Assembly (NCBI RefSeq): GCF_038561955.2
Contig: NZ_CP138333.2
Coordinates: 806,001 to 870,000 of the forward strand
Source: Salinicoccus sp. Bachu38
Lineage (GTDB): Bacteria > Bacillota > Bacilli > Staphylococcales > Salinicoccaceae
DNA: 64,000 nucleotides
Direction: 5' to 3'
The notes below the pieces were generated by a model, which made no database searches, was not told the origin of the DNA, and saw only the letters and a program-made list of their open reading frames with translations. How positions within the stretch are numbered: position 1 is the stretch's first letter; each line of letters starts with the position of its first letter. Of this stretch, positions 1 to 64,000 are shown piece after piece. Made by a program: the position numbers and the translations under genes.

Positions 1-1
1 G

Positions 2-1192
2 GTGGCTTCCTACGACAGCACGTTGGGCAATGAAAGGGAAGTACAGCTTTTCATTGAAGAATATTTGAAGGACATGGGATTGCAGACCGACTCCTTTGAT
101 GTCGATACCGACAAGGTTTCAAAATACAGAAACTACGGACAGCCGGAATGGGGATACAAGGATCGGCCGGTAGTCGTCGGTACGCGTAAGAGTGAAGGCG
201 ATGGGAAAAGCCTGATTCTCCAGGCGCATATCGATGTGGTGGATGCCGGTCCGGAAAGCCACTGGGAGGGTCATGCATATACCCCGCGGATAAAGGACGG
301 CAGAATGTACGGACGCGGTGTGCTGGATATGAAGGGTGGTCTGGCAGCCAATATCTTTGCGCTGAAGGCCCTTGAGGCCGCCGGAGTCTCCTTGGGGGGC
401 GATGTCCAGATCCAGACCGTGATAGAGGAGGAGGTCACCGGCAATGGTGCACTGGCACTCCTGGAAGCGGGCTATACAGCCGATGGGGCACTCATACCCG
501 AACCGACCCAGCACAGGATACTCACTTCCCAGGTGGGTGTAATCTACCTCAGGGTTACGGTCAAAGGTGCCGGCGCCCATGTGGAAAGAGCGGAGCAGGC
601 ACAGAATGCAGTCATGAAGGCATACAAGGTGATAGAAGCTCTTGAAGGCTACAGGGAACATATCAACGGCCAGGAAAAGCACCCGGCTTTCAAAAGCCAC
701 CCGCATCCACTGAATGTGAATGTCGGAAAGATGAAGGGTGGGGACTGGACGTCGAGCGTGCCGGTCGAATGCGTCTTCGAGGCACGTGTCGGCTGCTATC
801 CGGGCACAGATCCGAAGGATATACAAAAAGAAGTCAAAAGTTGGCTGCTCAAGGCGAGCGAAGAAGATGAATGGCTCAGAGAGAATCCGCCGGAAATAGA
901 ATTCTTCGGGTTCAACGCCCATGGATTCGAGATGGACACTGGGAGCGAGCTGTATGAAACAATGGCTGCAAGCCACAGGCGGGTAAAAGGAAGTGATGTA
1001 GAGAACCTTTCCTTTACCGCTACCACTGACGTCAGAGCCTTTGATGAGTTCGGCATCCCGGTAACATGCTACGGCCCAACCGGTGGAGACATGCATGCCC
1101 CAAATGAATATATGGATCTTGAAAGCCTGAAGGACACTACAAAAGCCATCGCCTATTTTATGATGGACTGGTGCAATAGCAGGAAGGATTAG
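2..1192 (+). CDS. M20 family ArgE/DapE-type deacylase, 5' partial
   Basis: Metal-dependent amidohydrolase of the M20 family, related to acetylornithine deacetylase and succinyl-diaminopimelate desuccinylase, which remove acyl groups from amino acids in the cytosol. Visible landmarks are the metal-site HIDVVDAG, GRGVLDMKGG with its bridging Asp, the catalytic Glu pair in VIEEEVTGNG, EPTQH, and a late HAPNE. The reading frame is already open at the first base and the product begins within the usual PSYDSTxGNE region. About 25-35 N-terminal residues therefore probably lie outside the window, and the GTG at position 2 need not be the start. The exact substrate cannot be told. A hairpin terminator follows at 1203. 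Confidence 0.85.
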   Translation: MASYDSTLGNEREVQLFIEEYLKDMGLQTDSFDVDTDKVSKYRNYGQPEWGYKDRPVVVGTRKSEGDGKSLILQAHIDVVDAGPESHWEGHAYTPRIKDGRMYGRGVLDMKGGLAANIFALKALEAAGVSLGGDVQIQTVIEEEVTGNGALALLEAGYTADGALIPEPTQHRILTSQVGVIYLRVTVKGAGAHVERAEQAQNAVMKAYKVIEALEGYREHINGQEKHPAFKSHPHPLNVNVGKMKGGDWTSSVPVECVFEARVGCYPGTDPKDIQKEVKSWLLKASEEDEWLRENPPEIEFFGFNAHGFEMDTGSELYETMAASHRRVKGSDVENLSFTATTDVRAFDEFGIPVTCYGPTGGDMHAPNEYMDLESLKDTTKAIAYFMMDWCNSRKD

Positions 1193-1202
1193 AATTACGA
1201 AC

Positions 1203-1233
1203 AACGGATAGTGGATACCCATTATCCGTTTTC
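1203..1233 (+). terminator. Intrinsic terminator after the M20 gene
   Basis: Arms AACGGATA (1203-1210) and TATCCGTT (1223-1230) form a hairpin followed by TTTCC. It sits just after the M20 stop codon. Confidence 0.6.
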
Positions 1234-1289
1234 CTGTGCCATGATATGATAAACTACAGGTAATATTATTTGAAAACAGGTGATTCATT

Positions 1290-1490
1290 TTGGCAGGATT
1301 TTTCATCACCATCTCCTTCATCATGTTCGGCATCGGGGCAATCGCCTTTGCTTTTGCCTCGATAACGGCGATGCTCGGGAAATTGGGTGTGGTTGAATAC
1401 AGTTCAAGGGGCTACTGGATCAATACAGCTGTACTGATTGCGGCTGGCCTCGTCAGCTATCTCATATCGGTAGTGATAAATTTATTATAG
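1290..1490 (+). CDS. Small two-helix membrane protein
   Basis: A 66-residue hydrophobic protein with two predicted membrane segments (about residues 3-27 and 44-66) and a short polar loop with GVVEYSSRGYW between them. The start is TTG, with a weak CAGGTGA ribosome site upstream. It stands alone between two terminators (1203 and 1496), so it is probably a single-gene unit. I do not recognise the family and assign no function. Confidence 0.6.
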   Translation: MAGFFITISFIMFGIGAIAFAFASITAMLGKLGVVEYSSRGYWINTAVLIAAGLVSYLISVVINLL

Positions 1491-1495
1491 AAGAA

Positions 1496-1524
1496 AGCAC
1501 AGTCCGTATCGACTGTGCTTTTTT
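1496..1524 (+). terminator. Intrinsic terminator
   Basis: Arms AGCACAGTC (1496-1504) and GACTGTGCT (1511-1519) are followed by a run of six T. It ends the small membrane-protein unit. Confidence 0.85.
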
Positions 1525-1611
1525 GGTATTCATTCTAAATCCTAAATTATATATTAGATTACTCCCCAATACCTGTATTTCTAACAGGTCTTTGGGAGCT
1601 GTACTTCTCTA

Positions 1612-2790
1612 TTATGAAGAATGAAGATATTCAAGCCATAGACTCTCCATCCTCTCTTTACCCGATGTAAGACCTGAATGGAAGCGTACCTTTGCATTTT
1701 GTCTTTCATCATTGATTTTTCTGAGAACCGCTTCGGAACCATCGCTGTCATCCTGGATCTGTAAAGCTGCAAGTTTTCCCTGCAGTATGGCAATTTTTGC
1801 ATTCTCAATCCCGGTGATGTTGCCGGCGACAAACAAGTTTTCTATTTCAGTTTCCATATATCTGCTGTGAAGCGGAACATACCCGCCAAGAGATTCGATG
1901 TATACATGTTTCATATTCAAAAGAGAACATATTTCACTCAATGGAGCAAGTCCATCGGATATACAGACGAAGTCACAAAGTATTTCTTTTTCAGTACCTT
2001 CAATAGGTTTGCCTTCATTATTCGTTTTCTGTACGGTGACGGATTCCACCTTGTCTCTCCCATTGATGCGTATCACCTGTTCTTTAATGGAAAGGGGCAA
2101 CCCCATGGCTTTGACCCCACGCTTTGGAAAGAGTTTAAGAATGCCTTTTTGGATTTTAGGAAGGCGATCTAAGGTACGGCTGCCATATGAAATCACTTTT
2201 GAAGGGGCAAGCCCACCAAGTGACACCAGTGTTTCAAGTGCCTGGTGCGGTTTCTGATTGTTGATGGTATTACAGGGAGGCATACATATTTTTTTAATTG
2301 GTATATCGGCATACCCAAGTTCAAGACCGATGACCATGGATAAGGGGTTGATACCGATGATGACGCCGTACTCTCCCGGACTTACACGCTGAAAATTGGT
2401 CAGTACCTGAGCTGCGCCGACCGTCATTACGCCAGGGAGATCCCATCCCGGCAGTGGTGTGGACTTCTCCCGTGCTCCGGTGGCAACAATCAGGTTATGG
2501 GATATGAAAATACCGTCTGTGGTGTAGATGGTGAAGTGTGCGTCTTTCTCAATATTGATGACCGATGTGTTGAACTTCAGCTGAACGTTGTCCTCAATAT
2601 CCCTCAGCATCTGTTCTGCGATTTCCAAGCCGTTCCACCATTCTCCTTTGCCTTCTTCATACAACTGTCCAAGGAGCCTGCCGCCTCCTTGAAAATATTC
2701 ATCGATGACCATTACATTTTGTGTATCCTTCAGGACATTGGCTGCGCTGAGACCGGCAGGGCCTGCTCCAACGATGATTGTATCAAGCAT
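1612..2790 (-). CDS. FAD-dependent amine/imino-acid dehydrogenase, alpha (HcnB/OoxA-like) subunit
   Basis: Pyridine-nucleotide-disulfide-type flavoprotein of 392 residues. The N-terminal Rossmann motif VGAGPAGLSAA binds FAD; a second motif region follows around VIIGINPLS, and a GNITGIENA motif lies near the end. The sequence resembles HcnB and opine/proline dehydrogenase alpha subunits. These pass electrons from a partner flavoprotein through Fe-S centres. The usual C-terminal BFD-like Fe-S domain of HcnB is missing here and is encoded separately at 3108-3383. It is the last gene of a three-gene operon; its ATG overlaps the stop of the 2Fe-2S gene by 8 bases. The partner is most likely the DadA-like subunit at 4934-6112. 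A D-hydroxyproline or proline substrate is inferred from context. Confidence 0.85.
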   Translation of the reverse strand: MLDTIIVGAGPAGLSAANVLKDTQNVMVIDEYFQGGGRLLGQLYEEGKGEWWNGLEIAEQMLRDIEDNVQLKFNTSVINIEKDAHFTIYTTDGIFISHNLIVATGAREKSTPLPGWDLPGVMTVGAAQVLTNFQRVSPGEYGVIIGINPLSMVIGLELGYADIPIKKICMPPCNTINNQKPHQALETLVSLGGLAPSKVISYGSRTLDRLPKIQKGILKLFPKRGVKAMGLPLSIKEQVIRINGRDKVESVTVQKTNNEGKPIEGTEKEILCDFVCISDGLAPLSEICSLLNMKHVYIESLGGYVPLHSRYMETEIENLFVAGNITGIENAKIAILQGKLAALQIQDDSDGSEAVLRKINDERQNAKVRFHSGLTSGKERMESLWLEYLHSS

Positions 2791-3115
2791 CTGCCCTACC
2801 CCTTTCCGTTAGATGGGAGAGAGCATCCTGCGCTTCTATTCTCATGTTCTCATCCAGCGTATTGAGGCATGCGCGTTGATTTCTCCTCCCATTGATTGTC
2901 ACCCGGCATTCCGAACAATGGCCGATATTGCAATATAACCCTCTTGGCCTGCCGTCCTTCTCATGGTTACGGAGAGTCCGGATGTCGTTGGCAAGCAGGG
3001 CGGCGGAGATGCTTTCCCCCCTGTGTCCATGCAGTTCCCGGCCATTCCAAAAAAATGGGACCAGTTCAGTCTCCATAGAACCGAGGATCTTATGATGAAT
3101 GATGCGTCTAGTCAT
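2783..3115 (-). CDS. 2Fe-2S ferredoxin-like gamma subunit (HcnA-like)
   Basis: A 110-residue plant-type [2Fe-2S] protein. The cysteine ligands lie in LYCNIGHCSECRVTINGRR and then ACLN (pattern C-x4-C-x2-C...C), as in HcnA and the small subunits of heteromeric proline or opine dehydrogenases. An ATG at 3115 is preceded by AAGGAGG at 6 bases, so the longer frame to 3142 is not used. Its start overlaps the end of the BFD-type gene and its stop overlaps the alpha-subunit start, which implies translational coupling and fixed stoichiometry. It probably shuttles electrons between the two flavin subunits. Confidence 0.85.
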   Translation of the reverse strand: MTRRIIHHKILGSMETELVPFFWNGRELHGHRGESISAALLANDIRTLRNHEKDGRPRGLYCNIGHCSECRVTINGRRNQRACLNTLDENMRIEAQDALSHLTERGRADA

Positions 3116-3383
3116 GGGCGTCCTCCTTAATGAAATCTTCAATGGAAACTGTACGGATTGGAGGCTGGGCCTTTAAATTGATATAAGTTGGTGCCTCTTC
3201 ATGGTCCTGGGTCAGTGCTTCTATAAATGGTCCACACGTCCTGGATGCGCAAAAGCCCATGCCAGCCCTCGATTTAAGCTTCAATTCCCGCGCATTATCA
3301 GCACCTTGTCTTAGTATTTCATCTATTTCAGACATATAAATATTTTCACAGCGGCAAATGATAAAATCTTCTTGTTTTTTCAT
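3108..3383 (-). CDS. BFD-like [2Fe-2S] binding protein, delta subunit
   Basis: A 91-residue protein with a BFD-type cluster motif: CRCENIYMSEI near the N terminus and GFCASRTCG further on (C-x-C ... C-x4-C). In HcnB and related oxidoreductases this module is fused to the C terminus of the FAD subunit; here it is a free gene, first in the operon. Two in-frame ATGs exist. The second (3383) stands about 8 bases from an AAAGGGGG site and is preferred over the one at 3389. A sigma-54-like promoter lies 36 bases upstream. Confidence 0.8.
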   Translation of the reverse strand: MKKQEDFIICRCENIYMSEIDEILRQGADNARELKLKSRAGMGFCASRTCGPFIEALTQDHEEAPTYINLKAQPPIRTVSIEDFIKEDAHD

Positions 3384-3418
3384 TTCCATTCCCCCTTTTC
3401 TACGTATGAAGAATCTAA

Positions 3419-3433
3419 GAAATATTCATGCCA
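3419..3433 (-). promoter_or_regulatory. Sigma-54-like promoter of the Fe-S/FAD operon
   Basis: On the minus strand this reads TGGCATGAATATTTC: a classical -24 TGGCA, correct spacing, and TTTC in place of the usual TTGC at -12. It begins one base past the stop of the activator gene. The same arrangement recurs at 4889-4903 and 11468-11482. This is pattern recognition; no start site has been mapped. Confidence 0.7.
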
Positions 3434-3434
3434 G

Positions 3435-4799
3435 CTACAGCTGGTATTTTTTGATCTTCGCATATAGTGTCGGACGGCTGATGCCGAGAACTTTTGAGGC
3501 CTGGTCAATGTTATTGTGCTTTTCAAGTGTACGCCTTAAATAATCCGCCTCAGTCTGGTCGATAAAATCCTTTAGTCTGACCTCCTCCTGTGGCAATTGT
3601 GGATAGAGGATGGGGGCTTCTTCGCCAACTTCTTCAAGATATTGGGTGAAGATTCCCCCATTCAGCTTTGTGTCATTGGAGAAGATGACCAGCCGTTCGA
3701 CGACATTGATAAGCTCCCTAACATTGCCTGGCCAATGATAGGTCTTCATACGTTGAAGTAGTTCCTGGTCTGCATATCGCATTTCGATGCCATATTTTTC
3801 AGAGATGCTGTATAGATAGTAGAAGAATAGTGATTCGATATCATCCGGACGTTTTCTGAGAGGGGGTATGTGAATGTTGACGACGTTGATCCGATAGAGT
3901 AGGTCAGATCTGAAGTCGCCGCCACTGAGCAGGTCCGATATCTTTTTGTTGGTAGCAGAAACGAGCCTGAAGTCTGCGTTCATCTCTTTGGTTCCTCCCA
4001 ATTTAAAATACTGCTTCTCCTGAAGCACCCTCAGAAATTTCACCTGCATATCTATCGGCATTTCACCGATTTCATCGAGGAACAGTGTTCCCCCTTGAGC
4101 GAGTTCAATTTTTCCTTTATTCCCCTGACGATTTGCTCCTGTAAAGGCACCTTTTTCGTAACCGAACAATTCTGATTCGAAAAGATGACCCGGGATGGCT
4201 CCGCAATTGATTGGTATGAATTCCTTATCCTTATTGCTCAAATTATGAATGGATCGTGCAAATAACTCTTTTCCAACTCCTGTTTCACCTGTAATCAATA
4301 TGTTGGCCTGTGTGTTGGCGGCTTTCTGTATCTGGGCTTTGACACTTTCGATTGCTGAACTTTTATAGATTATGCCCCTGAAGCTCTCATCGTTATTCAG
4401 CTGTCGTACATTTGTTGACAGTGTCTGGACCTGCCCTTGAAGTTTCTTTATTTCCTCTTTCTGCTTGACCTCTTCCGTGACGTTCACTTCAGAAACAATT
4501 GCGCCTTCCACTTTACCCTCGATGATGATGGGAATCGATTTTATGTTTACGTATACGTTTGGCGTAGCCAAGTGCATCTTTTTTTCAATGGTCCTATTCT
4601 CCCTCAACGATTTCAGCATAACGAGCTTATCCTTTTGGAAGACTTCCGTAATCGGGCGTCCAATTACATCCTTTTGTGCAAGATCGAATATTTCTTCGGC
4701 ACGTTTACTGAAATGTATAATCCTTTCTTCCTTATCGATGATGGTGAATGAGTGGTTATGGAAATTGATCAACTCTTCAATCAGAAATTTTTCAAACAC
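3435..4799 (-). CDS. Sigma-54-dependent transcriptional activator (PAS, AAA+, Fis-type HTH)
   Basis: Enhancer-binding protein of 454 residues. An N-terminal PAS sensor (about 10-115) is followed by a short coiled linker. The AAA+ domain (about 140-370) has Walker A GETGVGKE, the sigma-54 contact loop GAFTGA intact in YEKGAFTGA, and Walker B TLFLDEIGE. A C-terminal Fis-type helix-turn-helix ends the protein (DQASKVLGISRPTLYAKIKKY). Such proteins hydrolyse ATP to open sigma-54 polymerase complexes, and an intact GAFTGA loop indicates sigma-54 is really used. It resembles PrdR/RocR-type activators of proline and arginine catabolism. It is divergent from the catabolic operon and directly upstream of the Fe-S operon; a shared 13-mer at 4814-4826 could be its site. 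The signal sensed by PAS is unknown. Confidence 0.92.
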   Translation of the reverse strand: MFEKFLIEELINFHNHSFTIIDKEERIIHFSKRAEEIFDLAQKDVIGRPITEVFQKDKLVMLKSLRENRTIEKKMHLATPNVYVNIKSIPIIIEGKVEGAIVSEVNVTEEVKQKEEIKKLQGQVQTLSTNVRQLNNDESFRGIIYKSSAIESVKAQIQKAANTQANILITGETGVGKELFARSIHNLSNKDKEFIPINCGAIPGHLFESELFGYEKGAFTGANRQGNKGKIELAQGGTLFLDEIGEMPIDMQVKFLRVLQEKQYFKLGGTKEMNADFRLVSATNKKISDLLSGGDFRSDLLYRINVVNIHIPPLRKRPDDIESLFFYYLYSISEKYGIEMRYADQELLQRMKTYHWPGNVRELINVVERLVIFSNDTKLNGGIFTQYLEEVGEEAPILYPQLPQEEVRLKDFIDQTEADYLRRTLEKHNNIDQASKVLGISRPTLYAKIKKYQL

Positions 4800-4813
4800 T
4801 GCCTACACTCCTC

Positions 4814-4826
4814 TGTCAGAATATTT
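4814..4826 (+). promoter_or_regulatory. Candidate activator binding site (shared 13-mer)
   Basis: TGTCAGAATATTT lies 63 bases upstream of the -24 element at 4889 and occurs again at 11430-11442 beside the sigma-54 gene. Here a partly matching inverted copy (ATTCTTTACA) follows 14 bases later, giving a dyad. The spacing suits an enhancer site for the activator at 3435-4799. No experimental support. Confidence 0.4.
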
Positions 4827-4888
4827 AACTAATTATATGATTCTTTACACTTTTAAGCAAATTAACAAAGAATTGAAGGTTTTAAAGT

Positions 4889-4903
4889 TGGCATGTTTAT
4901 TTC
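4889..4903 (+). promoter_or_regulatory. Sigma-54-like promoter of the catabolic operon
   Basis: TGGCATGTTTATTTC, followed by TTT, gives a -24 TGGCATG and a -12 TTTC with standard 15-base geometry. A start of transcription near 4915 would leave a short leader before the AGGGGAGGAAAG ribosome site and ATG at 4934. Two near-identical motifs occur in this locus. Confidence 0.7.
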
Positions 4904-4933
4904 TTTACTGCAGTAAGAGGGGAGGAAAGTGAT

Positions 4934-6112
4934 ATGAACCATGCAGTATATGATGTGGTGATTGCCGGGGGCGGTATTATTGGTACGAGCATCGCCTACT
5001 ATGCATCAAAGCAGGGAATGAAGGTTGCGATACTTGAAAGCAGTACGCTTGCCTCCGGCACATCATCAAAATGCGATGGCAATGTACTGCTGATCGACAA
5101 GGAGCCCGGGTTCGACAGCCGCATGGCCATCAAGAGCCAGGCTTTGATCGATGATCTACCCAACATGCTGGAGATGCCATTCGAATATCGTCAGCCCGGC
5201 AGCATATTCCTGTGCGAAAATGAAGCAGAACTCGAGCAGGCCTATCAATGGGTGGATTACCATAACCAAGAAAATGGAGGCAGGCCGCTCTTCAGAAAGT
5301 TGACGAAAGCGGATTTGAAGAATGATTCAAAATATTTTTCGGATCATCTGGTCGGGGGCATTGAATGCACGAATGATGCGACACTTAATCCCTATATGCT
5401 GACATTCTCTTTTGCCCACCAGGCAGAAAGGTATGGATGTGAAGTCTATGAACATACACCCGTCACGGGCATTGAAAAATTGGACACTGGGTTTAACGTC
5501 CATTCTCATGAAAAACAATTCAGGGCGGAGAGGGTTGTTAATGCTGCAGGTGTCTTTGCGCCAGCAATCGGGGAGAAGCTGGGAGTGGATGTTCCGATAA
5601 AACCAAGAAAGGGACATATTCTTGTCTCTTCCCGAACAGAATTGATGGGGACGAGAAAAATCCAGGAGTTCGGATATCTCATGACAAAGTTTGGCAGGGA
5701 GAGGGTGGCTGATGAAGAAATGAACACCTACGGTATTGCTCTGGTTCATGAAGCAACGGAGAGCCAGAACTTCCTGCTTGGAAGCAGCAGGGAATTCGTC
5801 GGGTACGATAATAAGGTGAATCATAAGATTGTACAGCTGATTGCAAAAAGAGCCATCCACTTCTTTCCTGAGATGAAGGACATGTCCCTGATCCGCAGTT
5901 ACGCCGGACTCAGACCGTGGACGCCCGATCATCTCCCTATAATATCGGAAACCAACGTCAGCGGTTTTTATGTAGCTGCGGGTCACGAAGGGGATGGCAT
6001 TGGGCTGTGTGCAATTACAGGAAAATGGATGGCGGAAATGCTGGCGGATAATCTGAAGGAGGACCTGACTCCCCTCAGCATCGGAAGGTTCAAGGAAGGG
6101 GTGCACTCATGA
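4934..6112 (+). CDS. DadA-type FAD-dependent oxidoreductase, beta (HcnC-like) subunit
   Basis: A 392-residue D-amino-acid-dehydrogenase-like flavoprotein. The FAD motif VVIAGGGIIGTSIAYYASKQG stands at residues 7-27, and the conserved C-terminal GLRPWTPDHLPIIS and AAGHEGDGIGLC segments are typical of the DAO fold. It probably oxidises the imino acid D-4-hydroxyproline to pyrroline-4-hydroxy-2-carboxylate. Electrons would pass to the 2Fe-2S, BFD and FAD subunits of the divergent operon. It heads the plus-strand operon, and its stop overlaps the epimerase start as ATGA. Sarcosine or D-proline remain possible substrates. Confidence 0.88.
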   Translation: MNHAVYDVVIAGGGIIGTSIAYYASKQGMKVAILESSTLASGTSSKCDGNVLLIDKEPGFDSRMAIKSQALIDDLPNMLEMPFEYRQPGSIFLCENEAELEQAYQWVDYHNQENGGRPLFRKLTKADLKNDSKYFSDHLVGGIECTNDATLNPYMLTFSFAHQAERYGCEVYEHTPVTGIEKLDTGFNVHSHEKQFRAERVVNAAGVFAPAIGEKLGVDVPIKPRKGHILVSSRTELMGTRKIQEFGYLMTKFGRERVADEEMNTYGIALVHEATESQNFLLGSSREFVGYDNKVNHKIVQLIAKRAIHFFPEMKDMSLIRSYAGLRPWTPDHLPIISETNVSGFYVAAGHEGDGIGLCAITGKWMAEMLADNLKEDLTPLSIGRFKEGVHS

Positions 6113-7125
6113 TAAACAGCAAACAGTTCATCACCATCGATACCCACACCGGCGGTAATCCGACACGGACAGTCGTGGCAGGCATGCCTGCACTGAAAGG
6201 AGAAACGATCCAGGAGAAGATGATAGATATGAAAGAGAATCATGACCACATCCGCAAGTTCCTGGTCAACCCTCCCAGGGGACATGATGTGATGAGCGGA
6301 ACCATCCTGCTCCCCGCGCTTGATCCAAAGGCGGATTTCAGTGTCATCTTCATTGAGACGGGTGGTTATCTGCCAATGTGTGGCCACGACACCATCGGCA
6401 CATGTACGGCGCTTGTCGAGCTCGGATATATAGAACGACAGGAACCTGTGACAAATGTCGTACTGGATACGCCGGCAGGCATCGTCGAGGCCGAATGCAA
6501 GGTGGTGGATGGGAAGGTCGAAGCGGTCAGCTTCATCAGTACCGATTCCTTCCATCTGAAGACGGTTCATGTGGATTATGATGGGTTGGAGGATATACGG
6601 TGTGACATTGCGTATGGCGGAAACTTCTATGGCATCATCAAGGCTTCGGATATAGGGCTCTCGCTGGAAGTCGGAAAATCCGAAGAACTCGTCATGAAAG
6701 CGATGGAAATTCGGGACATCATAAATGAAACATACGAAGTCAGACACCCATCCTATCCATTCATCGACAAATTGACTCATATGGAGCTTTATGAGGATGG
6801 TGATCCTGTAAAAAATACAGTCATAGTGCCTCCAGGCGGTATCGACCGTTCACCCTGCGGTACCGGCACTTGTGCGAAAGCAGCCACCTTGCATCATCTG
6901 GATCGTATGGAGGTGGGAGAGGGCATTGTCCATGAAAGCATCACTGGTTCGCAATTTACCGCAAAAATACTATCAGAGGAATCCTCAGGGGAGGCCACTT
7001 ATCTGAAAGTGTTGATCACCGGCTCTGCATGGCTCATGGGACGTCATGACTTCTATATGAATGAAGACGATCCGCTCAGTCAAGGGTATCTTTTGATTCC
7101 TGAACTCCAGGAGGTGGTTGAATGA
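6109..7125 (+). CDS. 4-hydroxyproline 2-epimerase (proline racemase family)
   Basis: Proline-racemase-fold enzyme of 338 residues. Both catalytic cysteines are present: MCGHDTIG near residue 90 and SPCGTGTC near residue 245. The Cys/Cys pair fits the epimerase/racemase group; trans-3-hydroxyproline dehydratases carry Thr at the second site. HTGGNPTRTV at the N terminus is the family signature. It would invert trans-4-hydroxy-L-proline to cis-4-hydroxy-D-proline for the dehydrogenase encoded just upstream. It is coupled on both sides by 4-base ATGA overlaps. Proline racemase activity cannot be excluded from sequence alone. Confidence 0.88.
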   Translation: MINSKQFITIDTHTGGNPTRTVVAGMPALKGETIQEKMIDMKENHDHIRKFLVNPPRGHDVMSGTILLPALDPKADFSVIFIETGGYLPMCGHDTIGTCTALVELGYIERQEPVTNVVLDTPAGIVEAECKVVDGKVEAVSFISTDSFHLKTVHVDYDGLEDIRCDIAYGGNFYGIIKASDIGLSLEVGKSEELVMKAMEIRDIINETYEVRHPSYPFIDKLTHMELYEDGDPVKNTVIVPPGGIDRSPCGTGTCAKAATLHHLDRMEVGEGIVHESITGSQFTAKILSEESSGEATYLKVLITGSAWLMGRHDFYMNEDDPLSQGYLLIPELQEVVE

Positions 7126-7865
7126 TAAGAAAAGTGGTGAACAGCTATGATGTGCATGTTCATGGACAACTGATACGCATGGTGCAGGGGAATGAAGTCA
7201 GATGCACAGCGGGTGATTACGATATGGAGAAGCTTCTGCTCAACGAACCGCGTGGCAGCAAGTATATGAATCTATTGGTTTATGATATTGAAAAAGAGAA
7301 GCTGCACGTAACGGTCAAGACCCATTTTCAAGTCCACAACTGTGAAATCCTGCTTAAGGGACTCGTTAACACTTTGATCGAACGCGGCGGGTTGCCATAC
7401 AGGGATACTTACGAGGTGATATATGACGAAGAAAATATTATATTGAGCCGGAATCATCTGAATATCTCCGACCTGTCACATGTTGATGGGTGGAAGGGGG
7501 CGTATGCGGTCGATGGCAGGATGATCGGGCTGCTTGAAACGGAAGTGGTACTATCGATAGAGAATATATCTGAAATCAAAAGGCGGCTCACAGCACAAAA
7601 TGATTGGGATTACACTGTATATCTTAATGGAAGCAGCCAGGTAGTGATTGATGGGGATGGAGAAATGGTCGCCCACCCAGTACATGAAGTGCTGTCAGTT
7701 TTACATGAACAGAACAGGTGGGGGTCCATCAGACATTTTAATGGAGCAAAAGTGGATATTGACGCTTTTGAAAGAGAGTATGGTCATCCATTCCACTTCA
7801 TTTCAAATTCGCAATTCTACATTGACGATACGGATATATATACAGAGGGATTCATCATCAAATAA
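7122..7865 (+). CDS. Degenerate proline racemase/epimerase paralogue
   Basis: A 247-residue protein not obviously catalytic. Its first 110 residues align with the upstream epimerase. YDVHVHGQLIRMV matches the HTGGNPTRTV region, LLLNEPRGSKYM matches the FLVNPPRGHDVM region, and HNCEILLKGLVNTLIERG matches the MCGHDTIGTCTALVELG region with the Cys in register. The His of MCGH is lost, and the second catalytic motif (PCGTGTC) and about 90 residues are missing. It is translationally coupled (ATGA) to the active epimerase, so it may be a partner or regulatory subunit, or a dedicated sensor. I know of no named family member of this kind; function is open. Confidence 0.7.
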   Translation: MIRKVVNSYDVHVHGQLIRMVQGNEVRCTAGDYDMEKLLLNEPRGSKYMNLLVYDIEKEKLHVTVKTHFQVHNCEILLKGLVNTLIERGGLPYRDTYEVIYDEENIILSRNHLNISDLSHVDGWKGAYAVDGRMIGLLETEVVLSIENISEIKRRLTAQNDWDYTVYLNGSSQVVIDGDGEMVAHPVHEVLSVLHEQNRWGSIRHFNGAKVDIDAFEREYGHPFHFISNSQFYIDDTDIYTEGFIIK

Positions 7866-7882
7866 TACAAAGGGGTTTTATT

Positions 7883-9304
7883 ATGACAAAGGAGAGAAAA
7901 CTTCCGAGCGGGAAGATACTCGCGTTCATTCTCGTGATGTTCGTTGTCATCATGTTCTCGTTCATACTGCTGTTGGAACTGCCGATTCAACTTGCACTGC
8001 TTACAATCTGGTTCATGATTATGGGGGTCGGCCTTTATCTGGGCAACTCATACTTCCACATGGAGAAAGGTATTCTGAAAGGGATCTATGAAGGGATGGG
8101 GGCCATTCTGATACTTATTGCAGTCGGTGCCCTGATCGGGACATGGATTGCCGGGGGAGTCGTTCCTACCCTGATATATTATGGGTTGAATATCATCAGT
8201 CCGAGCATCTTCCTTATGGCGGCGATGATCATCTGCGCAATCACAGCATTGTCGACGGGAACTTCCTTCGGGTCGGCCGGTACAGCAGGCATCGCAATGA
8301 TGGGCATCGGTGAAAGTTTTGGACTGCCGATCTACCTTGTTGCCGGAGCGGTGATTTCAGGGTGCTATGTTGGGGACAAAATGTCTCCGCTGTCGGATAC
8401 GACAGTGATGACAGCCTCGTTGTCAAAAGTGGACCTGTTCCGTCACATCAAGTCCATGTCCTATGTATCGCTTCCGGCGTTTATAATAGCGGCAATACTA
8501 TACTGGATTGTCGGTGCGGTGCTATATAGTGGAAGCGGAGATCTTTCCATTGCTGAAGAGACGATGACGGGACTTGCAAGCACTTTCAATATCTCCTGGG
8601 TGATGCTGATTCCAGCAGCCATTGTTATTGCACTGCTTGTCATGAGGATGCCCTCGGTACCGGTCATCCTGTTTGGAGCATTGCTTGGCAGTCTGTGGGC
8701 AACATGGTTCCAGGGCTACGGTTTCATCGAAGCAATCCAGGCACTTTATTCCGGCAGCAGCCTTTCGACCGGCATCGCCTTCATCGACAACCTGCTCAAC
8801 CGCGGAGGAATTACTTTCATGCTTGAAGTCATCCTGCTGATTATTCTTGCTTTGGGTGTCGGAGGGCTCCTGCAGGCAATCGGAGCGCTGGAAGTCATTG
8901 GGAATATATTCGCCAACTGGGCGACAAATACCGGCAATGTAACATTGACGACGATGCTTGCAGCTTTCTTCGGTGTATTCTTTGGTGGTGCAGCATACGT
9001 TTCCCTGCTCACTGGTACAAAGATTACCGAAGAAAACTACGACCGCCTCAATCTGGACCGGTCACTGCTATCGAGAAATACGGAAGCCGGTGGGACAGTG
9101 ACCACACCGATGGTGCCATGGTCTGATGGAGGCGTGTTCATGGCTGCAACGCTGGGTGTATCCACATTGGCGTATCTTCCATTCTTCTGGTATGGGTTCC
9201 TCGTCATAATCATCACTCTGATCTACGGCTACACAGGCAAATTCATTTTAGGCAAGGAAAAAACTAAAACAGAAAAGGAGAATATAAATGAACAAACAGC
9301 TTAA
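7883..9304 (+). CDS. NhaC-family Na+/H+ antiporter-like carrier
   Basis: Integral membrane protein of 473 residues with about 11-12 hydrophobic helices, belonging to the NhaC family that includes the malate/lactate antiporter MleN. GYCVGDKMSPLSDTTVM-like residues (SGCYVGDKMSPLSDTT, about 155-170) and TPMVPWSDGG near 410 are family hallmarks. Its place between catabolic genes, with its end overlapping the next start by 17 bases, suggests Na+-coupled uptake of hydroxyproline or proline, or exchange of a pathway product. Plain Na+/H+ exchange is the alternative. Confidence 0.85.
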   Translation: MTKERKLPSGKILAFILVMFVVIMFSFILLLELPIQLALLTIWFMIMGVGLYLGNSYFHMEKGILKGIYEGMGAILILIAVGALIGTWIAGGVVPTLIYYGLNIISPSIFLMAAMIICAITALSTGTSFGSAGTAGIAMMGIGESFGLPIYLVAGAVISGCYVGDKMSPLSDTTVMTASLSKVDLFRHIKSMSYVSLPAFIIAAILYWIVGAVLYSGSGDLSIAEETMTGLASTFNISWVMLIPAAIVIALLVMRMPSVPVILFGALLGSLWATWFQGYGFIEAIQALYSGSSLSTGIAFIDNLLNRGGITFMLEVILLIILALGVGGLLQAIGALEVIGNIFANWATNTGNVTLTTMLAAFFGVFFGGAAYVSLLTGTKITEENYDRLNLDRSLLSRNTEAGGTVTTPMVPWSDGGVFMAATLGVSTLAYLPFFWYGFLVIIITLIYGYTGKFILGKEKTKTEKENINEQTA

Positions 9305-10169
9305 AGGCGTCTTTCCAGTATTGATTACACCGATGAATGAGGACTTTTCCGTGAACTACGATGGGATGAAGGAAAATGTAAAATACTATTTGGATCAGGA
9401 AGTTTCCGGCATTGTCATTGTCGGCAGTACAGGGGAATTTGTATCATTGGATGATGAAGAAAAGATGAAGATCGTCGAAATGGTCAGCGGTATGGTCAAA
9501 GATACGGATACACAGCTGCTCGTCGGCATATCGGATGAACGTACGGATAAGGCACTGAAATTTGCAGCCCATGCAGAAGAACATCAGGCGGATGGCCTCC
9601 TGCTGATAAACTCGTACTATGGTGGACCGACCATGAATGAAATCTACCATCAGTTCAAGGACGTGAATGATCAAGTCTCGACCCCGGTAATGATCTACAA
9701 TAATCCGTTCACTTCAGGAGTCGATATTGAACTTGATACGCTATATAAAATCGACCAGACACTGGAGAATGTCAACTACATCAAGGAATCCAGTGGAGAG
9801 ATCAGGAAAGTTCGTGACATTGCCAGAAATTCCAATCTGACAATATTCTGTGGTTCTGACGATATGGCTCTCGAATCATTCCTGCATGGTGCCACCGGCT
9901 GGGTTTCTGTAGCAGGGAATATCGCCCCGAACAGTGCTTCCAAAATGCTTGAGCATGTAGAAGCGGGCAACTATAATAAAGCTAAAGAAATATATAAGGA
10001 TTTGTTGCCACTATGTGAGTTCCTTGAAAACTCAGGGAAATTTGTGCAGATTGTCAAAAAGGCAATGGATCTGAAAGGTCTGAGCGGAGGACCATCCAGA
10101 AAGCCAAGGCTTGGTCTATCAGATGAGGAGATAGAACAGTTGAAGGGCCATATGGAAAAGCTGAATTAG
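9288..10169 (+). CDS. DapA-family lyase, probable pyrroline-4-hydroxy-2-carboxylate deaminase
   Basis: TIM-barrel class I aldolase-type protein of 293 residues. The Schiff-base Lys stands in YIKESSG (about residue 165), the conserved Tyr in MIYNNP (about 137), and GSTGEF near residue 47 forms the carboxylate pocket. In hydroxyproline clusters the DapA-family member is the deaminase that converts the dehydrogenase product to 2-oxoglutarate semialdehyde, and this role fits the context. It is last in the plus-strand operon; only 11 bases separate it from the convergent sigma-54 gene, with no strong terminator seen. Confidence 0.85.
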   Translation: MNKQLKGVFPVLITPMNEDFSVNYDGMKENVKYYLDQEVSGIVIVGSTGEFVSLDDEEKMKIVEMVSGMVKDTDTQLLVGISDERTDKALKFAAHAEEHQADGLLLINSYYGGPTMNEIYHQFKDVNDQVSTPVMIYNNPFTSGVDIELDTLYKIDQTLENVNYIKESSGEIRKVRDIARNSNLTIFCGSDDMALESFLHGATGWVSVAGNIAPNSASKMLEHVEAGNYNKAKEIYKDLLPLCEFLENSGKFVQIVKKAMDLKGLSGGPSRKPRLGLSDEEIEQLKGHMEKLN

Positions 10170-10180
10170 AAAACGAGGCA

Positions 10181-11386
10181 CTACACCTCTTTCAGTTGGG
10201 AGAGTATTTCATTTTTATACTTGTTCACTGTACGTCGTGAAATATGGATATCATATTGTTTCAAATGCTCCGCAATCTTACTGTCGGAAACCGTTCTGAA
10301 GTTTTCAATCTGGCTGATCATGAATCTTACAAGGCTTGCTGAGGTGTTGCCTGTAACCTTCTTTGACAGTAGGGCCTTAATCGGCAGAGCGCCCCGCGGG
10401 GTGGCAATGTGCTTATCAGCAATCAGTCGGCTGATGGTGGCGGGGCTTAGCCCGGTCTGTTCTGCCAGTTCTGTCTGGTCCAGGGGGTTGAGGTACTCCT
10501 TTTCTTTGAGAAGGTATGCTTCCTGTACGTGAATGATGACAGAGAGAATTTGCTTCAGGTATAGTGTTCGTGCATTCAAGATGGAGACGAGCTCTTCATA
10601 TTCCTGCTTGTAACGTGCCATCCTGTCATTGAAATCAGAATCATCCGTCCGAAGACGGACAGGTTCAAATACAATACTATCCATCAGATAGTCAGAGATT
10701 TTTATTCTCAGAGTGCTGTTGGTTGTCGATTCAATGACGGCGTCCGGTTCTATGAACATGTTCACATCAGGCGTCAATGGCGATAGACTACAGCTTTTGA
10801 TGACAGTCATGTAGTCCAAAAACGTATCTTTTCCTACATGACCGTCATTAAGGAAGTCATATTGCTGTTGATGGATGTCATCAAGATGATTAAAAAATTG
10901 TGAAAAGAGCCCTTCATTATACTGGCCTCTAGTCTTGAGTTGGAATTCAATATATTCCTTTACGTCACAGCAACCGATCCCAAGGTTCTCATAGGACTTG
11001 AGTCTTTCAATATTTGTATTCACTACTTCTATAGGCACGTTGAGGAGTTTTGATACTTCAATTGAAAATGCTCCCAAAAAACCAGAGGGGTTCAGTGAAT
11101 GGAGCAGTGTCTGCATGATTTCCCTGTCCGGGCGCCCAAGAGAGCAATTGAAGTGCATGAGAAGTTCATCCATGATGGATGATTCCTGATTTGAATGATG
11201 GTGTGCCAGTACTTCCAAAGGCATTTTTTCTTCATCAATATAGATCAGGGGATTATCGTTGCATTGATCGTGTATGTATCTGACCAGCTCATAGTTATTG
11301 GATTTAAAGAGTTTTATGCCGTGATAAAGGTAGTGGTTGAGAGATAGAGACGTAGTATTGGTAATATGGTTTTCCAGTATAAGCAT
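10181..11386 (-). CDS. rpoN: RNA polymerase sigma-54 factor (RpoN/SigL), divergent
   Basis: A 401-residue sigma-54 protein. Region I is recognisable (SLSLNHYLYHGIKLFKS, then NPLIYIDEE). Core-binding segments align with B. subtilis SigL (IMQTLLHSLNPSGFL, LGIGCCDVKEYIEFQL, FIEPD). The -12 helix-turn-helix region reads TGLSPATISRLIADKHIATPRG. The RpoN box near the C terminus is SRRTVNKYK, against the consensus ARRTVAKYRE. The protein is shorter than usual (430-480), with little acidic region II. AGGGAGG lies 7 bases before the ATG. A sigma-54-like promoter at 11468-11482 points at the gene, implying autoregulation. It sits beside a sigma-54 activator and catabolic operon, so it is probably a locus-dedicated sigma. 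Confidence 0.93.
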   Translation of the reverse strand: MLILENHITNTTSLSLNHYLYHGIKLFKSNNYELVRYIHDQCNDNPLIYIDEEKMPLEVLAHHHSNQESSIMDELLMHFNCSLGRPDREIMQTLLHSLNPSGFLGAFSIEVSKLLNVPIEVVNTNIERLKSYENLGIGCCDVKEYIEFQLKTRGQYNEGLFSQFFNHLDDIHQQQYDFLNDGHVGKDTFLDYMTVIKSCSLSPLTPDVNMFIEPDAVIESTTNSTLRIKISDYLMDSIVFEPVRLRTDDSDFNDRMARYKQEYEELVSILNARTLYLKQILSVIIHVQEAYLLKEKEYLNPLDQTELAEQTGLSPATISRLIADKHIATPRGALPIKALLSKKVTGNTSASLVRFMISQIENFRTVSDSKIAEHLKQYDIHISRRTVNKYKNEILSQLKEV

Positions 11387-11429
11387 TGGAATGCCTCCCT
11401 TTATGACCTGTTACAATAATTATACAACT

Positions 11430-11442
11430 TGTCAGAATATTT
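11430..11442 (+). promoter_or_regulatory. Second copy of the shared 13-mer
   Basis: TGTCAGAATATTT, identical to 4814-4826, in the region between the sigma-54 gene and the divergent aldehyde dehydrogenase. For the sigma-54 gene promoter it would lie downstream of the start point, so it may serve the aldehyde dehydrogenase or act as a looped enhancer. Confidence 0.35.
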
Positions 11443-11467
11443 TCCAGAACATGCATATATTCATTAA

Positions 11468-11482
11468 GAAATTATTATGCCA
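11468..11482 (-). promoter_or_regulatory. Sigma-54-like promoter of the sigma-54 gene
   Basis: Minus strand TGGCATAATAATTTC, then TT: same -24 TGGCAT and same altered -12 TTTC as the other two sites in the locus. The start would fall near 11456, about 70 bases before the ATG at 11386. Confidence 0.65.
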
Positions 11483-11509
11483 ACCTGTTTTTTGAAGTTG
11501 AGAGTTTTT

Positions 11510-11525
11510 TATATAAATTTATATA
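11510..11525. promoter_or_regulatory. Perfect 16-bp palindrome before the aldehyde dehydrogenase
   Basis: TATATAAATTTATATA is a perfect palindrome that abuts the AGGAGG ribosome site. A close relative, CATATAAATTTATGTA, lies at 14208-14223 before the YkvI-like gene. It could be an operator overlapping the -10/start region. Confidence 0.4.
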
Positions 11526-11537
11526 GGAGGGTGAAAA

Positions 11538-13037
11538 ATGACAGATCTAAAGCCAACAGGAGAACTGAAACCGAGAGTAAAGGAATTCCTCGATCAGCTG
11601 GAAGGCTTCTTCATTGATGGGGAGTATGTCAAAAGCGCAAGCGGCAAGACATTTGATGTGGTCGATCCGGCAACAGAGGAAGTAATCGTGACGCTCAGTG
11701 AAGCACAGGAGGAGGATGTGGACCATGCGGTGGAAGCGGCGAGAAAGGCGTTTGACGAAGGGCCGTGGACGCGGATGGAAGCCGCGGAGCGGGAGCGTAT
11801 GATCTATAAGTTCGCAGACCTTCTGGAAGCACACCGTGAGGAGCTGGCACAGCTCGAGGCACTGGATAACGGGAAACCGTATCATGTCGCATTGGAGGAT
11901 GATGTCGACGGCACCGTCCAGCATTTCCGCTATTACGCCGGCTGGGCGACGAAGATATTCGGCAAGACGACGAATGTTTCTCCGGACTACGTCACCTACA
12001 CACTTCATGAACCGGTCGGTGTCGTGGGACAGATCATTCCATGGAACTTCCCACTTGCGATGGCAGGCTGGAAAATGGGGGCGGCACTGGCTGCCGGGTG
12101 TACAATCGTCATCAAGCCGGCAGCCGAAACACCGCTGTCGCTACTCTATATCGGCCAGCTGTTCAATGAAGCCGGGTTCCCTAAAGGCGTCGTCAACATC
12201 ATTGCCGGCTCCGGCAGTGTGGCGGGTGGTGCACTCAATGTGCATCCGAAAGTCGACAAGCTCGCGTTTACCGGGTCGACGAAGACAGGCAGTACCATCA
12301 TGAGGAATGCAGCGGACAATGTTACGGGTGTGACGCTAGAGCTCGGCGGCAAGTCCCCGAGCATCGTACTCGAGGATGCGGATCTTGAGAGCTCGCTCGA
12401 TGGCATTTTCGATGGCACGATGTATAATCACGGGCAGAACTGCAGTGCGACGACACGTGTATTCGTCCAGCGTCCGATATATGAAAAAGTCATAGAGGAA
12501 ATGAAGCGCAGGGCGGAAGCGGTGAAACTCGGTCCCGGCATCGAATCTTCGACCGACATGGGCCCGCTCGTTTCCAAAAAGCAGCTGGATACTGTCATGG
12601 GGTATATAGAAAAAGGGAAGGAAGAGAATGCACGGCTCATCACGGGCGGCAACCATACCGGTGATAAAGGCTATTTCGTCGAACCGACGATATTCGCTGA
12701 TGTGGAAGATGACATGACGATTGCGAAAGAGGAGATCTTCGGCCCCGTCATGTCGATCCTGCCATTCGATACCGTCGATGAAGTGATTGCACGTGCGAAT
12801 GCAAGCGAGTATGGCCTTGCCGCAAGCGTCTGGACGGAGAACATCCGTACCGGCCACTATATTTCCGGCAAGCTCGAGAGCGGCACCGTATGGATCAACG
12901 ACTTCGGCCTCGAGTGGGAAACAATGCCGTTCGGCGGCTACAAGAAGTCCGGTGTCGGCAGGGAGATGGGCGGCGACTATGGCATTTCCAACTATATCGA
13001 AGTGAAGAGCGTGTTTGTGAATATGAAACAGAAATGA
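11538..13037 (+). CDS. NAD(P)-dependent aldehyde dehydrogenase (DhaS-like)
   Basis: Aldehyde dehydrogenase superfamily member of 499 residues, full length. The catalytic Glu lies in ELGGKSPSIV and the catalytic Cys in GQNCSATTRV; the NAD-binding IIPWNFPL and FTGSTKTG motifs are intact. Closest in style to B. subtilis DhaS and staphylococcal AldA. It is divergent from the sigma-54 gene and so could be the 2-oxoglutarate-semialdehyde dehydrogenase needed to end the hydroxyproline route. No sigma-54-like motif was found on its strand, however, so it may be controlled separately. A bidirectional terminator follows. Confidence 0.88.
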   Translation: MTDLKPTGELKPRVKEFLDQLEGFFIDGEYVKSASGKTFDVVDPATEEVIVTLSEAQEEDVDHAVEAARKAFDEGPWTRMEAAERERMIYKFADLLEAHREELAQLEALDNGKPYHVALEDDVDGTVQHFRYYAGWATKIFGKTTNVSPDYVTYTLHEPVGVVGQIIPWNFPLAMAGWKMGAALAAGCTIVIKPAAETPLSLLYIGQLFNEAGFPKGVVNIIAGSGSVAGGALNVHPKVDKLAFTGSTKTGSTIMRNAADNVTGVTLELGGKSPSIVLEDADLESSLDGIFDGTMYNHGQNCSATTRVFVQRPIYEKVIEEMKRRAEAVKLGPGIESSTDMGPLVSKKQLDTVMGYIEKGKEENARLITGGNHTGDKGYFVEPTIFADVEDDMTIAKEEIFGPVMSILPFDTVDEVIARANASEYGLAASVWTENIRTGHYISGKLESGTVWINDFGLEWETMPFGGYKKSGVGREMGGDYGISNYIEVKSVFVNMKQK

Positions 13038-13041
13038 AAAA

Positions 13042-13071
13042 AGAAGCGGGCACCGTGAGGTGTCCGCTTCT
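13042..13071. terminator. Hairpin between convergent genes
   Basis: AGAAGCGG...CACC and GGTG...CCGCTTCT pair with a short GTGA loop. A run of six A precedes it, so on the minus strand it has a T-tract. It serves the convergent YkvI-like gene and possibly both genes. Confidence 0.7.
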
Positions 13072-13075
13072 ATGT

Positions 13076-14149
13076 CTATTGTGCCGTCTGTTTCGTTGCA
13101 AACTTGCTTCTCAGCCATCTGACGGTCAATGCTGCACCGAGCAGAAGCCCGACATATCCAAGGATTGGATAGAAGAAGTTCACGAGGCCGACGAAGCCGA
13201 CAAGGCTCAGGAAGTAGCCGATGACGAGGCCGCCGCCGAGCAGGATCCTGTAGCGTTTCGTATATGGATCCGAGAAGCGTATCAGGAATGGGTAGAGCAT
13301 GCCGACTGCCGTGTTGTAGATGACCAGCAGCATGACGAGTGAAAGTCCCAGTCCGAGTATCGGGTGGATCTCCCTTGCCAGTATCAGTGAAGGGATTTCT
13401 GCCGCATGGGTCACATCGATGCGTGCCAGCAGTCCGCCGTTCAACAGTATCAGGAGGACGAGCAGCATGATGCCGCCGAAGAGTCCGCCCTTACGTGCCG
13501 CTTTCATCCCGGAAGCCTGTGAGCCCATGATGGACAGCAGGCTGAACGCCATCGCCAGGACGATTCCACTGTATGTCAGCGCGTCCCACCACCAGACACC
13601 CGATGGTGATTTCGCTACATCCGTGTACGTGTTGGCCTCGCTGAAGGGTACGCTCGGGTTCAGGAAGCTGTACACCGCAATGATCATGACGAACGCAATC
13701 AGGAATGGTGTCACTGCGCCGAGTGCCACGAGGATTTTGTTGAAGCTCAAATTCAATGTGATGAATACTGCGATTGCCAGAATCAGCGAGCCGAGCCATG
13801 AAGGGACGCCGAAGCTTTCATAGAAGGCCGACCCTGCACCGGCAAGCATGATGACCATGACGCCGTATAGGAAGAATATCAATATGTAGTCGATGATTTT
13901 CCCGAGTTTTTCTCCGAACATTTCGTTGATCGGTTCCAGGTGCGATTCTGCATCCAGACGATTTCCAAGTTTTGATGCCTGACGGCCGATGAACATGATG
14001 ACCAGGCCGGACAGTATGACCGCCCAATAGCTCATTGTTCCGTAGTTGGTGAAGAACTGCAGCATTTCCTGTCCGGTGGAGAATCCTGCACCCAGTACCA
14101 CACCGACATAGGCAAACCCGATCTTGAGAGGTTCCTGTTGACTACTCAA
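13076..14149 (-). CDS. YkvI-family membrane transporter
   Basis: Hydrophobic protein of about 357 residues with 10 or so membrane segments. The N-terminal GFAYVGVVLGAGFSTGQEMLQF is the family signature, similar to the first helix of LeuT-fold carriers. The substrate is unknown. The frame is open to an ATG at 14194 that lacks a ribosome site. A TTG at 14149 is preceded by GGAGTGA at about 6 bases and places the GFAYVGVVLGAG helix at the usual distance from the start, so it is preferred. A catabolite-type site at 14353 and the palindrome at 14208 lie upstream. Confidence 0.75.
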   Translation of the reverse strand: MSSQQEPLKIGFAYVGVVLGAGFSTGQEMLQFFTNYGTMSYWAVILSGLVIMFIGRQASKLGNRLDAESHLEPINEMFGEKLGKIIDYILIFFLYGVMVIMLAGAGSAFYESFGVPSWLGSLILAIAVFITLNLSFNKILVALGAVTPFLIAFVMIIAVYSFLNPSVPFSEANTYTDVAKSPSGVWWWDALTYSGIVLAMAFSLLSIMGSQASGMKAARKGGLFGGIMLLVLLILLNGGLLARIDVTHAAEIPSLILAREIHPILGLGLSLVMLLVIYNTAVGMLYPFLIRFSDPYTKRYRILLGGGLVIGYFLSLVGFVGLVNFFYPILGYVGLLLGAALTVRWLRSKFATKQTAQ

Positions 14150-14194
14150 ATAATCACTCCATTTTCCCAAGTTTAAATCCATCCCGATATGCAT

Positions 14195-14466
14195 GAGGGG
14201 GGATGGTCATATAAATTTATGTATCTCTTTTGAAAGTTATTTCACACTACCTATAATAAACATACCTGTTGTGGCGATGTCAAACTTGCTTTTGTAAATT
14301 TATAGCGAAACTATATAATAAATGAAATGAAATTTAATTTTATAGTATGCTTTGTAAGCGCTTTTAAAAACAAGGGTCGCACAAGTGGTGGCAAGGTCTC
14401 CAACGATTTTCATAAATGATGAAATTTTCAAGTCAATCATTGGCAATTTTTGAAAGTAATAAAAGT
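14195..14466. other. AT-rich intergenic regulatory region
   Basis: About 270 bases without a gene between two minus-strand units. It holds a half-conserved palindrome (CATATAAATTTATGTA, 14208-14223) and a cre-like site (14353-14366). Several TATAAT-like stretches are present but no single promoter stands out. Confidence 0.5.
14353..14366. promoter_or_regulatory. cre-like (CcpA) site
   Basis: TGTAAGCGCTTTTA matches the catabolite response element consensus TGWAANCGNTNWCA at all but one or two positions, with a palindromic AAGCGCTT core. It lies upstream of the YkvI-like gene, suggesting carbon control. Confidence 0.5.
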
Positions 14467-14498
14467 GTAGAAGACCACTATTTCTAGTGGCCTTCTAC
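14467..14498 (-). terminator. Hairpin ending the lipoprotein operon
   Basis: Arms GTAGAAG-CCACT (14467-14480) and AGTGG-CTTCTAC (14486-14498) lie directly beyond the stop at 14502. The T-tract is short and interrupted. Confidence 0.55.
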
Positions 14499-14501
14499 TG
14501 G

Positions 14502-15395
14502 TCAATTGTCCACCGCCATGAAATTGACGATTTCAAATGCATATGGCGTTTCTTGTACTGTGTACTCGACCGTGCCGCTTCCGACGCCGTTGGAGGTGAC
14601 ATGCTCATATTCACGGTACATGGTCACTTTATATGTGCCATCCCCCATGTCTTCTATGTTCTGCACATCAACGGCGTGTGTCGTATGGTCAGCGTAGTTG
14701 CCGGAGATATTGTTATTGTGGATATATGACATCGCCAGACTCTGCTGCCCGATATATTCCATCAGGCGGTTGGGGTGTCCATTGAAGAAGTTGGCGAGTT
14801 CATAGGCGTAGGATTCCAAGAAAGTCCCGAGTTCCGGCGTGAATGGTGCGCCCTTCGCATCCATTTCATTGATGCCAATCGGTTCCTGGCTGCCGTCCAT
14901 GACAGCGAATGAATAGTCCACCATGCACTTGAGGCAGCCGATGTTCGGTGAAATCGGCAGCTCATTTGTGAAGTTCAGGTGATGGTAGGCGAGGAACTTC
15001 TCCTGCATCGTCACCCCGTCACAATATTCTGCAGCGAGGCGGTTCATGATGCATGCCTCACCCACAGAATCTGTGACGACGTTATATTCATACGGTCCTG
15101 AGGCGGAAGACCCACCTGAAGAACCTCCAGTCGCTGCTTCTTCCGTACCATTCGTCTCCGCTTGGTTTTCTTCAGTTGCTTCCTCAGTCGTCTCTTCCAG
15201 CGCTTCTTCCGTGCTTTCTTCCGTCGCTGAACCTCCAGCAGCGGATTCCTCGGTCGTCACTTCCTCAGTCGTCGTCTCGGTCGTCTTGTCTTCCGTATCC
15301 GGGAGGTCGTCTTCAGTGCCATTGTCGGTACCACCACATCCTGCAATCAAAAGCATCATCAGCGTCATCAGCAAAATACTCAAGCATTTCTTCAT
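14502..15395 (-). CDS. Lipoprotein with Thr/Glu-rich linker and Cys-containing domain
   Basis: A 297-residue exported lipoprotein. The signal peptide ends in lipobox LIAGCGG (Cys about residue 20). A low-complexity linker of Thr, Glu, Ser and Ala (about 22-100, TTEE repeats) probably spans the cell wall. The folded C-terminal part has cysteines in EACIMN, EYCDG and GCLKCMVD that might bind metal or form disulfides. I do not recognise the domain. The start has AAAGGAG at 7 bases. The leader and signal region are nearly identical to the 54-residue gene at 15495-15659, so the two arose by duplication. Confidence 0.75.
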   Translation of the reverse strand: MKKCLSILLMTLMMLLIAGCGGTDNGTEDDLPDTEDKTTETTTEEVTTEESAAGGSATEESTEEALEETTEEATEENQAETNGTEEAATGGSSGGSSASGPYEYNVVTDSVGEACIMNRLAAEYCDGVTMQEKFLAYHHLNFTNELPISPNIGCLKCMVDYSFAVMDGSQEPIGINEMDAKGAPFTPELGTFLESYAYELANFFNGHPNRLMEYIGQQSLAMSYIHNNNISGNYADHTTHAVDVQNIEDMGDGTYKVTMYREYEHVTSNGVGSGTVEYTVQETPYAFEIVNFMAVDN

Positions 15396-15494
15396 CGAAT
15401 GCTCCTTTATATTCTGACTTGCCTACACCTCATCCGGATCGGAATGACCGCTTGGCTCCCCTGTCACTTTCCTGCTTGACGGACCCTCGGAACT

Positions 15495-15659
15495 CTAGTC
15501 TGCATCCGGTTCATCCGTTGATTCCTCCATATCATCTTCCGTTGTCGTTTCAGTCGGCTTGTCTTCTGTACTCGACAGGTCGTCTTCAGCGCCATTGTCT
15601 GTACCGCCACATCCTGCAATAAACACTGCCATCAGCATAATACTGAATATCTTCTTCAT
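15495..15659 (-). CDS. Short lipoprotein, truncated duplicate of the neighbour
   Basis: A 54-residue gene. It begins MKKIFSIMLMAVFIAGCGG, has a lipobox Cys, and continues TDNGAEDDLSSTEDKPTETTTEDD to a TAG stop at 15495. The 20 bases around the ribosome site and start (AAAGGAGCATTCGATGAAGAA) match those of the 297-residue lipoprotein downstream. Only signal and linker remain; no folded domain follows. It is either a decayed tandem copy or a surface linker peptide. Confidence 0.6.
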   Translation of the reverse strand: MKKIFSIMLMAVFIAGCGGTDNGAEDDLSSTEDKPTETTTEDDMEESTDEPDAD

Positions 15660-15686
15660 CGAATGCTCCTTTCCATTCTATTTATT

Positions 15687-16373
15687 CTACACCTCATCCG
15701 GGTTAAAGCTGCCGCCTGGATCCTGTTTTGTCGGCATCTGTGGCATGAACGGGAAGAGTTCTTCCCTGGTGACATCATACACGCGCGTGAGTTCCGCCAC
15801 GGGGTCTTCATGTTCATCGACACGGAGATCGACGAGCGGATAGTCTTCCGTGTCATATACTTTGAGTGCTGCAGACTGTTTTCCGCGCTTGTCACCTCCT
15901 GCCCTCTGTCCGGCCTGGAGGACGCGCAGCAGCCGTTCCGAGAGTTCCAGGTCGGAATGGATTTCGTATGTGCGTTTCATGTCCGTCAGCGTCTTTTCAT
16001 TCACCAGCATGTTGCCGGCCACGACAAATCCATCCCCTTCGAAATGGTTATAGTAGCCTTCGCACCGCTCACCTGAAAATGCAGCCGTATTGCCATGCCG
16101 GTCGACGATCGCAAACTGCCTGAGTTCAAGGTCCTGTTCTTCTGCGATGATCTTCTCTTTGGCTTCCTCTGCGGTCATGCCCAGAGAGAGGTACTCCAGG
16201 CCCCGGATGCCGATGTATGGATTGACGAACGACTGGGTCGCGATGGCACCGGTACCTGCTTTGACGAATGGGCAAAGCATGCCCACCGCCGGCAGCTTCG
16301 TCGATACCGCGACACCCAGCTGTCCGGTTTTCCCGCACCGTGCTGTAATGGAAAACGTATTGAGTTCAAGCAT
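15687..16373 (-). CDS. DUF1028 family protein (putative Ntn-hydrolase fold)
   Basis: A 228-residue protein with the DUF1028 hallmarks: TFSITARCGKTGQLGVAVSTKLPAVG at the N terminus, then GAIATQSFVNPYIGIRGLEYL, AIVDRHGNTAAFSGERC and VVAGNMLV. Family members resemble N-terminal nucleophile hydrolases, often near amino-acid or peptide genes; the substrate is unknown. An ATG at 16373 has GAGGAG at about 10 bases. A TTG three codons earlier lies too close to that site. It is first in an operon with the two lipoproteins. Confidence 0.8.
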   Translation of the reverse strand: MLELNTFSITARCGKTGQLGVAVSTKLPAVGMLCPFVKAGTGAIATQSFVNPYIGIRGLEYLSLGMTAEEAKEKIIAEEQDLELRQFAIVDRHGNTAAFSGERCEGYYNHFEGDGFVVAGNMLVNEKTLTDMKRTYEIHSDLELSERLLRVLQAGQRAGGDKRGKQSAALKVYDTEDYPLVDLRVDEHEDPVAELTRVYDVTREELFPFMPQMPTKQDPGGSFNPDEV

Positions 16374-16580
16374 GTAGATCAACTCTCCTCTATATGTAGT
16401 ATGTGGGTTCTATTCCATAAACCTCCTGTATTATATAGATAGCCGGGTTGCATGCATGTTAATCATTGGAAACCAGGTCAGATTTCAAAATGATTCTGAA
16501 ATCGTGGTACACTTGTGATATTGGCAGTACTGCACGACGGCATCGATTCATGCCGAATAGAGGATAAAGGAGATAAAAGA

Positions 16581-17414
16581 ATGCTGACAGAAAAATTTCA
16601 TGTTGCGGTTCCGACCGCTTTTTTTGACGATGAATCCTTGAATATCGAAGGGACGATGGACCATATCCGAAACCTGCATGGACAGGGTGTCAAATCGGTG
16701 CTCGTCTCCGGGACGACCGGAGAGCAGCACAGCACGAACCTCCAAGAGAAGCTTGAAATGGTGAATGCGCTGGAGCAGGAGGAAGTGCTCATCAGCAGTA
16801 TGGAGATCATATTCGGTGTCGCATCAATCAGACAGAAGGAAGCGGAGCAGCTGGCTGAAGCGGTGCGTGAAACAAAAATGGCCGGCATCATGCTCGGCTA
16901 CCCGCCTTATGTCCGGCCGTCACAGGCGGAGGCGCTGGCCTATTCAAAGCGCCTCATCGAGCTGGCCGGCAAACCGGTCATCCTCTACAACAACCCGGGC
17001 AGGACCGGGTTCGACCTGACGGCGGAAAGCATTATTGAACTTGCCAGGCTGGATTCCGTCATCGGCATAAAGGACGCCGGCGACAGGGAGAAGATCGAAC
17101 GGGTCAAAAAGGATCAGCACGGGAAGGATCTTTATTTCTATGCCGGCGGGGAAGGGAACCTTGAGGAGAAGACGACATACGGATATGACCGTCTATCCTC
17201 CATGGCAGGAAATGTCGCCCCGGCAGAAATCAGGGAATGGTTCGAAGGTCTCGTCACCGGACAGGAAGCCGGTGCAAAGGAGAATGGACGTGTGAAGAAA
17301 ATCCTGGAAGAGGTATATGAGGGTAATGCCGTCGTGAACCTGAAAAGATTGCTCAACCAGGCGGGTGCATCGATGGGTGGATGCAGAGCACCGATCGGCA
17401 ATGCAGGAGGCTGA
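16581..17414 (+). CDS. DapA-family dihydrodipicolinate synthase/N-acetylneuraminate lyase-like protein
   Basis: A 277-residue TIM-barrel aldolase-type protein. SGTTGEQ near residue 43, Tyr in ILYNNPGRTG (about 137) and Schiff-base Lys in IGIKDAGD (about 160) are present. It is a distant paralogue of the protein at 9288-10169. The ATG at 16581 follows AAAGGAGATAAAAGA and replaces the longer frame from 16515. Linked to the dehydrogenase gene at 17502 with 87 bases between and no terminator, so the two may act on the same 2-keto acid or aldehyde. True lysine-biosynthesis DapA is possible but less likely here. Confidence 0.8.
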   Translation: MLTEKFHVAVPTAFFDDESLNIEGTMDHIRNLHGQGVKSVLVSGTTGEQHSTNLQEKLEMVNALEQEEVLISSMEIIFGVASIRQKEAEQLAEAVRETKMAGIMLGYPPYVRPSQAEALAYSKRLIELAGKPVILYNNPGRTGFDLTAESIIELARLDSVIGIKDAGDREKIERVKKDQHGKDLYFYAGGEGNLEEKTTYGYDRLSSMAGNVAPAEIREWFEGLVTGQEAGAKENGRVKKILEEVYEGNAVVNLKRLLNQAGASMGGCRAPIGNAGG

Positions 17415-17501
17415 GGCATTCGTCCACCTGTTGAGGTTTTGGAACACAAGGAGCCGGGAAGAGAATGGCGTGGCAAGAACCTATCTATAGGAGGTCATTT
17501 T

Positions 17502-18284
17502 ATGGGTAAACTTGATGGAAAAGTCATTCTCATGACAGGTGCAGCAAGCGGGCTCGGCCAGGCGGCCGCGGTCTATGCAGCAGAGGAAGGCGCGAGACTG
17601 TCGCTCGTCGACCTGAATGCTGAAGCACTTGAAGAGACGCAGAATCTCGTTAAGGAAAAGAATTCAAATGCCGATGTACTGCTGATTACAGCAGATGTTT
17701 CCGATGAAGCGGCAGTGAAGAACTACGTCGACCAGACGGTCGAGGAATTCGGGCGCATCGACGGATTCTTCAACAACGCCGGCATCGAAGGGAAACAGAA
17801 CCTCACGCAGGACTACGGCATCGACGAGTTCAGGAAGGTCATCGACATCAACCTGAACGGCGTGTTCTTCGGCATGAAATATGTGCTTGAAGTCATGAAG
17901 GAACAGGGCTCCGGCACAATCGTCAATACCGCCTCCGTCGGCGGCATCCGCGGCGTCGGCAACCAGTCCGGCTATTCCGCAAGCAAGCACGGCGTCGTCG
18001 GGCTCACACGCAACTCCGCCGTCGAATACGGTGAATACGGCATCAGCGTCAACGCCATCGCGCCAGGCGCCATCATGACCGCCATGGTCGAAGGCTCACT
18101 GCGTCAGATGGGCGGCGAGAACTGGGAAGAGGCAGGTAAGGAGTTCGTCAGCGTCAATCCGATGAAGCGCTTCGGTAAACCCGAAGAAGTCGCTGCTCTC
18201 GTTTCCTTCCTGCTCAGCCAGGAATCCGAGTTCATCAACGGCACGGTCATCCCGATCGACGGTGGCCAGTCGTACAAATATTAG
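17502..18284 (+). CDS. Short-chain dehydrogenase/reductase
   Basis: Classical SDR of 260 residues. The cofactor motif TGAASGLG stands at residues 12-19, NNAG near 90, and the catalytic Ser, Tyr and Lys in NTASVGG and YSASKHG. The Asp at the end of the second strand (LSLVDLN) favours NAD. Start ATG with ATAGGAGG at 7 bases. It is followed by a strong terminator. Similar to glucose/3-oxoacyl-type SDRs; the substrate is not predictable. Confidence 0.88.
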   Translation: MGKLDGKVILMTGAASGLGQAAAVYAAEEGARLSLVDLNAEALEETQNLVKEKNSNADVLLITADVSDEAAVKNYVDQTVEEFGRIDGFFNNAGIEGKQNLTQDYGIDEFRKVIDINLNGVFFGMKYVLEVMKEQGSGTIVNTASVGGIRGVGNQSGYSASKHGVVGLTRNSAVEYGEYGISVNAIAPGAIMTAMVEGSLRQMGGENWEEAGKEFVSVNPMKRFGKPEEVAALVSFLLSQESEFINGTVIPIDGGQSYKY

Positions 18285-18306
18285 ATGCATGAACAGTGGA
18301 TGTTTG

Positions 18307-18338
18307 ATCCCGTCTCCAATTGGAGGCGGGATATTTTT
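18307..18338 (+). terminator. Intrinsic terminator after the SDR gene
   Basis: ATCCCG-CTCC and GGAG-CGGGAT arms around AATT, followed by ATTTTTATTTTT. Confidence 0.85.
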
Positions 18339-18675
18339 ATTTTTTGTGGAGATGTTCAGTGAAAATATTTATTACAAATCTAATACATTTTATGGAAATA
18401 TTGAATATGATTTAAAAATAACGGGTGCATATTAATTTAAAATAAATAACATAAATAGATGGGAAGGTAAAGACACCAAGGACTCTGGAAAAGGAAGAGG
18501 GCGATAATTTGGTTGGTCTTAGACAAGTGTATTAATCTACTATATAAAAAAGAATAATATGTATATTTTAAAAAACTTACATAAAAAATATAAAATTTAT
18601 CTCGAATTAGTACTAAAGTGTAAAAATATGTTATATTATATTTGTGGCATGAGGATGATGTAAATATTCAACACG
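18339..18675. other. AT-rich spacer without a recognisable gene
   Basis: About 340 bases, clearly more AT-rich than the flanks. Only promoter-like TATATTATATT runs near 18630 are seen, pointing toward the decayed gene that follows. Confidence 0.4.
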
Positions 18676-19128
18676 ATGAACAGGTCACCTTGGTTCCTGG
18701 TCGGGGAAGCAAACCATTGGAAAGAGTCATCTGAAGTGCATCACGATGAAATAAAAATCAATTATAGGAAAACAGGTTAGAGTCCAGAGGAGCCGATTGC
18801 GGAAAAAGAAGAAGAGATTGAAGTTCAGAAGAGGCTTCAACAGAAGAAGCGACAAGGGTAGAGAAAAAAGAGGTCAAATCCGAAGATGATGCCGATAAGG
18901 AAACGGATATCACCAAGGAAGAAGTTGCTAATAAACAAGAACGGACAGAAGAAGCGGGTTCGATAGCAGAAGCTTCGAAGATGTGGGTGAAAAAGATGGC
19001 TGATTCAAAGCGAGCATGCTTTGAAGTTTGAGGTGACACTTGATAATGCCGCTTCCGAAACAGTCGAAATGATTGTAATCGGAAACCGGGACATTGAAAC
19101 CGTGGAGACAGGTGAGGACGGCGACTGA
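18676..19128 (+). pseudogene. Decayed secreted/lipoprotein-type gene
   Basis: Three successive frames give protein-like text. MNRSPWFLVGEANHWKESSEVHHDEIKINYRKTG is followed by an in-frame stop and SPEEPIAEKEEEIEVQKR. Then a shifted Glu/Lys-rich frame gives EKKEVKSEDDADKETDITKEE. A third frame ends ALKFEVTLDNAASETVEMIVIGNRDIETVETGEDGD and TGA. The GExxxW...YK and terminal beta-rich pieces resemble small exported proteins with a GESxxW motif. At least one stop and two frameshifts are needed to join them, so I call it a pseudogene. The start given is only the first open ATG. Confidence 0.5.
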
Positions 19129-19189
19129 TACAGAATATAGTACGACAATAAAATAAACCTTGACGGGCGGCCCCTAACAGAGTACAAAG

Positions 19190-19223
19190 AGATACCCTGG
19201 AGAAGATTTCTCCAGGGTATCTT
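19190..19223. terminator. Long hairpin, bidirectional
   Basis: AGATACCCTGGAGAA pairs with TTCTCCAGGGTATCT around a 3-base loop. It lies just beyond the stop of the minus-strand PPK2 gene. Confidence 0.8.
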
Positions 19224-19233
19224 CTGTATGGTC

Positions 19234-20097
19234 CTATTCATTCTCAAGCTTCTCTATATACTCCTCGAGTTTCTTCTTGTCCTCGCCGGTCATTTCCGGG
19301 AATTTCGGATCGAGCTTCTCCATCAGGTCAATCATGGCTTCATTGACGAGCCGGCGTGTATGCCACTCGTCATCGGCGGGGAGGACATACCAAGGGGAAT
19401 ATTCGGTGGATGTTTCGTTCAGCATATCCTCGAACACCTCCTGATATTTATCCCAATATTCCCGTTCCTCGACATCGGAGAAGGAGAATTCGTGCTGCTT
19501 GTCCGGATCCTTCATGCGTTCAACCAGGCGCCTCTTCTGCTCGTCCTTCGACATGTGGAAGAAGAATTTCACAACGTGGATGTTGTTGTCGTGAAGGTAT
19601 TTCTCATAATTCTTGATCTGTTTGTACCGCATGGGCCAGATGGATTCCTCATCGACACCCGCCGGATAGTCCCCATCAAGCAGTACATTGTCATGCACCC
19701 GCGGGGCGATGACCTCCTCATAGTGCGAACGGTTCAATATGCCGATCTCACCGCGGGCGGGGAGCGCCGGCATCATGCGCCACAGGTAGTCGTGCTTCTG
19801 TTCCACTTCGGTCGGTTTGCCGAATGTCGTGACCTTAAGGCCCTGTGCGTTCAAATTCGAGAAGATGTAGCTGATGGACTCGTCCTTCCCAGCGGCATCA
19901 AGTGCCTGCAGCACAACGAGTATCCCATGCTTCTCCTCGGCATTCAGCTTCTGATGCAGGAGCTGGAGCCGGTCGACAAGCGGTGGTATGACTTCGTCCC
20001 TGATCTTTTCATTTTCATCCGTCTTGCCCTCGGTGGTAGGGATTTCTCCAAGATCTATTTTCCTGTTTCCTGTCAGTCTATAATCATCTAAATTCAT
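19234..20097 (-). CDS. ppk2: Polyphosphate kinase 2 family protein (PPK2)
   Basis: A 287-residue PPK2, which transfers phosphate between polyphosphate and nucleotides. The Walker A-like VLQALDAAGKDES (about 58-71) and lid/Walker B region GEIGILNRSHYEEV are present. So are the WPMRYKQIKNYEKYL helix and the C-terminal SPWYVLPADDEWHTRR segment. Length and motif order fit class III, which can phosphorylate AMP and ADP. ATG with AAAGGAG at 8 bases; it is a single-gene unit flanked by a terminator. Confidence 0.92.
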   Translation of the reverse strand: MNLDDYRLTGNRKIDLGEIPTTEGKTDENEKIRDEVIPPLVDRLQLLHQKLNAEEKHGILVVLQALDAAGKDESISYIFSNLNAQGLKVTTFGKPTEVEQKHDYLWRMMPALPARGEIGILNRSHYEEVIAPRVHDNVLLDGDYPAGVDEESIWPMRYKQIKNYEKYLHDNNIHVVKFFFHMSKDEQKRRLVERMKDPDKQHEFSFSDVEEREYWDKYQEVFEDMLNETSTEYSPWYVLPADDEWHTRRLVNEAMIDLMEKLDPKFPEMTGEDKKKLEEYIEKLENE

Positions 20098-20265
20098 CGG
20101 GATTGCTCCTTTGCCATTTTATAAAAGTGTACCCCCGGACTATTGATTTAAACCCGTATACAAGCGGAAAGGGGGGCTTTTATTTCCCAAATAAAACGCT
20201 GTCACTAAATGTTCAATACTTCACATTGAAAGCGGAGTCACAAAGGATAATGATGTGTTATATTA

Positions 20266-20288
20266 AACATGTATTTAAAATGTATGTT
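20266..20288. promoter_or_regulatory. NsrR-type nitric-oxide operator
   Basis: The 23-bp dyad starting AACATGTATTT and ending AAATGTATGTT matches the NsrR consensus AAGATGYATTT-N-AAATRCATCTT at about 19 of 22 defined positions. It overlaps the region just downstream of a TATATT -10 and 19 bases before the scdA start. NsrR is an Fe-S repressor released by NO. Confidence 0.65.
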
Positions 20289-20306
20289 TAAAACAGGAGG
20301 GTTAAT

Positions 20307-20999
20307 ATGACTACAGTAAACCGTGAGATGTGGGTCAGCGAAATCGTCAAGGAAATTCCGAAGAGTGCAGATATATTCAGGAAAAACAGAATCGACTACT
20401 GCTGTGGCGGCAAGATGCCGATATCCCAGGCAGTGGAGGAGCGTGGACTGGACCTCGAGGGCATGCTTGAGGAGATCAACCATATCGAGCAGCATGAAGC
20501 GGCCGGCATTCAGCCGAAGTATCTGGATGAGAAGGGGATCGTGAAGTTCATCCAGAACAGGTACCACCAGGAGCTGATGGACGAGTTTGCGGCCCTGACA
20601 CCGTATGTGACGAAGCTTGCCCGCAAGCATGGGCCGAATGAACCGCATCTGGTGAGAATACAGGAGCTGTATCGGATACTGAAGCATGAAATGGTCGAGC
20701 ATACGGAAGACGAGGATCAAAATGTATTTCCGATGATCATCGAATTCATGGAAAACCCGACACCTGAATTGGCTGAAAAAGTGCGGCCGCATGTGAGTGA
20801 GCTCGAAGGGGAGCATGAAGCTGTGGGAGATATCCTGAAGGAAATCCGTGACATTACAAGCGACTTTACGCCGCACGCCAATGCATGCGGGACGTATAGA
20901 CTTGTGTATGCGCGGCTCGAAAAGCTTGAAAAGGACACATTCGACCACGTACATCTGGAGAACCACGAATTGTTCGAGCGTGTCAGAAAAGCAATCTAA
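20307..20999 (+). CDS. scdA: Iron-sulfur cluster repair di-iron protein (RIC family)
   Basis: ScdA/YtfE family protein of 230 residues that restores Fe-S clusters damaged by NO or peroxide. The N-terminal ScdA_N domain carries IDYCCGGK. The C-terminal hemerythrin-like four-helix bundle holds the iron-ligand His and Glu residues (RYHQELMDEF, LKHEMVEHTEDEDQNVFP, LEGEHEAVG, ENHELFERV). ATG with AGGAGG at about 8 bases. The NsrR-type operator at 20266 suggests induction by nitric oxide. Confidence 0.92.
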   Translation: MTTVNREMWVSEIVKEIPKSADIFRKNRIDYCCGGKMPISQAVEERGLDLEGMLEEINHIEQHEAAGIQPKYLDEKGIVKFIQNRYHQELMDEFAALTPYVTKLARKHGPNEPHLVRIQELYRILKHEMVEHTEDEDQNVFPMIIEFMENPTPELAEKVRPHVSELEGEHEAVGDILKEIRDITSDFTPHANACGTYRLVYARLEKLEKDTFDHVHLENHELFERVRKAI

Positions 21000-21013
21000 G
21001 GGGTATGAAGGAT

Positions 21014-21042
21014 TCCCGGGAGGCCGCTCCCGGGATATTTTT
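21014..21042 (+). terminator. Intrinsic terminator after scdA
   Basis: TCCCGGGAG and CTCCCGGGA arms followed by TATTTTTG. Confidence 0.85.
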
Positions 21043-21044
21043 GT

Positions 21045-21221
21045 TTATTGGCTTTTTTGTGCTCTGGTGGTGCTTGCGAATAATAGGATGAACGCAAGGA
21101 CGACGCAGACGATCCAGTAGCCGACGTCATTTGCAGCAAGGGTGATGGCGAGGAGGCTGAACAGGAAGGATAGTGCAAAACCGATGAGGACTTTTCTGTC
21201 CCCGAATATTTTTTTGTTCAT
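21045..21221 (-). CDS. Small two-helix membrane protein
   Basis: A 58-residue protein with two hydrophobic segments (about 11-29 and 34-50) between a basic N terminus (MNKKIFGDRK) and a basic tail (TTRAQKSQ). ATG at 21221 with AAAGGAC at 8 bases; the longer frame to 21377 has no ribosome site. No recognised family. Confidence 0.6.
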   Translation of the reverse strand: MNKKIFGDRKVLIGFALSFLFSLLAITLAANDVGYWIVCVVLAFILLFASTTRAQKSQ

Positions 21222-21332
21222 GGGATGTCCTTTCTTGGATGATGGTTTTCTTCTATATTTTACCATAACCTTCTGAAATCTGTTTTTTGGATGAATGGGA
21301 AAGGGTATGATGAAACAAAGGGGGTATGGCGG

Positions 21333-21491
21333 ATGCATCGGGGTTATAAGGGGCCGGATGACTACTTGAGGCAACACGCGGACAATGACTATGTGCCTTC
21401 AAGGCTGGAAATCCAGAAGCACCCGGAGAGTTTCATCGAATTTGCTCTCTGGGTGGTGGGCACATTCGTCAGACATCTGTTCATACGCTAA
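21333..21491 (+). CDS. Small hypothetical protein
   Basis: A 52-residue protein, MHRGYKGPDDYLRQHADNDYVPS then a hydrophobic tail FIEFALWVVGTFVRHLFIR that may touch the membrane. AAAGGGGG lies 8 bases before this ATG, so it is preferred to the ATG at 21291. A minus-strand open frame covers the same DNA (21399-21710), and only one of the two is likely to be translated here. I favour this one for its ribosome site. Confidence 0.45.
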   Translation: MHRGYKGPDDYLRQHADNDYVPSRLEIQKHPESFIEFALWVVGTFVRHLFIR

Positions 21492-21710
21492 AAAAAGGAA
21501 GCACAGCCGGACCCGGTTGTGCTTCCTCCCTGTCTTCTTCCGGTCGATATGGCCGTAGATGCTGCCGCTGATTGCCAGTACGACCATTACGGCAAGTAGT
21601 GTGGCAATCGTGCGCATGTTCGAGTACGCCAGGGAGGGAAACTGGTCGAGAACGATGATGACTGAAAAAATGATGACTACGAATGCTGAAAGTATCTTCT
21701 GGATCCTGAT
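21399..21710 (-). CDS. Small membrane protein, non-standard start (C)
   Basis: Frame of 103 codons from an ATC at 21710, encoding two hydrophobic helices: IRIQKILSAFVVIIFSVIIVLDQFPSLAYSN, then MRTIATLLAVMVVLAISGSIYG. An AAAGGGG ribosome site stands 8 bases before the ATC, but no ATG, GTG or TTG is at a usable distance in frame. The first in-frame ATG (21617) lies between the helices. The last third runs through a terminator hairpin (21491-21526), so the real 3' end is uncertain. It resembles the products of 21997-22116 plus 21749-22000. It may be decaying. Confidence 0.35.
   Translation of the reverse strand: MRIQKILSAFVVIIFSVIIVLDQFPSLAYSNMRTIATLLAVMVVLAISGSIYGHIDRKKTGRKHNRVRLCFLFLAYEQMSDECAHHPESKFDETLRVLLDFQP
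21491..21526 (-). terminator. Intrinsic terminator, minus strand
   Basis: GGAAGCACAGCCGG pairs with CCGGTTGTGCTTCC. On the minus strand it is followed by TTTTTT. It would end the small-membrane-protein unit before its reading frame stops, which is odd. Confidence 0.65.
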
Positions 21711-21748
21711 GTTCTCATCCCCTTTGTTGAGTAGTAGGCTATGCTAGT

Positions 21749-22000
21749 TCAGCTGTCTTTGGGAGCTGTGGCCGCCTCATATGTCCCGTAGATTTTCAGA
21801 AATGCCCCAAGGGCTGCAAGCCAGAATGAATCACTGCCGAAGCTGAGGCCGATCGATGATTCACCGCCGATCAGATTCAGGAAGGTGATGAAGCCGAATA
21901 TACACAAATAGAAGGTAAGTGCCTCCGTCCATGAATCTGCCTTCTTTTCCTCCGAGGCTCCATCGTTGAGCTTCGTCATCATATAGATCAGTGCGATCAT
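21749..22000 (-). CDS. Small membrane protein (B)
   Basis: An 83-residue protein with three hydrophobic stretches (MIALIYMMTKL; ALTFYLCIFGFITFLNLIGG; SFWLAALGAFLKIYG) around a charged loop GASEEKKADSW. Its ATG at 22000 overlaps the TGA of the small frame A as ATGA, which suggests translational coupling. A and B together align with the single protein C (21399-21710), so A and B may be halves of one ancestral gene. Function unknown. Confidence 0.55.
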   Translation of the reverse strand: MIALIYMMTKLNDGASEEKKADSWTEALTFYLCIFGFITFLNLIGGESSIGLSFGSDSFWLAALGAFLKIYGTYEAATAPKDS

Positions 22001-22116
22001 GCATTGATCAGCTGGGTCTGCCATGTGGCAAAGGGCAGTTGTGGAAATTGGTCCATGACGAGCGCGAACCCGACAAGACCATAGCGCATGATCTGCAGCG
22101 GCCGAATCGTGCTGAT
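21997..22116 (-). CDS. Very short membrane peptide (A), non-standard start
   Basis: Frame of 39 codons from an ATC at 22116: ISTIRPLQIMRYGLVGFALVMDQFPQLPFATWQTQLINA, then TGA. AAGGAGG lies 8 bases before the ATC; the only ATG (22089) has no ribosome site. The DQFP motif after a hydrophobic helix matches DQFPSLAYSN of protein C. Its stop overlaps the start of gene B. Use of ATC as a start is an inference from ribosome-site spacing; a pseudogene is the alternative. Confidence 0.35.
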   Translation of the reverse strand: MSTIRPLQIMRYGLVGFALVMDQFPQLPFATWQTQLINA

Positions 22117-22251
22117 AGGCGTTGCCTCCTTATTCCTCTTCCATTTTGCGATAGCGTCTCATGTGTATTTTTTCTTGGTCCTATAATACCAAAGATTACA
22201 ATTATTTCGTAATGAGATATTAAAGGAATAAAGTCCGTCCTCAAGCAGACT

Positions 22252-23169
22252 CTAGCGATTGATGGAGCGGGCCATGCGTACATAGGTATGACGGCGCCCC
22301 CGGATTGTGATGGCGTATGTCATGATGTTCTCGGGCACCGCGATGCCGTAGCATCCCGCGTCACCGATATGGTGGATGTCTGCCCCGGCCATTTTGGCAG
22401 CGATAGCGATCTGGCGGATGGTCGATTCATCTGCACCTTCCTGGCTGGTCCCGATGGTGAGCATGGCGAGCGCGCCTTTCGAATGGACATATGAAACATA
22501 TTTCTGTGCGTCTTCGGTGGTGATGCCCGGCACTGTTCCGGGTGACGGCATAAGGATGACGTCTGCGCCGGCATCGACGAAGGCGTCGAGAGCAGATTCG
22601 GAGATGATGCCGCTGCCGGTTTCACTCGTCACACCGGCGCCATGCATCTTGCCAGCGATGATGAGCGCGTCACTGCCGAAGATTTTGCGTGCACGGCTGA
22701 TGGCATTCGTAATTTCGGCGTTCGTCACGCCGGTCTTCGGGTTGCCGGTGAGGCAGATGAAGTCGAAGCCGAGTGCCTTCGCCTGTGCGAGCGCCTCCTC
22801 TGAAGCGATGCGTCCCCGGTCCACGGCATTAAGCGTTTCAATCTGTTCGGCAGCGAGATCGACCGGCTCGAGATTGAGGCCGACCGGTCTGCCGATGAGA
22901 TTCTTTATTTCATGGATGACCTGATCCGGTTCTCGTGGGGTGAAGCCTTGGACTTCAGGGTGGAATACATCGAATACGTTGAAGAGCAGCAGATCGGCGC
23001 CGAATGATGCGGTGAGTTCCGCATTCGTGACATCCGGATAGAGCGGGGGTACGGCCGCCATCGTTTCAGCCAGCATGGTGCGGCCTTCGCTTGCCTTGAT
23101 CGATTGTTTCAGATCCTGTCCCGTCATTTTAATGAAGTCGGAAGCGTTGCAGTCAAGCAGTCTTTTCAT
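22252..23169 (-). CDS. TIM-barrel protein of the DUF7916 type
   Basis: A 305-residue cytosolic protein with alternating strand-helix pattern. It opens with RLLDCNASDFIKMTGQDLKQSIKASEGRTMLAETM, then VTNAELTASFGADLLLFNVFD. The middle has FICLTGNPKTGVTNAEI and GADVILMPSPGTVPGI; HHIGDAGCYGIAVPENIMTYAITIRGRRHTYVRMARS ends it. Homologues are often called haloacid-dehalogenase-like, but no HAD motif (DxDxT) is present. The barrel and phosphate-binding loops suggest a phosphosugar or related substrate. ATG with AAAGGGG at 9 bases. Single-gene unit. Confidence 0.7.
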   Translation of the reverse strand: MKRLLDCNASDFIKMTGQDLKQSIKASEGRTMLAETMAAVPPLYPDVTNAELTASFGADLLLFNVFDVFHPEVQGFTPREPDQVIHEIKNLIGRPVGLNLEPVDLAAEQIETLNAVDRGRIASEEALAQAKALGFDFICLTGNPKTGVTNAEITNAISRARKIFGSDALIIAGKMHGAGVTSETGSGIISESALDAFVDAGADVILMPSPGTVPGITTEDAQKYVSYVHSKGALAMLTIGTSQEGADESTIRQIAIAAKMAGADIHHIGDAGCYGIAVPENIMTYAITIRGRRHTYVRMARSINR

Positions 23170-23238
23170 GTATATCGTCCCCTTTCATATTAATTTTATT
23201 CTATCCATTTATCAGGGATTTTGACAGCTGGATGATTC

Positions 23239-23269
23239 AATTGTCATTCGTGGTTCGATCATGACGATT
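23239..23269 (+). repeat. Dispersed palindromic repeat, copy R5
   Basis: Divergent copy of the 33-bp family: AATTGTCATTCGTGG and ATCATGACGATT arms. Closest to the copy at 50113. It lies between a minus-strand start and a plus-strand start. Confidence 0.5.
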
Positions 23270-23356
23270 GGACCGTCCCCTATAAAACATTGGCAACCGC
23301 TTCCATTTCCGCTATAGTGAAAGTAACAATTTTCTAAAAATGAAGGGGAGAGGACC

Positions 23357-23890
23357 ATGAAATTTGAACAGGAGTTCCTGAATGTCATCCGCACACGGTT
23401 CAAGGAGATAAAACGCCTCGGCGACCGGACGCTGGATCAGTTGTCGGATGCGGATATGCATTGGAGATACAATGAGGCATCGAATACGATTGCGATATTG
23501 GCGAAGCATCTGCGGGGCAACATGTATTCCCGGTGGACGGGTGTATTCACGTCAGACGGGGAGAAGGCGGATCGCGGACGGGATGATGAATTCGAGGATG
23601 ACCTCGATACGAAAGCGGATGTGATCGCCGCCTGGGAGGATGGCTGGCAGGTTTTCTTCAATGCACTGAACAGCTTCACGGTGGAAGATCTGCTGCGCAC
23701 TCAGAAGATCCGGGGTGAAGACCACACGATCCTGGAAGCGCTGGAGCGGCAGCATTCGCACTATGCGACGCATATTGGACAGATGATGTTCATCGGCAAG
23801 CAGATTAAAGGGGAGGACTGGCAGTCGCTGAGCATACCGAAGGGGAAATCCGAGGAATACTTGAAAAGAGAGACGGACGGGGAAGCGTAG
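23357..23890 (+). CDS. DUF1572 protein, DinB-like fold
   Basis: A 177-residue protein of the DinB/YfiT four-helix superfamily. LSDADMHWRYNEASNTIAILAKHLRGNMYSRWTGV holds the first metal-type His, and LERQHSHYATHIGQMMFIGKQIKG holds the second and third. Such proteins often act as bacillithiol or mycothiol S-transferases; activity here is not proven. ATG with GGGGAGAGG at about 6 bases. Confidence 0.8.
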   Translation: MKFEQEFLNVIRTRFKEIKRLGDRTLDQLSDADMHWRYNEASNTIAILAKHLRGNMYSRWTGVFTSDGEKADRGRDDEFEDDLDTKADVIAAWEDGWQVFFNALNSFTVEDLLRTQKIRGEDHTILEALERQHSHYATHIGQMMFIGKQIKGEDWQSLSIPKGKSEEYLKRETDGEA

Positions 23891-23926
23891 CAGGCGCTTC
23901 CTTTATTTTGGAAAGCGGTGGACCAT

Positions 23927-25186
23927 ATGAATAAAGATCACGGGCTCGATGTATACATAGGCAATCCAGACAAGAAGGCAAGGCTGTACCGGCGGACGCT
24001 CCTGATCGTCGTCATATCGCAGATCTTCGGCGGGGCGGGTCTGGCTGCGGGCATCACGGTCGGCGCACTGCTGGCGCAGGATATGCTCGGCACGGATTCA
24101 CTGGCGGGGCTCCCGGTCGGACTGTTCACGCTCGGCTCCGCACTGGCGGCCTTCCTCGTTGGGCGTCTGTCGCAGAGAATGGGGCGCCGGACGGGTCTCG
24201 CGGCAGGATTCATGGCCGGAGGACTCGGCGCTGCGGGTGTCGTTGCAGCTGCGATAATGGAGAGTCCGATGCTGCTGTTCACCTCGTTCTTCATCTATGG
24301 TGCCGGCACGGCGACGAACCTGCAGGCGCGCTATGCCGGGACGGATCTGGCTGAGAAGCACCAGCGGGCGACTTCCGTCAGCATCGCCATGGTGAGTACG
24401 ACACTCGGTGCCGTGGCCGGGCCGAACCTTGTCGGGGTGATGGGCGATTTTGCACGAATGATCAACGTGCCGGAACTCGCGGGCCCATTCATCCTGGCGG
24501 GTGCGGCATTCATCACGGCAGGGCTCGTACTGCTCCTATTCCTGCGTCCGGATCCGTTCAAGGTGGCCCGGGTACTCGAAGCGGAGCGTCAAAGAGTCGG
24601 AACCATCGATGAGACGGAGCGGACGGAAAACGATCAGCGCGGCATCGTGCTCGCCGCCCTCATCATGGTAGTGACGCAGATCGTCATGGTGGCTGTGATG
24701 ACGATGACACCTGTACATATGGGGAACCACGGCCATGATCTCGGTGCGATCGGGATGGTCATCGGTTTCCATATTGCGGGCATGTATCTGCCGTCGCTCT
24801 TCACCGGCATACTGATTGACAAAATCGGCCGGGTGGCGATGACCATTGCAGCGGCTGTCATCCTGCTTATCGCAGGCATCATTGCAGCGGTCGCACCAGG
24901 GGAGTCACTTGCCATGATGGCCATTTCCCTGACGCTGCTCGGCGTCGGGTGGAATCTCGGCCTCATCAGCGGAACGACGATCCTGGTCGATGCGACGGTA
25001 CCCGATTCCCGGGCGAAGACGCAGGGGACGGTGGATGTGCTGATTGCGCTCTCGGGCGCAGCAGGCGGGGCGCTGTCCGGCATCGTGGCCGCTGGCGCCG
25101 GATTCGGCTTCCTGTCCATCGCCGGCGGAGTGCTGGCACTTGGCCTCATACCGGCACTTTATCTGATGCATCCAGAAAAAAATTGA
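23927..25186 (+). CDS. MFS transporter
   Basis: Major facilitator of 419 residues with about 12 membrane helices. The loop 2-3 motif is GRLSQRMGRRTG, and the central cytosolic loop is about residues 205-235 (RPDPFKVARVLEAERQRVG). Probably a drug or metabolite efflux carrier; no substrate can be named. ATG at 23927 has GGTGG at 6 bases and is preferred over the GTG at 23918. It is 36 bases after the DinB-like gene and likely co-transcribed with it. Confidence 0.85.
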   Translation: MNKDHGLDVYIGNPDKKARLYRRTLLIVVISQIFGGAGLAAGITVGALLAQDMLGTDSLAGLPVGLFTLGSALAAFLVGRLSQRMGRRTGLAAGFMAGGLGAAGVVAAAIMESPMLLFTSFFIYGAGTATNLQARYAGTDLAEKHQRATSVSIAMVSTTLGAVAGPNLVGVMGDFARMINVPELAGPFILAGAAFITAGLVLLLFLRPDPFKVARVLEAERQRVGTIDETERTENDQRGIVLAALIMVVTQIVMVAVMTMTPVHMGNHGHDLGAIGMVIGFHIAGMYLPSLFTGILIDKIGRVAMTIAAAVILLIAGIIAAVAPGESLAMMAISLTLLGVGWNLGLISGTTILVDATVPDSRAKTQGTVDVLIALSGAAGGALSGIVAAGAGFGFLSIAGGVLALGLIPALYLMHPEKN

Positions 25187-25265
25187 ACCGTACGGGAAAA
25201 TCCGAGTTTTCCGCCCCCATCTGTGCGGGTAAACGAGGAAAAATAAAATGATGGAGGCTCAGAAA

Positions 25266-25925
25266 ATGGAAGAGACATGGAAGGCAGTCGATGAATATTT
25301 CGAAGAGAAGCTCGAGACGACGGATGACACGATGGAGCATATATTGAAAGAGACCGATGATGCAGGCATGCGGCACATCGAAGTGTCGAAGGCACATGGC
25401 AAGATGCTTTACCTGATGGCAAAGATGGTCGATGCCAAATCCATCCTTGAGATTGGCACCCTCGGCGGCTTCAGCACTGTATGGCTTGCCCGTGCACTGC
25501 CGGAGGGCGGCCGCATGGCGACGATTGAAGCGGATCCGAATCATGCAGAAGTGGCGCGCAGGAACATCGCCTCAGCCGATCTGCCTGGATCAGTGGATGT
25601 CATCGAAGGGCAGGCACTCGACAGGCTGCCGAAGCTGATGGAGCGTGGATATTCGCGTTTCGACCTCATCTTCATTGATGCAGACAAGGAGAACAATACG
25701 GAATACCTCAAATGGGCTCTGAAATTCTCCAACAAGGGCAGCGTCATCATCGTCGATAATGTCGTCCGGCAGGGACGGATCATCGATGACACGGAAGAGA
25801 AGGCCGTGCCGTATATCCGTCAGATGTTCGATATGCTGGAGCGTGATGACCGCATCGAGACGACCGCCATCCAGACTGTCGGCCAGAAGGGGTATGACGG
25901 CTTCCTGATGGGTGTTGTGAAATAG
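25266..25925 (+). CDS. SAM-dependent O-methyltransferase (caffeoyl-CoA/catechol type)
   Basis: A 219-residue class I methyltransferase of the Methyltransf_3 family. SAM motif I reads ILEIGTLGGFSTVWLA, the acidic residue after strand 2 lies in IEAD, the metal-site Asp in FIDADKENN, and VDNVVRQG follows. Acceptor probably a catechol-like or CoA-bound phenol; unknown. The ATG at 25266 has GGAGG at 8 bases, better placed than the ATG at 25248. Confidence 0.85.
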   Translation: MEETWKAVDEYFEEKLETTDDTMEHILKETDDAGMRHIEVSKAHGKMLYLMAKMVDAKSILEIGTLGGFSTVWLARALPEGGRMATIEADPNHAEVARRNIASADLPGSVDVIEGQALDRLPKLMERGYSRFDLIFIDADKENNTEYLKWALKFSNKGSVIIVDNVVRQGRIIDDTEEKAVPYIRQMFDMLERDDRIETTAIQTVGQKGYDGFLMGVVK

Positions 25926-26004
25926 GACGGAATGGCATGCCATCTGCCATACCACTATCTAAACAGAATCTTTACTTTCCTTTAAACGAATATCAATATT
26001 CCGT

Positions 26005-26013
26005 TGATATGAT
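26005..26013 (+). promoter_or_regulatory. Extended -10 promoter with palindromic operator
   Basis: TGATATGAT is an extended -10 (TGnTATGAT). The perfect dyad GAATATCAATATTC at 25988-26001 occupies the -35 position, as an operator would. Transcription would begin near 26020, at the first hairpin of the candidate small RNA. Confidence 0.5.
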
Positions 26014-26019
26014 GGAATC

Positions 26020-26147
26020 AGCTTCAGATCCACCTCCGGTTGTCTGAAGCCCCGTAAATCCCTTGCAAATATCAACTGGTTTCAATCAATCCCGATTCGT
26101 TACCTGTCTCCTTTGAATGGCAATCCCCCATTCAAAGGAGATTTTTT
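26020..26147 (+). ncRNA. Candidate trans-acting small RNA
   Basis: A predicted transcript of about 128 bases with no reading frame. It opens with a hairpin (GCTTCAGA ... TCTGAAGC, 26021-26048) whose loop exposes CCACCTCC, complementary to ribosome-binding sequences. It ends in a strong terminator (TCTCCTTTGAATGG / CCATTCAAAGGAGA, 26107-26141) with ATTTTTT and a C-rich loop. Exposed C-rich loops are common in staphylococcal regulatory RNAs. It does not match any RNA I can name. Confidence 0.5.
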
Positions 26148-26156
26148 ATGGAGAAT

Positions 26157-26185
26157 AAAAAACGGACGACCTGTTCAGGTCGCCC
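26157..26185 (-). terminator. Terminator of the minus-strand aldehyde dehydrogenase
   Basis: On the minus strand GGGCGACCTG and CAGGTCGTCC pair and are followed by GTTTTTTATT. Confidence 0.75.
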
Positions 26186-26199
26186 GGATATTTTAAATT

Positions 26200-27687
26200 T
26201 TATTGGGGAATATGCGGAAGGTCCTTCGTCTTCGGCACGTTGATGGAATGGGAGTCCACGTATTCAAGCATGCCTTCCTCGCCGTATTCACGGCCGATGC
26301 CGGACTGTTTGACACCGCCGAATGGATAGCGGATGTCCAGTCCCTGGATTGCTGCGGTGTTGACCATCGTCACACCGGCTTCGATGCGTTTGGAGACTTC
26401 GATTGCGTGTTCTTCCTCACCCCACACAGAACTTGTCAGTCCAAGTTCGCTGTCGTTGGCGAGTTCGACCGCATGGTCGTCATCCTTGAATTTCAGGATT
26501 GGTACTGCCGGACCGAACTGTTCTTCGGCCACGATGCGGGAATCATAGTCGGCACCGAGTACGACAGTCGGATACATGAAGTAGCCGTTGTTGAAGAACT
26601 CCTCGTCTGCAACATTGCCGACCTGCCTGATGTCATAGCCGTTCTGTTTGGAGTCTTCGATGAGCTCCTGGACGAATTCGAGCTGTGCTTTGTTGTTGAC
26701 GGGTCCGACTGTGGTCTCTTTCAGTGTCGGGTCGCCGATGCGGAGCCATTTATCCGCTGCTTCCATATACTTCTCGACGAACTGGTCATAGATGGATTCG
26801 TGCACATACATGCGTTTTGCAATCATGCAGATCTGTCCGCCTGTCAGGAAGTTAGAAATCACGACCCGACGCATGGCCGCTTCATCATTCACATCGAAAT
26901 CATCGAGGAAGATGGCCGGGTCGTTGCCGCCGAGTTCAAGCGTCACGTTCTTGATCGTGTCTGCTGCAGCCTTCATGATGTGGCGTCCTGTATTCGTACC
27001 GCCGGTGAAGGCGATTTTGCGCACTTTATCGTTTGAAGTGAGCTCTATGCCGACATCTGCGTCACCGTTGACGATATTGAGGACGCCTGCAGGGAATTCT
27101 TCTGCGATGAGCTGCGTCACAAGCGTCACTGCAAGCGGCGCCATCGGGCTCGGTTTCAGTACCATCGTATTGCCGGCGAGCAGTGCCGGTGCAATCTTCT
27201 CTGTGGAGAGGGCCAATGGATAGTTCCATGGACTGATGGCGGATACCACACCAATCGGATCATGGCGCAGGATGTTCTTGCCACGCTCATCTTCGTTGAC
27301 CGCTTCACTATAGACGCGTTCTGCGTTCTCCACTGCGTACTCCATGAACATGAGGGAAACCGTCATTTCGCCTTCTGCATCATAGACCGGCTTGCCGTGC
27401 TCACGGGAAAGCAGTTTGACCAGGTCTTCCTGGTTGTCCTTTATCTTCTGAATCCCCTTCTGCATGCGTTCGATGCGGTCCTTCATCTCCGTGTGCTTCC
27501 AGGATTTGAACGCCTCATCTGCAGAATCGATCGCTTTTTGTGCCTCTTCTACTGTATTTTGCGGCCAATAGCCCGCTGTTTCATCCGGTTTCGCCGGATT
27601 CTCACGTGGTTCGTGACTCTGTGCTTCGACTATTTCGCCGTTGATATATGCATTCACTGTCAGTGGTGTCGCGAGTTTAAGTGCCAA
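26200..27687 (-). CDS. NAD(P)-dependent aldehyde dehydrogenase (succinate-semialdehyde type)
   Basis: Full-length aldehyde dehydrogenase of 495 residues. Catalytic Glu lies in LELGGNDPAIF and catalytic Cys in GGQICMIAKR; cofactor motifs AISPWNYPL and FTGGTNTG are intact. It differs from the enzyme at 11538 and looks like the semialdehyde dehydrogenase branch. Start is TTG at 27687 with AGGAGG at 8 bases. It is a lone gene with its own terminator. Substrate open. Confidence 0.88.
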   Translation of the reverse strand: MALKLATPLTVNAYINGEIVEAQSHEPRENPAKPDETAGYWPQNTVEEAQKAIDSADEAFKSWKHTEMKDRIERMQKGIQKIKDNQEDLVKLLSREHGKPVYDAEGEMTVSLMFMEYAVENAERVYSEAVNEDERGKNILRHDPIGVVSAISPWNYPLALSTEKIAPALLAGNTMVLKPSPMAPLAVTLVTQLIAEEFPAGVLNIVNGDADVGIELTSNDKVRKIAFTGGTNTGRHIMKAAADTIKNVTLELGGNDPAIFLDDFDVNDEAAMRRVVISNFLTGGQICMIAKRMYVHESIYDQFVEKYMEAADKWLRIGDPTLKETTVGPVNNKAQLEFVQELIEDSKQNGYDIRQVGNVADEEFFNNGYFMYPTVVLGADYDSRIVAEEQFGPAVPILKFKDDDHAVELANDSELGLTSSVWGEEEHAIEVSKRIEAGVTMVNTAAIQGLDIRYPFGGVKQSGIGREYGEEGMLEYVDSHSINVPKTKDLPHIPQ

Positions 27688-27870
27688 TGTGACTGCCTCC
27701 TTATATTACTGATTATCCATTAATATCAATTCCCGGCAAGGCGGGGAGCAAAACATTCTGGACGAAGCCGGCCGGCATTGGCCAAGTCCGCATCCATTTC
27801 TATTTTATGGTATATTTATAGTATAAAAATGCTCTAGACTTACGCATCCTAATCGCAAAGGGGAATTGCC

Positions 27871-28302
27871 ATGGACAGGATCAACCTGATTACGCTCGGT
27901 GTAAAACATATTTCGGACGCAGTCGATTTCTATCGTAAAATGGGGTTTGAGGCTTCCATCATGGGACACGAAGATGCGATCGAAATCGTATTCTTCAGGA
28001 TGAAGGGGTCGAAGCTCGCCCTTTATCCACTGGAGAAGCTGGCGGGGGAGACAGGGCGCGAAGCAGTCGACACGGAAGGAAAGTTCAATGGCATTACACT
28101 TGCCTATAATGCAAAATCCGAAGCGGAAGTGGACCAGGTGCTGAAGCGGGCCGGAGAAATGGGTGGTGAGATCATCAGTCCCCCAGCTCCTACCGAGTGG
28201 GGCGGTTACAGCGGCTACTTCGCGGATCTTGATGGCTACTGCTGGGAAGTGGCATATGGCGCGGACTGGGAATTCGATGAGAATGACATGCTGATCATCT
28301 GA
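27871..28302 (+). CDS. VOC/glyoxalase family protein
   Basis: A 143-residue vicinal-oxygen-chelate protein with two beta-alpha-beta-beta-beta halves. It opens LITLGVKHISDAVDFYRKMGFEAS; the second half has GGYSGYFADLDGYCWEVAYG. The His is shifted from the usual metal site (TLGVKHI), so metal use is uncertain. Similar to Bacillus YuaE-like and staphylococcal glyoxalase-like proteins. ATG with AAAGGGG at 8 bases. A terminator follows. Confidence 0.82.
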   Translation: MDRINLITLGVKHISDAVDFYRKMGFEASIMGHEDAIEIVFFRMKGSKLALYPLEKLAGETGREAVDTEGKFNGITLAYNAKSEAEVDQVLKRAGEMGGEIISPPAPTEWGGYSGYFADLDGYCWEVAYGADWEFDENDMLII

Positions 28303-28310
28303 TACGGAAA

Positions 28311-28341
28311 AAGGAACGCTCCATGATGGGGCGTTCCTTTT
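28311..28341. terminator. Intrinsic terminator
   Basis: AAGGAACGC and GCGTTCCTT arms followed by TT; it stands between convergent genes. Confidence 0.75.
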
Positions 28342-28350
28342 CATATCGTC

Positions 28351-28938
28351 CTATCTGTTTGACGGACTGTTGGCTGAAATCGTGAATGTCATCGTCGTGT
28401 GGCTTATCGCTTCCTGCACTTTCGTGAACGACGACTCCATGGCATTGAAGATATCTGCGGCTTCACCGTCGAGCCGTGTGGCGTAGTGGCTTGGGCTGAC
28501 CGTGACACCCGCTTCCTTCGACAGGTCGATCTGCTCGTAGATGACGTCCATATAATTGGTCGTATTCATCGGATAGAGCGCGAACTTGCATCCTGCTTTC
28601 TGCTGGATGTCTGTTGACGCTGCTTCATTCATACGCTCTGATGACACATCCATATGCGTATCCCCGGAGGAGTCGCCCGGACAGCCGATGGAGAAGGTGC
28701 CGCTCATTTCCACATGTTTCCCCGTTTTTGCCGCCTGCAGATAGACCGCCTTCACCACATCGAAAACGTGCTCGATCCGTCCCCGCACACACGTCGAGAC
28801 ATCATCCGTGTCTTTCCATACTTTCGATGTGACGACCTGATCCAGTGCGCCGAGGATCACATCAGCGAAGTCGTCGCTCATCACACTCAGGTTGAACTGG
28901 CAACCTGCAATCCGTTCCGTTCCACATTCCTGTACCAT
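28351..28938 (-). CDS. ykoF: YkoF-type thiamine/HMP-binding protein
   Basis: A 195-residue protein with two related halves (about 10-100 and 110-190), each starting with a GC-F-L-P-like strand (GCQFNLSVMSDDF; GCKFALYPMNTTNYM). The landmark TDDVSTCVRGRIEHVFDVVKAVYLQAAKTG identifies YkoF. The B. subtilis protein binds thiamine and serves the YkoEDC importer of hydroxymethylpyrimidine. No YkoEDC genes lie nearby, so it is an orphan here. ATG with GGAGG at 8 bases. It is controlled by the TPP riboswitch upstream. Confidence 0.88.
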   Translation of the reverse strand: MVQECGTERIAGCQFNLSVMSDDFADVILGALDQVVTSKVWKDTDDVSTCVRGRIEHVFDVVKAVYLQAAKTGKHVEMSGTFSIGCPGDSSGDTHMDVSSERMNEAASTDIQQKAGCKFALYPMNTTNYMDVIYEQIDLSKEAGVTVSPSHYATRLDGEAADIFNAMESSFTKVQEAISHTTMTFTISANSPSNR

Positions 28939-28970
28939 ACATCATGCCTCCAATGATTTTATTGAAAATG

Positions 28971-28999
28971 AAAAAGCTGCACTCCCGAGGGAATGCAGC
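28971..28999 (-). terminator. Riboswitch-controlled terminator
   Basis: On the minus strand GCTGCATTCCCTCGGGAGTGCAGC is a hairpin followed by TTTTT. Its 5' arm can instead pair with GGGAAGTGCAGC at the end of the TPP aptamer, giving an antiterminator. Confidence 0.8.
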
Positions 29000-29031
29000 G
29001 GATGTATGGAGTGGTGCGTACATACAAGGCT

Positions 29032-29110
29032 GCACTTCCCCACGCTGGTGTTATCCAGATCGGGTGGTAAGGGTCCGGTTTCTCCGTCTCAGCCTAAGGC
29101 GCCCCCAGTG
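29032..29110 (-). promoter_or_regulatory. TPP riboswitch (THI element)
   Basis: On the minus strand the conserved blocks run GGGGGCGCC, GGCTGAGA, ACCC, CCCGATCTGGATAACACCAG, CGTGGGGAA. These form the thiamine pyrophosphate aptamer. With the terminator at 28971-28999 it would switch off the ykoF gene when TPP is plentiful. Confidence 0.93.
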
Positions 29111-29318
29111 CATCGGTATGCAGTTTTCATTACAATTTCCATGATAGCGGATGAAGGTGCGGCGTGTAAAGTGGGGGCTGTCCATTGCCTCCACAGTTAG
29201 GATGACTCAGCCCTAAGGCGTATATCCTAGTTTGGAAGCGGTTGAAGAGGCAGTGCTTTAGAGAAGAGCTGGTGCAGAATGGTAGAATATAGGGGTGAGA
29301 TTGGAAAGGAGGGAGGCT

Positions 29319-30242
29319 ATGGCCTACATCTCCCTTGTATTTCTGGATGTCATCCTGCCGATTCTGATTCTGCTTGGTGTCGGCGTCATACTCCAGAAGA
29401 AGTTTGAATTTCGTCTGAGGCCGATTGCGAACCTCGTGACGTACTGTTTTCTGCCGTCTGCCGTATTCCTGAATATTTATGAGGCGGACATCGACTTTGA
29501 ACTGCTGGGACAACTCGCACTGTATCTGACGCTGTTCATCGCTTCGATGATTGTCGTCGGTGAAATATTCGTCCGTCTGCTCGGACTTCGCGGCGGGGAA
29601 CGGACCGCTCTGAAAAACAGCGTGTCGCTGATGAACTCCGGCAACTATGGGCTGCCGGTCAGTCATCTTGTATTCAGCGCCAACCCGGTGGGCGTATCAG
29701 TGCAGATCATCGTGCTCGTCGTACAGAATCTGCTGACATTCACGTATGGCCTGTACAACCTGCGGTCGAATGCGAAGTCCATCGTGGAACTTTTCCGCGA
29801 ACTGCTCAGGCTGCCGATCATCTATGCGCTTGTGGCCGCATTCATTCTGCAGGCATTCACCATCGAACTGCCGAGTTTCATCAGCGTGCCGGTCGAGCAG
29901 CTGGCCGGCGGGTTTGCCGCCCTCGCGCTGCTCCTGCTCGGCATGCAGCTCGCACAGATCGAAATCCGCTCGTTCCACAGGGTCATCGCGTGGAGTGCCC
30001 TCGGCCGACTGGTCATCGGGCCGGCCGTCGCCCTGGCACTCATATTCATCCTTGGCATCGACGGTGTCATCGCCCAGTCGCTGTTCATTGCGAGTGCGTT
30101 CCCGACATCGAGGAATACTGCGACGCTCGCGCTCGAATACGATGTGGAACCGGAACTCCATGCCCAGGTGGTCCTTTATTCCACAGTGCTCAGCAGCATC
30201 ACCGTGACATTCGTCATCTACCTGTCCATGCAGCTGTTCTAG
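29319..30242 (+). CDS. AEC-family (auxin efflux carrier-like) transporter
   Basis: A 307-residue membrane protein with about 10 helices in two inverted halves. N-terminal FLDVILPILILLGVGVILQKKF and the conserved NSGNYGLPV motif in helix 4 mark the AEC/malonate-carrier family, which moves organic anions or amino-acid-like solutes. ATG with AAAGGAGGG at 5 bases; the frame to 29295 is not used. A palindromic repeat copy lies 18 bases after its stop. Confidence 0.85.
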   Translation: MAYISLVFLDVILPILILLGVGVILQKKFEFRLRPIANLVTYCFLPSAVFLNIYEADIDFELLGQLALYLTLFIASMIVVGEIFVRLLGLRGGERTALKNSVSLMNSGNYGLPVSHLVFSANPVGVSVQIIVLVVQNLLTFTYGLYNLRSNAKSIVELFRELLRLPIIYALVAAFILQAFTIELPSFISVPVEQLAGGFAALALLLLGMQLAQIEIRSFHRVIAWSALGRLVIGPAVALALIFILGIDGVIAQSLFIASAFPTSRNTATLALEYDVEPELHAQVVLYSTVLSSITVTFVIYLSMQLF

Positions 30243-30259
30243 GAGGAGTGGGGTGGCTT

Positions 30260-30292
30260 AACTGTCACTGAGTGTTCGGGTGAGTGACAATT
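30260..30292 (+). repeat. Dispersed palindromic repeat, copy R1
   Basis: AACTGTCACTGAGTG..., ending GTGAGTGACAATT: a roughly 10-bp stem around a GTTCGG-containing loop. Member of a six-copy family in this window. Confidence 0.65.
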
Positions 30293-30340
30293 ATACTCAA
30301 AAATCTTTTCCAACCGACTTGATTCAGACATGTATGCCGG

Positions 30341-30366
30341 GTTTCATACAAACGGATGTGAGGTAT
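30341..30366 (+). promoter_or_regulatory. SigmaB-type promoter candidate
   Basis: GTTTCA, 14 bases, AGGTAT, close to the general-stress consensus GTTTAA-N14-GGGTAT. It lies 44 bases before the SDR start. Confidence 0.45.
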
Positions 30367-30409
30367 ATGTATAGTAAATCATAGATAGTCATCAAAGGAG
30401 GAAATGATT

Positions 30410-31147
30410 TTGGATCTTAGAGACAAAGTTGCGATTGTAACAGGTGGCGGATCAGGCATCGGTCTGGCTACAGCGAAAGCGTTCCTGGACAAAGGCGCGA
30501 AAGTCATTGTGGCAGATTATAATGAAGAGTCTGGTAAGAAGGCAGAAGAGAGCCTCAAACAGTACGGGGATGTCCTTTTTGAGAAAGTGGACGTTTCCGT
30601 TGAAGAGGATGTTAAAAATGTCGTTGCTCTCGCGGTTGAAAAGTTTGGACGACTGGATGTCATGTTCAACAATGCCGGAATCGGTGTTCAGGGTGAGACG
30701 CACAAGCTTTCCTACGAAGACTACAACAAAGTAATCAAAGTCAATCAGGACAGCGTATTCTTCGGTTCAAAATACGCAATTCCTGAAATGCAGAAGGTTG
30801 GCGGCGGTGCAATCATCAATACAGCCTCCATCCTCGGCAGTGTCGGCGAGCCGACAGCATTCGCGTACAATGCGTCCAAAGGCGCTGTGAATCTGATGAC
30901 GAAATCCGTCGCTTTACAATATGCCCAGGACAACATCCGGGTAAGTGCAGTTGCTCCCGGCTACGTCGAGTCCGGAATGGTGAACAGGGAAGCGTTGGGA
31001 GATTATTATGAAACTCTCGTCGGCAAGCACCCAATCGGCAGACTCGGTGAACCGGAAGAAATCGCGCACGCGGTCGTATTCCTGGCAGAAAATGAATTCA
31101 CTACAGGCACGACACTTCTCGTGGACGGTGGCTATACAGCCCAGTAA
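30410..31147 (+). CDS. Short-chain dehydrogenase/reductase
   Basis: Classical SDR of 245 residues with TGGGSGIG at residues 11-18, NNAG, and the catalytic Ser-Tyr-Lys in NTASILG and YNASKGA. It is similar to glucose- or 3-hydroxyacyl-type SDRs. The TTG at 30410 is 8 bases from AAAGGAGG and gives the usual MDLRDKVAIVTGG start. The ATG two codons earlier is only 2 bases from that site. A SigmaB-type promoter suggests a stress role. Substrate unknown. Confidence 0.87.
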   Translation: MDLRDKVAIVTGGGSGIGLATAKAFLDKGAKVIVADYNEESGKKAEESLKQYGDVLFEKVDVSVEEDVKNVVALAVEKFGRLDVMFNNAGIGVQGETHKLSYEDYNKVIKVNQDSVFFGSKYAIPEMQKVGGGAIINTASILGSVGEPTAFAYNASKGAVNLMTKSVALQYAQDNIRVSAVAPGYVESGMVNREALGDYYETLVGKHPIGRLGEPEEIAHAVVFLAENEFTTGTTLLVDGGYTAQ

Positions 31148-31160
31148 TGTAGTGGTTATG

Positions 31161-31192
31161 AGGCATCAGACTTCGGTCTGGTGCCTTTTTTT
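31161..31192 (+). terminator. Intrinsic terminator after the SDR
   Basis: AGGCA-CAGAC and GTCTG-TGCCT arms around TTCG, followed by TTTTTTT. Confidence 0.88.
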
Positions 31193-31415
31193 GTGTCTTC
31201 TTCAAGCATATTTATTCCGGCCTTCCTTTTTGATGTAAAAAGTAATATAATAGTTTGGCAATTAAATTATTAATATATTCTAAACATTTTTAATTTTAAT
31301 GAATTTTCGCAATAACGTTGATTACTTCCGTTATATTTGTTAGGTTGATTCAGGATATCACCCGTGAGAGATACATAAATTTTAGTTTTTTTAAATAAAC
31401 TTTAGGAGGCTTTTG

Positions 31416-32933
31416 ATGAAAGAAAAAGCAAAATTGGATTCATTTATTTTCTGGCCGTCCATCGTTGTGCTGCTGTCACTGACCATACTGCTGGTCGTGT
31501 TCCAGTCTTCAGCAGAAACGATGCTCAACGGCATGCTTACGGCGATCAATACACGGATGGACTGGATCTTCCAGTTCATGACCTTCGGACTCTTCGTCCT
31601 GCTGCTGTGGATTGCCTTCGGCAAATACGGCAGGGTCAAACTTGGGGAAGGACCTCCCCAGTTCAACAACTTCAGCTACGGTGCCATGCTGTTCTGTGCG
31701 GGCATGGGAACGAGCATCATGTTCTGGTCGATCATCGAACCGATGTACTATTTCCAAGGCCCACCGTTCGGCTTTGAACCTGGCAGTGAGACTGCGGCCG
31801 AATGGGCTGTTGCATACGGTATGTTCCACTGGGGTATTTCCGCATGGTGCATCTATGCTTTCCCGACGATCGTCATTGCGTATTCATTCTTCAATAAGAA
31901 GAATAAATCCCTGAAGGTCAGCCAATCAGTAAAAGGTGCACTCGGCAAACATTCCGACGGCATCCTCGGCAAGATTATAGACATCCTTGTGATTTGGAGT
32001 CTTGTTGGTGGACTGGGTACATCACTCGGCCTCGGGGTGCCGATGGTTTCTGCCGGCATCGGTCATCTTCTCGGTGTGGAACAGTCTGTCTCACTCAGCA
32101 TCATCATCATGGTCATCTGGGCCATAATCTACATTACAAGCGCCTCCCTTGGATTGGACAAGGGCATACGCAGGTTGAGTAACATCAATGTATATCTTGC
32201 GCTTGCACTCGCAATCTTCGTCATCCTTGTAGGACCTACGGGATTCATACTGACATATTTTACGGACAGCTTCGGCATCATGTCCCAGAACTTCCTGAGG
32301 ATGAGCTTCTATACAGATCCTATTGGCGGCGGCGGATTCCCGCAGGCCTGGACGGTATTCTACTGGGCATGGTTTGCCGCAACAGCCCTGTTCATGGGAC
32401 TGTTCATCGCACGGATTTCAAAGGGCCGCACATTGAAGAGCCTGATACTCCACATTCTTGGATGGGGTTCCCTCGGCAGCTGGCTGTACTTCGGCATCTT
32501 CGGCGGCTATACGATGAACCTGCAGCAGACGGGTGAACTGGATGTGCTTGGGAGCATGGCAGAGAACGGTGATGCATCAACCATCATCAATGTGCTCGAA
32601 ACACTGCCATTCAGCTATATCGCAATCCTCTTCTTTGTCGTACTGGGCTTCATATTCCTCGCGACATCACTGGATTCGGCATCCTATATTCTTGCATCCA
32701 CTGCTTCAATCAAAGTAGGGGATGGCATTGAACCGCCGGTATGGCACACCATCCTGTGGGGATTGATCATGGCATTTCTGTCCATTTCACTGCTGCTCAT
32801 AGGCGGGTTGAGTGTTGTACAGACATCGGCTGTAGTCGTGGCAGTGCCTGTTGTTATCATTTACGCACTGCTCGTCATTTCCTTGATGAAATGGCTGAAG
32901 AATGATGAACATGTTTATGAGGAGGAGAAATAA
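31416..32933 (+). CDS. BCCT-family betaine/choline/carnitine transporter
   Basis: A 505-residue carrier with 12 helices of the LeuT fold. The glycine-rich GMGTSIMFWSIIEPMYYFQ stands at about 95-113. The Trp-rich helix 8 region and ATSLDSASYILAS near 415 are typical of BCCT proteins such as OpuD and BetP. It imports compatible solutes with Na+ or H+, and here perhaps proline betaine given the neighbouring X-Pro hydrolase. ATG with AGGAGG at 6 bases. A long 5' leader of over 150 AT-rich bases, with TATAAT near 31245, precedes it. Confidence 0.9.
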   Translation: MKEKAKLDSFIFWPSIVVLLSLTILLVVFQSSAETMLNGMLTAINTRMDWIFQFMTFGLFVLLLWIAFGKYGRVKLGEGPPQFNNFSYGAMLFCAGMGTSIMFWSIIEPMYYFQGPPFGFEPGSETAAEWAVAYGMFHWGISAWCIYAFPTIVIAYSFFNKKNKSLKVSQSVKGALGKHSDGILGKIIDILVIWSLVGGLGTSLGLGVPMVSAGIGHLLGVEQSVSLSIIIMVIWAIIYITSASLGLDKGIRRLSNINVYLALALAIFVILVGPTGFILTYFTDSFGIMSQNFLRMSFYTDPIGGGGFPQAWTVFYWAWFAATALFMGLFIARISKGRTLKSLILHILGWGSLGSWLYFGIFGGYTMNLQQTGELDVLGSMAENGDASTIINVLETLPFSYIAILFFVVLGFIFLATSLDSASYILASTASIKVGDGIEPPVWHTILWGLIMAFLSISLLLIGGLSVVQTSAVVVAVPVVIIYALLVISLMKWLKNDEHVYEEEK

Positions 32934-32934
32934 A

Positions 32935-34938
32935 TTGGGTGTTTTCGATGTTGATTACAATAAAATACAGGAACGTACAGATTTCCCGTATGAAGTGGAA
33001 GTGACCCACCATACATGGATAGAGATGCCTGACGGCATCAAGCTGTCAGGCAAGCTCTGGCAGCCGAAGAATATCAAGGGTACAACGAAAGGGACCGTCC
33101 TCGAGTTCCTGCCATATAGGAAGGACGAGTTCACAGCGCTCAGGGATGAGATCCGCCACAAGTATTTTGCCGGGTGCGGCTATACGTCCATACGGGTCGA
33201 TATCCGGGGCACCGGGGATTCGGAAGGCATCATCGAAGATGAGTATCCGCAGCAGGAACAGGATGATGCACTCGCCATCATCAGCTGGATCGAGAATCAG
33301 GAGTGGTCGAATGGTTCAGTCGCCATGATCGGCAAATCCTGGGGCGGCTTCAACGGCCTGCAGGTGGCGGCACATCAGCCCGAGGCGCTGAAGACGATCA
33401 TCTCCCTATGCTCCACGGATGACCGCTATGCGGATGATGTCCATTACAGGGGCGGCACAATGATGGCCTCCGACATGCTCTGGTGGGCATCGACGATGTT
33501 CGCCTATAATGCGCGGCCGCCTTTCCCAAAATTCGTCGGGGACGGCTGGTATGACATGTGGCTCGACAGGATGGAGAATACGCCGCCATTCGTAGAGGAA
33601 TGGGTATCCCATCAGACGCGCGATGCATACTGGAAGCACGGTTCGGTCCGGGAGGACTACAGTGACATCAAAATCCCGGTCCTGACGATGAGTGGCTGGG
33701 CGGACGGCTATCCGGATGCACTCTTCCGTCTGATGGACAATCTCGATGTGCCGAAAAAGGGCATCGTCGGACCATGGGCACATGAATTCCCTGATATGGC
33801 GATTCCGGGTCCCCAGATGGGCTATCTCCAGGAAGTGGTGGAATGGCTGGACAAATGGATGGAAGTTGATGGAGATGTCGATCACACCGATGAATTCCTC
33901 GTCTACCTCCAGGACAGCGTGAAGCCTGCAACTTCCTATGAGTACCGTGAAGGCAGATGGCTCGATCTGTTCAAGGAAGACCAGGAGATACTCGACCTGT
34001 TCAATGGCTGTACCGGTGAACAGCGGTTGAAGAACATCCAGCACCATGGCCTCTATTCAGGTGTATACTGTCCGTTCGGACAGGACGGCGACCTGCCGGA
34101 TGACCAGACGATCGAGAACGCACTGGCAACTTCCATCATTCTGGAGCCGCAGAAGGAAGCGGTGAACATTGCCGGACAGCCGGTGGCAAAATTGAAAGTG
34201 AAGTCCGATGTCAAGGAAGCAAACGTCCATGCAAGAATCTCGGATGTGCACCCGGATGGTGAGAAGACGCTCATCACGCGGGGGCAGCTGAACCTGAACC
34301 ATTACAGGAGCCATGAGTTCCCTGAAGATCTGCCGATCGATGAATATATCGATGTCGCGTTCACGCTCGATGTCATCGGCTATCAGGTTCCGGAGGGCCA
34401 TTCGATTGAAATTTCCCTATCACCGACCTACTGGCCGCAGATCTGGCCGGCCAAGGAAATTGCGGGACTCACTGTGGATCTCGAAGCTTCGAAATTGGAA
34501 CTGCCGGTTGTCAATGATTTTGAAGCGGTTTCGCTGAAGCATGAGCAGGCGGAAACGGCAGCACCGCTTGAGAAGCAGATCCATCGCGAAGGGTCGAGAA
34601 CACGTGAAGTCATCAAGCGGTTGACGGAGGATGAATGGGTGCTGGAAGACTATTCGGACGAAGGTCTGAGGACACTGCCAGGCCTCAACATCACTTACGG
34701 CACTGAAAACCGCAATGCCTATATAATCAGGGAAAACGATCCGCTTTCAGCTAGAGTGGAATGTGACTGGAACGTGGTTGTGAAGGATGATGACATCGAC
34801 ACGGAAATGAAGACGAAAAGTGTGATGTCATGTGACGCAGATTACTACTATCTCGTGAATGAGCTTGTCGCCTACAACAACGGCGAAGAATGCTTCTCCA
34901 AAACATGGGAGAAGAAGATCAGAAGGAACTACACATAG
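32935..34938 (+). CDS. CocE/NonD family hydrolase (X-Pro dipeptidyl-peptidase-like)
   Basis: A 667-residue alpha/beta hydrolase of the peptidase S15/CocE group. Nucleophile Ser lies in GKSWGGFNG (about residue 140), catalytic Asp in SGWADGYPDA, His in GPWAHEFPD. A C-terminal jelly-roll domain (about 420-660) completes the family architecture. The TTG at 32935 follows GAGGAGGAG at 7 bases; the longer frame overlaps the carrier gene. It is 1 base after the BCCT stop, so the two are one operon. It may cleave X-Pro peptides or an imported ester. No signal peptide is seen. Confidence 0.85.
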   Translation: MGVFDVDYNKIQERTDFPYEVEVTHHTWIEMPDGIKLSGKLWQPKNIKGTTKGTVLEFLPYRKDEFTALRDEIRHKYFAGCGYTSIRVDIRGTGDSEGIIEDEYPQQEQDDALAIISWIENQEWSNGSVAMIGKSWGGFNGLQVAAHQPEALKTIISLCSTDDRYADDVHYRGGTMMASDMLWWASTMFAYNARPPFPKFVGDGWYDMWLDRMENTPPFVEEWVSHQTRDAYWKHGSVREDYSDIKIPVLTMSGWADGYPDALFRLMDNLDVPKKGIVGPWAHEFPDMAIPGPQMGYLQEVVEWLDKWMEVDGDVDHTDEFLVYLQDSVKPATSYEYREGRWLDLFKEDQEILDLFNGCTGEQRLKNIQHHGLYSGVYCPFGQDGDLPDDQTIENALATSIILEPQKEAVNIAGQPVAKLKVKSDVKEANVHARISDVHPDGEKTLITRGQLNLNHYRSHEFPEDLPIDEYIDVAFTLDVIGYQVPEGHSIEISLSPTYWPQIWPAKEIAGLTVDLEASKLELPVVNDFEAVSLKHEQAETAAPLEKQIHREGSRTREVIKRLTEDEWVLEDYSDEGLRTLPGLNITYGTENRNAYIIRENDPLSARVECDWNVVVKDDDIDTEMKTKSVMSCDADYYYLVNELVAYNNGEECFSKTWEKKIRRNYT

Positions 34939-34944
34939 ACTAAA

Positions 34945-34978
34945 GAAGAAGCCTCCGACACCGTCGGAGGCTTCTTTG
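34945..34978. terminator. Bidirectional terminator
   Basis: AGAAGCCTCCGAC and GTCGGAGGCTTCT arms with an A-run before and a T-run after. It serves the two convergent peptidase genes. Confidence 0.85.
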
Positions 34979-34985
34979 CGTCTTA

Positions 34986-36101
34986 CTATCTTATTTGAAT
35001 GCTTCTGAGATTTCTTGGAAAGGATGTCAGCACTTCCGGCTCACCGTCTTCATTGATGTATACCTCTTCTTCAATCCGTACCCCTCCGAAGCCGGGAATA
35101 TATATGCCCGGCTCTATTGTGAAGACCATGCCCGGCTCCGCAAGCTGTTCATTTTCATGGTGGATGGAAGGTGCTTCATGCACTTCTATCCCCAGGCCAT
35201 GACCGACCCGGTTGTTGAAGTATTCACCGTATCCAGCTGCTTCAATGACATCCCTGGCTGCGATATCGAACAATTTCAGTGGAGCGCCGGCCCTGACTGC
35301 ATCGACACCTGCCTGTGTCGACTTCTGCACGGTTTCATAGATTTCCTTCTGCTTCCCGGTCGGCTTGCCGATGACGAAGGTGCGTGTGATGTCGGAGCAG
35401 TACCGCTCATTCGTGATGACGCCGAAATCAATCAGCAGGAAGTCCCCTTCCTGGAGTTTGCGTTCTCCCGGTTTGCCATGGGGCATGGCCGATTTCTCGC
35501 CTGAGAGCACCATGGTGGAAAATGAAGGGCCTGCTGCGCCGTGCCGCTTCATCAGGTACTCGAATTCAGCCGTGAGCGCCGCTTCCGTCATCCCTTCATG
35601 GATGGTTGCAAGTCCTTCTTCAAGAACTGTTTCTATAATCTCCACCGCCTTCTTAAGGCCATCGACTTCCGCTTGTGTCTTGAGAGTGCGCATGCGGTCG
35701 ATGGAGGGGGTGATGTCCATATATTCCACACCGGGGAAGATGGATTTGAGACCATTTTGGTGGCTGACCGTCATCACATCCATTTCAATGCCGATTTTTG
35801 AGATATCTTCTTCCATCATACCTTTGATGATATAAAAAGGATCCATTTCGTCAGATATCGGGTGGATTTCGTCCACTTCTGCCGACTCCTTTGCCATCTC
35901 TTCATCCAAGGCAGGGAGGAACAGTGCAGAGCTCCCGTGTTCAGCATGGATCACAAGTGACATGTAGCGCTCATGTGGATCGGCGTAGAAACCGGTATAG
36001 TAGAAGATGTTCGTCGGATCGGTGATGAGTGCGATATCCAACGCCTTCGATTTCAAACGCCCCATAAGTGTTTGCATTCTTTTACTGTAGTCGATTGGCA
36101 T
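34986..36101 (-). CDS. Xaa-Pro peptidase, M24 family
   Basis: A 371-residue pita-bread metallopeptidase. The creatinase-like N domain (1-135) is followed by the catalytic domain with metal ligands in LLIDFGV, CSDITRTF, GHGLGIEVHE, FTIEPGIY and GGVRIEEEV. It acts on X-Pro dipeptides or N-terminal X-Pro bonds in the cytosol. ATG with AGGAGG at 9 bases. It is convergent with the CocE/BCCT operon; both concern proline-containing substrates. Confidence 0.9.
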   Translation of the reverse strand: MPIDYSKRMQTLMGRLKSKALDIALITDPTNIFYYTGFYADPHERYMSLVIHAEHGSSALFLPALDEEMAKESAEVDEIHPISDEMDPFYIIKGMMEEDISKIGIEMDVMTVSHQNGLKSIFPGVEYMDITPSIDRMRTLKTQAEVDGLKKAVEIIETVLEEGLATIHEGMTEAALTAEFEYLMKRHGAAGPSFSTMVLSGEKSAMPHGKPGERKLQEGDFLLIDFGVITNERYCSDITRTFVIGKPTGKQKEIYETVQKSTQAGVDAVRAGAPLKLFDIAARDVIEAAGYGEYFNNRVGHGLGIEVHEAPSIHHENEQLAEPGMVFTIEPGIYIPGFGGVRIEEEVYINEDGEPEVLTSFPRNLRSIQIR

Positions 36102-36183
36102 ATGATTTCCTCCTATATGTATTCATTTCCCCAGTATAGCATTCTGTGAGGGTGAGTTCTGTCTTGAGGAGAGATTATATGCC

Positions 36184-36212
36184 AAGAAAAAACCGGCCCC
36201 TGGGACCGGTTT
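36184..36212 (-). terminator. Terminator, minus strand
   Basis: On the minus strand AAACCGG-CCC and GGG-CCGGTTT arms are followed by TTTTC. Confidence 0.75.
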
Positions 36213-36252
36213 GGAATCAGAAATAGCATCAAAAAACTTTCATCCTTGAAAT

Positions 36253-36486
36253 CTAGTATAGAAAGAATCCGTCTAACGAGACGTACAGGACAAAAGCAAA
36301 AGCAATGAGGGAAAAGACTCCAAATACTTTACGACCCTTCAGGAACTCGTCGATTCCCATGGCCAGGAGGAGGAAAGACATGGAGAGGAACATCCATGGC
36401 ATCAGCTCATAGTTGTCAGTAAACAGCCCGTAGAGGGCGAGTCCAGCGGTGGTTATAGAAAAGATGAGTCTAAGTACAAAGATCAA
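36253..36486 (-). CDS. Small membrane protein, DUF3953-like
   Basis: A 77-residue protein with three short hydrophobic helices (about 3-22, 30-45, 55-75) and the central GIDEFLKGRKVFG loop typical of DUF3953 proteins. TTG start at 36486 with GGAGGG at 5 bases. Function unknown. Confidence 0.65.
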   Translation of the reverse strand: MIFVLRLIFSITTAGLALYGLFTDNYELMPWMFLSMSFLLLAMGIDEFLKGRKVFGVFSLIAFAFVLYVSLDGFFLY

Positions 36487-36553
36487 GTAATCCCTCCAGG
36501 CTGAAGTTTAGAATGGATAAATATGTAATATAAAACTTATTATGAATGTAACA

Positions 36554-36582
36554 TAAAAAATGACCTGGGAGCACCCAGGTCA
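36554..36582 (-). terminator. Terminator of the flavin operon
   Basis: ATGACCTGGG and CCCAGGTCAT arms; on the minus strand TTTTTTATG follows. Confidence 0.8.
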
Positions 36583-36588
36583 TAGCTC

Positions 36589-37155
36589 TTAGAAATCATA
36601 CATCGATTCCTTCTCTTCACGGATGCGCTTGTACGTATCGGTCAGCATGACGGTATCCTCGACCAGTGCATCGAGCCGGAAGATGATGTCGTCATTGATG
36701 ATCTCCTTATTCATGAAGTCCTTCTCCTGGATAAAGACATACGTGCTCACCGTCTGTGCCTTCATGTAGCTCAGAATCGGTTTGAGCTGGGTTTCGGGGA
36801 TGAGGAAGTGCTTGGATGTGCCGGCGGTGACGAAGAAGCTGACGATCTTGTCCTGCAGTGCATTGATCGGCAGCAGGTCGAAGACGTTCTTCAGTGTTGC
36901 CGGAATGGAAGCCTGGAAGATCGGTGTGCCGATGATGATGGCATCCGCTTCCATGATGGTTCTTGTGACATATGCAGTGTCCCCCTCATAGTCGAGGTAG
37001 TTGCGTCCATCGCTGAACTGGACGCTGTAGTCCGCGAGGTCGATGAACGTCCACTCGACATGCGGGTACTGGCTGGTCAGTTTTTCGGATACATATTTCA
37101 TGGTGGTGCGTGTTTTGGAGCCGACGTTCGAGCCGGAGAGTCCTACGATTTTCAT
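36589..37155 (-). CDS. NADPH-dependent FMN reductase
   Basis: A 188-residue flavodoxin-fold reductase. It begins MKIVGLSGSNVGSKTRTTMKYV (phosphate loop), then GTPIFQASIPATLKNVFDLLP for the flavin face. It probably supplies reduced FMN to the luciferase-like monooxygenase encoded directly upstream. The two genes overlap by 4 bases (ATGA) with GGAGG at 7 bases, indicating tight coupling of a two-component system. Confidence 0.88.
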   Translation of the reverse strand: MKIVGLSGSNVGSKTRTTMKYVSEKLTSQYPHVEWTFIDLADYSVQFSDGRNYLDYEGDTAYVTRTIMEADAIIIGTPIFQASIPATLKNVFDLLPINALQDKIVSFFVTAGTSKHFLIPETQLKPILSYMKAQTVSTYVFIQEKDFMNKEIINDDIIFRLDALVEDTVMLTDTYKRIREEKESMYDF

Positions 37156-38219
37156 TGGTCAGCCTCCTTTTTGGTGTATTTTCTGATGGCAGGAAGTACT
37201 TCTTTTCCGATCCATTCGATGTTCCGCATGAGCTGGTCGAATGGAACGCCGCCGAAGTCCATCTGCCCGATGTAGCGCTGGTGGTCGAACTGTTCATGCT
37301 GATAGAGGATCTTCTCGATGACTTCCTGCGGGCTGCCGACGTTCAGTACATTGCGCCTGTCGGCACCCATGGCGAAGCCGCGTTTCGGGAATCCGGCACC
37401 ATTTGTTAGTTTCATACCTTCATTTATATGCGGATAAACCTCCCGCTGTGCCTGCTGAGTTGTTTCGGCGACATGAAAGAATCCGGCCGTGGCGACGGGG
37501 AGCTGGTCCGGGTCATGGCCATATTGCCGTGCCGTGTCCCGGTACATGCCGATCGTTTCCTTGAAGTTCTGGGTCGGACCCGCAAGCATCGCAATCTGCA
37601 TCGGTACACCGGCGGCACCGGCCTTGATGGCACTTGCGGCATGGCCGCCGACAGCGCGCCAGATCGGCAGGTAGCCATCTAGCGGACGGGGGAGGACCCG
37701 TGCATTTTTAAGGGCGGGACGGAATGCACCTTCCCAGTTGACTGTTTCATTCTCGTTGATTTTCAGCAGCAGGTCAAATTTTTCTTCGTATAGTGCCTCA
37801 TAATCGCTGAGGTCGTAGCCGAGCAGGTCGAAGAGGCCGACGCGGGAGGCCCGGCCGGCGATGATTTCAGCGCGGCCGCCCGAGATGAGGTCGATGGTCG
37901 CGAAATCCTCATAGACCCTTACCGGATCGAGCGTACTGATGATGGTCGAGGAGCTCGAGATCTTTATTTTCTCGGTCGCCTGGGCGACGGCGGAGAGGAC
38001 CACCGTATGGGCCTGTGTTGCAAAATAATCCTGGTGGCTCTCGCCGACACTGAAGAAGTCGATGCCCGCCTCTTCAGCGAGCTTCGCAAGTTCGATGATC
38101 TCCCTGATGCGCTGCTGAGCGGGAATCCTCTGGCCTGTTTGCGGATTCGGGAGGTGATCCCCCAGTGTATAGAGCCCGAATTCCAGGCCGTTATCCTTGT
38201 TGATGCGATACTGTTCCAT
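37152..38219 (-). CDS. LLM-class flavin-dependent monooxygenase
   Basis: A 355-residue luciferase-like TIM barrel. It opens LEFGLYTLGDHLPNP, with GIDFFSVGESHQDYFATQAHTVVLSAVAQAT and SGGRAEIIAGRAS further on, typical of the F420/FMN-type LLM superfamily. With the FMN reductase it forms a two-component oxygenase. Substrate unknown; alkanesulfonate- or alkanal-type are options. ATG at 38219 with AAAGGA at 8 bases. Confidence 0.87.
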   Translation of the reverse strand: MEQYRINKDNGLEFGLYTLGDHLPNPQTGQRIPAQQRIREIIELAKLAEEAGIDFFSVGESHQDYFATQAHTVVLSAVAQATEKIKISSSSTIISTLDPVRVYEDFATIDLISGGRAEIIAGRASRVGLFDLLGYDLSDYEALYEEKFDLLLKINENETVNWEGAFRPALKNARVLPRPLDGYLPIWRAVGGHAASAIKAGAAGVPMQIAMLAGPTQNFKETIGMYRDTARQYGHDPDQLPVATAGFFHVAETTQQAQREVYPHINEGMKLTNGAGFPKRGFAMGADRRNVLNVGSPQEVIEKILYQHEQFDHQRYIGQMDFGGVPFDQLMRNIEWIGKEVLPAIRKYTKKEADQ

Positions 38220-38360
38220 TGAAGACGTCCTTTCATATGTCAGATGATTACTTTTATTATGTAATGAAATCGAGAAAATGAGAAATAATCCGTCCGGAAA
38301 GGGATGGATGGGAATAAAAATACGGCGCAGGACTGATGTTTGGGAGTGATTGTGCATCCC

Positions 38361-38393
38361 AATTGTCACTGAGCATTTCGGTGAATGACAATT
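38361..38393 (+). repeat. Dispersed palindromic repeat, copy R2
   Basis: AATTGTCACTGAGCATTTCG then GTGAATGACAATT: the most regular copy, with an AATTGTCA/TGACAATT stem. Confidence 0.65.
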
Positions 38394-38415
38394 GGCGGCA
38401 TCAACATGCTCATAC

Positions 38416-38456
38416 AAAAAACCCCAACCCATCCCACACAAGGGGGACGGATTGGA
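38416..38456 (-). terminator. Terminator of the amidohydrolase operon
   Basis: On the minus strand CCAATCCGTCCCC and GGGATGGGTTGG form an imperfect hairpin followed by GGTTTTTTG. Confidence 0.6.
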
Positions 38457-38470
38457 GCTTCATATGCATT

Positions 38471-39721
38471 TTATTCCTTCGCAAGATGCAACATGGTGCG
38501 GTAGAGCAGCTCGGTGCCGACGGCGATGTCTGCGTCTGTGGAGTACTCAGCCGGATTGTGGCTGATGCCGTCCCTGCACCGGACGAAGATCATGCCCATA
38601 TCGCATGCATCCGCCATGTTGCTGGCATCGTGGAAAGCGCCGCTCATCAGCACGGGTGGATCGATGCCGATGTCGGTGCTCTCTGCCTTCATGATATCCA
38701 TGATTTCCTGGCTGGCTTCCTTTGGTGTGGTGCCGCCGTCGTCATGGATGGTGTATTCGAGCCCGTGCTCGGATGCGGTCCTTTCGATGATGTTCACGAG
38801 TGCCTCTTCGTAAGTATTTCTGCGTTCGAGGTCGCTGTCCCTGAGGTCGATGGTGAAGCTGACACGCTCGGGGATGATGGAGCGGCCGCCCGGGAAGACT
38901 TCGAGATCGCCGACGGTGCCGACGGACGGGGCACCGGGTTCCGACTGGACGAGGCTGTTGAAGGCGGCGATGATGTAGGAGGCGCCGACGAGCGGGTCGC
39001 GGCGCTTTGCCATGGGCACCGTGCCGGCGTGGCCTGAGAATCCCGTCAGTTCGACGGTGAGCCACCTGGGTCCGGCGATGCCGCTGACGATGCCGACGGG
39101 CGTGTCTGCGGCTTCGAGGTTCGGCCCCTGCTCGATATGCATCTCCACATAGGCTTTGAGGTCGGCAGAATCATATTCGGACTCATGGAGCTTATCGGGA
39201 TCGGCACCGAATTCGATCAGCGCCTGCCGCCGTGTCACACCCTCTGCATCTGCGCGTTCGAGTTCGTCGGGTTCGAGCTTCCCGAGGATGCCGCGGGAGC
39301 CGAACAGGCCGACCCCGAAACGGTGTCCCTCCTCATCGCAGAAGGACATGACTTCAACGGGAAAATCGGGTTCGATGCCCTGTTCCATCATCGTCTGGAC
39401 GGCTTCCAATCCGCCGAGCACACCGATGGTGCCATCGAACCGGCCGCCGTATGGCTGCGAATCGATGTGGGAGCCGAGCATGACGGCAGGGGCATTTTCA
39501 TCCTTTCCTTCGAGCCTGCCGATGAGGTTGCCGAAGTTGTCATAGCGTGTGTCGAGGCCGGCTTCATCCATCCATTTCCGGACGAGGTCCATGCCTTCCC
39601 TGTATTTTTCGGACAGGGCGAGGCGGTTGACACCGGTCTCCTCGATCTTTCCGATTTCCGCGAGTGCGTGGATGCGTTCCGATAACCGTGATGCATTGAT
39701 TGTGTTGATTGTTTTATCCAT
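38471..39721 (-). CDS. M20 amidase: N-carbamoyl-L-amino acid hydrolase/allantoate amidohydrolase type
   Basis: A 416-residue Zn-dependent hydrolase of the HyuC/AmaB/AllC branch of M20. Metal-site motifs: GSHIDSQPYGGRFDGTIGVLGGLEAV, the Glu pair in FCDEEGHRFG, and HIEQGPNLE. The end has SGAFHDASNMADACDMGMIFV with the last metal His. It removes carbamoyl or other N-acyl groups from amino acids. Its ATG directly follows the TAG of the upstream membrane-protein gene, so it is last in a four-gene operon. Confidence 0.88.
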   Translation of the reverse strand: MDKTINTINASRLSERIHALAEIGKIEETGVNRLALSEKYREGMDLVRKWMDEAGLDTRYDNFGNLIGRLEGKDENAPAVMLGSHIDSQPYGGRFDGTIGVLGGLEAVQTMMEQGIEPDFPVEVMSFCDEEGHRFGVGLFGSRGILGKLEPDELERADAEGVTRRQALIEFGADPDKLHESEYDSADLKAYVEMHIEQGPNLEAADTPVGIVSGIAGPRWLTVELTGFSGHAGTVPMAKRRDPLVGASYIIAAFNSLVQSEPGAPSVGTVGDLEVFPGGRSIIPERVSFTIDLRDSDLERRNTYEEALVNIIERTASEHGLEYTIHDDGGTTPKEASQEIMDIMKAESTDIGIDPPVLMSGAFHDASNMADACDMGMIFVRCRDGISHNPAEYSTDADIAVGTELLYRTMLHLAKE

Positions 39722-40438
39722 CTAATCGAGGTTTCCCTTCTGTTTTTCCATGAACAGCACGACGGCGATGGTGAGTGCCACGCAGAGTGCGATCTTGATC
39801 AGGCTGAAGATGGGTGAAAACAGTACAGCCATACCGATGACGAGTGCGATGACGCCGTATTTCGGAGTGCGATAGGCGAACTGCCCGAGCACCGCCCCAA
39901 AAATGGAGGGCAGGACGAAACCGAACATGCCTTCGACGAACGGTGGGAACATCGAAATCAGATATGTACCGCCGAGTATCATGATGACAAGCAGGATGAT
40001 GTTGGTGAGTGATGCGACTGCGATTCCGAATACACCCGCGACCTCCGCCTTCTGGGAGCCGGGTACTGCACCAACCGATTTCTGTGCTGCAGACGAGCAG
40101 GGCAGACACATGTTGGCGATGTTGCCCGTCAGGAATGCAAGGTATGTGCCGGCGACGCCGAGTGTCGGGTAGTATGTGATCGGCTCGAGTACCCACATGA
40201 TACCGATGAATGATGCATATCCGACGAGTCCGGTCGCGATGACGCCCCAGCCCGGGTGCGCATCCAGTACGAATGAGATATAGAGTGGTGGGATGAGTGA
40301 CATGATGATGATGACGAGAAGCGTCAGCCTGCCCCAGAAGTGGGAGCGTCTGTAGAACAGTTCCATCGATGAAGCCTCTGTTCCGCTAATCCGTGAATCA
40401 ACAGCAACATTTGCTGTCTGATTTGCTACATTATTCAT
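39722..40438 (-). CDS. Membrane protein, second component of a putative transport pair
   Basis: A 238-residue protein with six or so helices. The conserved-looking segment PITYYPTLGVAGTYLAFLTGNIANMCLPCSSAAQKSVG carries a CLPC pair in a glycine-rich re-entrant-like stretch. It is 25 bases downstream of the DUF5058-type gene and directly before the carbamoylase. Their co-location suggests a two-subunit carrier that feeds the two amidases. I know of no experimentally defined substrate. Confidence 0.65.
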   Translation of the reverse strand: MNNVANQTANVAVDSRISGTEASSMELFYRRSHFWGRLTLLVIIIMSLIPPLYISFVLDAHPGWGVIATGLVGYASFIGIMWVLEPITYYPTLGVAGTYLAFLTGNIANMCLPCSSAAQKSVGAVPGSQKAEVAGVFGIAVASLTNIILLVIMILGGTYLISMFPPFVEGMFGFVLPSIFGAVLGQFAYRTPKYGVIALVIGMAVLFSPIFSLIKIALCVALTIAVVLFMEKQKGNLD

Positions 40439-40463
40439 TGAAAGACCCCTTTGTTTTTTAATT

Positions 40464-41174
40464 TTACATGATGAATGTTGTCAGATAGCCGGTCGTCATA
40501 CCGATGAGCAGTGCAAATCCGAGTGCCCATTCCTTCAGCCAGCTGAGATTGCGATGGTCGGCATATTTCATCATGGCGACCATGGCGGCAAGTGCTACGA
40601 CTCCGGCCACCGCGTGGTTCGGACCGTTGACCATCTGCTGACTGGCAAGATAGGCGAATGCCCCGAGCATTGCTGCGAGTGCGACGCTGGCCATGATCTT
40701 CGGGTTGCGCTTCTGGATCTTCTCCTGCGTTTTGCCCATCGATTTCGTAAACAGCATCGTGAAGATGAGCCAGCCCGTACCGCCGAGGAACATCGTCCAC
40801 ATGACGGCGGCGAGTGCCTCGATCGGGAAGTTTTCGGCACCAAGCTCAACCCCGAACGCCGAAGCACCGATGGCTGCGGCACTGGATTCAGTGGCTGCTG
40901 AACCGATGATGCCGATGCGCATGAGTGTGATCGGCGAACCGATCAGGGCGATGAGGGATATGAGCACGATGGCGATGCCGAATGACGGTCCGATCGAGCT
41001 GATGAATCCGGCGCGGATGGCCGTTTTGACCTCGTGTTTCGTCATATCCGCCTCAGGTGCGGAACGTCCGGCAATCCATAGGAATATGATGGCCTGAAAG
41101 GCGACGATGGCGACGATGATGAATGCGAAAATCCAGAATGCGGTACTGTTTGCGATCTGTAGAATATCTCCCAT
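40464..41174 (-). CDS. DUF5058-type membrane protein
   Basis: A 236-residue protein with about six helices. An N-terminal helix is followed by the amphipathic HEVKTAIRAGFISSIGPSFGIAIVLISLIALIG and GSAATESSAAAIGASAFG, a small-residue-rich segment likely to line a pathway. Matches my recollection of DUF5058. It is placed between an M20 aminoacylase and its putative partner subunit, so a role in uptake of N-acyl amino acids or peptides is inferred. Confidence 0.65.
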   Translation of the reverse strand: MGDILQIANSTAFWIFAFIIVAIVAFQAIIFLWIAGRSAPEADMTKHEVKTAIRAGFISSIGPSFGIAIVLISLIALIGSPITLMRIGIIGSAATESSAAAIGASAFGVELGAENFPIEALAAVMWTMFLGGTGWLIFTMLFTKSMGKTQEKIQKRNPKIMASVALAAMLGAFAYLASQQMVNGPNHAVAGVVALAAMVAMMKYADHRNLSWLKEWALGFALLIGMTTGYLTTFIM

Positions 41175-41204
41175 TGATAAATCCTCCTTTGTTTATGGCA
41201 CTGC

Positions 41205-42398
41205 TTATGATGCATCGTCCTCCAGATAGTCGAGGACGGTGGCAATGAAGAGCTTGCCGATGTACAGCATCGACTCCTCGTTGACGTTGAACTTCGGATG
41301 GTGGTGCGGGTATATGTCGGACGCGTCCGGCATCGCGCCGCCGACCCAGACGAACGATCCCGGGGCTTTATGGAGATAGTAGGAAAAGTCCTCCATGCCC
41401 ATCATCGGTGTCATCTCGTACACCAGCTCTTCGCCGAATAAAGATTTGGCGACACGGGCGAAGCGCGCCGTCTCGGCTTCGTCATTGACGACTGCCGGAT
41501 AGCCTTTGATGTAGTTCACCGTGGCTGTGGCACCAAGGCCTTCGCATGTCGACTTCGCCACCGACCGGATAGCGGCTTCCACATTTTCACGCACATCCGG
41601 CTTGAAGGTTCTGGCGGTCCCTTTGAGCAGGGCCGTGTCGGGAATGACATTGAAGCTGTCTCCCCCCTGGAAGGTGGCGACGGTCACCACTGCAGATTCG
41701 AGGGGGTCCGTCTGGCGGCTGACGATCTGCTGGATTGATGCCATCAGCTGCCCGCCGATGGCCACAGGATCGACGGTCAGGTGCGGCATGCCGGCATGGC
41801 CTCCCTTGCCATGGATGGTGATTTCGAAATTGTCCCCGTTCGCCATCGATGGACCGGGCCGGTAGCCGACCCGGCCGAGCGGTTCCTTCGAGTTCACATG
41901 GGCACCGAAGACTGCATCGACCCCTTCCATGCAGCCATCCTCCACCATGAACTTGGCACCCCCGGGCACAAGCTCTTCGGCGAACTGGTGGATGAAGACG
42001 ACATTCCCCGGCAGCTCCTCCCTGAATTCGCTCAGTACCTTCGCGACATGCAGCAGGCCGGATGTGTGGACATCATGGCCGCATGCGTGCATGACCCCGT
42101 CGATCCTGGAGCGGTAGGCCACTTCGTTTTCCTCATGGATCGGCAGTGCATCGAAGTCGGCACGGAGGGCGACGGTCTTCCCCGGTTTCCCGCCATGCAG
42201 AGTGGCGACCACGCCACGGTCGCCGACTTCCGTCTGTACCTCAAGCCCCAGCGCCTTCAGGAAGGTGGCGACCTTCTTCGGTGTATCGACCTCGTGGAAG
42301 GAAAGCTCCGGGTACATATGTAGATCCCTCCGGAATTCGACCATATCCGGAAAGAGCGCTTCGAACCGTTCAAACATTTTATCCTGCAATGTAATCAT
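41205..42398 (-). CDS. M20 amidohydrolase (N-acyl-L-amino acid/IAA-amino acid hydrolase type)
   Basis: A 397-residue M20D hydrolase. CGHDVHTSGLLHVA gives the metal His and Cys, HQFAEELVPGGAKFM the catalytic Glu, and GGKGGHAGMPHLTVDPV the dimer-domain His. It cleaves acyl groups from amino acids. First gene of the four-gene minus operon. It is a close paralogue of the protein at 53105-54325, which is paired with a different carrier (YfcC). The ATG has only a weak GGG before it. Confidence 0.87.
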   Translation of the reverse strand: MITLQDKMFERFEALFPDMVEFRRDLHMYPELSFHEVDTPKKVATFLKALGLEVQTEVGDRGVVATLHGGKPGKTVALRADFDALPIHEENEVAYRSRIDGVMHACGHDVHTSGLLHVAKVLSEFREELPGNVVFIHQFAEELVPGGAKFMVEDGCMEGVDAVFGAHVNSKEPLGRVGYRPGPSMANGDNFEITIHGKGGHAGMPHLTVDPVAIGGQLMASIQQIVSRQTDPLESAVVTVATFQGGDSFNVIPDTALLKGTARTFKPDVRENVEAAIRSVAKSTCEGLGATATVNYIKGYPAVVNDEAETARFARVAKSLFGEELVYEMTPMMGMEDFSYYLHKAPGSFVWVGGAMPDASDIYPHHHPKFNVNEESMLYIGKLFIATVLDYLEDDAS

Positions 42399-42566
42399 CC
42401 CATTTCTGAATTAATATAGTATTCAGAATAATCAATAAGGAGGGGCGTGTCAACTCCATGTCAGATATTCCTACATACCGATTCAAGATGGTGGGATTAG
42501 GAACTGGGCTTTTATTTTGTTAATATATAGGTAGATAACATGTTTTTTAAAAAGGGAAGGGATCAT

Positions 42567-44021
42567 ATGACAGAAAGTGGATGGCAGTTGGAACACAGTT
42601 ACGCCAGTCTACCCGAGATATTCTATAAGTCAGCAAAGCCGGAGCGCGCGGAGTTTCCGGAAATCGTCCTGTTCAACTGGAAGCTGGCCGAAACGCTGGG
42701 ACTCGATCCGAGAAATCTTCAGACGGCATCCGGCGATGTCTTTTCAGGCAATACGATTCCGGATGGCGGCATGCCGATTGCACAGGCCTATGCCGGCCAC
42801 CAGTTCGGCAGCTTTACCATGCTCGGTGATGGCCGGGCAATTCTCCTCGGCGAGCAGATTACGCCGGACGGACAGCGGTTCGACATCCAGCTGAAGGGGG
42901 CTGGACGCACAGCGTTCTCCCGCATGGGAGACGGGCGTGCACCCCTTGGGCCGATGCTCAGGGAATACATCGTCAGCGAGGCAATGCATGCGCTCGGCAT
43001 CCCGTCGACCCGTGCGCTGGCCCTGGTGACGACCGGAGAGGCGGTCAGCCGTGACAGGATGCTGCCCGGTGCGGTATTGACCCGTGTGGCTGAGAGTCAT
43101 ATGCGGGTGGGCACGTTCGAATACGCCGCCCGCACCGAAGGGGAGGGCAACGTCAAAATACTTGCCGACTATGCCATTGAACGCCATTATCCGGAGCTTG
43201 CCGGTGAGGACGACGATGAAAAGTATCTGAAGTTCCTGGATGCGGTCATCGACCGCCAGGCATCCCTCATCAGCAAGTGGCAGCTGGTGGGATTCATCCA
43301 TGGTGTGATGAATACGGATAATATGACCATCAGCGGAGAGACGATCGACTATGGTCCATGCGCCTTCATGGACACGTATGATCCGGAGGCGTCCTTCAGC
43401 TCGATCGATGTCAACAAGCGTTATCGCTACCGCAACCAGCCGGGCATCGCCCAGTGGAATCTCGCACGGTTTGCAGAAACGCTGCTGCCGCTCCTCGATG
43501 AGGATAAGGAGGAGGCGGTGCAGATCGCACAGGACTCCCTGAGTGCATTCGGCAGACTGTATAATGAATACTGGCAGGCCGGCATGCGGGATAAGCTGGG
43601 GCTGGTCGGCGGCAAGGCGGATGATGACCTGGCGATGGAACTGCTCGATCTGATGGCGCATCATAAAGCCGACTATACACAGACGTTCAGGGCGCTGTCT
43701 CTGGACGACCCGGATGGCGTGGAATTCAGCGACAGCGAGCGCTTCAACGACTGGCACGGCAGGTGGCAGGAACGACTGGAAGCACAGGATGCAACGATGG
43801 AGGCTGCCCACATGCTCATGCGCAGTGTGAATCCGGCGGTCATCCCGAGGAACCATCTGGTGGAGGAGGCGCTCGACCTCGCCGTGGAGCAGGGCGACTA
43901 CAGCAAGGCATCCAAGCTGATCGAGGTGCTGACGAACCCGTTCGATGATGGGCACGACAAGGAGTACAAGGAGCCGCCCGAAGATGATGACAAGGTCCAT
44001 ATGACATTTTGTGGCACATGA
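42567..44021 (+). CDS. selO: Protein adenylyltransferase SelO
   Basis: A 484-residue pseudokinase-fold enzyme that attaches AMP to protein Ser, Thr or Tyr residues. Visible blocks are MPIAQAYAGHQFGSFTMLGDGRAILLGE, LKGAGRTAFSRMGDGRAPLGPMLREYIVSEAMHALGIPSTRALALV, and the metal/catalytic HGVMNTDNMTISGETIDYGPCAFMD. ATG at 42567 with GGGAAGGGA at 5 bases. Usual length. Linked to redox stress in other organisms; here it lies near glutathione peroxidase and PNPOx-like genes. Confidence 0.94.
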   Translation: MTESGWQLEHSYASLPEIFYKSAKPERAEFPEIVLFNWKLAETLGLDPRNLQTASGDVFSGNTIPDGGMPIAQAYAGHQFGSFTMLGDGRAILLGEQITPDGQRFDIQLKGAGRTAFSRMGDGRAPLGPMLREYIVSEAMHALGIPSTRALALVTTGEAVSRDRMLPGAVLTRVAESHMRVGTFEYAARTEGEGNVKILADYAIERHYPELAGEDDDEKYLKFLDAVIDRQASLISKWQLVGFIHGVMNTDNMTISGETIDYGPCAFMDTYDPEASFSSIDVNKRYRYRNQPGIAQWNLARFAETLLPLLDEDKEEAVQIAQDSLSAFGRLYNEYWQAGMRDKLGLVGGKADDDLAMELLDLMAHHKADYTQTFRALSLDDPDGVEFSDSERFNDWHGRWQERLEAQDATMEAAHMLMRSVNPAVIPRNHLVEEALDLAVEQGDYSKASKLIEVLTNPFDDGHDKEYKEPPEDDDKVHMTFCGT

Positions 44022-44032
44022 TATATGAAGAA

Positions 44033-44062
44033 AAGCGTATTCCCGGTGGGAATACGCTTTTT
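44033..44062 (+). terminator. Terminator after selO
   Basis: AAGCGTATTCCC and GGGAATACGCTT arms with a GGT loop, then TTT. Confidence 0.85.
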
Positions 44063-44082
44063 GCGTGGGGGGGATGCATTTG

Positions 44083-44114
44083 ATTGCCATCGGCCGGAAT
44101 GCTCAGTGGCAGTT
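44083..44114 (-). repeat. Dispersed palindromic repeat, copy R6
   Basis: On the minus strand AACTGCCACTGAGCATTCCGG then CCGATGGCAAT. The stem TGCCA/TGGCA replaces TGTCA/TGACA of other copies, a paired change that keeps the fold. Confidence 0.55.
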
Positions 44115-44128
44115 GACCGGCACACACC

Positions 44129-44722
44129 CTATTTCCGCCCCTTCACATTGAAGAAGTCGCCGCCCTTCTTCTTCTCATCATCGGTGCCCCAGTCGGTGAC
44201 ATCGGATTGTCTCACAAGGTGGGGAATATGTTTGGAGCAGTGTATGTAGGCTTCATCCACGCGGATTCTTACCCAGCGTTCGGCGCGGCCTCCTTCCTCT
44301 GTGTGCATCTGTTCGATTGTGGCGGCGTCGAGGCCGATGGCGGGAAGGTCTTCATTTTCGATGATTGCTGCGCTGCCATTGACGTGGAGGCCGATGTGGT
44401 GGGTGAAGAAGTCGATGAACATCAGGCCGATATGCGGGTTTTCGGTAATATTGCCGAGGCTCGCCATCACGCCGTTGCCGCGGTATTCGGGGTAGAGGAG
44501 GGTGTGCGCATCCAGAACCCGCACGAATCCGGGATCGCCGGCGCGGAATGAGTTGTCGCAGTTGCCTTTGGCGTCAGCCGTGGAGATGAAGACCATTTCC
44601 TGGTCTGCGATAAACCGGGTCATCTCATGGTTCACATGATCGATCATCTGGTTCGTGTAGAATGCATCGGCGCGTCTTTTCGTACCATAGTGGGTCTGAA
44701 GGTTGCGTTCGCCTTGGGACAT
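44129..44722 (-). CDS. Pyridoxamine 5'-phosphate oxidase-family protein
   Basis: A 197-residue split-barrel flavin-binding-type protein. EMVFISTADAKGNCDNSFRAGDPGFVRVLD and NPHIGLMFIDFF are typical of PNPOx-like proteins, as is DEAYIHCSKHIPH near the end. It may bind FMN, F420 or haem. ATG at 44722 with AAAGGAA at 9 bases; the longer frame is not supported. Role unknown; general redox or quencher function is possible. Confidence 0.82.
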   Translation of the reverse strand: MSQGERNLQTHYGTKRRADAFYTNQMIDHVNHEMTRFIADQEMVFISTADAKGNCDNSFRAGDPGFVRVLDAHTLLYPEYRGNGVMASLGNITENPHIGLMFIDFFTHHIGLHVNGSAAIIENEDLPAIGLDAATIEQMHTEEGGRAERWVRIRVDEAYIHCSKHIPHLVRQSDVTDWGTDDEKKKGGDFFNVKGRK

Positions 44723-44750
44723 TGGAGTCTTCCTTTCCATATGCGGACAT

Positions 44751-44788
44751 AAAAAGAGTGGGCACGAGATCTGATGGTCCGTGCTCAC
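44751..44788 (-). terminator. Terminator of the glutathione peroxidase gene
   Basis: On the minus strand GTGAGCACG and CGTGCCCAC pair, followed by TCTTTTTAT. Confidence 0.7.
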
Positions 44789-44795
44789 TGTCATG

Positions 44796-45269
44796 TCAGA
44801 GTACTTTTTCGATGTCTTTCTTCATTTTGAGCGGGGATGTGGTCGGGGCCACACGTGTCACGACGTTGCCGTCACGGTCTACAAGGAATTTGGTGAAGTT
44901 CCACTTGATCTTGTCGCCCATCATGCCCCCCGCTTCGCTTCTCAGGTGCTTGAACAGCGGGTGGGCATCCTCACCGTTGACATCGATGATGTCATGGATG
45001 TCGAAAGTGACGCCATGATTGATGCGGCAGGCTTCCTCTGCATCCTGTGCCGATCCGGGTTCCTGGTTGTTGAACTGGTTGGAGGGGAAGCCGAGGACGA
45101 CGAGGTCCTGATCCTTGTATTCCTGGTGCAGTGTTTCGAGTTCATCGTACTGCCCGCGCAGGCCGCATTGGCTTGCGGTGTTCGCAATCAGCAACGGTCT
45201 GCCTTTATATTTGTCGAGCGAATACGTCTCGCCATTCGCCTTTTTGACTTCTATATCATAGATACTCAT
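44796..45269 (-). CDS. Glutathione peroxidase-family thiol peroxidase (BsaA-like)
   Basis: A 157-residue thioredoxin-fold peroxidase. Active Cys lies in NTASQCGL, Gln in FPSNQFNNQEP, and Trp-Asn in KWNFTKFLVDRDG. The selenocysteine is replaced by Cys as in other Bacillota; the reductant is probably thioredoxin or bacilliredoxin rather than glutathione. ATG with AGGAGTG upstream. Confidence 0.93.
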   Translation of the reverse strand: MSIYDIEVKKANGETYSLDKYKGRPLLIANTASQCGLRGQYDELETLHQEYKDQDLVVLGFPSNQFNNQEPGSAQDAEEACRINHGVTFDIHDIIDVNGEDAHPLFKHLRSEAGGMMGDKIKWNFTKFLVDRDGNVVTRVAPTTSPLKMKKDIEKVL

Positions 45270-45355
45270 ACGAACACTCCTTTATGGGATGATACCTACA
45301 TTATATGTAATCCTGGACACAAGCACCATTGATTCGGCTTGTACTCCAGGATCGG

Positions 45356-45571
45356 TTATCCCATCTGCCTGTCGGATTGGGGATAGGAGAAGAAGGCGGC
45401 TCGGCTTTTGTCTGCAAAGCCGCATTCCATGCAGACATAGCGGTGTGCCTTGCCGTTGAGATAGCATTTGACGATATCCCTGTGCATGCAGTCCGCCTGG
45501 TCTTTCAATTCTCCCTTTTCGCGTTTTATTTCGATCAGCTTCTCAATCTGCTGGCTCGAAAACTTTTCCAT
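45356..45571 (-). CDS. Small zinc-ribbon-like protein
   Basis: A 71-residue protein. A basic/acidic helix (SSQQIEKLIEIKREKGELKDQ) is followed by CMHRDIVKCYLNGKAHRYVCMECGF, with Cys and His residues spaced to bind one zinc. The ATG at 45571 has GGAAAGGAAG just upstream. Nucleic-acid or protein binding is possible. No family name recognised. Confidence 0.6.
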   Translation of the reverse strand: MEKFSSQQIEKLIEIKREKGELKDQADCMHRDIVKCYLNGKAHRYVCMECGFADKSRAAFFSYPQSDRQMG

Positions 45572-45816
45572 CTTCCTTTCCTCCTCTGCGTATGAGTATC
45601 CCATGAATTTATTTTTCAATGCGTTGATAGTCTTACATATCCGTTTTTGGGGCGGTTAATCATTATGGGGTGAATTTTTACAATTAAATCGTTTTCATAT
45701 TACATAAACTGGATACATGTCTGTTATATTCAAACAAATTCGTCCTATCGCATCGGGCGGTTATGCTATGATATATTCTAACTACTCATCCATGGGGAAA
45801 CGGGAGGGGAATGCCG

Positions 45817-47595
45817 ATGACAGCTGAAATGATTTTTGTTGCCCTGATGATCGTACTGATGCTCCTTGGCCTGCTGTTTGAAGTCGCCCGTGCCGACCTG
45901 ATCGTCTTCTTCTTTCTGGTCGTCTTTCTGCTGACGGGAATCATTTCAACCGAACAGGCGCTGAGCGGCTTTTCCAATGAAGGGATGCTCACCGTCCTGC
46001 TTCTTTTCATCGTTGCCGGTGCCATCCAGAAGCATGGCATCATAGAAAATTACATCGACCGCCTGCTCAGCGACCACAGGGGGACGAAGCGCTCGATGAT
46101 CAAGCTGCTTGCGCCGATCTCGCTGTTTTCGGGATTTCTCAATAATACGCCGATCGTGGTCACACTGACGCCCATCATCAAAAACTGGTGTCAGAAGAAT
46201 GGGATTGCGCCATCGAAATTCCTCATCCCACTGTCCTATGTGACGATTCTCGGCGGGACGATCACACTGATCGGCACATCGACGAACCTGGTGGTGCATG
46301 GCCTCCTCATCGAGTCAGGACGGGAAGGCTTCGGATTCTTCCAGCTGTCGGTCGTCGGATTGCCGATTGCGCTTGCCGGCCTGGTCTACATTTTCACCCT
46401 TGGGTATCGTCTGCTGCCGAACACGCTCGGGGCAAAGGAGCAGATCCGCGAGGAAGTGAAGGAATTTCTGGCGGAAGCGGTGATCGAGAAGGACTACGAG
46501 CACGTCAATGGCCGAATCGTCGAAGCGGTGAACAACTCGCTGAAGGGGATATACATCATCGAAATCATCCGCAATGAGACCCGCATCTTTCCCGTGACGC
46601 CGAGTACCGTAATCGAAGAGGGGGACCACCTGCTGTTCTCCGGTACAATCAATACGATCGCATCCGTGCAGAAGCAGAAGGGCATCACGCTGAAGACGGG
46701 CACGGACCAGACACTGGACAGCCTGAAGGACGACAAGTTCGAGCTGGTCGAGGCGGTCATCTCCCATCAGTCGGGACTGGTGGGGAAATCCGTGAAATCC
46801 GCACGGTTCCGTTCGAAATACAGTGCCGGCGTCATTGCTGTCCATCGCAATAATGAGCGGATCAAGAGCCGTGTCGGGGATATCATACTGAAGCCGGGCG
46901 ATACGGTGCTGCTGCTCGCCGGCAATGATTTTCTGGAGACGCACATGCATTCCATCGACTTCTATGTCGTCACTTCCCTGACGCCGCCGGAACCGCTGCA
47001 TCAGAGCAGTGCGAAAGGATGGGCGGGCCTTGCACTTCTGCTCGTCATGATCGCCTCTGTGACGCTCGGATTCCTGTCGATGTTCGAGGCGATGCTGATT
47101 GCGGTCATCCTGCTGATGCTCTTCAAATTCATCAACGCCGATGAGATGTTGAGCTATATCCAGTTCAACGTCATCCTGCTCATTGCCAGTGCGTTCGGCG
47201 TCGGGGCGGCGATGATGGAATCGGGCCTCGCCCAGTTCCTGGCCGAAAACATGCTGATGGTCGCAAGACCGCTCGGGGTTCTAGGTGTCATCGCCATCCT
47301 ATACATCATGACGAACATATTCACTGAACTGATCACCAACACCGGGGCAGCCGTGCTGATGTTTCCGATTGCGATGGAGATGGCGACGCAGATGAACATG
47401 GACTACATGGGACTCACCGTGACCATCGCCATCGCGGCTTCCGCAAGCTTCATCACACCGATCGGCTACCAGACGAACCTGATCGTCTATGGTCCCGGCG
47501 GCTACAAGTTCACCGACTACATCAAAGTGGGCGTCCCATTGTCATTGATGACGATGGTGATCTCCACACTGATCATCTATACCGTATGGTTCTAA
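45817..47595 (+). CDS. SLC13/DASS-type carrier with two RCK_C (TrkA-C) domains
   Basis: A 592-residue protein. Membrane half one (about 1-185) includes the NNTPIVVTLTPI hairpin motif. Two cytosolic RCK_C domains follow (about 205-285 and 290-385; the second has SVKSARFRSKYSAGVIAVHRNNERI). Membrane half two (395-592) has ITNTGAAVLMFPIA. The layout matches Na+/sulfate or anion symporters of the SAC1/SLT type. ATG at 45817 is 7 bases from GGAGGGG. A TGCTATGAT extended -10 near 45765 may be its promoter. Substrate: sulfate or a carboxylate. Confidence 0.85.
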   Translation: MTAEMIFVALMIVLMLLGLLFEVARADLIVFFFLVVFLLTGIISTEQALSGFSNEGMLTVLLLFIVAGAIQKHGIIENYIDRLLSDHRGTKRSMIKLLAPISLFSGFLNNTPIVVTLTPIIKNWCQKNGIAPSKFLIPLSYVTILGGTITLIGTSTNLVVHGLLIESGREGFGFFQLSVVGLPIALAGLVYIFTLGYRLLPNTLGAKEQIREEVKEFLAEAVIEKDYEHVNGRIVEAVNNSLKGIYIIEIIRNETRIFPVTPSTVIEEGDHLLFSGTINTIASVQKQKGITLKTGTDQTLDSLKDDKFELVEAVISHQSGLVGKSVKSARFRSKYSAGVIAVHRNNERIKSRVGDIILKPGDTVLLLAGNDFLETHMHSIDFYVVTSLTPPEPLHQSSAKGWAGLALLLVMIASVTLGFLSMFEAMLIAVILLMLFKFINADEMLSYIQFNVILLIASAFGVGAAMMESGLAQFLAENMLMVARPLGVLGVIAILYIMTNIFTELITNTGAAVLMFPIAMEMATQMNMDYMGLTVTIAIAASASFITPIGYQTNLIVYGPGGYKFTDYIKVGVPLSLMTMVISTLIIYTVWF

Positions 47596-47630
47596 AATAA
47601 AGTACACAGAGAAGGAAAGGATAGAAAAAG

Positions 47631-48614
47631 ATGAAACTGGGCATCCTGGATCAAATGCCGCAGCCAAAGGGCAAGACGGCTGAACAGACGGCAGCACACA
47701 CGATTGATATGGCACAGACGGCGGAAAGCCTTGGATACAAACGCTACTGGTTCGCAGAGCATCATGCCACTCGCGGCATGGTGTCGAGTGCGCCGGAGAT
47801 CATGATGGCCACGGTGGCGAGCCGGACCAGAACGCTGAAGGTGGGCAGCGGGGGCATCCTGCTGCCGCAATACAGCCCCTTCAAGGTGGCATCGCAGATT
47901 GCACAGCTCGAGTCGCTGTTTCCCGGGCGTATCGAGGCGGGCGTCGGACGCTCGCCCGGCGGCGGGGAGTTCATCCGAAAGCTGCTGGCGGACGGCAAGC
48001 CGAACCAGATGGCCGAATACCCGGATAAACTGAAGGATCTGATACAGTATCTGGACGGCAGCGCCAGAGTGCGGGCCGCACCACGGACCACCGCGCGCCC
48101 GGAACTCCATTCGCTCGGCCTCGGGGAAAACAGTGCCGTACTTGCCGGAATCCTCGGCATCGGCTATGTTTTCGGCCACTTCATCCGGCCGGACCGCGGC
48201 GTGGAGGCATTCCGCGCGTATCATGATGCATTCGAGCCGGGGTTCATGGAAAACCCCGTCGCACGTGCATGTGCATTCGTGATCTGCGGTGAGGATGACG
48301 ACCATGCAGAAGCGCTGGCGCAGAGCCAGGACATCTGGCTCCTGAATGTGGAGAAGGGGCTCGACAGCCAGGTGCCGACGCCGGAAGCGGCGCAGAAGAA
48401 GTATGAAGCACTGACGGAGGCGGAACGTGAAAAAATAAGGAACAACCGCAGGCGTATGATCATCGGCGGCCCGGATACGGTCAGGGCAGAGCTTGACCAC
48501 TACAGCGGCCTGTACGAATGCGACGACTGGCTCATCCTGTGCAACCTCCATGACTGGGAGGAGAAGAAGCGTTCATTTGAACGGCTTGCCGAAATTTATT
48601 TGCAGCAGCCTTAA
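47631..48614 (+). CDS. LLM-class flavin-dependent oxidoreductase (MsnO8-like)
   Basis: A 327-residue luciferase-like protein. It begins MKLGILDQMPQPKGKTAEQTAAHTIDMAQTAESLGYKRYWFAEHHA and continues SGGILLPQYSPFKVASQIAQLESLFPGRIEAGVGRSPGG, the hallmark of the MsnO8 branch. It uses reduced FMN and O2. It is 35 bases after the carrier gene and likely co-transcribed. Substrate unknown. Confidence 0.88.
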   Translation: MKLGILDQMPQPKGKTAEQTAAHTIDMAQTAESLGYKRYWFAEHHATRGMVSSAPEIMMATVASRTRTLKVGSGGILLPQYSPFKVASQIAQLESLFPGRIEAGVGRSPGGGEFIRKLLADGKPNQMAEYPDKLKDLIQYLDGSARVRAAPRTTARPELHSLGLGENSAVLAGILGIGYVFGHFIRPDRGVEAFRAYHDAFEPGFMENPVARACAFVICGEDDDHAEALAQSQDIWLLNVEKGLDSQVPTPEAAQKKYEALTEAEREKIRNNRRRMIIGGPDTVRAELDHYSGLYECDDWLILCNLHDWEEKKRSFERLAEIYLQQP

Positions 48615-48709
48615 TATGATATTGTAAAAGTGCTTCACTCAATCGCTTTCATCGTCAACGATTTTTGTGCTATATTAGCTTAGTTGACTTTAGAAAGAGG
48701 TGTTGCATC

Positions 48710-50047
48710 ATGGAATTTACAGTATGGAATCTTGTGACCGATCTCGGTCTCATTGCGATGCTGCTGCTCGTTGGAATGTTCCTGCGCGCACGCATCGGCA
48801 TCCTGCAGCGGTCATTCATGCCGGCAAGCATCATCGCGGGGATCCTCGGACTGATCTTCGGACCGAACATGCTCGGATGGCTGTCATTTTCAGAGTTCAT
48901 CGGGGATTATCCCGGTGTACTGATCGCGATCGTATTCGCTGCGATCCCGCTGACCACGGGTCGGTTCAATATCAGGAAGATGATCAACAAGGTCGGCGGA
49001 CTGTGGTCCTATTCACAGATTGCGATGCTCTTGATGTGGGGGCTCGGACTGCTGTTTGCGCTGGTGCTGCTCGTGCCGGCATTTGACGTCCACAACGGCT
49101 TCGGACTCATCCTTGCCGCCGGCTTCGTCGGCGGCCATGGCACCGCAGCCGCACTCGGGGATGCATTCGCCCAGCAGGGCTGGGAAGAAGCCACTTCCCT
49201 TGCGATGACATCCGCAACGCTCGGTGCCATCCTGGCCATCGGGGTCGGTCTGGCGCTGATCAGGAAAAGTGCGAATGAAGGATATGCGAACTATATTTCC
49301 AGATTCGATGAGCTGCCCGAGGAGCTCAGGACAGGGCTCATCCCGGAGGAGAAGCGTGTATGGGGCGGGAAGGATACGGTTTCCGCCATCTCCATCGACC
49401 CGCTCGTCTTCCATATGGCACTCGTCGTCTTCGTCACGATGATCGGCTACTATTTGAGCCAGTTCGGGGAATCCCTCTATGACGGGCTTGCCATTCCGGC
49501 ATTCTCCCTCGCTTTCCTCGTCGGCCTCGCCCTGAGCCTGCTGCTCCAGGCAGCCGACATGGACAAGTACATCGACAAGAGCGTGATGTCCAAAGTGAGC
49601 GGCAGTGCAACAGATGTCCTCGTCGCCTTCGGCATCGCCTCCATCAACCTGACGGTCGTTGCACAGAACCTGGTGCCGTTCCTCATACTGATGGCTTTCG
49701 GCATACTGTTCACATATACTTTCTACCGGTTCGTCTCCCAGTACTATTTCCAGGAGCACTGGTTTGAAAAGGGAATATTTACATTTGGCTGGATTACGGG
49801 GGCTGTTGCAATGGGTATTGCGCTGCTCCGCATCGTCGATCCGAAGCTTGAAAGCGGAACGCTCGAGGACTATGGGCTTGCCTATATCCCGATTGCGCCC
49901 GTCGAAATTGCGCTCATCACCTTTGCACCGCTGTTCATTTTGAACGGACAGCACTGGCTGTTTTCGGTGATTACGATTGTGTTGAGCCTGGCCATCATCA
50001 TCTTCTCCTACTCGAGAGGATGGCTGCACCTGAAGAGGAATGCATAA
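48710..50047 (+). CDS. Sodium/glutamate symporter-like protein (GltS family)
   Basis: A 445-residue carrier with two inverted halves of five or six helices. It has GFVGGHGTAAALGDAFAQQGWEEATSLAMTSATLGAILAIGVGLALI in the first half, the glycine-rich Na+/substrate hairpin of GltS, and WITGAVAMGIALLRIVDP in the second. Imports glutamate with Na+. ATG at 48710 with GAGGTG at 8 bases; the upstream codons from 48665 are unsupported. Confidence 0.85.
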   Translation: MEFTVWNLVTDLGLIAMLLLVGMFLRARIGILQRSFMPASIIAGILGLIFGPNMLGWLSFSEFIGDYPGVLIAIVFAAIPLTTGRFNIRKMINKVGGLWSYSQIAMLLMWGLGLLFALVLLVPAFDVHNGFGLILAAGFVGGHGTAAALGDAFAQQGWEEATSLAMTSATLGAILAIGVGLALIRKSANEGYANYISRFDELPEELRTGLIPEEKRVWGGKDTVSAISIDPLVFHMALVVFVTMIGYYLSQFGESLYDGLAIPAFSLAFLVGLALSLLLQAADMDKYIDKSVMSKVSGSATDVLVAFGIASINLTVVAQNLVPFLILMAFGILFTYTFYRFVSQYYFQEHWFEKGIFTFGWITGAVAMGIALLRIVDPKLESGTLEDYGLAYIPIAPVEIALITFAPLFILNGQHWLFSVITIVLSLAIIIFSYSRGWLHLKRNA

Positions 50048-50059
50048 GTAGATAAAATG

Positions 50060-50090
50060 AAGACCCTCTCGGATGAGCGGGTCTTTTTTT
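50060..50090 (+). terminator. Terminator after the GltS-type gene
   Basis: AAGACCC-CTC and GAG-GGGTCTT arms followed by TTTTT. Confidence 0.85.
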
Positions 50091-50112
50091 AAGGGAAGAG
50101 AGTGGGGCGCCC

Positions 50113-50145
50113 AACTGTCAGTCGTGACTCCGACGAATGACGATT
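50113..50145 (+). repeat. Dispersed palindromic repeat, copy R3
   Basis: AACTGTCAGTCGTGACTCCG then ACGAATGACGATT, just beyond a terminator. Confidence 0.6.
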
Positions 50146-50230
50146 GGAGGCCCCTAATCCATCCACCACAGGACAAAATCCACTGATTTGTATTATACTG
50201 GAAATATAATATATTAAATGGAGCCGGATT

Positions 50231-50599
50231 ATGGAAACGGCAAACATACTTGCATGGACACTGCAGTTCGAAACGGACATTCCGAATGATATCGATGATA
50301 TTCTGATAGGGGGCGAATGCCCTATTGCTGCATACAAGACATTGAGGGATGCGGCGATCTTCACCGACAGGCGTATGATCATCCGCGATGCCCAGGGCAT
50401 GACGGGCAAGAAGGTCGAGATGTACTCCCTCCCATACAGCTCCATAGACATGTGGTCGACGGAAAATGCGGCGGGCATGTTCGATGTGAACGCCGAAGTG
50501 GAACTCTGGACGAAAGTGGGCCACATAAAGATCAATCTGGGCAAAAAAGTGGATATCCGGAAATTTGACCGTCTGATCGCTGAAGCGGTGCTGAAATAG
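50231..50599 (+). CDS. PH domain-containing protein
   Basis: A 122-residue bacterial pleckstrin-homology domain. GGECPIAAYKTLRDAAIFTDRRMIIRDAQGMTGKKVEMYSLPYSSIDMWSTENAG-like strands and a C-terminal helix RKFDRLIAEAVLK are typical. Found widely as single-domain proteins of unknown role. ATG with GGAG at 9 bases. Confidence 0.85.
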   Translation: METANILAWTLQFETDIPNDIDDILIGGECPIAAYKTLRDAAIFTDRRMIIRDAQGMTGKKVEMYSLPYSSIDMWSTENAAGMFDVNAEVELWTKVGHIKINLGKKVDIRKFDRLIAEAVLK

Positions 50600-50640
50600 A
50601 AGAAAACGCCTATCCGCGATTGATGGAAGGCGTTTTCTTC
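50599..50640. terminator. Bidirectional terminator
   Basis: GAAGAAAACGCCT and AGGCGTTTTCTTC arms between convergent genes. Confidence 0.8.
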
Positions 50641-50646
50641 TGTCTG

Positions 50647-51948
50647 CTATCTGTACATTTCTTCAACATGATCCAGGATGCCGGCCTTGAGCAGGTACTC
50701 CCTCGGGGCGAGGAACGTGACGGTAACGACACCCGGATTCCGTCCGATATCGATGGAGCCGGTTATGGTCGCCCGGTTCATGACTTCCGGCACGTCGATA
50801 TTGAATAGGGCGGCTGCCCGCTCCATGCCGTTGAGTGTAGCCCCATTCAGGTCGGCGCCGGTGCCGACGAATGATACCGGGTAGCTCTTTTCGATCTCCT
50901 CAATCCGCCACTCTGCTGCAAGTGCCTTCGCCTTCTCCAGCTCCTGTTCTGTAAACGGTCTGGCGAGGGCGGGGAGGTCTTCGCCAAGCGGGAGGATGAT
51001 GGGCCCTTCGATGACGAGGTTCTTTATGACCTCGACCTTCAAATCGACGATGCCGGCGACATCTGTCGTATGGCCCGCAATTTCTCCGTTGCCCTGCATG
51101 GCATGCATGTCTCCAAGATAGACGCCGCCGCCCTTCACTTTGACGGGGCAGATGACTGTCACACCCTCGCGGACGCGGTTGATATCCATATGGCCGTCGG
51201 TGCGGTCGATCAGCTGATCTTCCGTAATGCCGTATTCATGGGGCGCATCGATCAGGAACTGACCGAAGTCTCCGGCATTATGGGAATCGGGAAACGGTCT
51301 GGCAGGAGTCGTTCCCAGCTGTCCAAGAAATGGGATGACACGCGCCACGGCACCGACGATGTCATGGGGCGCAAAAGTGACGACGGGATTCTGTATGGAG
51401 TTTTCCGGCGTCGACATATACCGTTTCGCTTCATGCGCAATCTTTTCCGCACCTTCCTGATCCAACGTCAGACCGATCGTCCGCTTCCCATCGAATGCCA
51501 TCGTATAGGCATTGGCGAAGGTGAAGGGGGTGACATCTTCTCCACACTCCACACATCTGACCGCCCCCTGGCCGATGCCCTCTACTTTCGACCTCGGGTT
51601 TTTTGCACCGCAGTTCGGGCAGATGCCGGCAACATAGGGGTCGCCTGTGAACCTGCCTTCCATCGGTTTGTCGTTGCCGGAGGCGGTAGCCATCGATGTC
51701 ACCCGTATCGAGTTGATGTGGATTGCAATGGCATCACCGACTTCCGCACCTTCGACGAAGACGGGCTTCGTCACTTCGTGTCCGCCCTTGAGTTCCGGCG
51801 TGATCATCGGTCCCCAGCAGCCGGGTGCCGTATTGGCGACGATATGCCCACCATCTTTGACGACATACTGCATTTCATCTCCCGGATTGAGGATTCCGTT
51901 GGTAAACTGGTCGACATAGACTGTCTGCTTTGATTGCCTTTCTGTCAT
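50647..51948 (-). CDS. Acetamidase/formamidase family protein with zinc-ribbon insert
   Basis: A 433-residue FmdA/AmdA-type hydrolase of short-chain amides. NTAPGCWGPMITPE, the HINSIRV strand, DSHNAGDFGQ and HAMQGNGEIAGHTTDVAG are family blocks. Unusual is an insert near residues 110-140 with CPNCGAKNP and CVECGE, a four-cysteine zinc-ribbon. The second ATG (51948) is 9 bases from AAAGGGG; the first (51957) abuts it. Substrates may be formamide, acetamide or an amino-acid amide. Single-gene unit. Confidence 0.87.
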   Translation of the reverse strand: MTERQSKQTVYVDQFTNGILNPGDEMQYVVKDGGHIVANTAPGCWGPMITPELKGGHEVTKPVFVEGAEVGDAIAIHINSIRVTSMATASGNDKPMEGRFTGDPYVAGICPNCGAKNPRSKVEGIGQGAVRCVECGEDVTPFTFANAYTMAFDGKRTIGLTLDQEGAEKIAHEAKRYMSTPENSIQNPVVTFAPHDIVGAVARVIPFLGQLGTTPARPFPDSHNAGDFGQFLIDAPHEYGITEDQLIDRTDGHMDINRVREGVTVICPVKVKGGGVYLGDMHAMQGNGEIAGHTTDVAGIVDLKVEVIKNLVIEGPIILPLGEDLPALARPFTEQELEKAKALAAEWRIEEIEKSYPVSFVGTGADLNGATLNGMERAAALFNIDVPEVMNRATITGSIDIGRNPGVVTVTFLAPREYLLKAGILDHVEEMYR

Positions 51949-52487
51949 TTGAATCATCCCCTTTGTTTTATTACCTATATTTTAGCATGGAGGAAGGTCA
52001 GGGGAATAAGACAAAGCGCACTATTTTCTGAAAATTTATCGATGCTATAATATAAGGACACAAAGCAGGGAAATAATAAATAATTTTCCATGAAACTTCT
52101 AATTTAAAATAATTTACAAAAATAAAACCTGGTAATTATTAGTAAGCTGTTCGGTAAAGAGGATGTTGAACACATCATAGTGAATATACTGAATAATTGT
52201 AGAAGAAAGAATTTTCAAAGGTGTATTTGTCTCTATTTGAAGATAATAAAGACGGGTTTATATTCACTTCTCTACATATATCATGCATACACATTGCTCC
52301 TATATCCATTTCAGGAAGGGGACGGGTCAAAATGCAAAATATATAATTTCATATCAGCTTTGAAAAATGAAAATAAATTCTAGTAAATATTTCAATGATT
52401 CAGAATATTTGTATAATTTGTATTGATAATACACATCGTGTGATATATAATGGAAGCAAGTTAATAGTGACAGAAAAAAGGGGAAAA
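51949..52487. other. AT-rich region without a convincing gene
   Basis: About 540 bases, much more AT-rich than average. Short open frames have no ribosome sites and no recognisable protein. A promoter-like ATATATAAT lies near 52443. Confidence 0.45.
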
Positions 52488-52964
52488 ATGAACTTGTATC
52501 ACATGAAAGTTTGCTATGTTATTTGATTATTAGATAAAGTTTCAAACCGGTCAGAAGGAGGGTAGCGTAGGGTGCATGAAGCTTTATCATAATAATAAAT
52601 ATTTTTTGGAAACCACATATTCCATGTATCATCGCATATGCATTGACGTGAGCGTTTCATCATGGTTTCGTAGCACAACTTTAATGAACTGTATTTTGAC
52701 ACTCGTTCAGTCAGCTGCACCTTGGTCGGGGGCCATTCGTGGTTAGGCAGCTGATTCGAATCCAGAAGTGAGGATTTGTTTGGTGTGAGAAAAAAATGAA
52801 CTTTGTAGAAGATATAGAATGAAGCTAAGAGGATCGGTATAGGATCATTCTCCGTCCGTAACATCCACTGTGGTCTCATCCACACCACAAAGGAGTAAGT
52901 GAGCAAGGAGATATATGCATCCCAAATGCAAGAGAGACAGAAGTCATTTGGGATGCCTTTTTTT
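52488..52964 (+). pseudogene. Decayed transcription unit with intact ends
   Basis: AAAGGGGAAAA followed by ATG (52488) opens MNLYHMKVCYVI and stops after 12 codons. No frame stays open through the next 430 bases, yet a strong terminator (52917-52964: GCATCCCAAATG / CATTTGGGATGC then TTTTTTT) closes the unit. Promoter, ribosome site and terminator remain while the body has decayed, or it specifies an untranslated RNA. A minus-strand frame (52514-53002) lacks a ribosome site and is not called. Confidence 0.35.
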
Positions 52965-53104
52965 ATAGGACAATCATATGAATGACCGCTCTGATGGCAC
53001 ACCTCATATACTGAAGGTGTTTTTATTATGCAGAAAACTAAAAATACATTTATTTATGTGAATAATTATGTAATAATATGTATCATAATAAAAACGGAGG
53101 AATG

Positions 53105-54325
53105 ATGAAATTGCAGAAGGAACTATTTGAACAGCTGGAAGGCCTATATCCGGAGATGGTGAAGACGCGCAGACATCTGCACATGTATCCGGAACTGTCC
53201 TTCAAGGAGCAGTTTACACCGGAGTATGTCAGACAGCACCTGGAATCACTCGGCATTGAATACAGGATGCACGTCGGTGGCAATGGTGTGGTCGGCACTT
53301 TGCAGGGGGGCAGACCGGGGCCGACGGTGGCTTTGCGCGCGGATTTTGACGCCCTGCCGATACAGGATGAGAAGGATGTCCCGTACAGATCGACGATTGA
53401 TGGTGTCAGCCATGCATGTGGTCATGATGTGCACACGGCGGCGCTGATGGCGGTCGAGACCGTTCTGGCCGGTGTGAGGGAAGAGCTGGCAGGGACGGTG
53501 GTCTTCATTCACCAGTTTGCAGAGGAACTGCCGCCGGGCGGCGCGCAGCTGATGATTGCCGATGGCTGTCTGGAGGGCGTCGACTACATATATGGCGCTC
53601 ATGTCTGGGCAGATGATGACTATGGGACAATCGGCTTCAGACCGGGCAATGCGATGGCAGGCGGAGACAATTTCGACATCACCATTCAGGGCAAGGGCGG
53701 ACATGGAGCGATTCCGCATACGACGGTGGACCCGCTTGTCACGATGAGCCAGCTTGTGATGAACCTGCAGCAGATCGTCAGCCGCAAGATGGACCCGAAC
53801 GCATCGAACGTCGTCACAATCGGCAAGTTCCACAGCGGGGAGGCGACGAACGTCATCCCGGACACGGCTACTATTTCAGGCACGACGCGTACATTCGATA
53901 CGGAATCGAAAGCTGTGATGGAGCAGTGGATCCGCCTGATGAGCGAGTCGACGGCTGCGCAGAACGGAGCGACGGCACAGGTGGACTTTACATATGGCTG
54001 TGTACCGCTGATCAACAGTGAAGCGGAAACGGCGCAGCTCAAGGCGCTTGCAGAAGCCCATCTACCGGATATGGCCGTTACTGAGAAGGCGCCGATGATG
54101 ACATCCGAGGACTTCGCCTACTACCTTGAGCATGTACCGGGATCCTTCTTCTTTGTGGGTGCACGCAATCCCGAGATCGGTGCAGTCTATCCGCACCACC
54201 ATCCGAAATTCGATGTGGATGAACGGGCCATGACGGAAATCGGCAAGGTGTTCATCCTCGCGGTACTGCACCATATGAATGGACTGGAGGTTGCGGCTTG
54301 TGAAACAGCAGAATCCTCCAAATAA
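53105..54325 (+). CDS. M20 amidohydrolase (N-acyl-L-amino acid hydrolase type)
   Basis: A 406-residue M20D hydrolase with CGHDVHTAALMAVE, HQFAEELPPGGAQLM, GKGGHGAIPHTTVDP and SEDFAYYLEHVPGSFFFVG. It is a paralogue of the protein at 41205-42398. ATG at 53105 with GGAGG at 4 bases; an ATG one codon earlier is an alternative. It overlaps the YfcC carrier gene by 26 bases. The pair looks like an uptake-and-hydrolysis unit for acylated amino acids or small peptides, as in Abg systems. Confidence 0.87.
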   Translation: MKLQKELFEQLEGLYPEMVKTRRHLHMYPELSFKEQFTPEYVRQHLESLGIEYRMHVGGNGVVGTLQGGRPGPTVALRADFDALPIQDEKDVPYRSTIDGVSHACGHDVHTAALMAVETVLAGVREELAGTVVFIHQFAEELPPGGAQLMIADGCLEGVDYIYGAHVWADDDYGTIGFRPGNAMAGGDNFDITIQGKGGHGAIPHTTVDPLVTMSQLVMNLQQIVSRKMDPNASNVVTIGKFHSGEATNVIPDTATISGTTRTFDTESKAVMEQWIRLMSESTAAQNGATAQVDFTYGCVPLINSEAETAQLKALAEAHLPDMAVTEKAPMMTSEDFAYYLEHVPGSFFFVGARNPEIGAVYPHHHPKFDVDERAMTEIGKVFILAVLHHMNGLEVAACETAESSK

Positions 54326-55700
54326 AAAGCGTCTTGAAATGCCGGATACGTATGTCATTCTATTCCTCGTGCTGGTGGCGACGGCGATTGCCACATACTT
54401 CGTGCCTGCCGGCGCCTTTGAAAGGGAGCAGGTGGACGGCGTCGAGCGCGTGGTCTCGGGCACATTCGAAAGTACTGCACAGAACCCGGTCGGCTTCATG
54501 GATGTCTTCATGGCACTGCAGACCGGCATGGTCGAGTCGGCAGGCCTCATCTTCCTGGTACTGTTTGCCGGCGGGATGTTCGAAGTGGTGGAACGTTCCG
54601 GGGCGATAACTGGGGGCATCATGAGTGCAGTCGACAAGATGCGCGGCAGGGAGTTCATGCTGATCGCGGTCATCTCCGTCCTGTTTGCACTCGGTGGCGC
54701 AACAGGTGCGGTGGCGAACTCCGTCATCCCGTTCGTCGCCATTGGCGTCATGCTGGCACGCGCCCTCAAGCTCGATGCGATCGTTGCGGTGTCCATTACG
54801 TTCGGCGCGACCTTCATCGGTTTTGCTGCCGGATTCCTGAACCCATATACGGTCGGCATCGCGCATGCGATTGCAGAGCTGCCACTTTTCTCCGGCATGC
54901 TCTTGAGGGTCATTTCGTTCGTCCTGCTGGTGGGCGTGACGATCTGGTATACGTGGGTGTATGCCAAACGCATCATGCGTGATCCCTCACGCAGCCTGAT
55001 GGGCATTCTCGAAGACGAGGGGGACGAAGCGGATATGAAAGATGCGCCGTTCACCTTACGCCATAAGCTCATCCTCGGCTGGGTGGCCGCGGCACTTGCG
55101 TTCTTCGTATTCGCCGTCATCCAGTTCCAGTGGACGACGAACCACATGGCAGCCTTCTTCATCATCATCGGCGTTGTAGCCGGCATCATTGCAGGCATGA
55201 ACTACAATAAGCTGACATTGACATTCCTGGAAGGGTGCAAGAACCTTGTCTACGGTGCGCTGATCATCGGTGTGGCCCGTGCAGTGCTTGTGGTGATGGA
55301 ACAGGCGAACATACTGGATACGATAGTCAATGCACTATCCGTACCGCTCGGTGCGCTGACACCCGTGCTTGCGGCCATCGGCATGTTCATCGCCAATACC
55401 GTGTTCAATTTCTTCGTCCCTTCGGGGAGTGGGCAGGCGGCGATCATCATGCCGATCCAGACACCGCTTGCAGACATGATCGGCGTCACACGCCAGGTGG
55501 CTGTACAGTCATTCCAGTTCGGTGACGGCTTTTCCAACAGCATCTTCCCGACTTCCGGGCCGCTGATGGCAAGTCTCGCAGTCGCAGGAGTGCCATGGAT
55601 AAAATGGGCGAAGTGGCTGCTGCCGCTGTTCATCATCTGGTCGGTCATCGCAATGGCCGTCCTGGCCATCGGTGTCATGATCAACTGGGGTCCACTATAG
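54300..55700 (+). CDS. YfcC/ArcD-like carrier
   Basis: A 466-residue membrane protein with about 12 helices. PDTYVILFLVLVATAIATYFVPAGAFERE at the N terminus and FVPSGSGQAAIIMPIQTPLADMIG in the second half are marks of the YfcC/DcuC-related family of C4-dicarboxylate or basic amino-acid carriers. GTG start at 54300 with GGAGG at 9 bases. Coupled to the amidohydrolase; it may import its substrate. A terminator follows. Confidence 0.85.
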   Translation: MKQQNPPNKKRLEMPDTYVILFLVLVATAIATYFVPAGAFEREQVDGVERVVSGTFESTAQNPVGFMDVFMALQTGMVESAGLIFLVLFAGGMFEVVERSGAITGGIMSAVDKMRGREFMLIAVISVLFALGGATGAVANSVIPFVAIGVMLARALKLDAIVAVSITFGATFIGFAAGFLNPYTVGIAHAIAELPLFSGMLLRVISFVLLVGVTIWYTWVYAKRIMRDPSRSLMGILEDEGDEADMKDAPFTLRHKLILGWVAAALAFFVFAVIQFQWTTNHMAAFFIIIGVVAGIIAGMNYNKLTLTFLEGCKNLVYGALIIGVARAVLVVMEQANILDTIVNALSVPLGALTPVLAAIGMFIANTVFNFFVPSGSGQAAIIMPIQTPLADMIGVTRQVAVQSFQFGDGFSNSIFPTSGPLMASLAVAGVPWIKWAKWLLPLFIIWSVIAMAVLAIGVMINWGPL

Positions 55701-55706
55701 AAGGGG

Positions 55707-55740
55707 AAGCCGGCATCCATTCATGGTTGCCGGCTTTCTA
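55707..55740 (+). terminator. Terminator after the YfcC gene
   Basis: AAGCCGGCA and TGCCGGCTT arms followed by TCTAAATT. Confidence 0.75.
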
Positions 55741-55752
55741 AATTGTGTAAAA

Positions 55753-55782
55753 TTGGTATGGCAATATTCAAAAAAATATGAT
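55753..55782 (+). promoter_or_regulatory. SigmaA-type promoter
   Basis: TTGGTA, 18 bases, TATGAT upstream of the DASS carrier gene. The cre site falls just downstream of the expected start. Confidence 0.45.
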
Positions 55783-55802
55783 ATCTTCATCTAGTGTTCA
55801 TA

Positions 55803-55814
55803 GAAAGCGTTTTC
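55803..55814. promoter_or_regulatory. cre (CcpA) site
   Basis: GAAAGCGTTTTC, the palindromic core of the catabolite response element, about 13 bases downstream of the expected transcription start and before the ribosome site. The position suits roadblock repression by CcpA. Confidence 0.6.
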
Positions 55815-55829
55815 GAGGAGGTTTAAAAA

Positions 55830-57443
55830 TTGTCAAAGTTGAAAAATACATATCGGAACATGTGGCGGGAGTCCAAGCGGACGAAGTCGCTGCTTAAATT
55901 CTTCAGTGTGGACGAAGCCAAGAAGCATGCTGAACAGGGCAATCGTGGACCTGAAAATGAGGGGCCTGCCAAATCATACGGCCGCATGCAGATGGTTGGC
56001 CTGATTCTGGGGCCCCTGCTGTTCATACTCACACTGCTCTTCCTGCAGACGGATGGGCTCGATTCAGCCGGAGTGTTCGTAGTGGCATCGACATTATGGA
56101 TTGCGACATGGTGGATTACGGAAGCCATTCCGATTCCTGCGACATCCCTCCTGCCGCTGTTCCTCTTCCCGCTGGGTGGCATCATGGACAGCGATACGAC
56201 GACAAGTGCCTACGGCAATGACATCATCTTCCTGTTCCTGGGGGGATTCCTGCTGGCCATTGCAATGGAGAGGTGGAACCTGCACACGCGGATTGCGCTT
56301 ACGATCATAAAGGCAATCGGTACGACGACTGCGACCATCCTGCTCGGCTTCATGATAGCGACAGGCATATTGTCCATGTTCGTCAGCAACACCGCAGCGG
56401 TCATGATCATGATTCCGATCGGCATGGCGATCATCAGCGAGGCGCACTCCCTATCCAAAAATGATCTGGATGACAACCTGCGCAAGTTTGAAAAGTCACT
56501 GGTGCTCGGCATCGGCTATGCCGGTACGATCGGCGGCCTCGGTACGCTGATCGGCACACCGCCCCTCATCATCATGTCGGGACAGCTCCAGGAGCTCTTC
56601 GGCATCGAGATGAGCTTCGCGCAATGGATGCTGTTTGGTGTTCCAATCGTCATCATCTTCCTGCTCCTGGCATGGGCATACATGCATTTCTTTTCATTCA
56701 AGCATGGCATGGACCATCTGCCGGGCGGACGGGAGATCATCACGAGCGAACTCGACAAGCTGGGCAGGATCACCCGGGAAGAAATTCTCGTTCTCGTCGT
56801 TTTCCTGTTCGCTGCATTCATGTGGATCACGCGCGGGTTCATCTGGTCCAACTGGTCTGTAACGGAAATGCTTACGGATGGATCCATCGCCATGATGGCA
56901 GCGGTCATCCTGTTTCTGCTGCCGACAAAAAGGAAGTCGAAACGTATTCTGGACTGGTCCGTCGCCCGTGACCTGCCGTGGGGTGTACTGCTCCTCTTCG
57001 GAGGCGGTCTCGCCCTGGCAGCCGCCATCGTGGAGACCGGGGTCGACCAGTGGCTCGGTGAACTTCTGACGGCTGTGGAAGGCATCCATATCGTCATCAT
57101 CATCTTCATTGTTGCGCTGGGTATCCTGTTCCTGACGGAAATCACGTCCAATACCGCAACAGCCACGATGATCCTGCCGGTACTCGCCGGACTGACGATC
57201 GCACTTGAAGTCCATCCGCTGACACTGATGGTGCCTGCAGCCATGGCGGCCAACTGTGCCTTCATGCTGCCGGTGGGCACCCCGCCGAACGCCATCGTGT
57301 TCGGTACCCAGAAGATCACCATCCAGGAGATGGCCAAGACAGGATTCGCCCTGAACATCCTTGGCGTCATCCTGATAGTGACTTTCGTCTACCTCCTGAT
57401 GCCGATCATTTTCGGCATCGACCTGCTGAACTTCAGTGGATAA
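55830..57443 (+). CDS. DASS-family Na+/dicarboxylate symporter (SLC13)
   Basis: A 537-residue carrier with a soluble N-terminal 50 residues then 11 or so helices. The two hairpin motifs are SNTAAVMIMIPIGMAI and TSNTATATMILPVLAGL, which bind Na+ and carboxylate. Similar to staphylococcal SdcS. It imports succinate, fumarate or malate. TTG start at 55830 with GAGGAGG at 8 bases. The cre site predicts carbon control. A strong terminator follows. Confidence 0.9.
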   Translation: MSKLKNTYRNMWRESKRTKSLLKFFSVDEAKKHAEQGNRGPENEGPAKSYGRMQMVGLILGPLLFILTLLFLQTDGLDSAGVFVVASTLWIATWWITEAIPIPATSLLPLFLFPLGGIMDSDTTTSAYGNDIIFLFLGGFLLAIAMERWNLHTRIALTIIKAIGTTTATILLGFMIATGILSMFVSNTAAVMIMIPIGMAIISEAHSLSKNDLDDNLRKFEKSLVLGIGYAGTIGGLGTLIGTPPLIIMSGQLQELFGIEMSFAQWMLFGVPIVIIFLLLAWAYMHFFSFKHGMDHLPGGREIITSELDKLGRITREEILVLVVFLFAAFMWITRGFIWSNWSVTEMLTDGSIAMMAAVILFLLPTKRKSKRILDWSVARDLPWGVLLLFGGGLALAAAIVETGVDQWLGELLTAVEGIHIVIIIFIVALGILFLTEITSNTATATMILPVLAGLTIALEVHPLTLMVPAAMAANCAFMLPVGTPPNAIVFGTQKITIQEMAKTGFALNILGVILIVTFVYLLMPIIFGIDLLNFSG

Positions 57444-57453
57444 CAAATTAAAA

Positions 57454-57490
57454 AGAATGCCCCGCCTCTATGAGGCGGGGCATTCTGTCT
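57454..57490 (+). terminator. Terminator after the DASS gene
   Basis: AGAATGCCCCGCCTC and GAGGCGGGGCATTCT arms around a 3-base loop. Confidence 0.8.
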
Positions 57491-57522
57491 GGATAGGGCG
57501 GGGAGTGCCTGTCAGTTTGTCC

Positions 57523-57555
57523 AATTGTCGCTGAGTATTCCAGTGAGTGACAATT
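57523..57555 (+). repeat. Dispersed palindromic repeat, copy R4
   Basis: AATTGTCGCTGAGTATTCCA then GTGAGTGACAATT, again just past a terminator and between convergent genes. Confidence 0.65.
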
Positions 57556-57584
57556 AGAAACGAAAACCGTCCCAGCACATCATT

Positions 57585-58934
57585 CTACTCCTTCGCATCT
57601 GCGAAATCGCTCAACGGGACGACATAGACATAACTGTCCTGGCTGCCGACGATAAGGGTGTCATTGACGATGATGGGGCCGGCGGGGGCGAGGGTGCCGC
57701 CGAGCACCTTCTCCTTGACCGGTTCGCCGGTCTCGGCGTCCATGCCGACGACCCTGCCTTCTACATTGGAGAAGTAGACGATTCCGTTCTTGGCCACAGG
57801 TGGCGCCTTGGCGGCCTCGTCTTCATAGGCCCACAGCTGTTCGCCGCTCTCGAGGTCATAGGCATAGTATGTCTGTGTTTTTGGGCTGGCGACGTATACC
57901 GAACCCTCATATATCATGGGGGCTCCGGACTTGTTGTTCTGGACAGGTTCCCCTGTTCCCCAGTTGTCCTCCCAGAGGATTTCGCCGGATTCGGTGTCCA
58001 TCGCATAGATTTCATGCTCGGTTTCTCCATCTTCATTTTCGACGAGTGCAGTGGTGACGACGGTGCCTTCACTTACGGCTGGCGGGACATCATCGAGGCC
58101 CATGACGACTTCGTCGAATTCGGTCTGCCATTTCACCTCATCCTGCTCGAGGTCATATGCATAGAAAGTGTAGGGCAGAGGACCGCTTCCGCCGACATAG
58201 AGCGTATCTTCATGTATGTTGGGCGAGGACATGCTGACGGTGGAGCCGAGTGCGTGTCTGTACGCGAGTTCACCTGCATCGAGTGTCAGCTTATACAGGT
58301 GACGGTCGCCGGTGGCAATGTATAGGTGGTCTTCATATATGGCAGGGGTCGGCATGACTTCCCCTTCGGTTTCGAATTCCCAGAGGATTTCCCCTTCTTC
58401 TGCATCAAGCGCCATCACACCGCTTTCCCCAGTGCCGCGTATGCCATTATCCTGGAAATGGCGGTTGCCGTAGCCGACATATACCGTGCCTTCATGATAG
58501 ATGGTTTCGGAGTGGATCCAGTTCGGTGCCGTCTCCTCCCAGATCCTGTCGCCGGATTCGAGGTCGAATGCAAGGATGTGGCCGGAGCTGTGGTTGCCGA
58601 TGAACAGTTTGCCATCAGCGACGACAGGGGTCGCGCGTACTTCGTCTTCAGTTTTGAACTTCATATTTTTGAGCGGCTCATGACCCGAATCGATTACCGC
58701 ATTCTTTTCAGGGTTGAAGCGGTACTGGGTCCATTCCTCCGCACCGAATGTCTCCATGCTTTCAATCTCTTCAGAAGTTTCTTCCACTACTTCGCCTGTT
58801 GCTTCTTCACCTGTTGCTTCTTCAGAGGTTTCTTCCGCCGTTCCTTCAGGGGACGCATCTTCCGTTCCTCCACACGCGGCAAGCAGGAGTATGCCTGATA
58901 ATATCGAGTATTTCATCGTACGTAACAGTGTCAT
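57585..58934 (-). CDS. PQQ-repeat (beta-propeller) lipoprotein
   Basis: A 449-residue exported lipoprotein. Signal peptide ends at LLAACGG. A Glu/Thr-rich linker (about 20-55) is followed by seven or eight PQQ-like blades, each with the pattern LxAxDxExGxxxWE (for example AFDLESGDRIWEE, ALDAEEGEILWEF, AMDTESGEILWED, AYDLESGEQLWAY). No metal or quinone-site residues of true quinoproteins stand out, so it is more like a BamB-type scaffold or binding protein. ATG at 58934 with GGGAGG at 7 bases. Monocistronic. Confidence 0.85.
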   Translation of the reverse strand: MTLLRTMKYSILSGILLLAACGGTEDASPEGTAEETSEEATGEEATGEVVEETSEEIESMETFGAEEWTQYRFNPEKNAVIDSGHEPLKNMKFKTEDEVRATPVVADGKLFIGNHSSGHILAFDLESGDRIWEETAPNWIHSETIYHEGTVYVGYGNRHFQDNGIRGTGESGVMALDAEEGEILWEFETEGEVMPTPAIYEDHLYIATGDRHLYKLTLDAGELAYRHALGSTVSMSSPNIHEDTLYVGGSGPLPYTFYAYDLEQDEVKWQTEFDEVVMGLDDVPPAVSEGTVVTTALVENEDGETEHEIYAMDTESGEILWEDNWGTGEPVQNNKSGAPMIYEGSVYVASPKTQTYYAYDLESGEQLWAYEDEAAKAPPVAKNGIVYFSNVEGRVVGMDAETGEPVKEKVLGGTLAPAGPIIVNDTLIVGSQDSYVYVVPLSDFADAKE

Positions 58935-59039
58935 ATTTTTTCCTCCCAACATTTTATTGTGCAATAAATCCCTTTTACGTTTAAGGGATACTCTGGTAGG
59001 CTATATTCTAGAAAACAAAAAGAGGAGCTAAAAAAATAT

Positions 59040-60464
59040 ATGGAAACCAATTTATCCAACGTAGAACGTACGGAACTGGACAATACCATGTCCAAGCGTT
59101 TCATCTGGGCCATTGCCTATGGTTCAAGCATCGGATGGGGCGCCTTCATCCTCCCGGGAGACTGGCTGGTCTCCTCGGGCACACTCGGATCGACACTCGG
59201 CATCACCATCGGCGGCATCCTGATGCTGATCATCGCCGTGGCATATGGTGGACTGACCACACGGTTTCCCGTCTCAGGCGGCGAATTCGCATTCAGTTAT
59301 GCCGGATTCGGAAAATATGTCAGCTTCATCGCATCATGGTTTCTGGCACTTGGATACATATGTGTCGTCGCCCTGAATGCCAGTGCCTTCAGCCTGCTGT
59401 TCAAGTTCATTCTACCTGAATTTCTCGAAATCGGCTATCTATATACGATTGCAGGCTGGGATGTCTATATAATGGAAGTGATCCTGTCTTCCCTCGTATT
59501 GATTCTCTTTGCATTCATATCAATCAAGGGGAGCGGCCTGTCCGGGAACCTGCAGTTCCTATTCTGCCTATTCATGGCGCTTGTGGTGACGGTGCTCTTC
59601 GGATGGTCGTTCTTCTCGGGCGAGTTCGCGCTGTCCAATGCCGAGCCACTGTTCAACAATGAGAACGGCATATGGACGTCGATCATCCTGATCGTCGCGA
59701 TTGCGCCGTGGATGTATGTCGGATTCGACAACATCCCGCAGGCGGCCGAAGAATTCAAATTCAGTCCGGATAAGACTTTCAAACTGATCGTCTTCGGCAT
59801 CATCGCCTCCATCATCACATATGTACTGATGATCCTGATCACTTCCTGGGTATACCCGGATGAGCAGTCGATCGATGGTGCATTGTGGGTGACTGGATCC
59901 GTCGTCCAGTCCTCCATGGGCGCACTCGGCATGACACTGCTGGCACTGGCAATTTCATTCGGCGTATTCACGGGGCTGAACGGCTTCTATCTGTCGTCAT
60001 CCCGGCTGCTGTTCGCCCTCGGGCGTGCACGGTTCATTCCGCCGGTCTTCATGAAACTCGGTAAAAATAAAACGCCTTATGTCGCCGTGCTGTTCATCAT
60101 GACGGTGTGCCTGGCGGCACCGTGGCTCGGACGTACGGCGCTCAGCTGGATTGTCGACATGTCATCGACCGGCGTCTCCGTCGCATTTCTGATCACGAGC
60201 CTCGTGGCGGTCAAATTCTTCAGCAGGAAAGAGAACTATAACATCCTGTATATCATCTTCGGGGTGCTGGGTGCACTGATTTCACTGGCATTTCTCGTGC
60301 TGCTGCTGTATCCGGGGTCACCCGCGTCACTCAGTGCACCATCATACATCGCACTCGGTGCATGGGTGGTGCTCGGTGCCATCTTCTTCCTTTTCCAGTT
60401 GAAGAAGCTCAGGGCCCTGACAAAAGAGGAACTGGATTATCTGATCCTCAATAAGGATGAGTAA
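59040..60464 (+). CDS. APC-family amino acid permease
   Basis: A 474-residue carrier with 12 helices. Helix 1 motif SIGWGAFILPGDWL, with the unwound glycine region, and WMYVGFDNIPQAAEEF in helix 6 mark APC permeases related to YhdG/EutH-neighbour ethanolamine or amino-acid carriers. ATG with AGAGGAG at about 11 bases. Followed by a hairpin terminator. Confidence 0.87.
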   Translation: METNLSNVERTELDNTMSKRFIWAIAYGSSIGWGAFILPGDWLVSSGTLGSTLGITIGGILMLIIAVAYGGLTTRFPVSGGEFAFSYAGFGKYVSFIASWFLALGYICVVALNASAFSLLFKFILPEFLEIGYLYTIAGWDVYIMEVILSSLVLILFAFISIKGSGLSGNLQFLFCLFMALVVTVLFGWSFFSGEFALSNAEPLFNNENGIWTSIILIVAIAPWMYVGFDNIPQAAEEFKFSPDKTFKLIVFGIIASIITYVLMILITSWVYPDEQSIDGALWVTGSVVQSSMGALGMTLLALAISFGVFTGLNGFYLSSSRLLFALGRARFIPPVFMKLGKNKTPYVAVLFIMTVCLAAPWLGRTALSWIVDMSSTGVSVAFLITSLVAVKFFSRKENYNILYIIFGVLGALISLAFLVLLLYPGSPASLSAPSYIALGAWVVLGAIFFLFQLKKLRALTKEELDYLILNKDE

Positions 60465-60505
60465 AATTCTTTATCCATGAATGACCCATTCCTGAAGTGG
60501 ATGAC

Positions 60506-60549
60506 AGGTGGAAAGGCGCTCCAATGGGAGTTGTCTTTCCACCTTTTCT
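60506..60549 (+). terminator. Terminator after the APC permease
   Basis: AGGTGGAAAG and CTTTCCACCT arms, loop of about 19 bases, then TTTC. Confidence 0.7.
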
Positions 60550-60627
60550 GATGCGATTTTCCGGTCCGATACCTCTGTTTCCAGGACATGTGACGTACGA
60601 TGCGGTGCAGAAGAGAGGTTCACAAAG

Positions 60628-60996
60628 GTGAATGTATTCAAAAAAGCCGACAGCACGATGTTCGTCCTGAACTTTCTGCCGGGACAGAAGTTGCCTGAAC
60701 ACAACCATCCCGGTCATGAACTATATTTTCATCTCATCCAGGGGGAAGGGCAATTTCCGGTCGATGGCGAGGATATCGAAGTGGTGGAGGAGGATGTCAT
60801 CCATATCGGTCCGGAGGAAAGGAACCAGTTTCGTAAACAATAGTGCAAACTGCGCATCCATCCATGTAACGATGAGTCGGCTCCATCAGTAGTGCTGCTG
60901 GACAGAGAAAATATGGAGGTTCCCATGAACTTCCGGCTTCATGGCCGGGAGTTTGTATTTGCCGGAAAAGCAGGGAAGAAGGTTGGGCTTTTGTAA
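60628..60996 (+). pseudogene. Cupin-domain gene broken near its middle
   Basis: A GTG start with GAGAGG at 9 bases opens VNVFKKADSTMFVLNFLPGQKLPEHNHPGHELYFHLIQGEGQFPVDGEDIEVVEEDVIHIGPEERNQF, a cupin with metal-site HNH...E. It stops after 71 residues. In another frame directly after, NDESAPSVVLLDRENMEVP continues to 60996 and looks like the lost C-terminal strands. A short frameshift region near 60835-60860 explains this. A functional mini-cupin is possible. Confidence 0.5.
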
Positions 60997-61068
60997 ATAT
61001 TACAGTTGTGTTACAATAGGTTCGTTATATTACGGGAGATCATCCGAAAGATGAGGGAGACGACCAAA

Positions 61069-61800
61069 TTGAAACCGATATTCCTATTATTCGCAGTTGG
61101 GATGCTGACAGCCTGTGGCGCCGGTGCGAAGCAAAATGTCGACTTCGAGGATTTCAATACTGAAAGACCGATGGTGAACATGATTACACATAAGAGCATC
61201 CAATTGGATTCCTCTATCAAATACACGGACCGAATAACCACTTTGGATGCAGATGACTACCCGGAACATGCTACGGGAACCACGAGCCGGGAAGAAATGA
61301 ACGCGGTCAACGTGGACTACTCCGAAGAGGAGTCGGTACAGATAGAGGATGTGACCCGCAAGGCGGAAGGCATCCAGCAGGAAGTTTCCGGGGTGTGGGC
61401 AGAGACTTTTACGCCCATGTATAACCAGTTCCTATGGCACGGACTCGACAGCGACACGCTGGCAGCCAACCTGGAAGCGATGCATGAGTCCTACGGGGAA
61501 CTGGAAATGCAAGTCGACAGTCTGAAAACGCCGGCATTCCTGGCACCGGAGCATGAAGTGGTGCTTGAACAGGTGAAAGCAGACCTGTATTTGGCCATTT
61601 CAAACCGTACACTGGCACTGATCGAGTTCAAACTGATGAATCAGAATGAAGACTATGCGATGAATGAAGCGATGCTCGACATCCATCTGCAGAACAGCAG
61701 CAAGTACCTCTCGAGTGCTTCCCAGTCACTCAGTCAGCTGGAAAATCTGGAAGCGAGCGCCGGAAAAAACGGTGATGAACTGATCGTAGCTGATGAATAG
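61069..61800 (+). CDS. Lipoprotein of unknown function
   Basis: A 243-residue exported protein. MKPIFLLFAVGMLTACGAG is a lipoprotein signal with Cys at about residue 16. The mature part is polar and mainly helical, with coiled-coil-like stretches (about 150-235: LEAMHESYGELEMQVDSLK, NSSKYLSSASQSLSQLENLEA). The TTG at 61069 has GGGAG at 9 bases and gives a compact signal peptide. ATG at 61051 is an alternative. No family recognised. A strong terminator follows. Confidence 0.75.
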   Translation: MKPIFLLFAVGMLTACGAGAKQNVDFEDFNTERPMVNMITHKSIQLDSSIKYTDRITTLDADDYPEHATGTTSREEMNAVNVDYSEEESVQIEDVTRKAEGIQQEVSGVWAETFTPMYNQFLWHGLDSDTLAANLEAMHESYGELEMQVDSLKTPAFLAPEHEVVLEQVKADLYLAISNRTLALIEFKLMNQNEDYAMNEAMLDIHLQNSSKYLSSASQSLSQLENLEASAGKNGDELIVADE

Positions 61801-61805
61801 CCGAT

Positions 61806-61843
61806 AAAAAAGGTGGATTCCATTTTTGGAATCCACCTTTTTT
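61806..61843. terminator. Bidirectional terminator
   Basis: AAAAAAGGTGGATTCC and GGAATCCACCTTTTTT arms; serves both the lipoprotein gene and the convergent stress gene. Confidence 0.88.
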
Positions 61844-61846
61844 GCA

Positions 61847-62122
61847 TTATTGATTCTGACGATCGCCGTCATTGCCCTTGTCATTCTGGTCGTCACCGGC
61901 ACGTGTAGTCGTATCTTTGTCTGTCATCTCACGGCCCGTGTTGCTTTCTTCAGTGTTCGGGTCGGCGCTGTCTTCACCGCCACCGAAGCGATCGACGACC
62001 TGGTCGCCTTTCTCCTTGACGTTGTCCCATTTATCTTTGACACCGCCATCGCCGTTGCCGTCTTTAATATTATTTACAGCATCTTTTGCTTTATCAAATA
62101 ATCCTTTTTTCTCTTCAGCCAT
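61847..62122 (-). CDS. Hydrophilic stress protein
   Basis: A 91-residue very polar protein: MAEEKKGLFDKAKDAVNNIKDG, then a Gly/Asp-rich stretch and a disordered Thr/Asp/Asn tail. The N-terminal amphipathic helix resembles CsbD/YtxH-like stress peptides. The ATG at 62122 is 9 bases from AAAGGAG; the earlier ATG abuts it. A SigmaB-type promoter lies 40 bases upstream. Probably a hydrophilin-like general-stress protein. Confidence 0.65.
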   Translation of the reverse strand: MAEEKKGLFDKAKDAVNNIKDGNGDGGVKDKWDNVKEKGDQVVDRFGGGEDSADPNTEESNTGREMTDKDTTTRAGDDQNDKGNDGDRQNQ

Positions 62123-62161
62123 AATCAACATCTCCTTTGCGTTAATTCTTATACTATATGT

Positions 62162-62187
62162 TTACCTATATATACAAGGTTCTAAAC
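62162..62187 (-). promoter_or_regulatory. SigmaB-type promoter
   Basis: Minus strand GTTTAG, 14 bases, AGGTAA. Consensus GTTTAA-N14-GGGTAT. Confidence 0.5.
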
Positions 62188-62206
62188 ATGGATCGTCAAA
62201 CCCATT

Positions 62207-62233
62207 GAAAAAGCACCGTCCGATGGACGGTGC
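62207..62233 (-). terminator. Terminator of the CsbD-like gene
   Basis: On the minus strand GCACCGTCC and GGACGGTGC pair around ATC, then TTTTTC. Confidence 0.8.
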
Positions 62234-62242
62234 CGGGGGATG

Positions 62243-62425
62243 CTATTTTTTGTCGTTGAATGCGTCTGTTGCCTTGTCTTTTACGTCGTTCGCAGCGTCC
62301 TTGACTTTGCCTTCCGTCTCCTGACGCTTGCCTTCTTCTTTCGTCTTGTCATCATTCATCATGTCGCCGGCAGCTTTTTTCGCCTTGCCCATGAATTTGT
62401 CTTTTTTGCTTGTATCATCAGCCAT
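62243..62425 (-). CDS. CsbD family general-stress protein
   Basis: A 60-residue hydrophilic helical protein: MADDTSKKDKFMGKAKKAAGDMMNDDKTKEEGKRQETEGKVKDAANDVKDKATDAFNDKK. Matches the CsbD pattern KGKxKExxGxxTxDxxLExEGxxxQxxGKxK. ATG at 62425 with AGAGGTG at 7 bases; the longer frame is unsupported. A near-perfect SigmaB promoter stands at 62474. CsbD is a known SigmaB-dependent gene of unknown mechanism. Confidence 0.85.
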   Translation of the reverse strand: MADDTSKKDKFMGKAKKAAGDMMNDDKTKEEGKRQETEGKVKDAANDVKDKATDAFNDKK

Positions 62426-62473
62426 CAGTAAACACCTCTTCTTATGAATTGTAGTTTTGCTTTCCATAGGTCG

Positions 62474-62499
62474 ATTCCCAGTTCGTGGGAAGGTTAAAC
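62474..62499 (-). promoter_or_regulatory. SigmaB promoter of the CsbD-like gene
   Basis: Minus strand GTTTAA, 14 bases, GGGAAT: full match to the general-stress consensus. Confidence 0.75.
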
Positions 62500-62501
62500 T
62501 T

Positions 62502-62696
62502 CTAACGGTTTCCGGAATCGTATCGATTGTCGTGGAAGACGCTCTTGTCCGTCTCTTCGTCCACATAGAATTCCTTGCGCTTCTTATTTATATCGGAAAG
62601 GACGTCCTCCATGGAGTCGTCTTCGGAATTGCGTTGTCCAAGTTTTTCGTCGGATGATTCTTCGAACATTTTCTCCGTCTTATCCTTTTTGAACAT
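62502..62696 (-). CDS. Small acidic/basic hydrophilic protein
   Basis: A 64-residue charged protein (MFKKDKTEKMFEESSDEKLGQRNSEDDSMEDVLSDINKKRKEFYVDEETDK...), likely unfolded or a short helix. ATG with GGGAGAGG at 7 bases. A SigmaB-type promoter lies 31 bases upstream, and the CsbD-type promoter starts within 3 bases of its stop. Unknown family; stress role inferred. Confidence 0.6.
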   Translation of the reverse strand: MFKKDKTEKMFEESSDEKLGQRNSEDDSMEDVLSDINKKRKEFYVDEETDKSVFHDNRYDSGNR

Positions 62697-62726
62697 GTGG
62701 CAACCTCTCCCTTCCTTTTTATTTCA

Positions 62727-62752
62727 GTACCCGTCGCGAAACGGAGTGAAAC
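62727..62752 (-). promoter_or_regulatory. SigmaB-type promoter
   Basis: Minus strand GTTTCA, 14 bases, GGGTAC. Confidence 0.6.
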
Positions 62753-62788
62753 ATTACCCTTTCGGGTAAAGTGGGGTGAGGTGATGAC

Positions 62789-63232
62789 ATGTATGCAATA
62801 AATGGCAAATTCAATCAGACATTCCGGGATTTCGGGATATATCGGCGGCTCGGCATTGTGAGCGTGACGACGACCCGCTTCAAGGAAAGCGTCATGGGCC
62901 CGGGACCGGGGGATCTGTTTGCGCTGTACAGCACACGCCAGGGTTGGCTTGGCGTCGGGAGGGTGGTGGAACCGGCCGTACCCTTCCGGGATTTCAGGAT
63001 GCATCAGGGCGGCCGGCTGATCGACCAGGATGCGTATCCTTTCAAGGAGATCCAGCGCATCAACCCCCATTTCGGCAAAGAGGAGTATGTACTGCGCGTG
63101 GAATGGCTCGCCATCGTGGATACGGTGGAGGAGGGGGAACTGATCGGCGGATTCGACTCTGATGACCCGGTCATAGTGCTTGATGATAAAACGGAAGCGG
63201 AAGTCTTCAGGGCATTCGACCTTTCCATATGA
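62789..63232 (+). CDS. Hypothetical protein, possible PUA/EVE-like fold
   Basis: A 147-residue protein rich in beta strands. GPGDLFALYSTRQGWLGVGRVVEPAVPFRDF resembles the W-x-G-x-G core of EVE/PUA-like modules that bind modified nucleic acids, but the match is only partial. FGKEEYVLRVEWLAIVDT forms the following strands. ATG with GAGGTGATGAC just upstream. No neighbour indicates its job. Confidence 0.55.
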   Translation: MYAINGKFNQTFRDFGIYRRLGIVSVTTTRFKESVMGPGPGDLFALYSTRQGWLGVGRVVEPAVPFRDFRMHQGGRLIDQDAYPFKEIQRINPHFGKEEYVLRVEWLAIVDTVEEGELIGGFDSDDPVIVLDDKTEAEVFRAFDLSI

Positions 63233-63233
63233 A

Positions 63234-63263
63234 AATAACCCTCTCCAGGTCGGGAGGGTTATT
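63234..63263. terminator. Terminator between convergent genes
   Basis: AATAACCCTC and GAGGGTTATT arms. Confidence 0.7.
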
Positions 63264-63268
63264 ATGGT

Positions 63269-63508
63269 CTACCGGACTTTCTGTTCAAGCAGCGCCTCGC
63301 CTTCATCCGTCAGCTCGATATTGCTGTAGTAGAAGTCGTAGTCGAACGGTATCAATATAATGAGGCCTTTCTGCTCCATCAGTTTCATATGAAAGTCCAC
63401 AGTGCGGATATCATATTCCGCCATGCTCGTGTTCGGATAGTCGAACAGTTCGTGCTTTACATTATATAGTATATTATATTCCAGATTTCTATCGTATGAA
63501 TACTGCAT
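63269..63508 (-). CDS. Small hypothetical protein, winged-helix-like
   Basis: A 79-residue protein: MQYSYDRNLEYNILYNVKHELFDYPN, then EYDIRTVDFHMKLMEQKGLI, a two-strand wing (LIPFDYDFYYSNIELTDEGEALLEQKV). This helix-helix-wing order is seen in small DUF2513-like proteins often met in mobile or stress settings. ATG with CAGGAGTGATC at 5 bases. A textbook promoter with an embedded dyad controls it (63529-63557). Confidence 0.6.
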   Translation of the reverse strand: MQYSYDRNLEYNILYNVKHELFDYPNTSMAEYDIRTVDFHMKLMEQKGLIILIPFDYDFYYSNIELTDEGEALLEQKVR

Positions 63509-63528
63509 ATGATCACTCCTGCCAGAAT

Positions 63529-63557
63529 AGTATAAGAACGTCTGTTCTATTTGTCAA
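63529..63557 (-). promoter_or_regulatory. SigmaA promoter with LexA-like dyad in the spacer
   Basis: Minus strand TTGACA, 17 bases, TATACT. The spacer holds AGAACAGACGTTCT (63535-63548), with the GAAC-N4-GTTC core of the Gram-positive LexA box (CGAAC-N4-GTTCG). The outermost bases differ from consensus. Confidence 0.55.
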
Positions 63558-63592
63558 TGATATTTATTTAGATGTAAATGCCAGGGATTTAT

Positions 63593-63618
63593 GTTTAAAG
63601 ACCTCTATGATGTGGAAC
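63593..63618 (+). promoter_or_regulatory. SigmaB-type promoter of the PfpI gene
   Basis: GTTTAA, 14 bases, TGGAAC, 41 bases before the TTG start. Confidence 0.5.
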
Positions 63619-63658
63619 ACTATATAATGTAACGATATTCTATAAGGAGTGATTGATT

Positions 63659-64000
63659 TTGGCTAAGAAAGTCGCAGTAATCATGACCAACATGGTAGAA
63701 GATGTCGAATATACAAGCCCGGTCGAGGCACTTCAGAATGAAGGGCACGAGGTGGAAGTCATCGCACCCGAAGCCGGAGAAATAGAAGGTAAGCAGGGCG
63801 GCAAGTTCCAGGCGGATAAAAGCATTGCTGATGCAAGCCCGCAAGACTATGACGCAATCCTGGTACCTGGCGGATTCTCCCCAGACTTGTTGCGTGCCGA
63901 CCAGGAAGGCCGTTTCGGCAAATTCGCAAAACACTTCCTCCAGGAGGACAAGCCGACATTCGCAATCTGTCATGGACCACAGGTACTCATCGATACCGAC
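63659..64000 (+). CDS. DJ-1/PfpI family protein, 3' partial
   Basis: First 114 residues of a class I glutamine-amidotransferase-like protein. [23 protein letters not shown] begins the fold; the acidic residue lies in the [11 protein letters not shown] segment, [15 protein letters not shown] follows, and the nucleophile elbow Cys is in [10 protein letters not shown]. Similar to staphylococcal and Bacillus general-stress PfpI/YraA proteins, proposed protein or aldehyde deglycases. TTG start with AAGGAG at 9 bases. The window ends before the stop. Confidence 0.9.

Follow-up and report, generated by a model that had tools for sequence, protein, structure and literature searches.

A sigma-54 probably dedicated to a putative hydroxyproline locus, with an apparently rewritten −12 promoter element, in Salinicoccus and its relatives

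Introduction

What does a sigma-54 serve in a genome where its gene lies at a single catabolic locus, and does it read the usual promoters there? The question is raised by an open reading frame in a 64,000-nt stretch of the Salinicoccus sp. Bachu38 chromosome (positions 806001–870000 of a single 2.618-Mb contig; hereafter the window, in whose own coordinates features are given). The GC of the −12 element belongs to the sigma-54 promoter consensus. How sigma-54 reads it is called a structural-biology problem in a paper from 2015 (PMC4496707), and later sigma-54 structures exist, judging by PDB titles. Sigma-54 paralogues with promoters of their own are already known (PMC3162934), as is RpoN in Salinicoccus (PMC4685198). 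Among the best-matching open-licence papers, we found no report of a sigma factor of the type described here, of TTTC promoters or of its presence beside SigL, and the words Salinicoccus, hydroxyproline and Staphylococc- are absent from the main text of a large comparison of sigma-54 regulons (PMC12316311). An initial annotation of the window suggested that, if this is a Staphylococcaceae chromosome, a complete sigma-54 system has been gained with, or kept for, one pathway; NCBI does place Salinicoccus in the Staphylococcaceae.

Results

An intact, divergent sigma-54 at a putative hydroxyproline locus

The sigma factor gene and its surroundings comprise the following features (coordinates, strand, description).

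1612–2790, −, FAD/NAD oxidoreductase (Pfam)
2783–3142, −, Fer2_4 [2Fe-2S] protein (Pfam)
3108–3389, −, BFD-like [2Fe-2S] protein (Pfam)
3417–3433, −, variant −24/−12 site TGGCATGAATATTTCTT, before the ferredoxin/oxidase (BFD/Fer2/oxidase) genes
3435–4799, −, PrdR-like PAS/AAA+/Fis-HTH sigma-54 activator with a GAFTGA loop (Pfam; PrdR 452 bits, cut-off 795)
4889–4905, +, variant −24/−12 site TGGCATGTTTATTTCTT, before the main catabolic (DAO) operon
4934–6112, +, FAD-dependent D-amino-acid oxidase/dehydrogenase family protein (DAO; Pfam)
6109–7125, +, proline racemase/4-hydroxyproline epimerase family protein (Pfam, NCBIfam; below curated cut-offs)
7122–7865, +, fast-evolving 247-aa protein (hhalign to racemases 64%, E 6.5e-5)
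7883–9304, +, NhaC-family transporter (Pfam; above the NCBIfam NhaC cut-off)
9288–10169, +, DHDPS-family lyase (Pfam; DapA 209.2, just past the cut-off of 206.15)
10181–11386, −, dedicated sigma-54, 401 aa (ORF call, Pfam, NCBIfam, AlphaFold2, PDB matches)
10439–10447, −, codons A316-P315-S314 (start of the −12-reading helix), equivalent to S379, E378 and H377 of Klebsiella pneumoniae sigma-54
11306–11308, −, codon F27 in region I, equivalent to K. pneumoniae L26 (pairwise alignment there weak by itself)
11466–11482, −, variant −24/−12 site TGGCATAATAATTTCTT, 80 bp upstream of rpoN
11538–13037, +, aldehyde dehydrogenase (NCBIfam, no pathway-specific cut-off reached)

The reading frame of the sigma gene is intact and encodes a divergent sigma-54. 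Its identification as a SigL/RpoN-type protein is borne out by Pfam matches to Sigma54_DBD (E 1.9e-27) and Sigma54_CBD (E 1.4e-15), by the RpoN box SRRTVNKYK, by the alignment of residues 12–394 to the NCBIfam model TIGR02395 rpoN_sigma (E 1.6e-58) and by 31 PDB matches at E ≤0.001, all of them sigma-54 chains. As the TIGR02395 score (198.8 bits) lies below the curated cut-off of 277.35, the protein is a remote family member and not an equivalog by that model. The AlphaFold2 model (mean pLDDT 82.8, residues 1–14 below 50) contains a long helix (250–287), the −12-reading HTH (304–322) and the RpoN-box helix (384–398). The likeness had been thought to extend along the whole length; this holds for the core-binding and DNA-binding parts, whereas region I is present yet unusually divergent, with no match to the Pfam region I model (AID) at 1e-3, and the aligned segment carries replacements of the otherwise invariant L26 and the mostly conserved Q27.

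The rpoN gene is indeed convergent with the catabolic operon, which ends at 10169. The activator had been described as lying beside rpoN; it is the only strong one in the genome, as detailed below, but the two genes are not adjacent, being ∼5.4 kb apart with the operon between them. The set of oxidase, racemase/epimerase, DHDPS-family lyase, transporter and aldehyde dehydrogenase is one that we take to fit hydroxyproline catabolism, and this gene content makes hydroxyproline the putative substrate, the epimerase and the aldehyde dehydrogenase reaching no NCBIfam cut-off and the DHDPS-family gene passing that of DapA. By context, the DHDPS-family gene is a candidate pyrroline-hydroxycarboxylate deaminase, and the aldehyde dehydrogenase is a candidate alpha-ketoglutaric semialdehyde dehydrogenase. 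No TTTC site directed at the latter was found in a scan of the window allowing up to two mismatches; at one other locus (L080) a relative with 55% identity is placed after the DHDPS-family gene and before rpoN. C91 and C250 of the racemase/epimerase are invariant among 13 relatives. The 247-aa protein encoded downstream, which matched nothing in Pfam or NCBIfam, carries an EPRG motif and is 33–46% identical to its counterparts outside genome G028; it is possibly a degenerate proline-racemase-like fold or partner.

One sigma-54 and one strong activator in the window genome, and their co-occurrence in relatives

Genome-wide, PF04552 matched a single protein, the RpoN of the window, so that no second rpoN was found. 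PF00158 gave one strong match (>150 bits), the activator of the window with 224.1 bits, and three others of 33–36 bits; matches of low score were also seen in 14 of 14 control genomes. The search thus revealed no other strong sigma-54 activator.

The GTDB family examined appears to hold Salinicoccus, Jeotgalicoccus and Lacicoccus. Across its 33 genomes, rpoN is present in 19, including that of the window: in 8 of 12 Salinicoccus genomes, in 5 of 9 and 6 of 6 genomes of two other genera, and in none of the six genomes of three more. A strong activator was found in the same 19 genomes, and the remaining 14 lack both. In all 19, rpoN adjoins the same putative hydroxyproline locus, although in three draft genomes the activator is on a separate contig and it is the DHDPS-family gene that lies next to rpoN, and in two genomes ∼3 kb separate rpoN from the DHDPS-family gene. 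The single rpoN and strong activator of the window genome, their co-occurrence in 19 of 33 genomes and the unbroken linkage to one locus support the dedicated sigma-54 system that had been proposed.

In the order as a whole, rpoN matches reach 80 bits or more in 22 of 157 genomes; at E ≤0.001 there are 28 matches, those beyond the 22 being short (20–24 bits). Outside the family, rpoN occurs within the order in three genomes (G077, G096 and G156) of one genus of family f4, presumably Staphylococcus. A plasmid search returned 207 records, every one below 60% identity. Since the wider set of loci comprised the best 80 of 397 found with one peptide pattern, other carriers of the module may have been missed.

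Two loci, L093 (Oceanobacillus jeddahense) and L046 (G012), have two DHDPS-family matches near rpoN, ∼3–4 kb apart, a possible duplication or insertion. At another (L049:12868-13726, G025), the DHDPS-family gene was matched as two separate pieces, possibly because it is broken or through a sequencing error.

The locus promoters carry TTTC in place of TTGC

The sites at the locus read TGGCAY-N5-TTTCTT, in which the −24 element is kept and the −12 element is TTTCTT where TTGC is usual. Those before the DAO and BFD genes recur across the loci of the family, and a third exact site, before rpoN, is present in only two of the 19 genomes (the window genome and G028), where it predicts possible autoregulation. 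To score position −13, we used a template neutral between G and T and a set of 40 DAO and BFD rows from 20 dedicated-sigma loci (those of the 19 family genomes plus that of O. oncorhynchi, but not the O. jeddahense locus). One row, the DAO gene of L065, was dropped as its upstream sequence reads N; several of the others are near-identical, and at 19 of the 27 comparison loci a BFD gene is not visible. In all 39 readable sites at dedicated-sigma loci, −13 is T, −12 is C and −11 is T, so that the GC of the canonical GG-N10-GC is replaced by TC throughout, and the −24 element and the sigma-54 spacing are present in each. At orthologous loci served by other sigma-54s (26 genomes and G077), −13 is G in 35 of 35 sites. 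The new −12 letters look constrained, being invariant while parts of the spacer vary.

Only exact, conserved sites carry weight here, since at up to two mismatches the window contains 15 sites against 13.0 expected, no excess over chance. Inspection by eye for enhancers of the TGT-N10-12-ACA type found none.

The regulon appears to comprise few promoters

A dedicated system was expected to have few promoters, and the counts agree: of 87 exact copies of the motif across the 33 genomes, 39 are in the loci, 31 lie outside them in the 19 genomes with rpoN and 17 are in the 14 without, compared with 74 occurrences of the reversed control pattern in the 33 genomes. Its frequency outside the locus is therefore about equal to that in rpoN-less genomes and below that of the control, with no excess. 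Most of the outside matches lie within coding sequence, including the single one in the window genome (L293) and all three outside-locus TTTCTT matches of O. jeddahense. A putative CstA-like gene carries an outside match in genomes both with and without rpoN.

In three of the 19 genomes (G016, G025 and G031), an outside site marks the beginning of one shared gene of the proline racemase family, whose best match in G025 and G031 is trans-3-hydroxyproline dehydratase, below its cut-off; for the G016 copy only a 208-aa ORF was seen. One G016 site (C1:754253) precedes an uncharacterised gene. These data support a regulon of few promoters that is not strictly confined to one locus in every species. 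At L272 in G016, a TTTC site is placed between an M24-peptidase-like gene and two look-alike tandem uncharacterised genes.

Orthologous loci and trees suggest a single switch

A class-wide search of 398 genomes with the activator matched 65 genomes outside the family, and the best 26, 19 of them from one family, were examined. Each of these 26 orthologous-locus genomes has one full rpoN (200–223 bits), and in all of them the −12 helix reads HEST[I/V]SR. In one (G490, family f6; L270) the sole rpoN, of ordinary appearance, is next to the orthologous locus; an aldehyde dehydrogenase gene stands between it and the activator, ∼8 kb away, and the locus promoters are TTGC; this arrangement may show the linkage as it was before the −12 switch.

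In the sigma tree, the 21 dedicated sigmas form a clade (100/100) on a long stem (1.57), with G077, itself on a long branch, as its sister (100/98) and ordinary SigL in other parts of the tree. Placement as the ordinary housekeeping SigL, which had been named as the outcome that would speak against a dedicated factor, is thus not what the tree gives, with due caution for long branches. The activator tree agrees on the clade (100/100, here with 16 rows) and on its sister (100/100), followed by family f6 (82/100). Taken together, the trees are most simply explained by a single −12 switch that came later than the divergence of the G077 line. Because the G-to-T change is thus most simply one event, the perfect correlation between sigma type and promoter letter does not amount to many independent tests.

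Two Oceanobacillus genomes, those of O. jeddahense and O. oncorhynchi, carry the module with TTTCTT sites at the locus and also encode a SigL-type sigma-54 with the helix HVSTISR. Both of their second sigmas nest within the family (group of 15, 97/94), but the activator tree groups O. oncorhynchi with different family members, though weakly supported (81/57). The gene trees thus indicate transfer of the module, in one direction or the other, between Oceanobacillus and the Salinicoccus/Jeotgalicoccus/Lacicoccus family. O. jeddahense has TTGC sites elsewhere, three of those retrieved lying near other activators; the strict pattern gave no TTGC site in O. oncorhynchi.

Replacements in the sigma factor and in the activator loop

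Comparing the 21 clade sigmas with 92 others, we found that the column of region I residue L26 holds F in 21/21 clade members and L in 92/92 others, and that K stands in the clade at the Q27 column, where 84/92 others have Q. In the −12-reading helix, the H377 column is S (S314) in 21/21 against H in 87/92, the E378 column is P (P315) in 20/21, the exception being A, against E in 72/92, and the S379 column is A (A316) in 21/21 against S in 90/92; two of the 92 others have S at 377, and two have A at 379. The S314 and A316 replacements sit at the start of helix 315–322 in the model. Other clade-specific replacements, such as K at an RpoN-box position that is R in 92/92 others, may be drift.

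Published work links these parts of the protein to the −12 element. The HTH is credited with −12 recognition in PMC3162934, where the −13 region appears in the title of the cited paper; a part in recognising the −12 GC is attributed to E378 and L25 (PMC4496707); and E378 and R383 are reported to crosslink to DNA, with L26 mapping near −12 (PMC5505868). E378P as the sole switch was rejected, as G077 has P at this position yet TTGC promoters, which makes H377S and S379A the better candidates within the helix. P at 378 also appears in Omnitrophota rows.

The activator loop reads GAFTGA in 20/20 clade activators that could be read and GAFSGA in 27/27 orthologues at TTGC loci. The threonine of GAFTGA contacts sigma-54 according to PMC2941729, which also cites a paper whose title has the motif sensing promoter DNA conformation. 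GAFSGA variants are said to stay active (PMC6615313), and the loop change is therefore perhaps incidental. The Clostridiales consensus in the same paper, TTGGCATNNNNNTTGCT, retains TTGC.

In five family genomes (L060–L064) a second activator-like gene adjoins an agmatinase-like gene. Its products were considered as users of the sigma factor and rejected: the loop is GAFMGA in two and lost in three, by which they are probably sigma-54-independent, and the only site matching at least 17/18 positions (L062:62) is kilobases away from the activator gene. The activator-like ORFs of L066–L068 had no match to the loop patterns.

Discussion

A proposed mechanism and its alternatives

We consider it quite likely that the sigma factor serves essentially one pathway, as part of a sigma/activator/promoter module with a rewritten −12 promoter. 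Polymerase with the dedicated sigma would wait at two promoters of the locus, perhaps three in the window genome. The PrdR-like activator, presumably in response to a hydroxyproline-related signal, would open them through ATP hydrolysis; in the window genome, the sigma gene may feed back onto itself. The promoter's −12 half would have changed from TTGC to TTTCTT in an ancestor of the version found in Salinicoccus, Jeotgalicoccus and Lacicoccus, and alongside it the sigma factor, in its −12-reading helix (H-x-S to S-P-A) and its region I (L26F), and the activator, in its loop (GAFSGA to GAFTGA). The result would be a promoter class that ordinary sigma-54 reads poorly and the dedicated sigma reads well, in a set able to pass as a whole from one genome to another. 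We infer from comparison, across one evolutionary switch, that the new specificity stems from the residue changes. The mobile module is probably orthogonal; the fuller reading, in which sigma, activator loop and promoter −13 changed together into a naturally orthogonal, horizontally moving module free of crosstalk with the host sigma-54, seems to us somewhat better than an even bet.

The sigma factor might instead be dedicated but of ordinary specificity, T at −13 being a tolerated variant and the promoter change the outcome of drift, or of fixation once the lineage had lost its other sigma-54 promoters. There was only one switch event, and the sigma is fast-evolving, with 42–50% identity to the window copy (74% in G028), compared with 56–88% for the activator, DAO, racemase, transporter and DHDPS proteins; both would suit this reading. 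It fits less well with three −12 letters that are each fixed in 39/39 sites while parts of the spacer vary, and with the same letters being kept in Oceanobacillus despite a SigL-type sigma-54, and we regard it as unlikely. A broader role, as a global or stress sigma-54 whose gene is merely located at the locus, could draw on the 2-fold rise of S. halodurans rpoN at 42°C, for which a heat-stress role was proposed (PMC4685198). The single strong activator of the genome, the absence of any motif excess outside the loci (31 in 19 genomes with rpoN, 17 in 14 without, 74 for the reversed control in 33) and the locus linkage in 19/19 family genomes and two Oceanobacillus make this highly improbable, and our data argue against Salinicoccus RpoN as a general stress regulator. 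Slightly less probable still is that the TTTC sites are no sigma-54 promoters, the genes being read by sigma-A and the sigma being a decaying remnant. Patchy presence (19/33) would fit decay; against this, all 21 clade sigmas are open frames retaining the invariant residues of the sigma-54 family, the GAFTGA loop is kept in 20/20 activators, sigma-54 spacing and the −24 element in 39/39 sites, and sigma and activator are jointly present or absent in 33/33 genomes.

Relation to known sigma-54 systems

The module with the rewritten −12 element shares with SigL/RpoN of Bacilli and its PrdR-type activator the domain order, the −24 element, a GAFTGA-type AAA+ activator and the orthologous locus (26 genomes), and proline racemase is among the genes reported to be sigma-54-controlled in Bacilli (PMC12316311). 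It differs in its linkage to one locus, in the divergent region I and −12-reading helix, and in TTTC for TTGC. Sigma-54 copies with their own activator and gene set are also described for Rhodobacter/Cereibacter sphaeroides (RpoN1–4) and Bradyrhizobium japonicum: R. sphaeroides rpoN2 lies within the fla1 locus (PMC7277832), RpoN3 is tied to AprX (PMC11999139), and distinct promoter classes are reported, with differences at −11 for R. sphaeroides and at −12 for B. japonicum (PMC3162934). Here, by contrast, the change is from G to T at −13, the sigma is often the genome's only one, and the module occurs in another family too. Lactobacillus plantarum and Chlamydia trachomatis have single-activator sigma-54 systems, like the present one in this respect, for which the account in PMC3162934 mentions no rewriting of the −12 element.

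What sets the module apart is a promoter letter that looks rewritten, matched by replacements in both of the proteins that work with it. Oceanobacillus is a genus in which the old and new sigma-54 forms coexist, and the comparison yields candidate residues for reading the −12 element, as well as a promoter system that depends on its activator and may be orthogonal.

The linked sigma-54s of family f4 resemble the module in that rpoN and the activator are neighbours of a single pathway, at a homologous hydroxyproline-type locus in G077 and at an agmatine-type locus in G096 and G156, but differ in their TTGC promoters and in a helix reading HPST, NVST or SVST. At L078 and L079, in two f4 genomes, a different rpoN and activator stand beside an agmatine-deiminase-type locus with TTGC sites, the names agmatinase, agmatine deiminase and M24 prolidase used here being given by eye.
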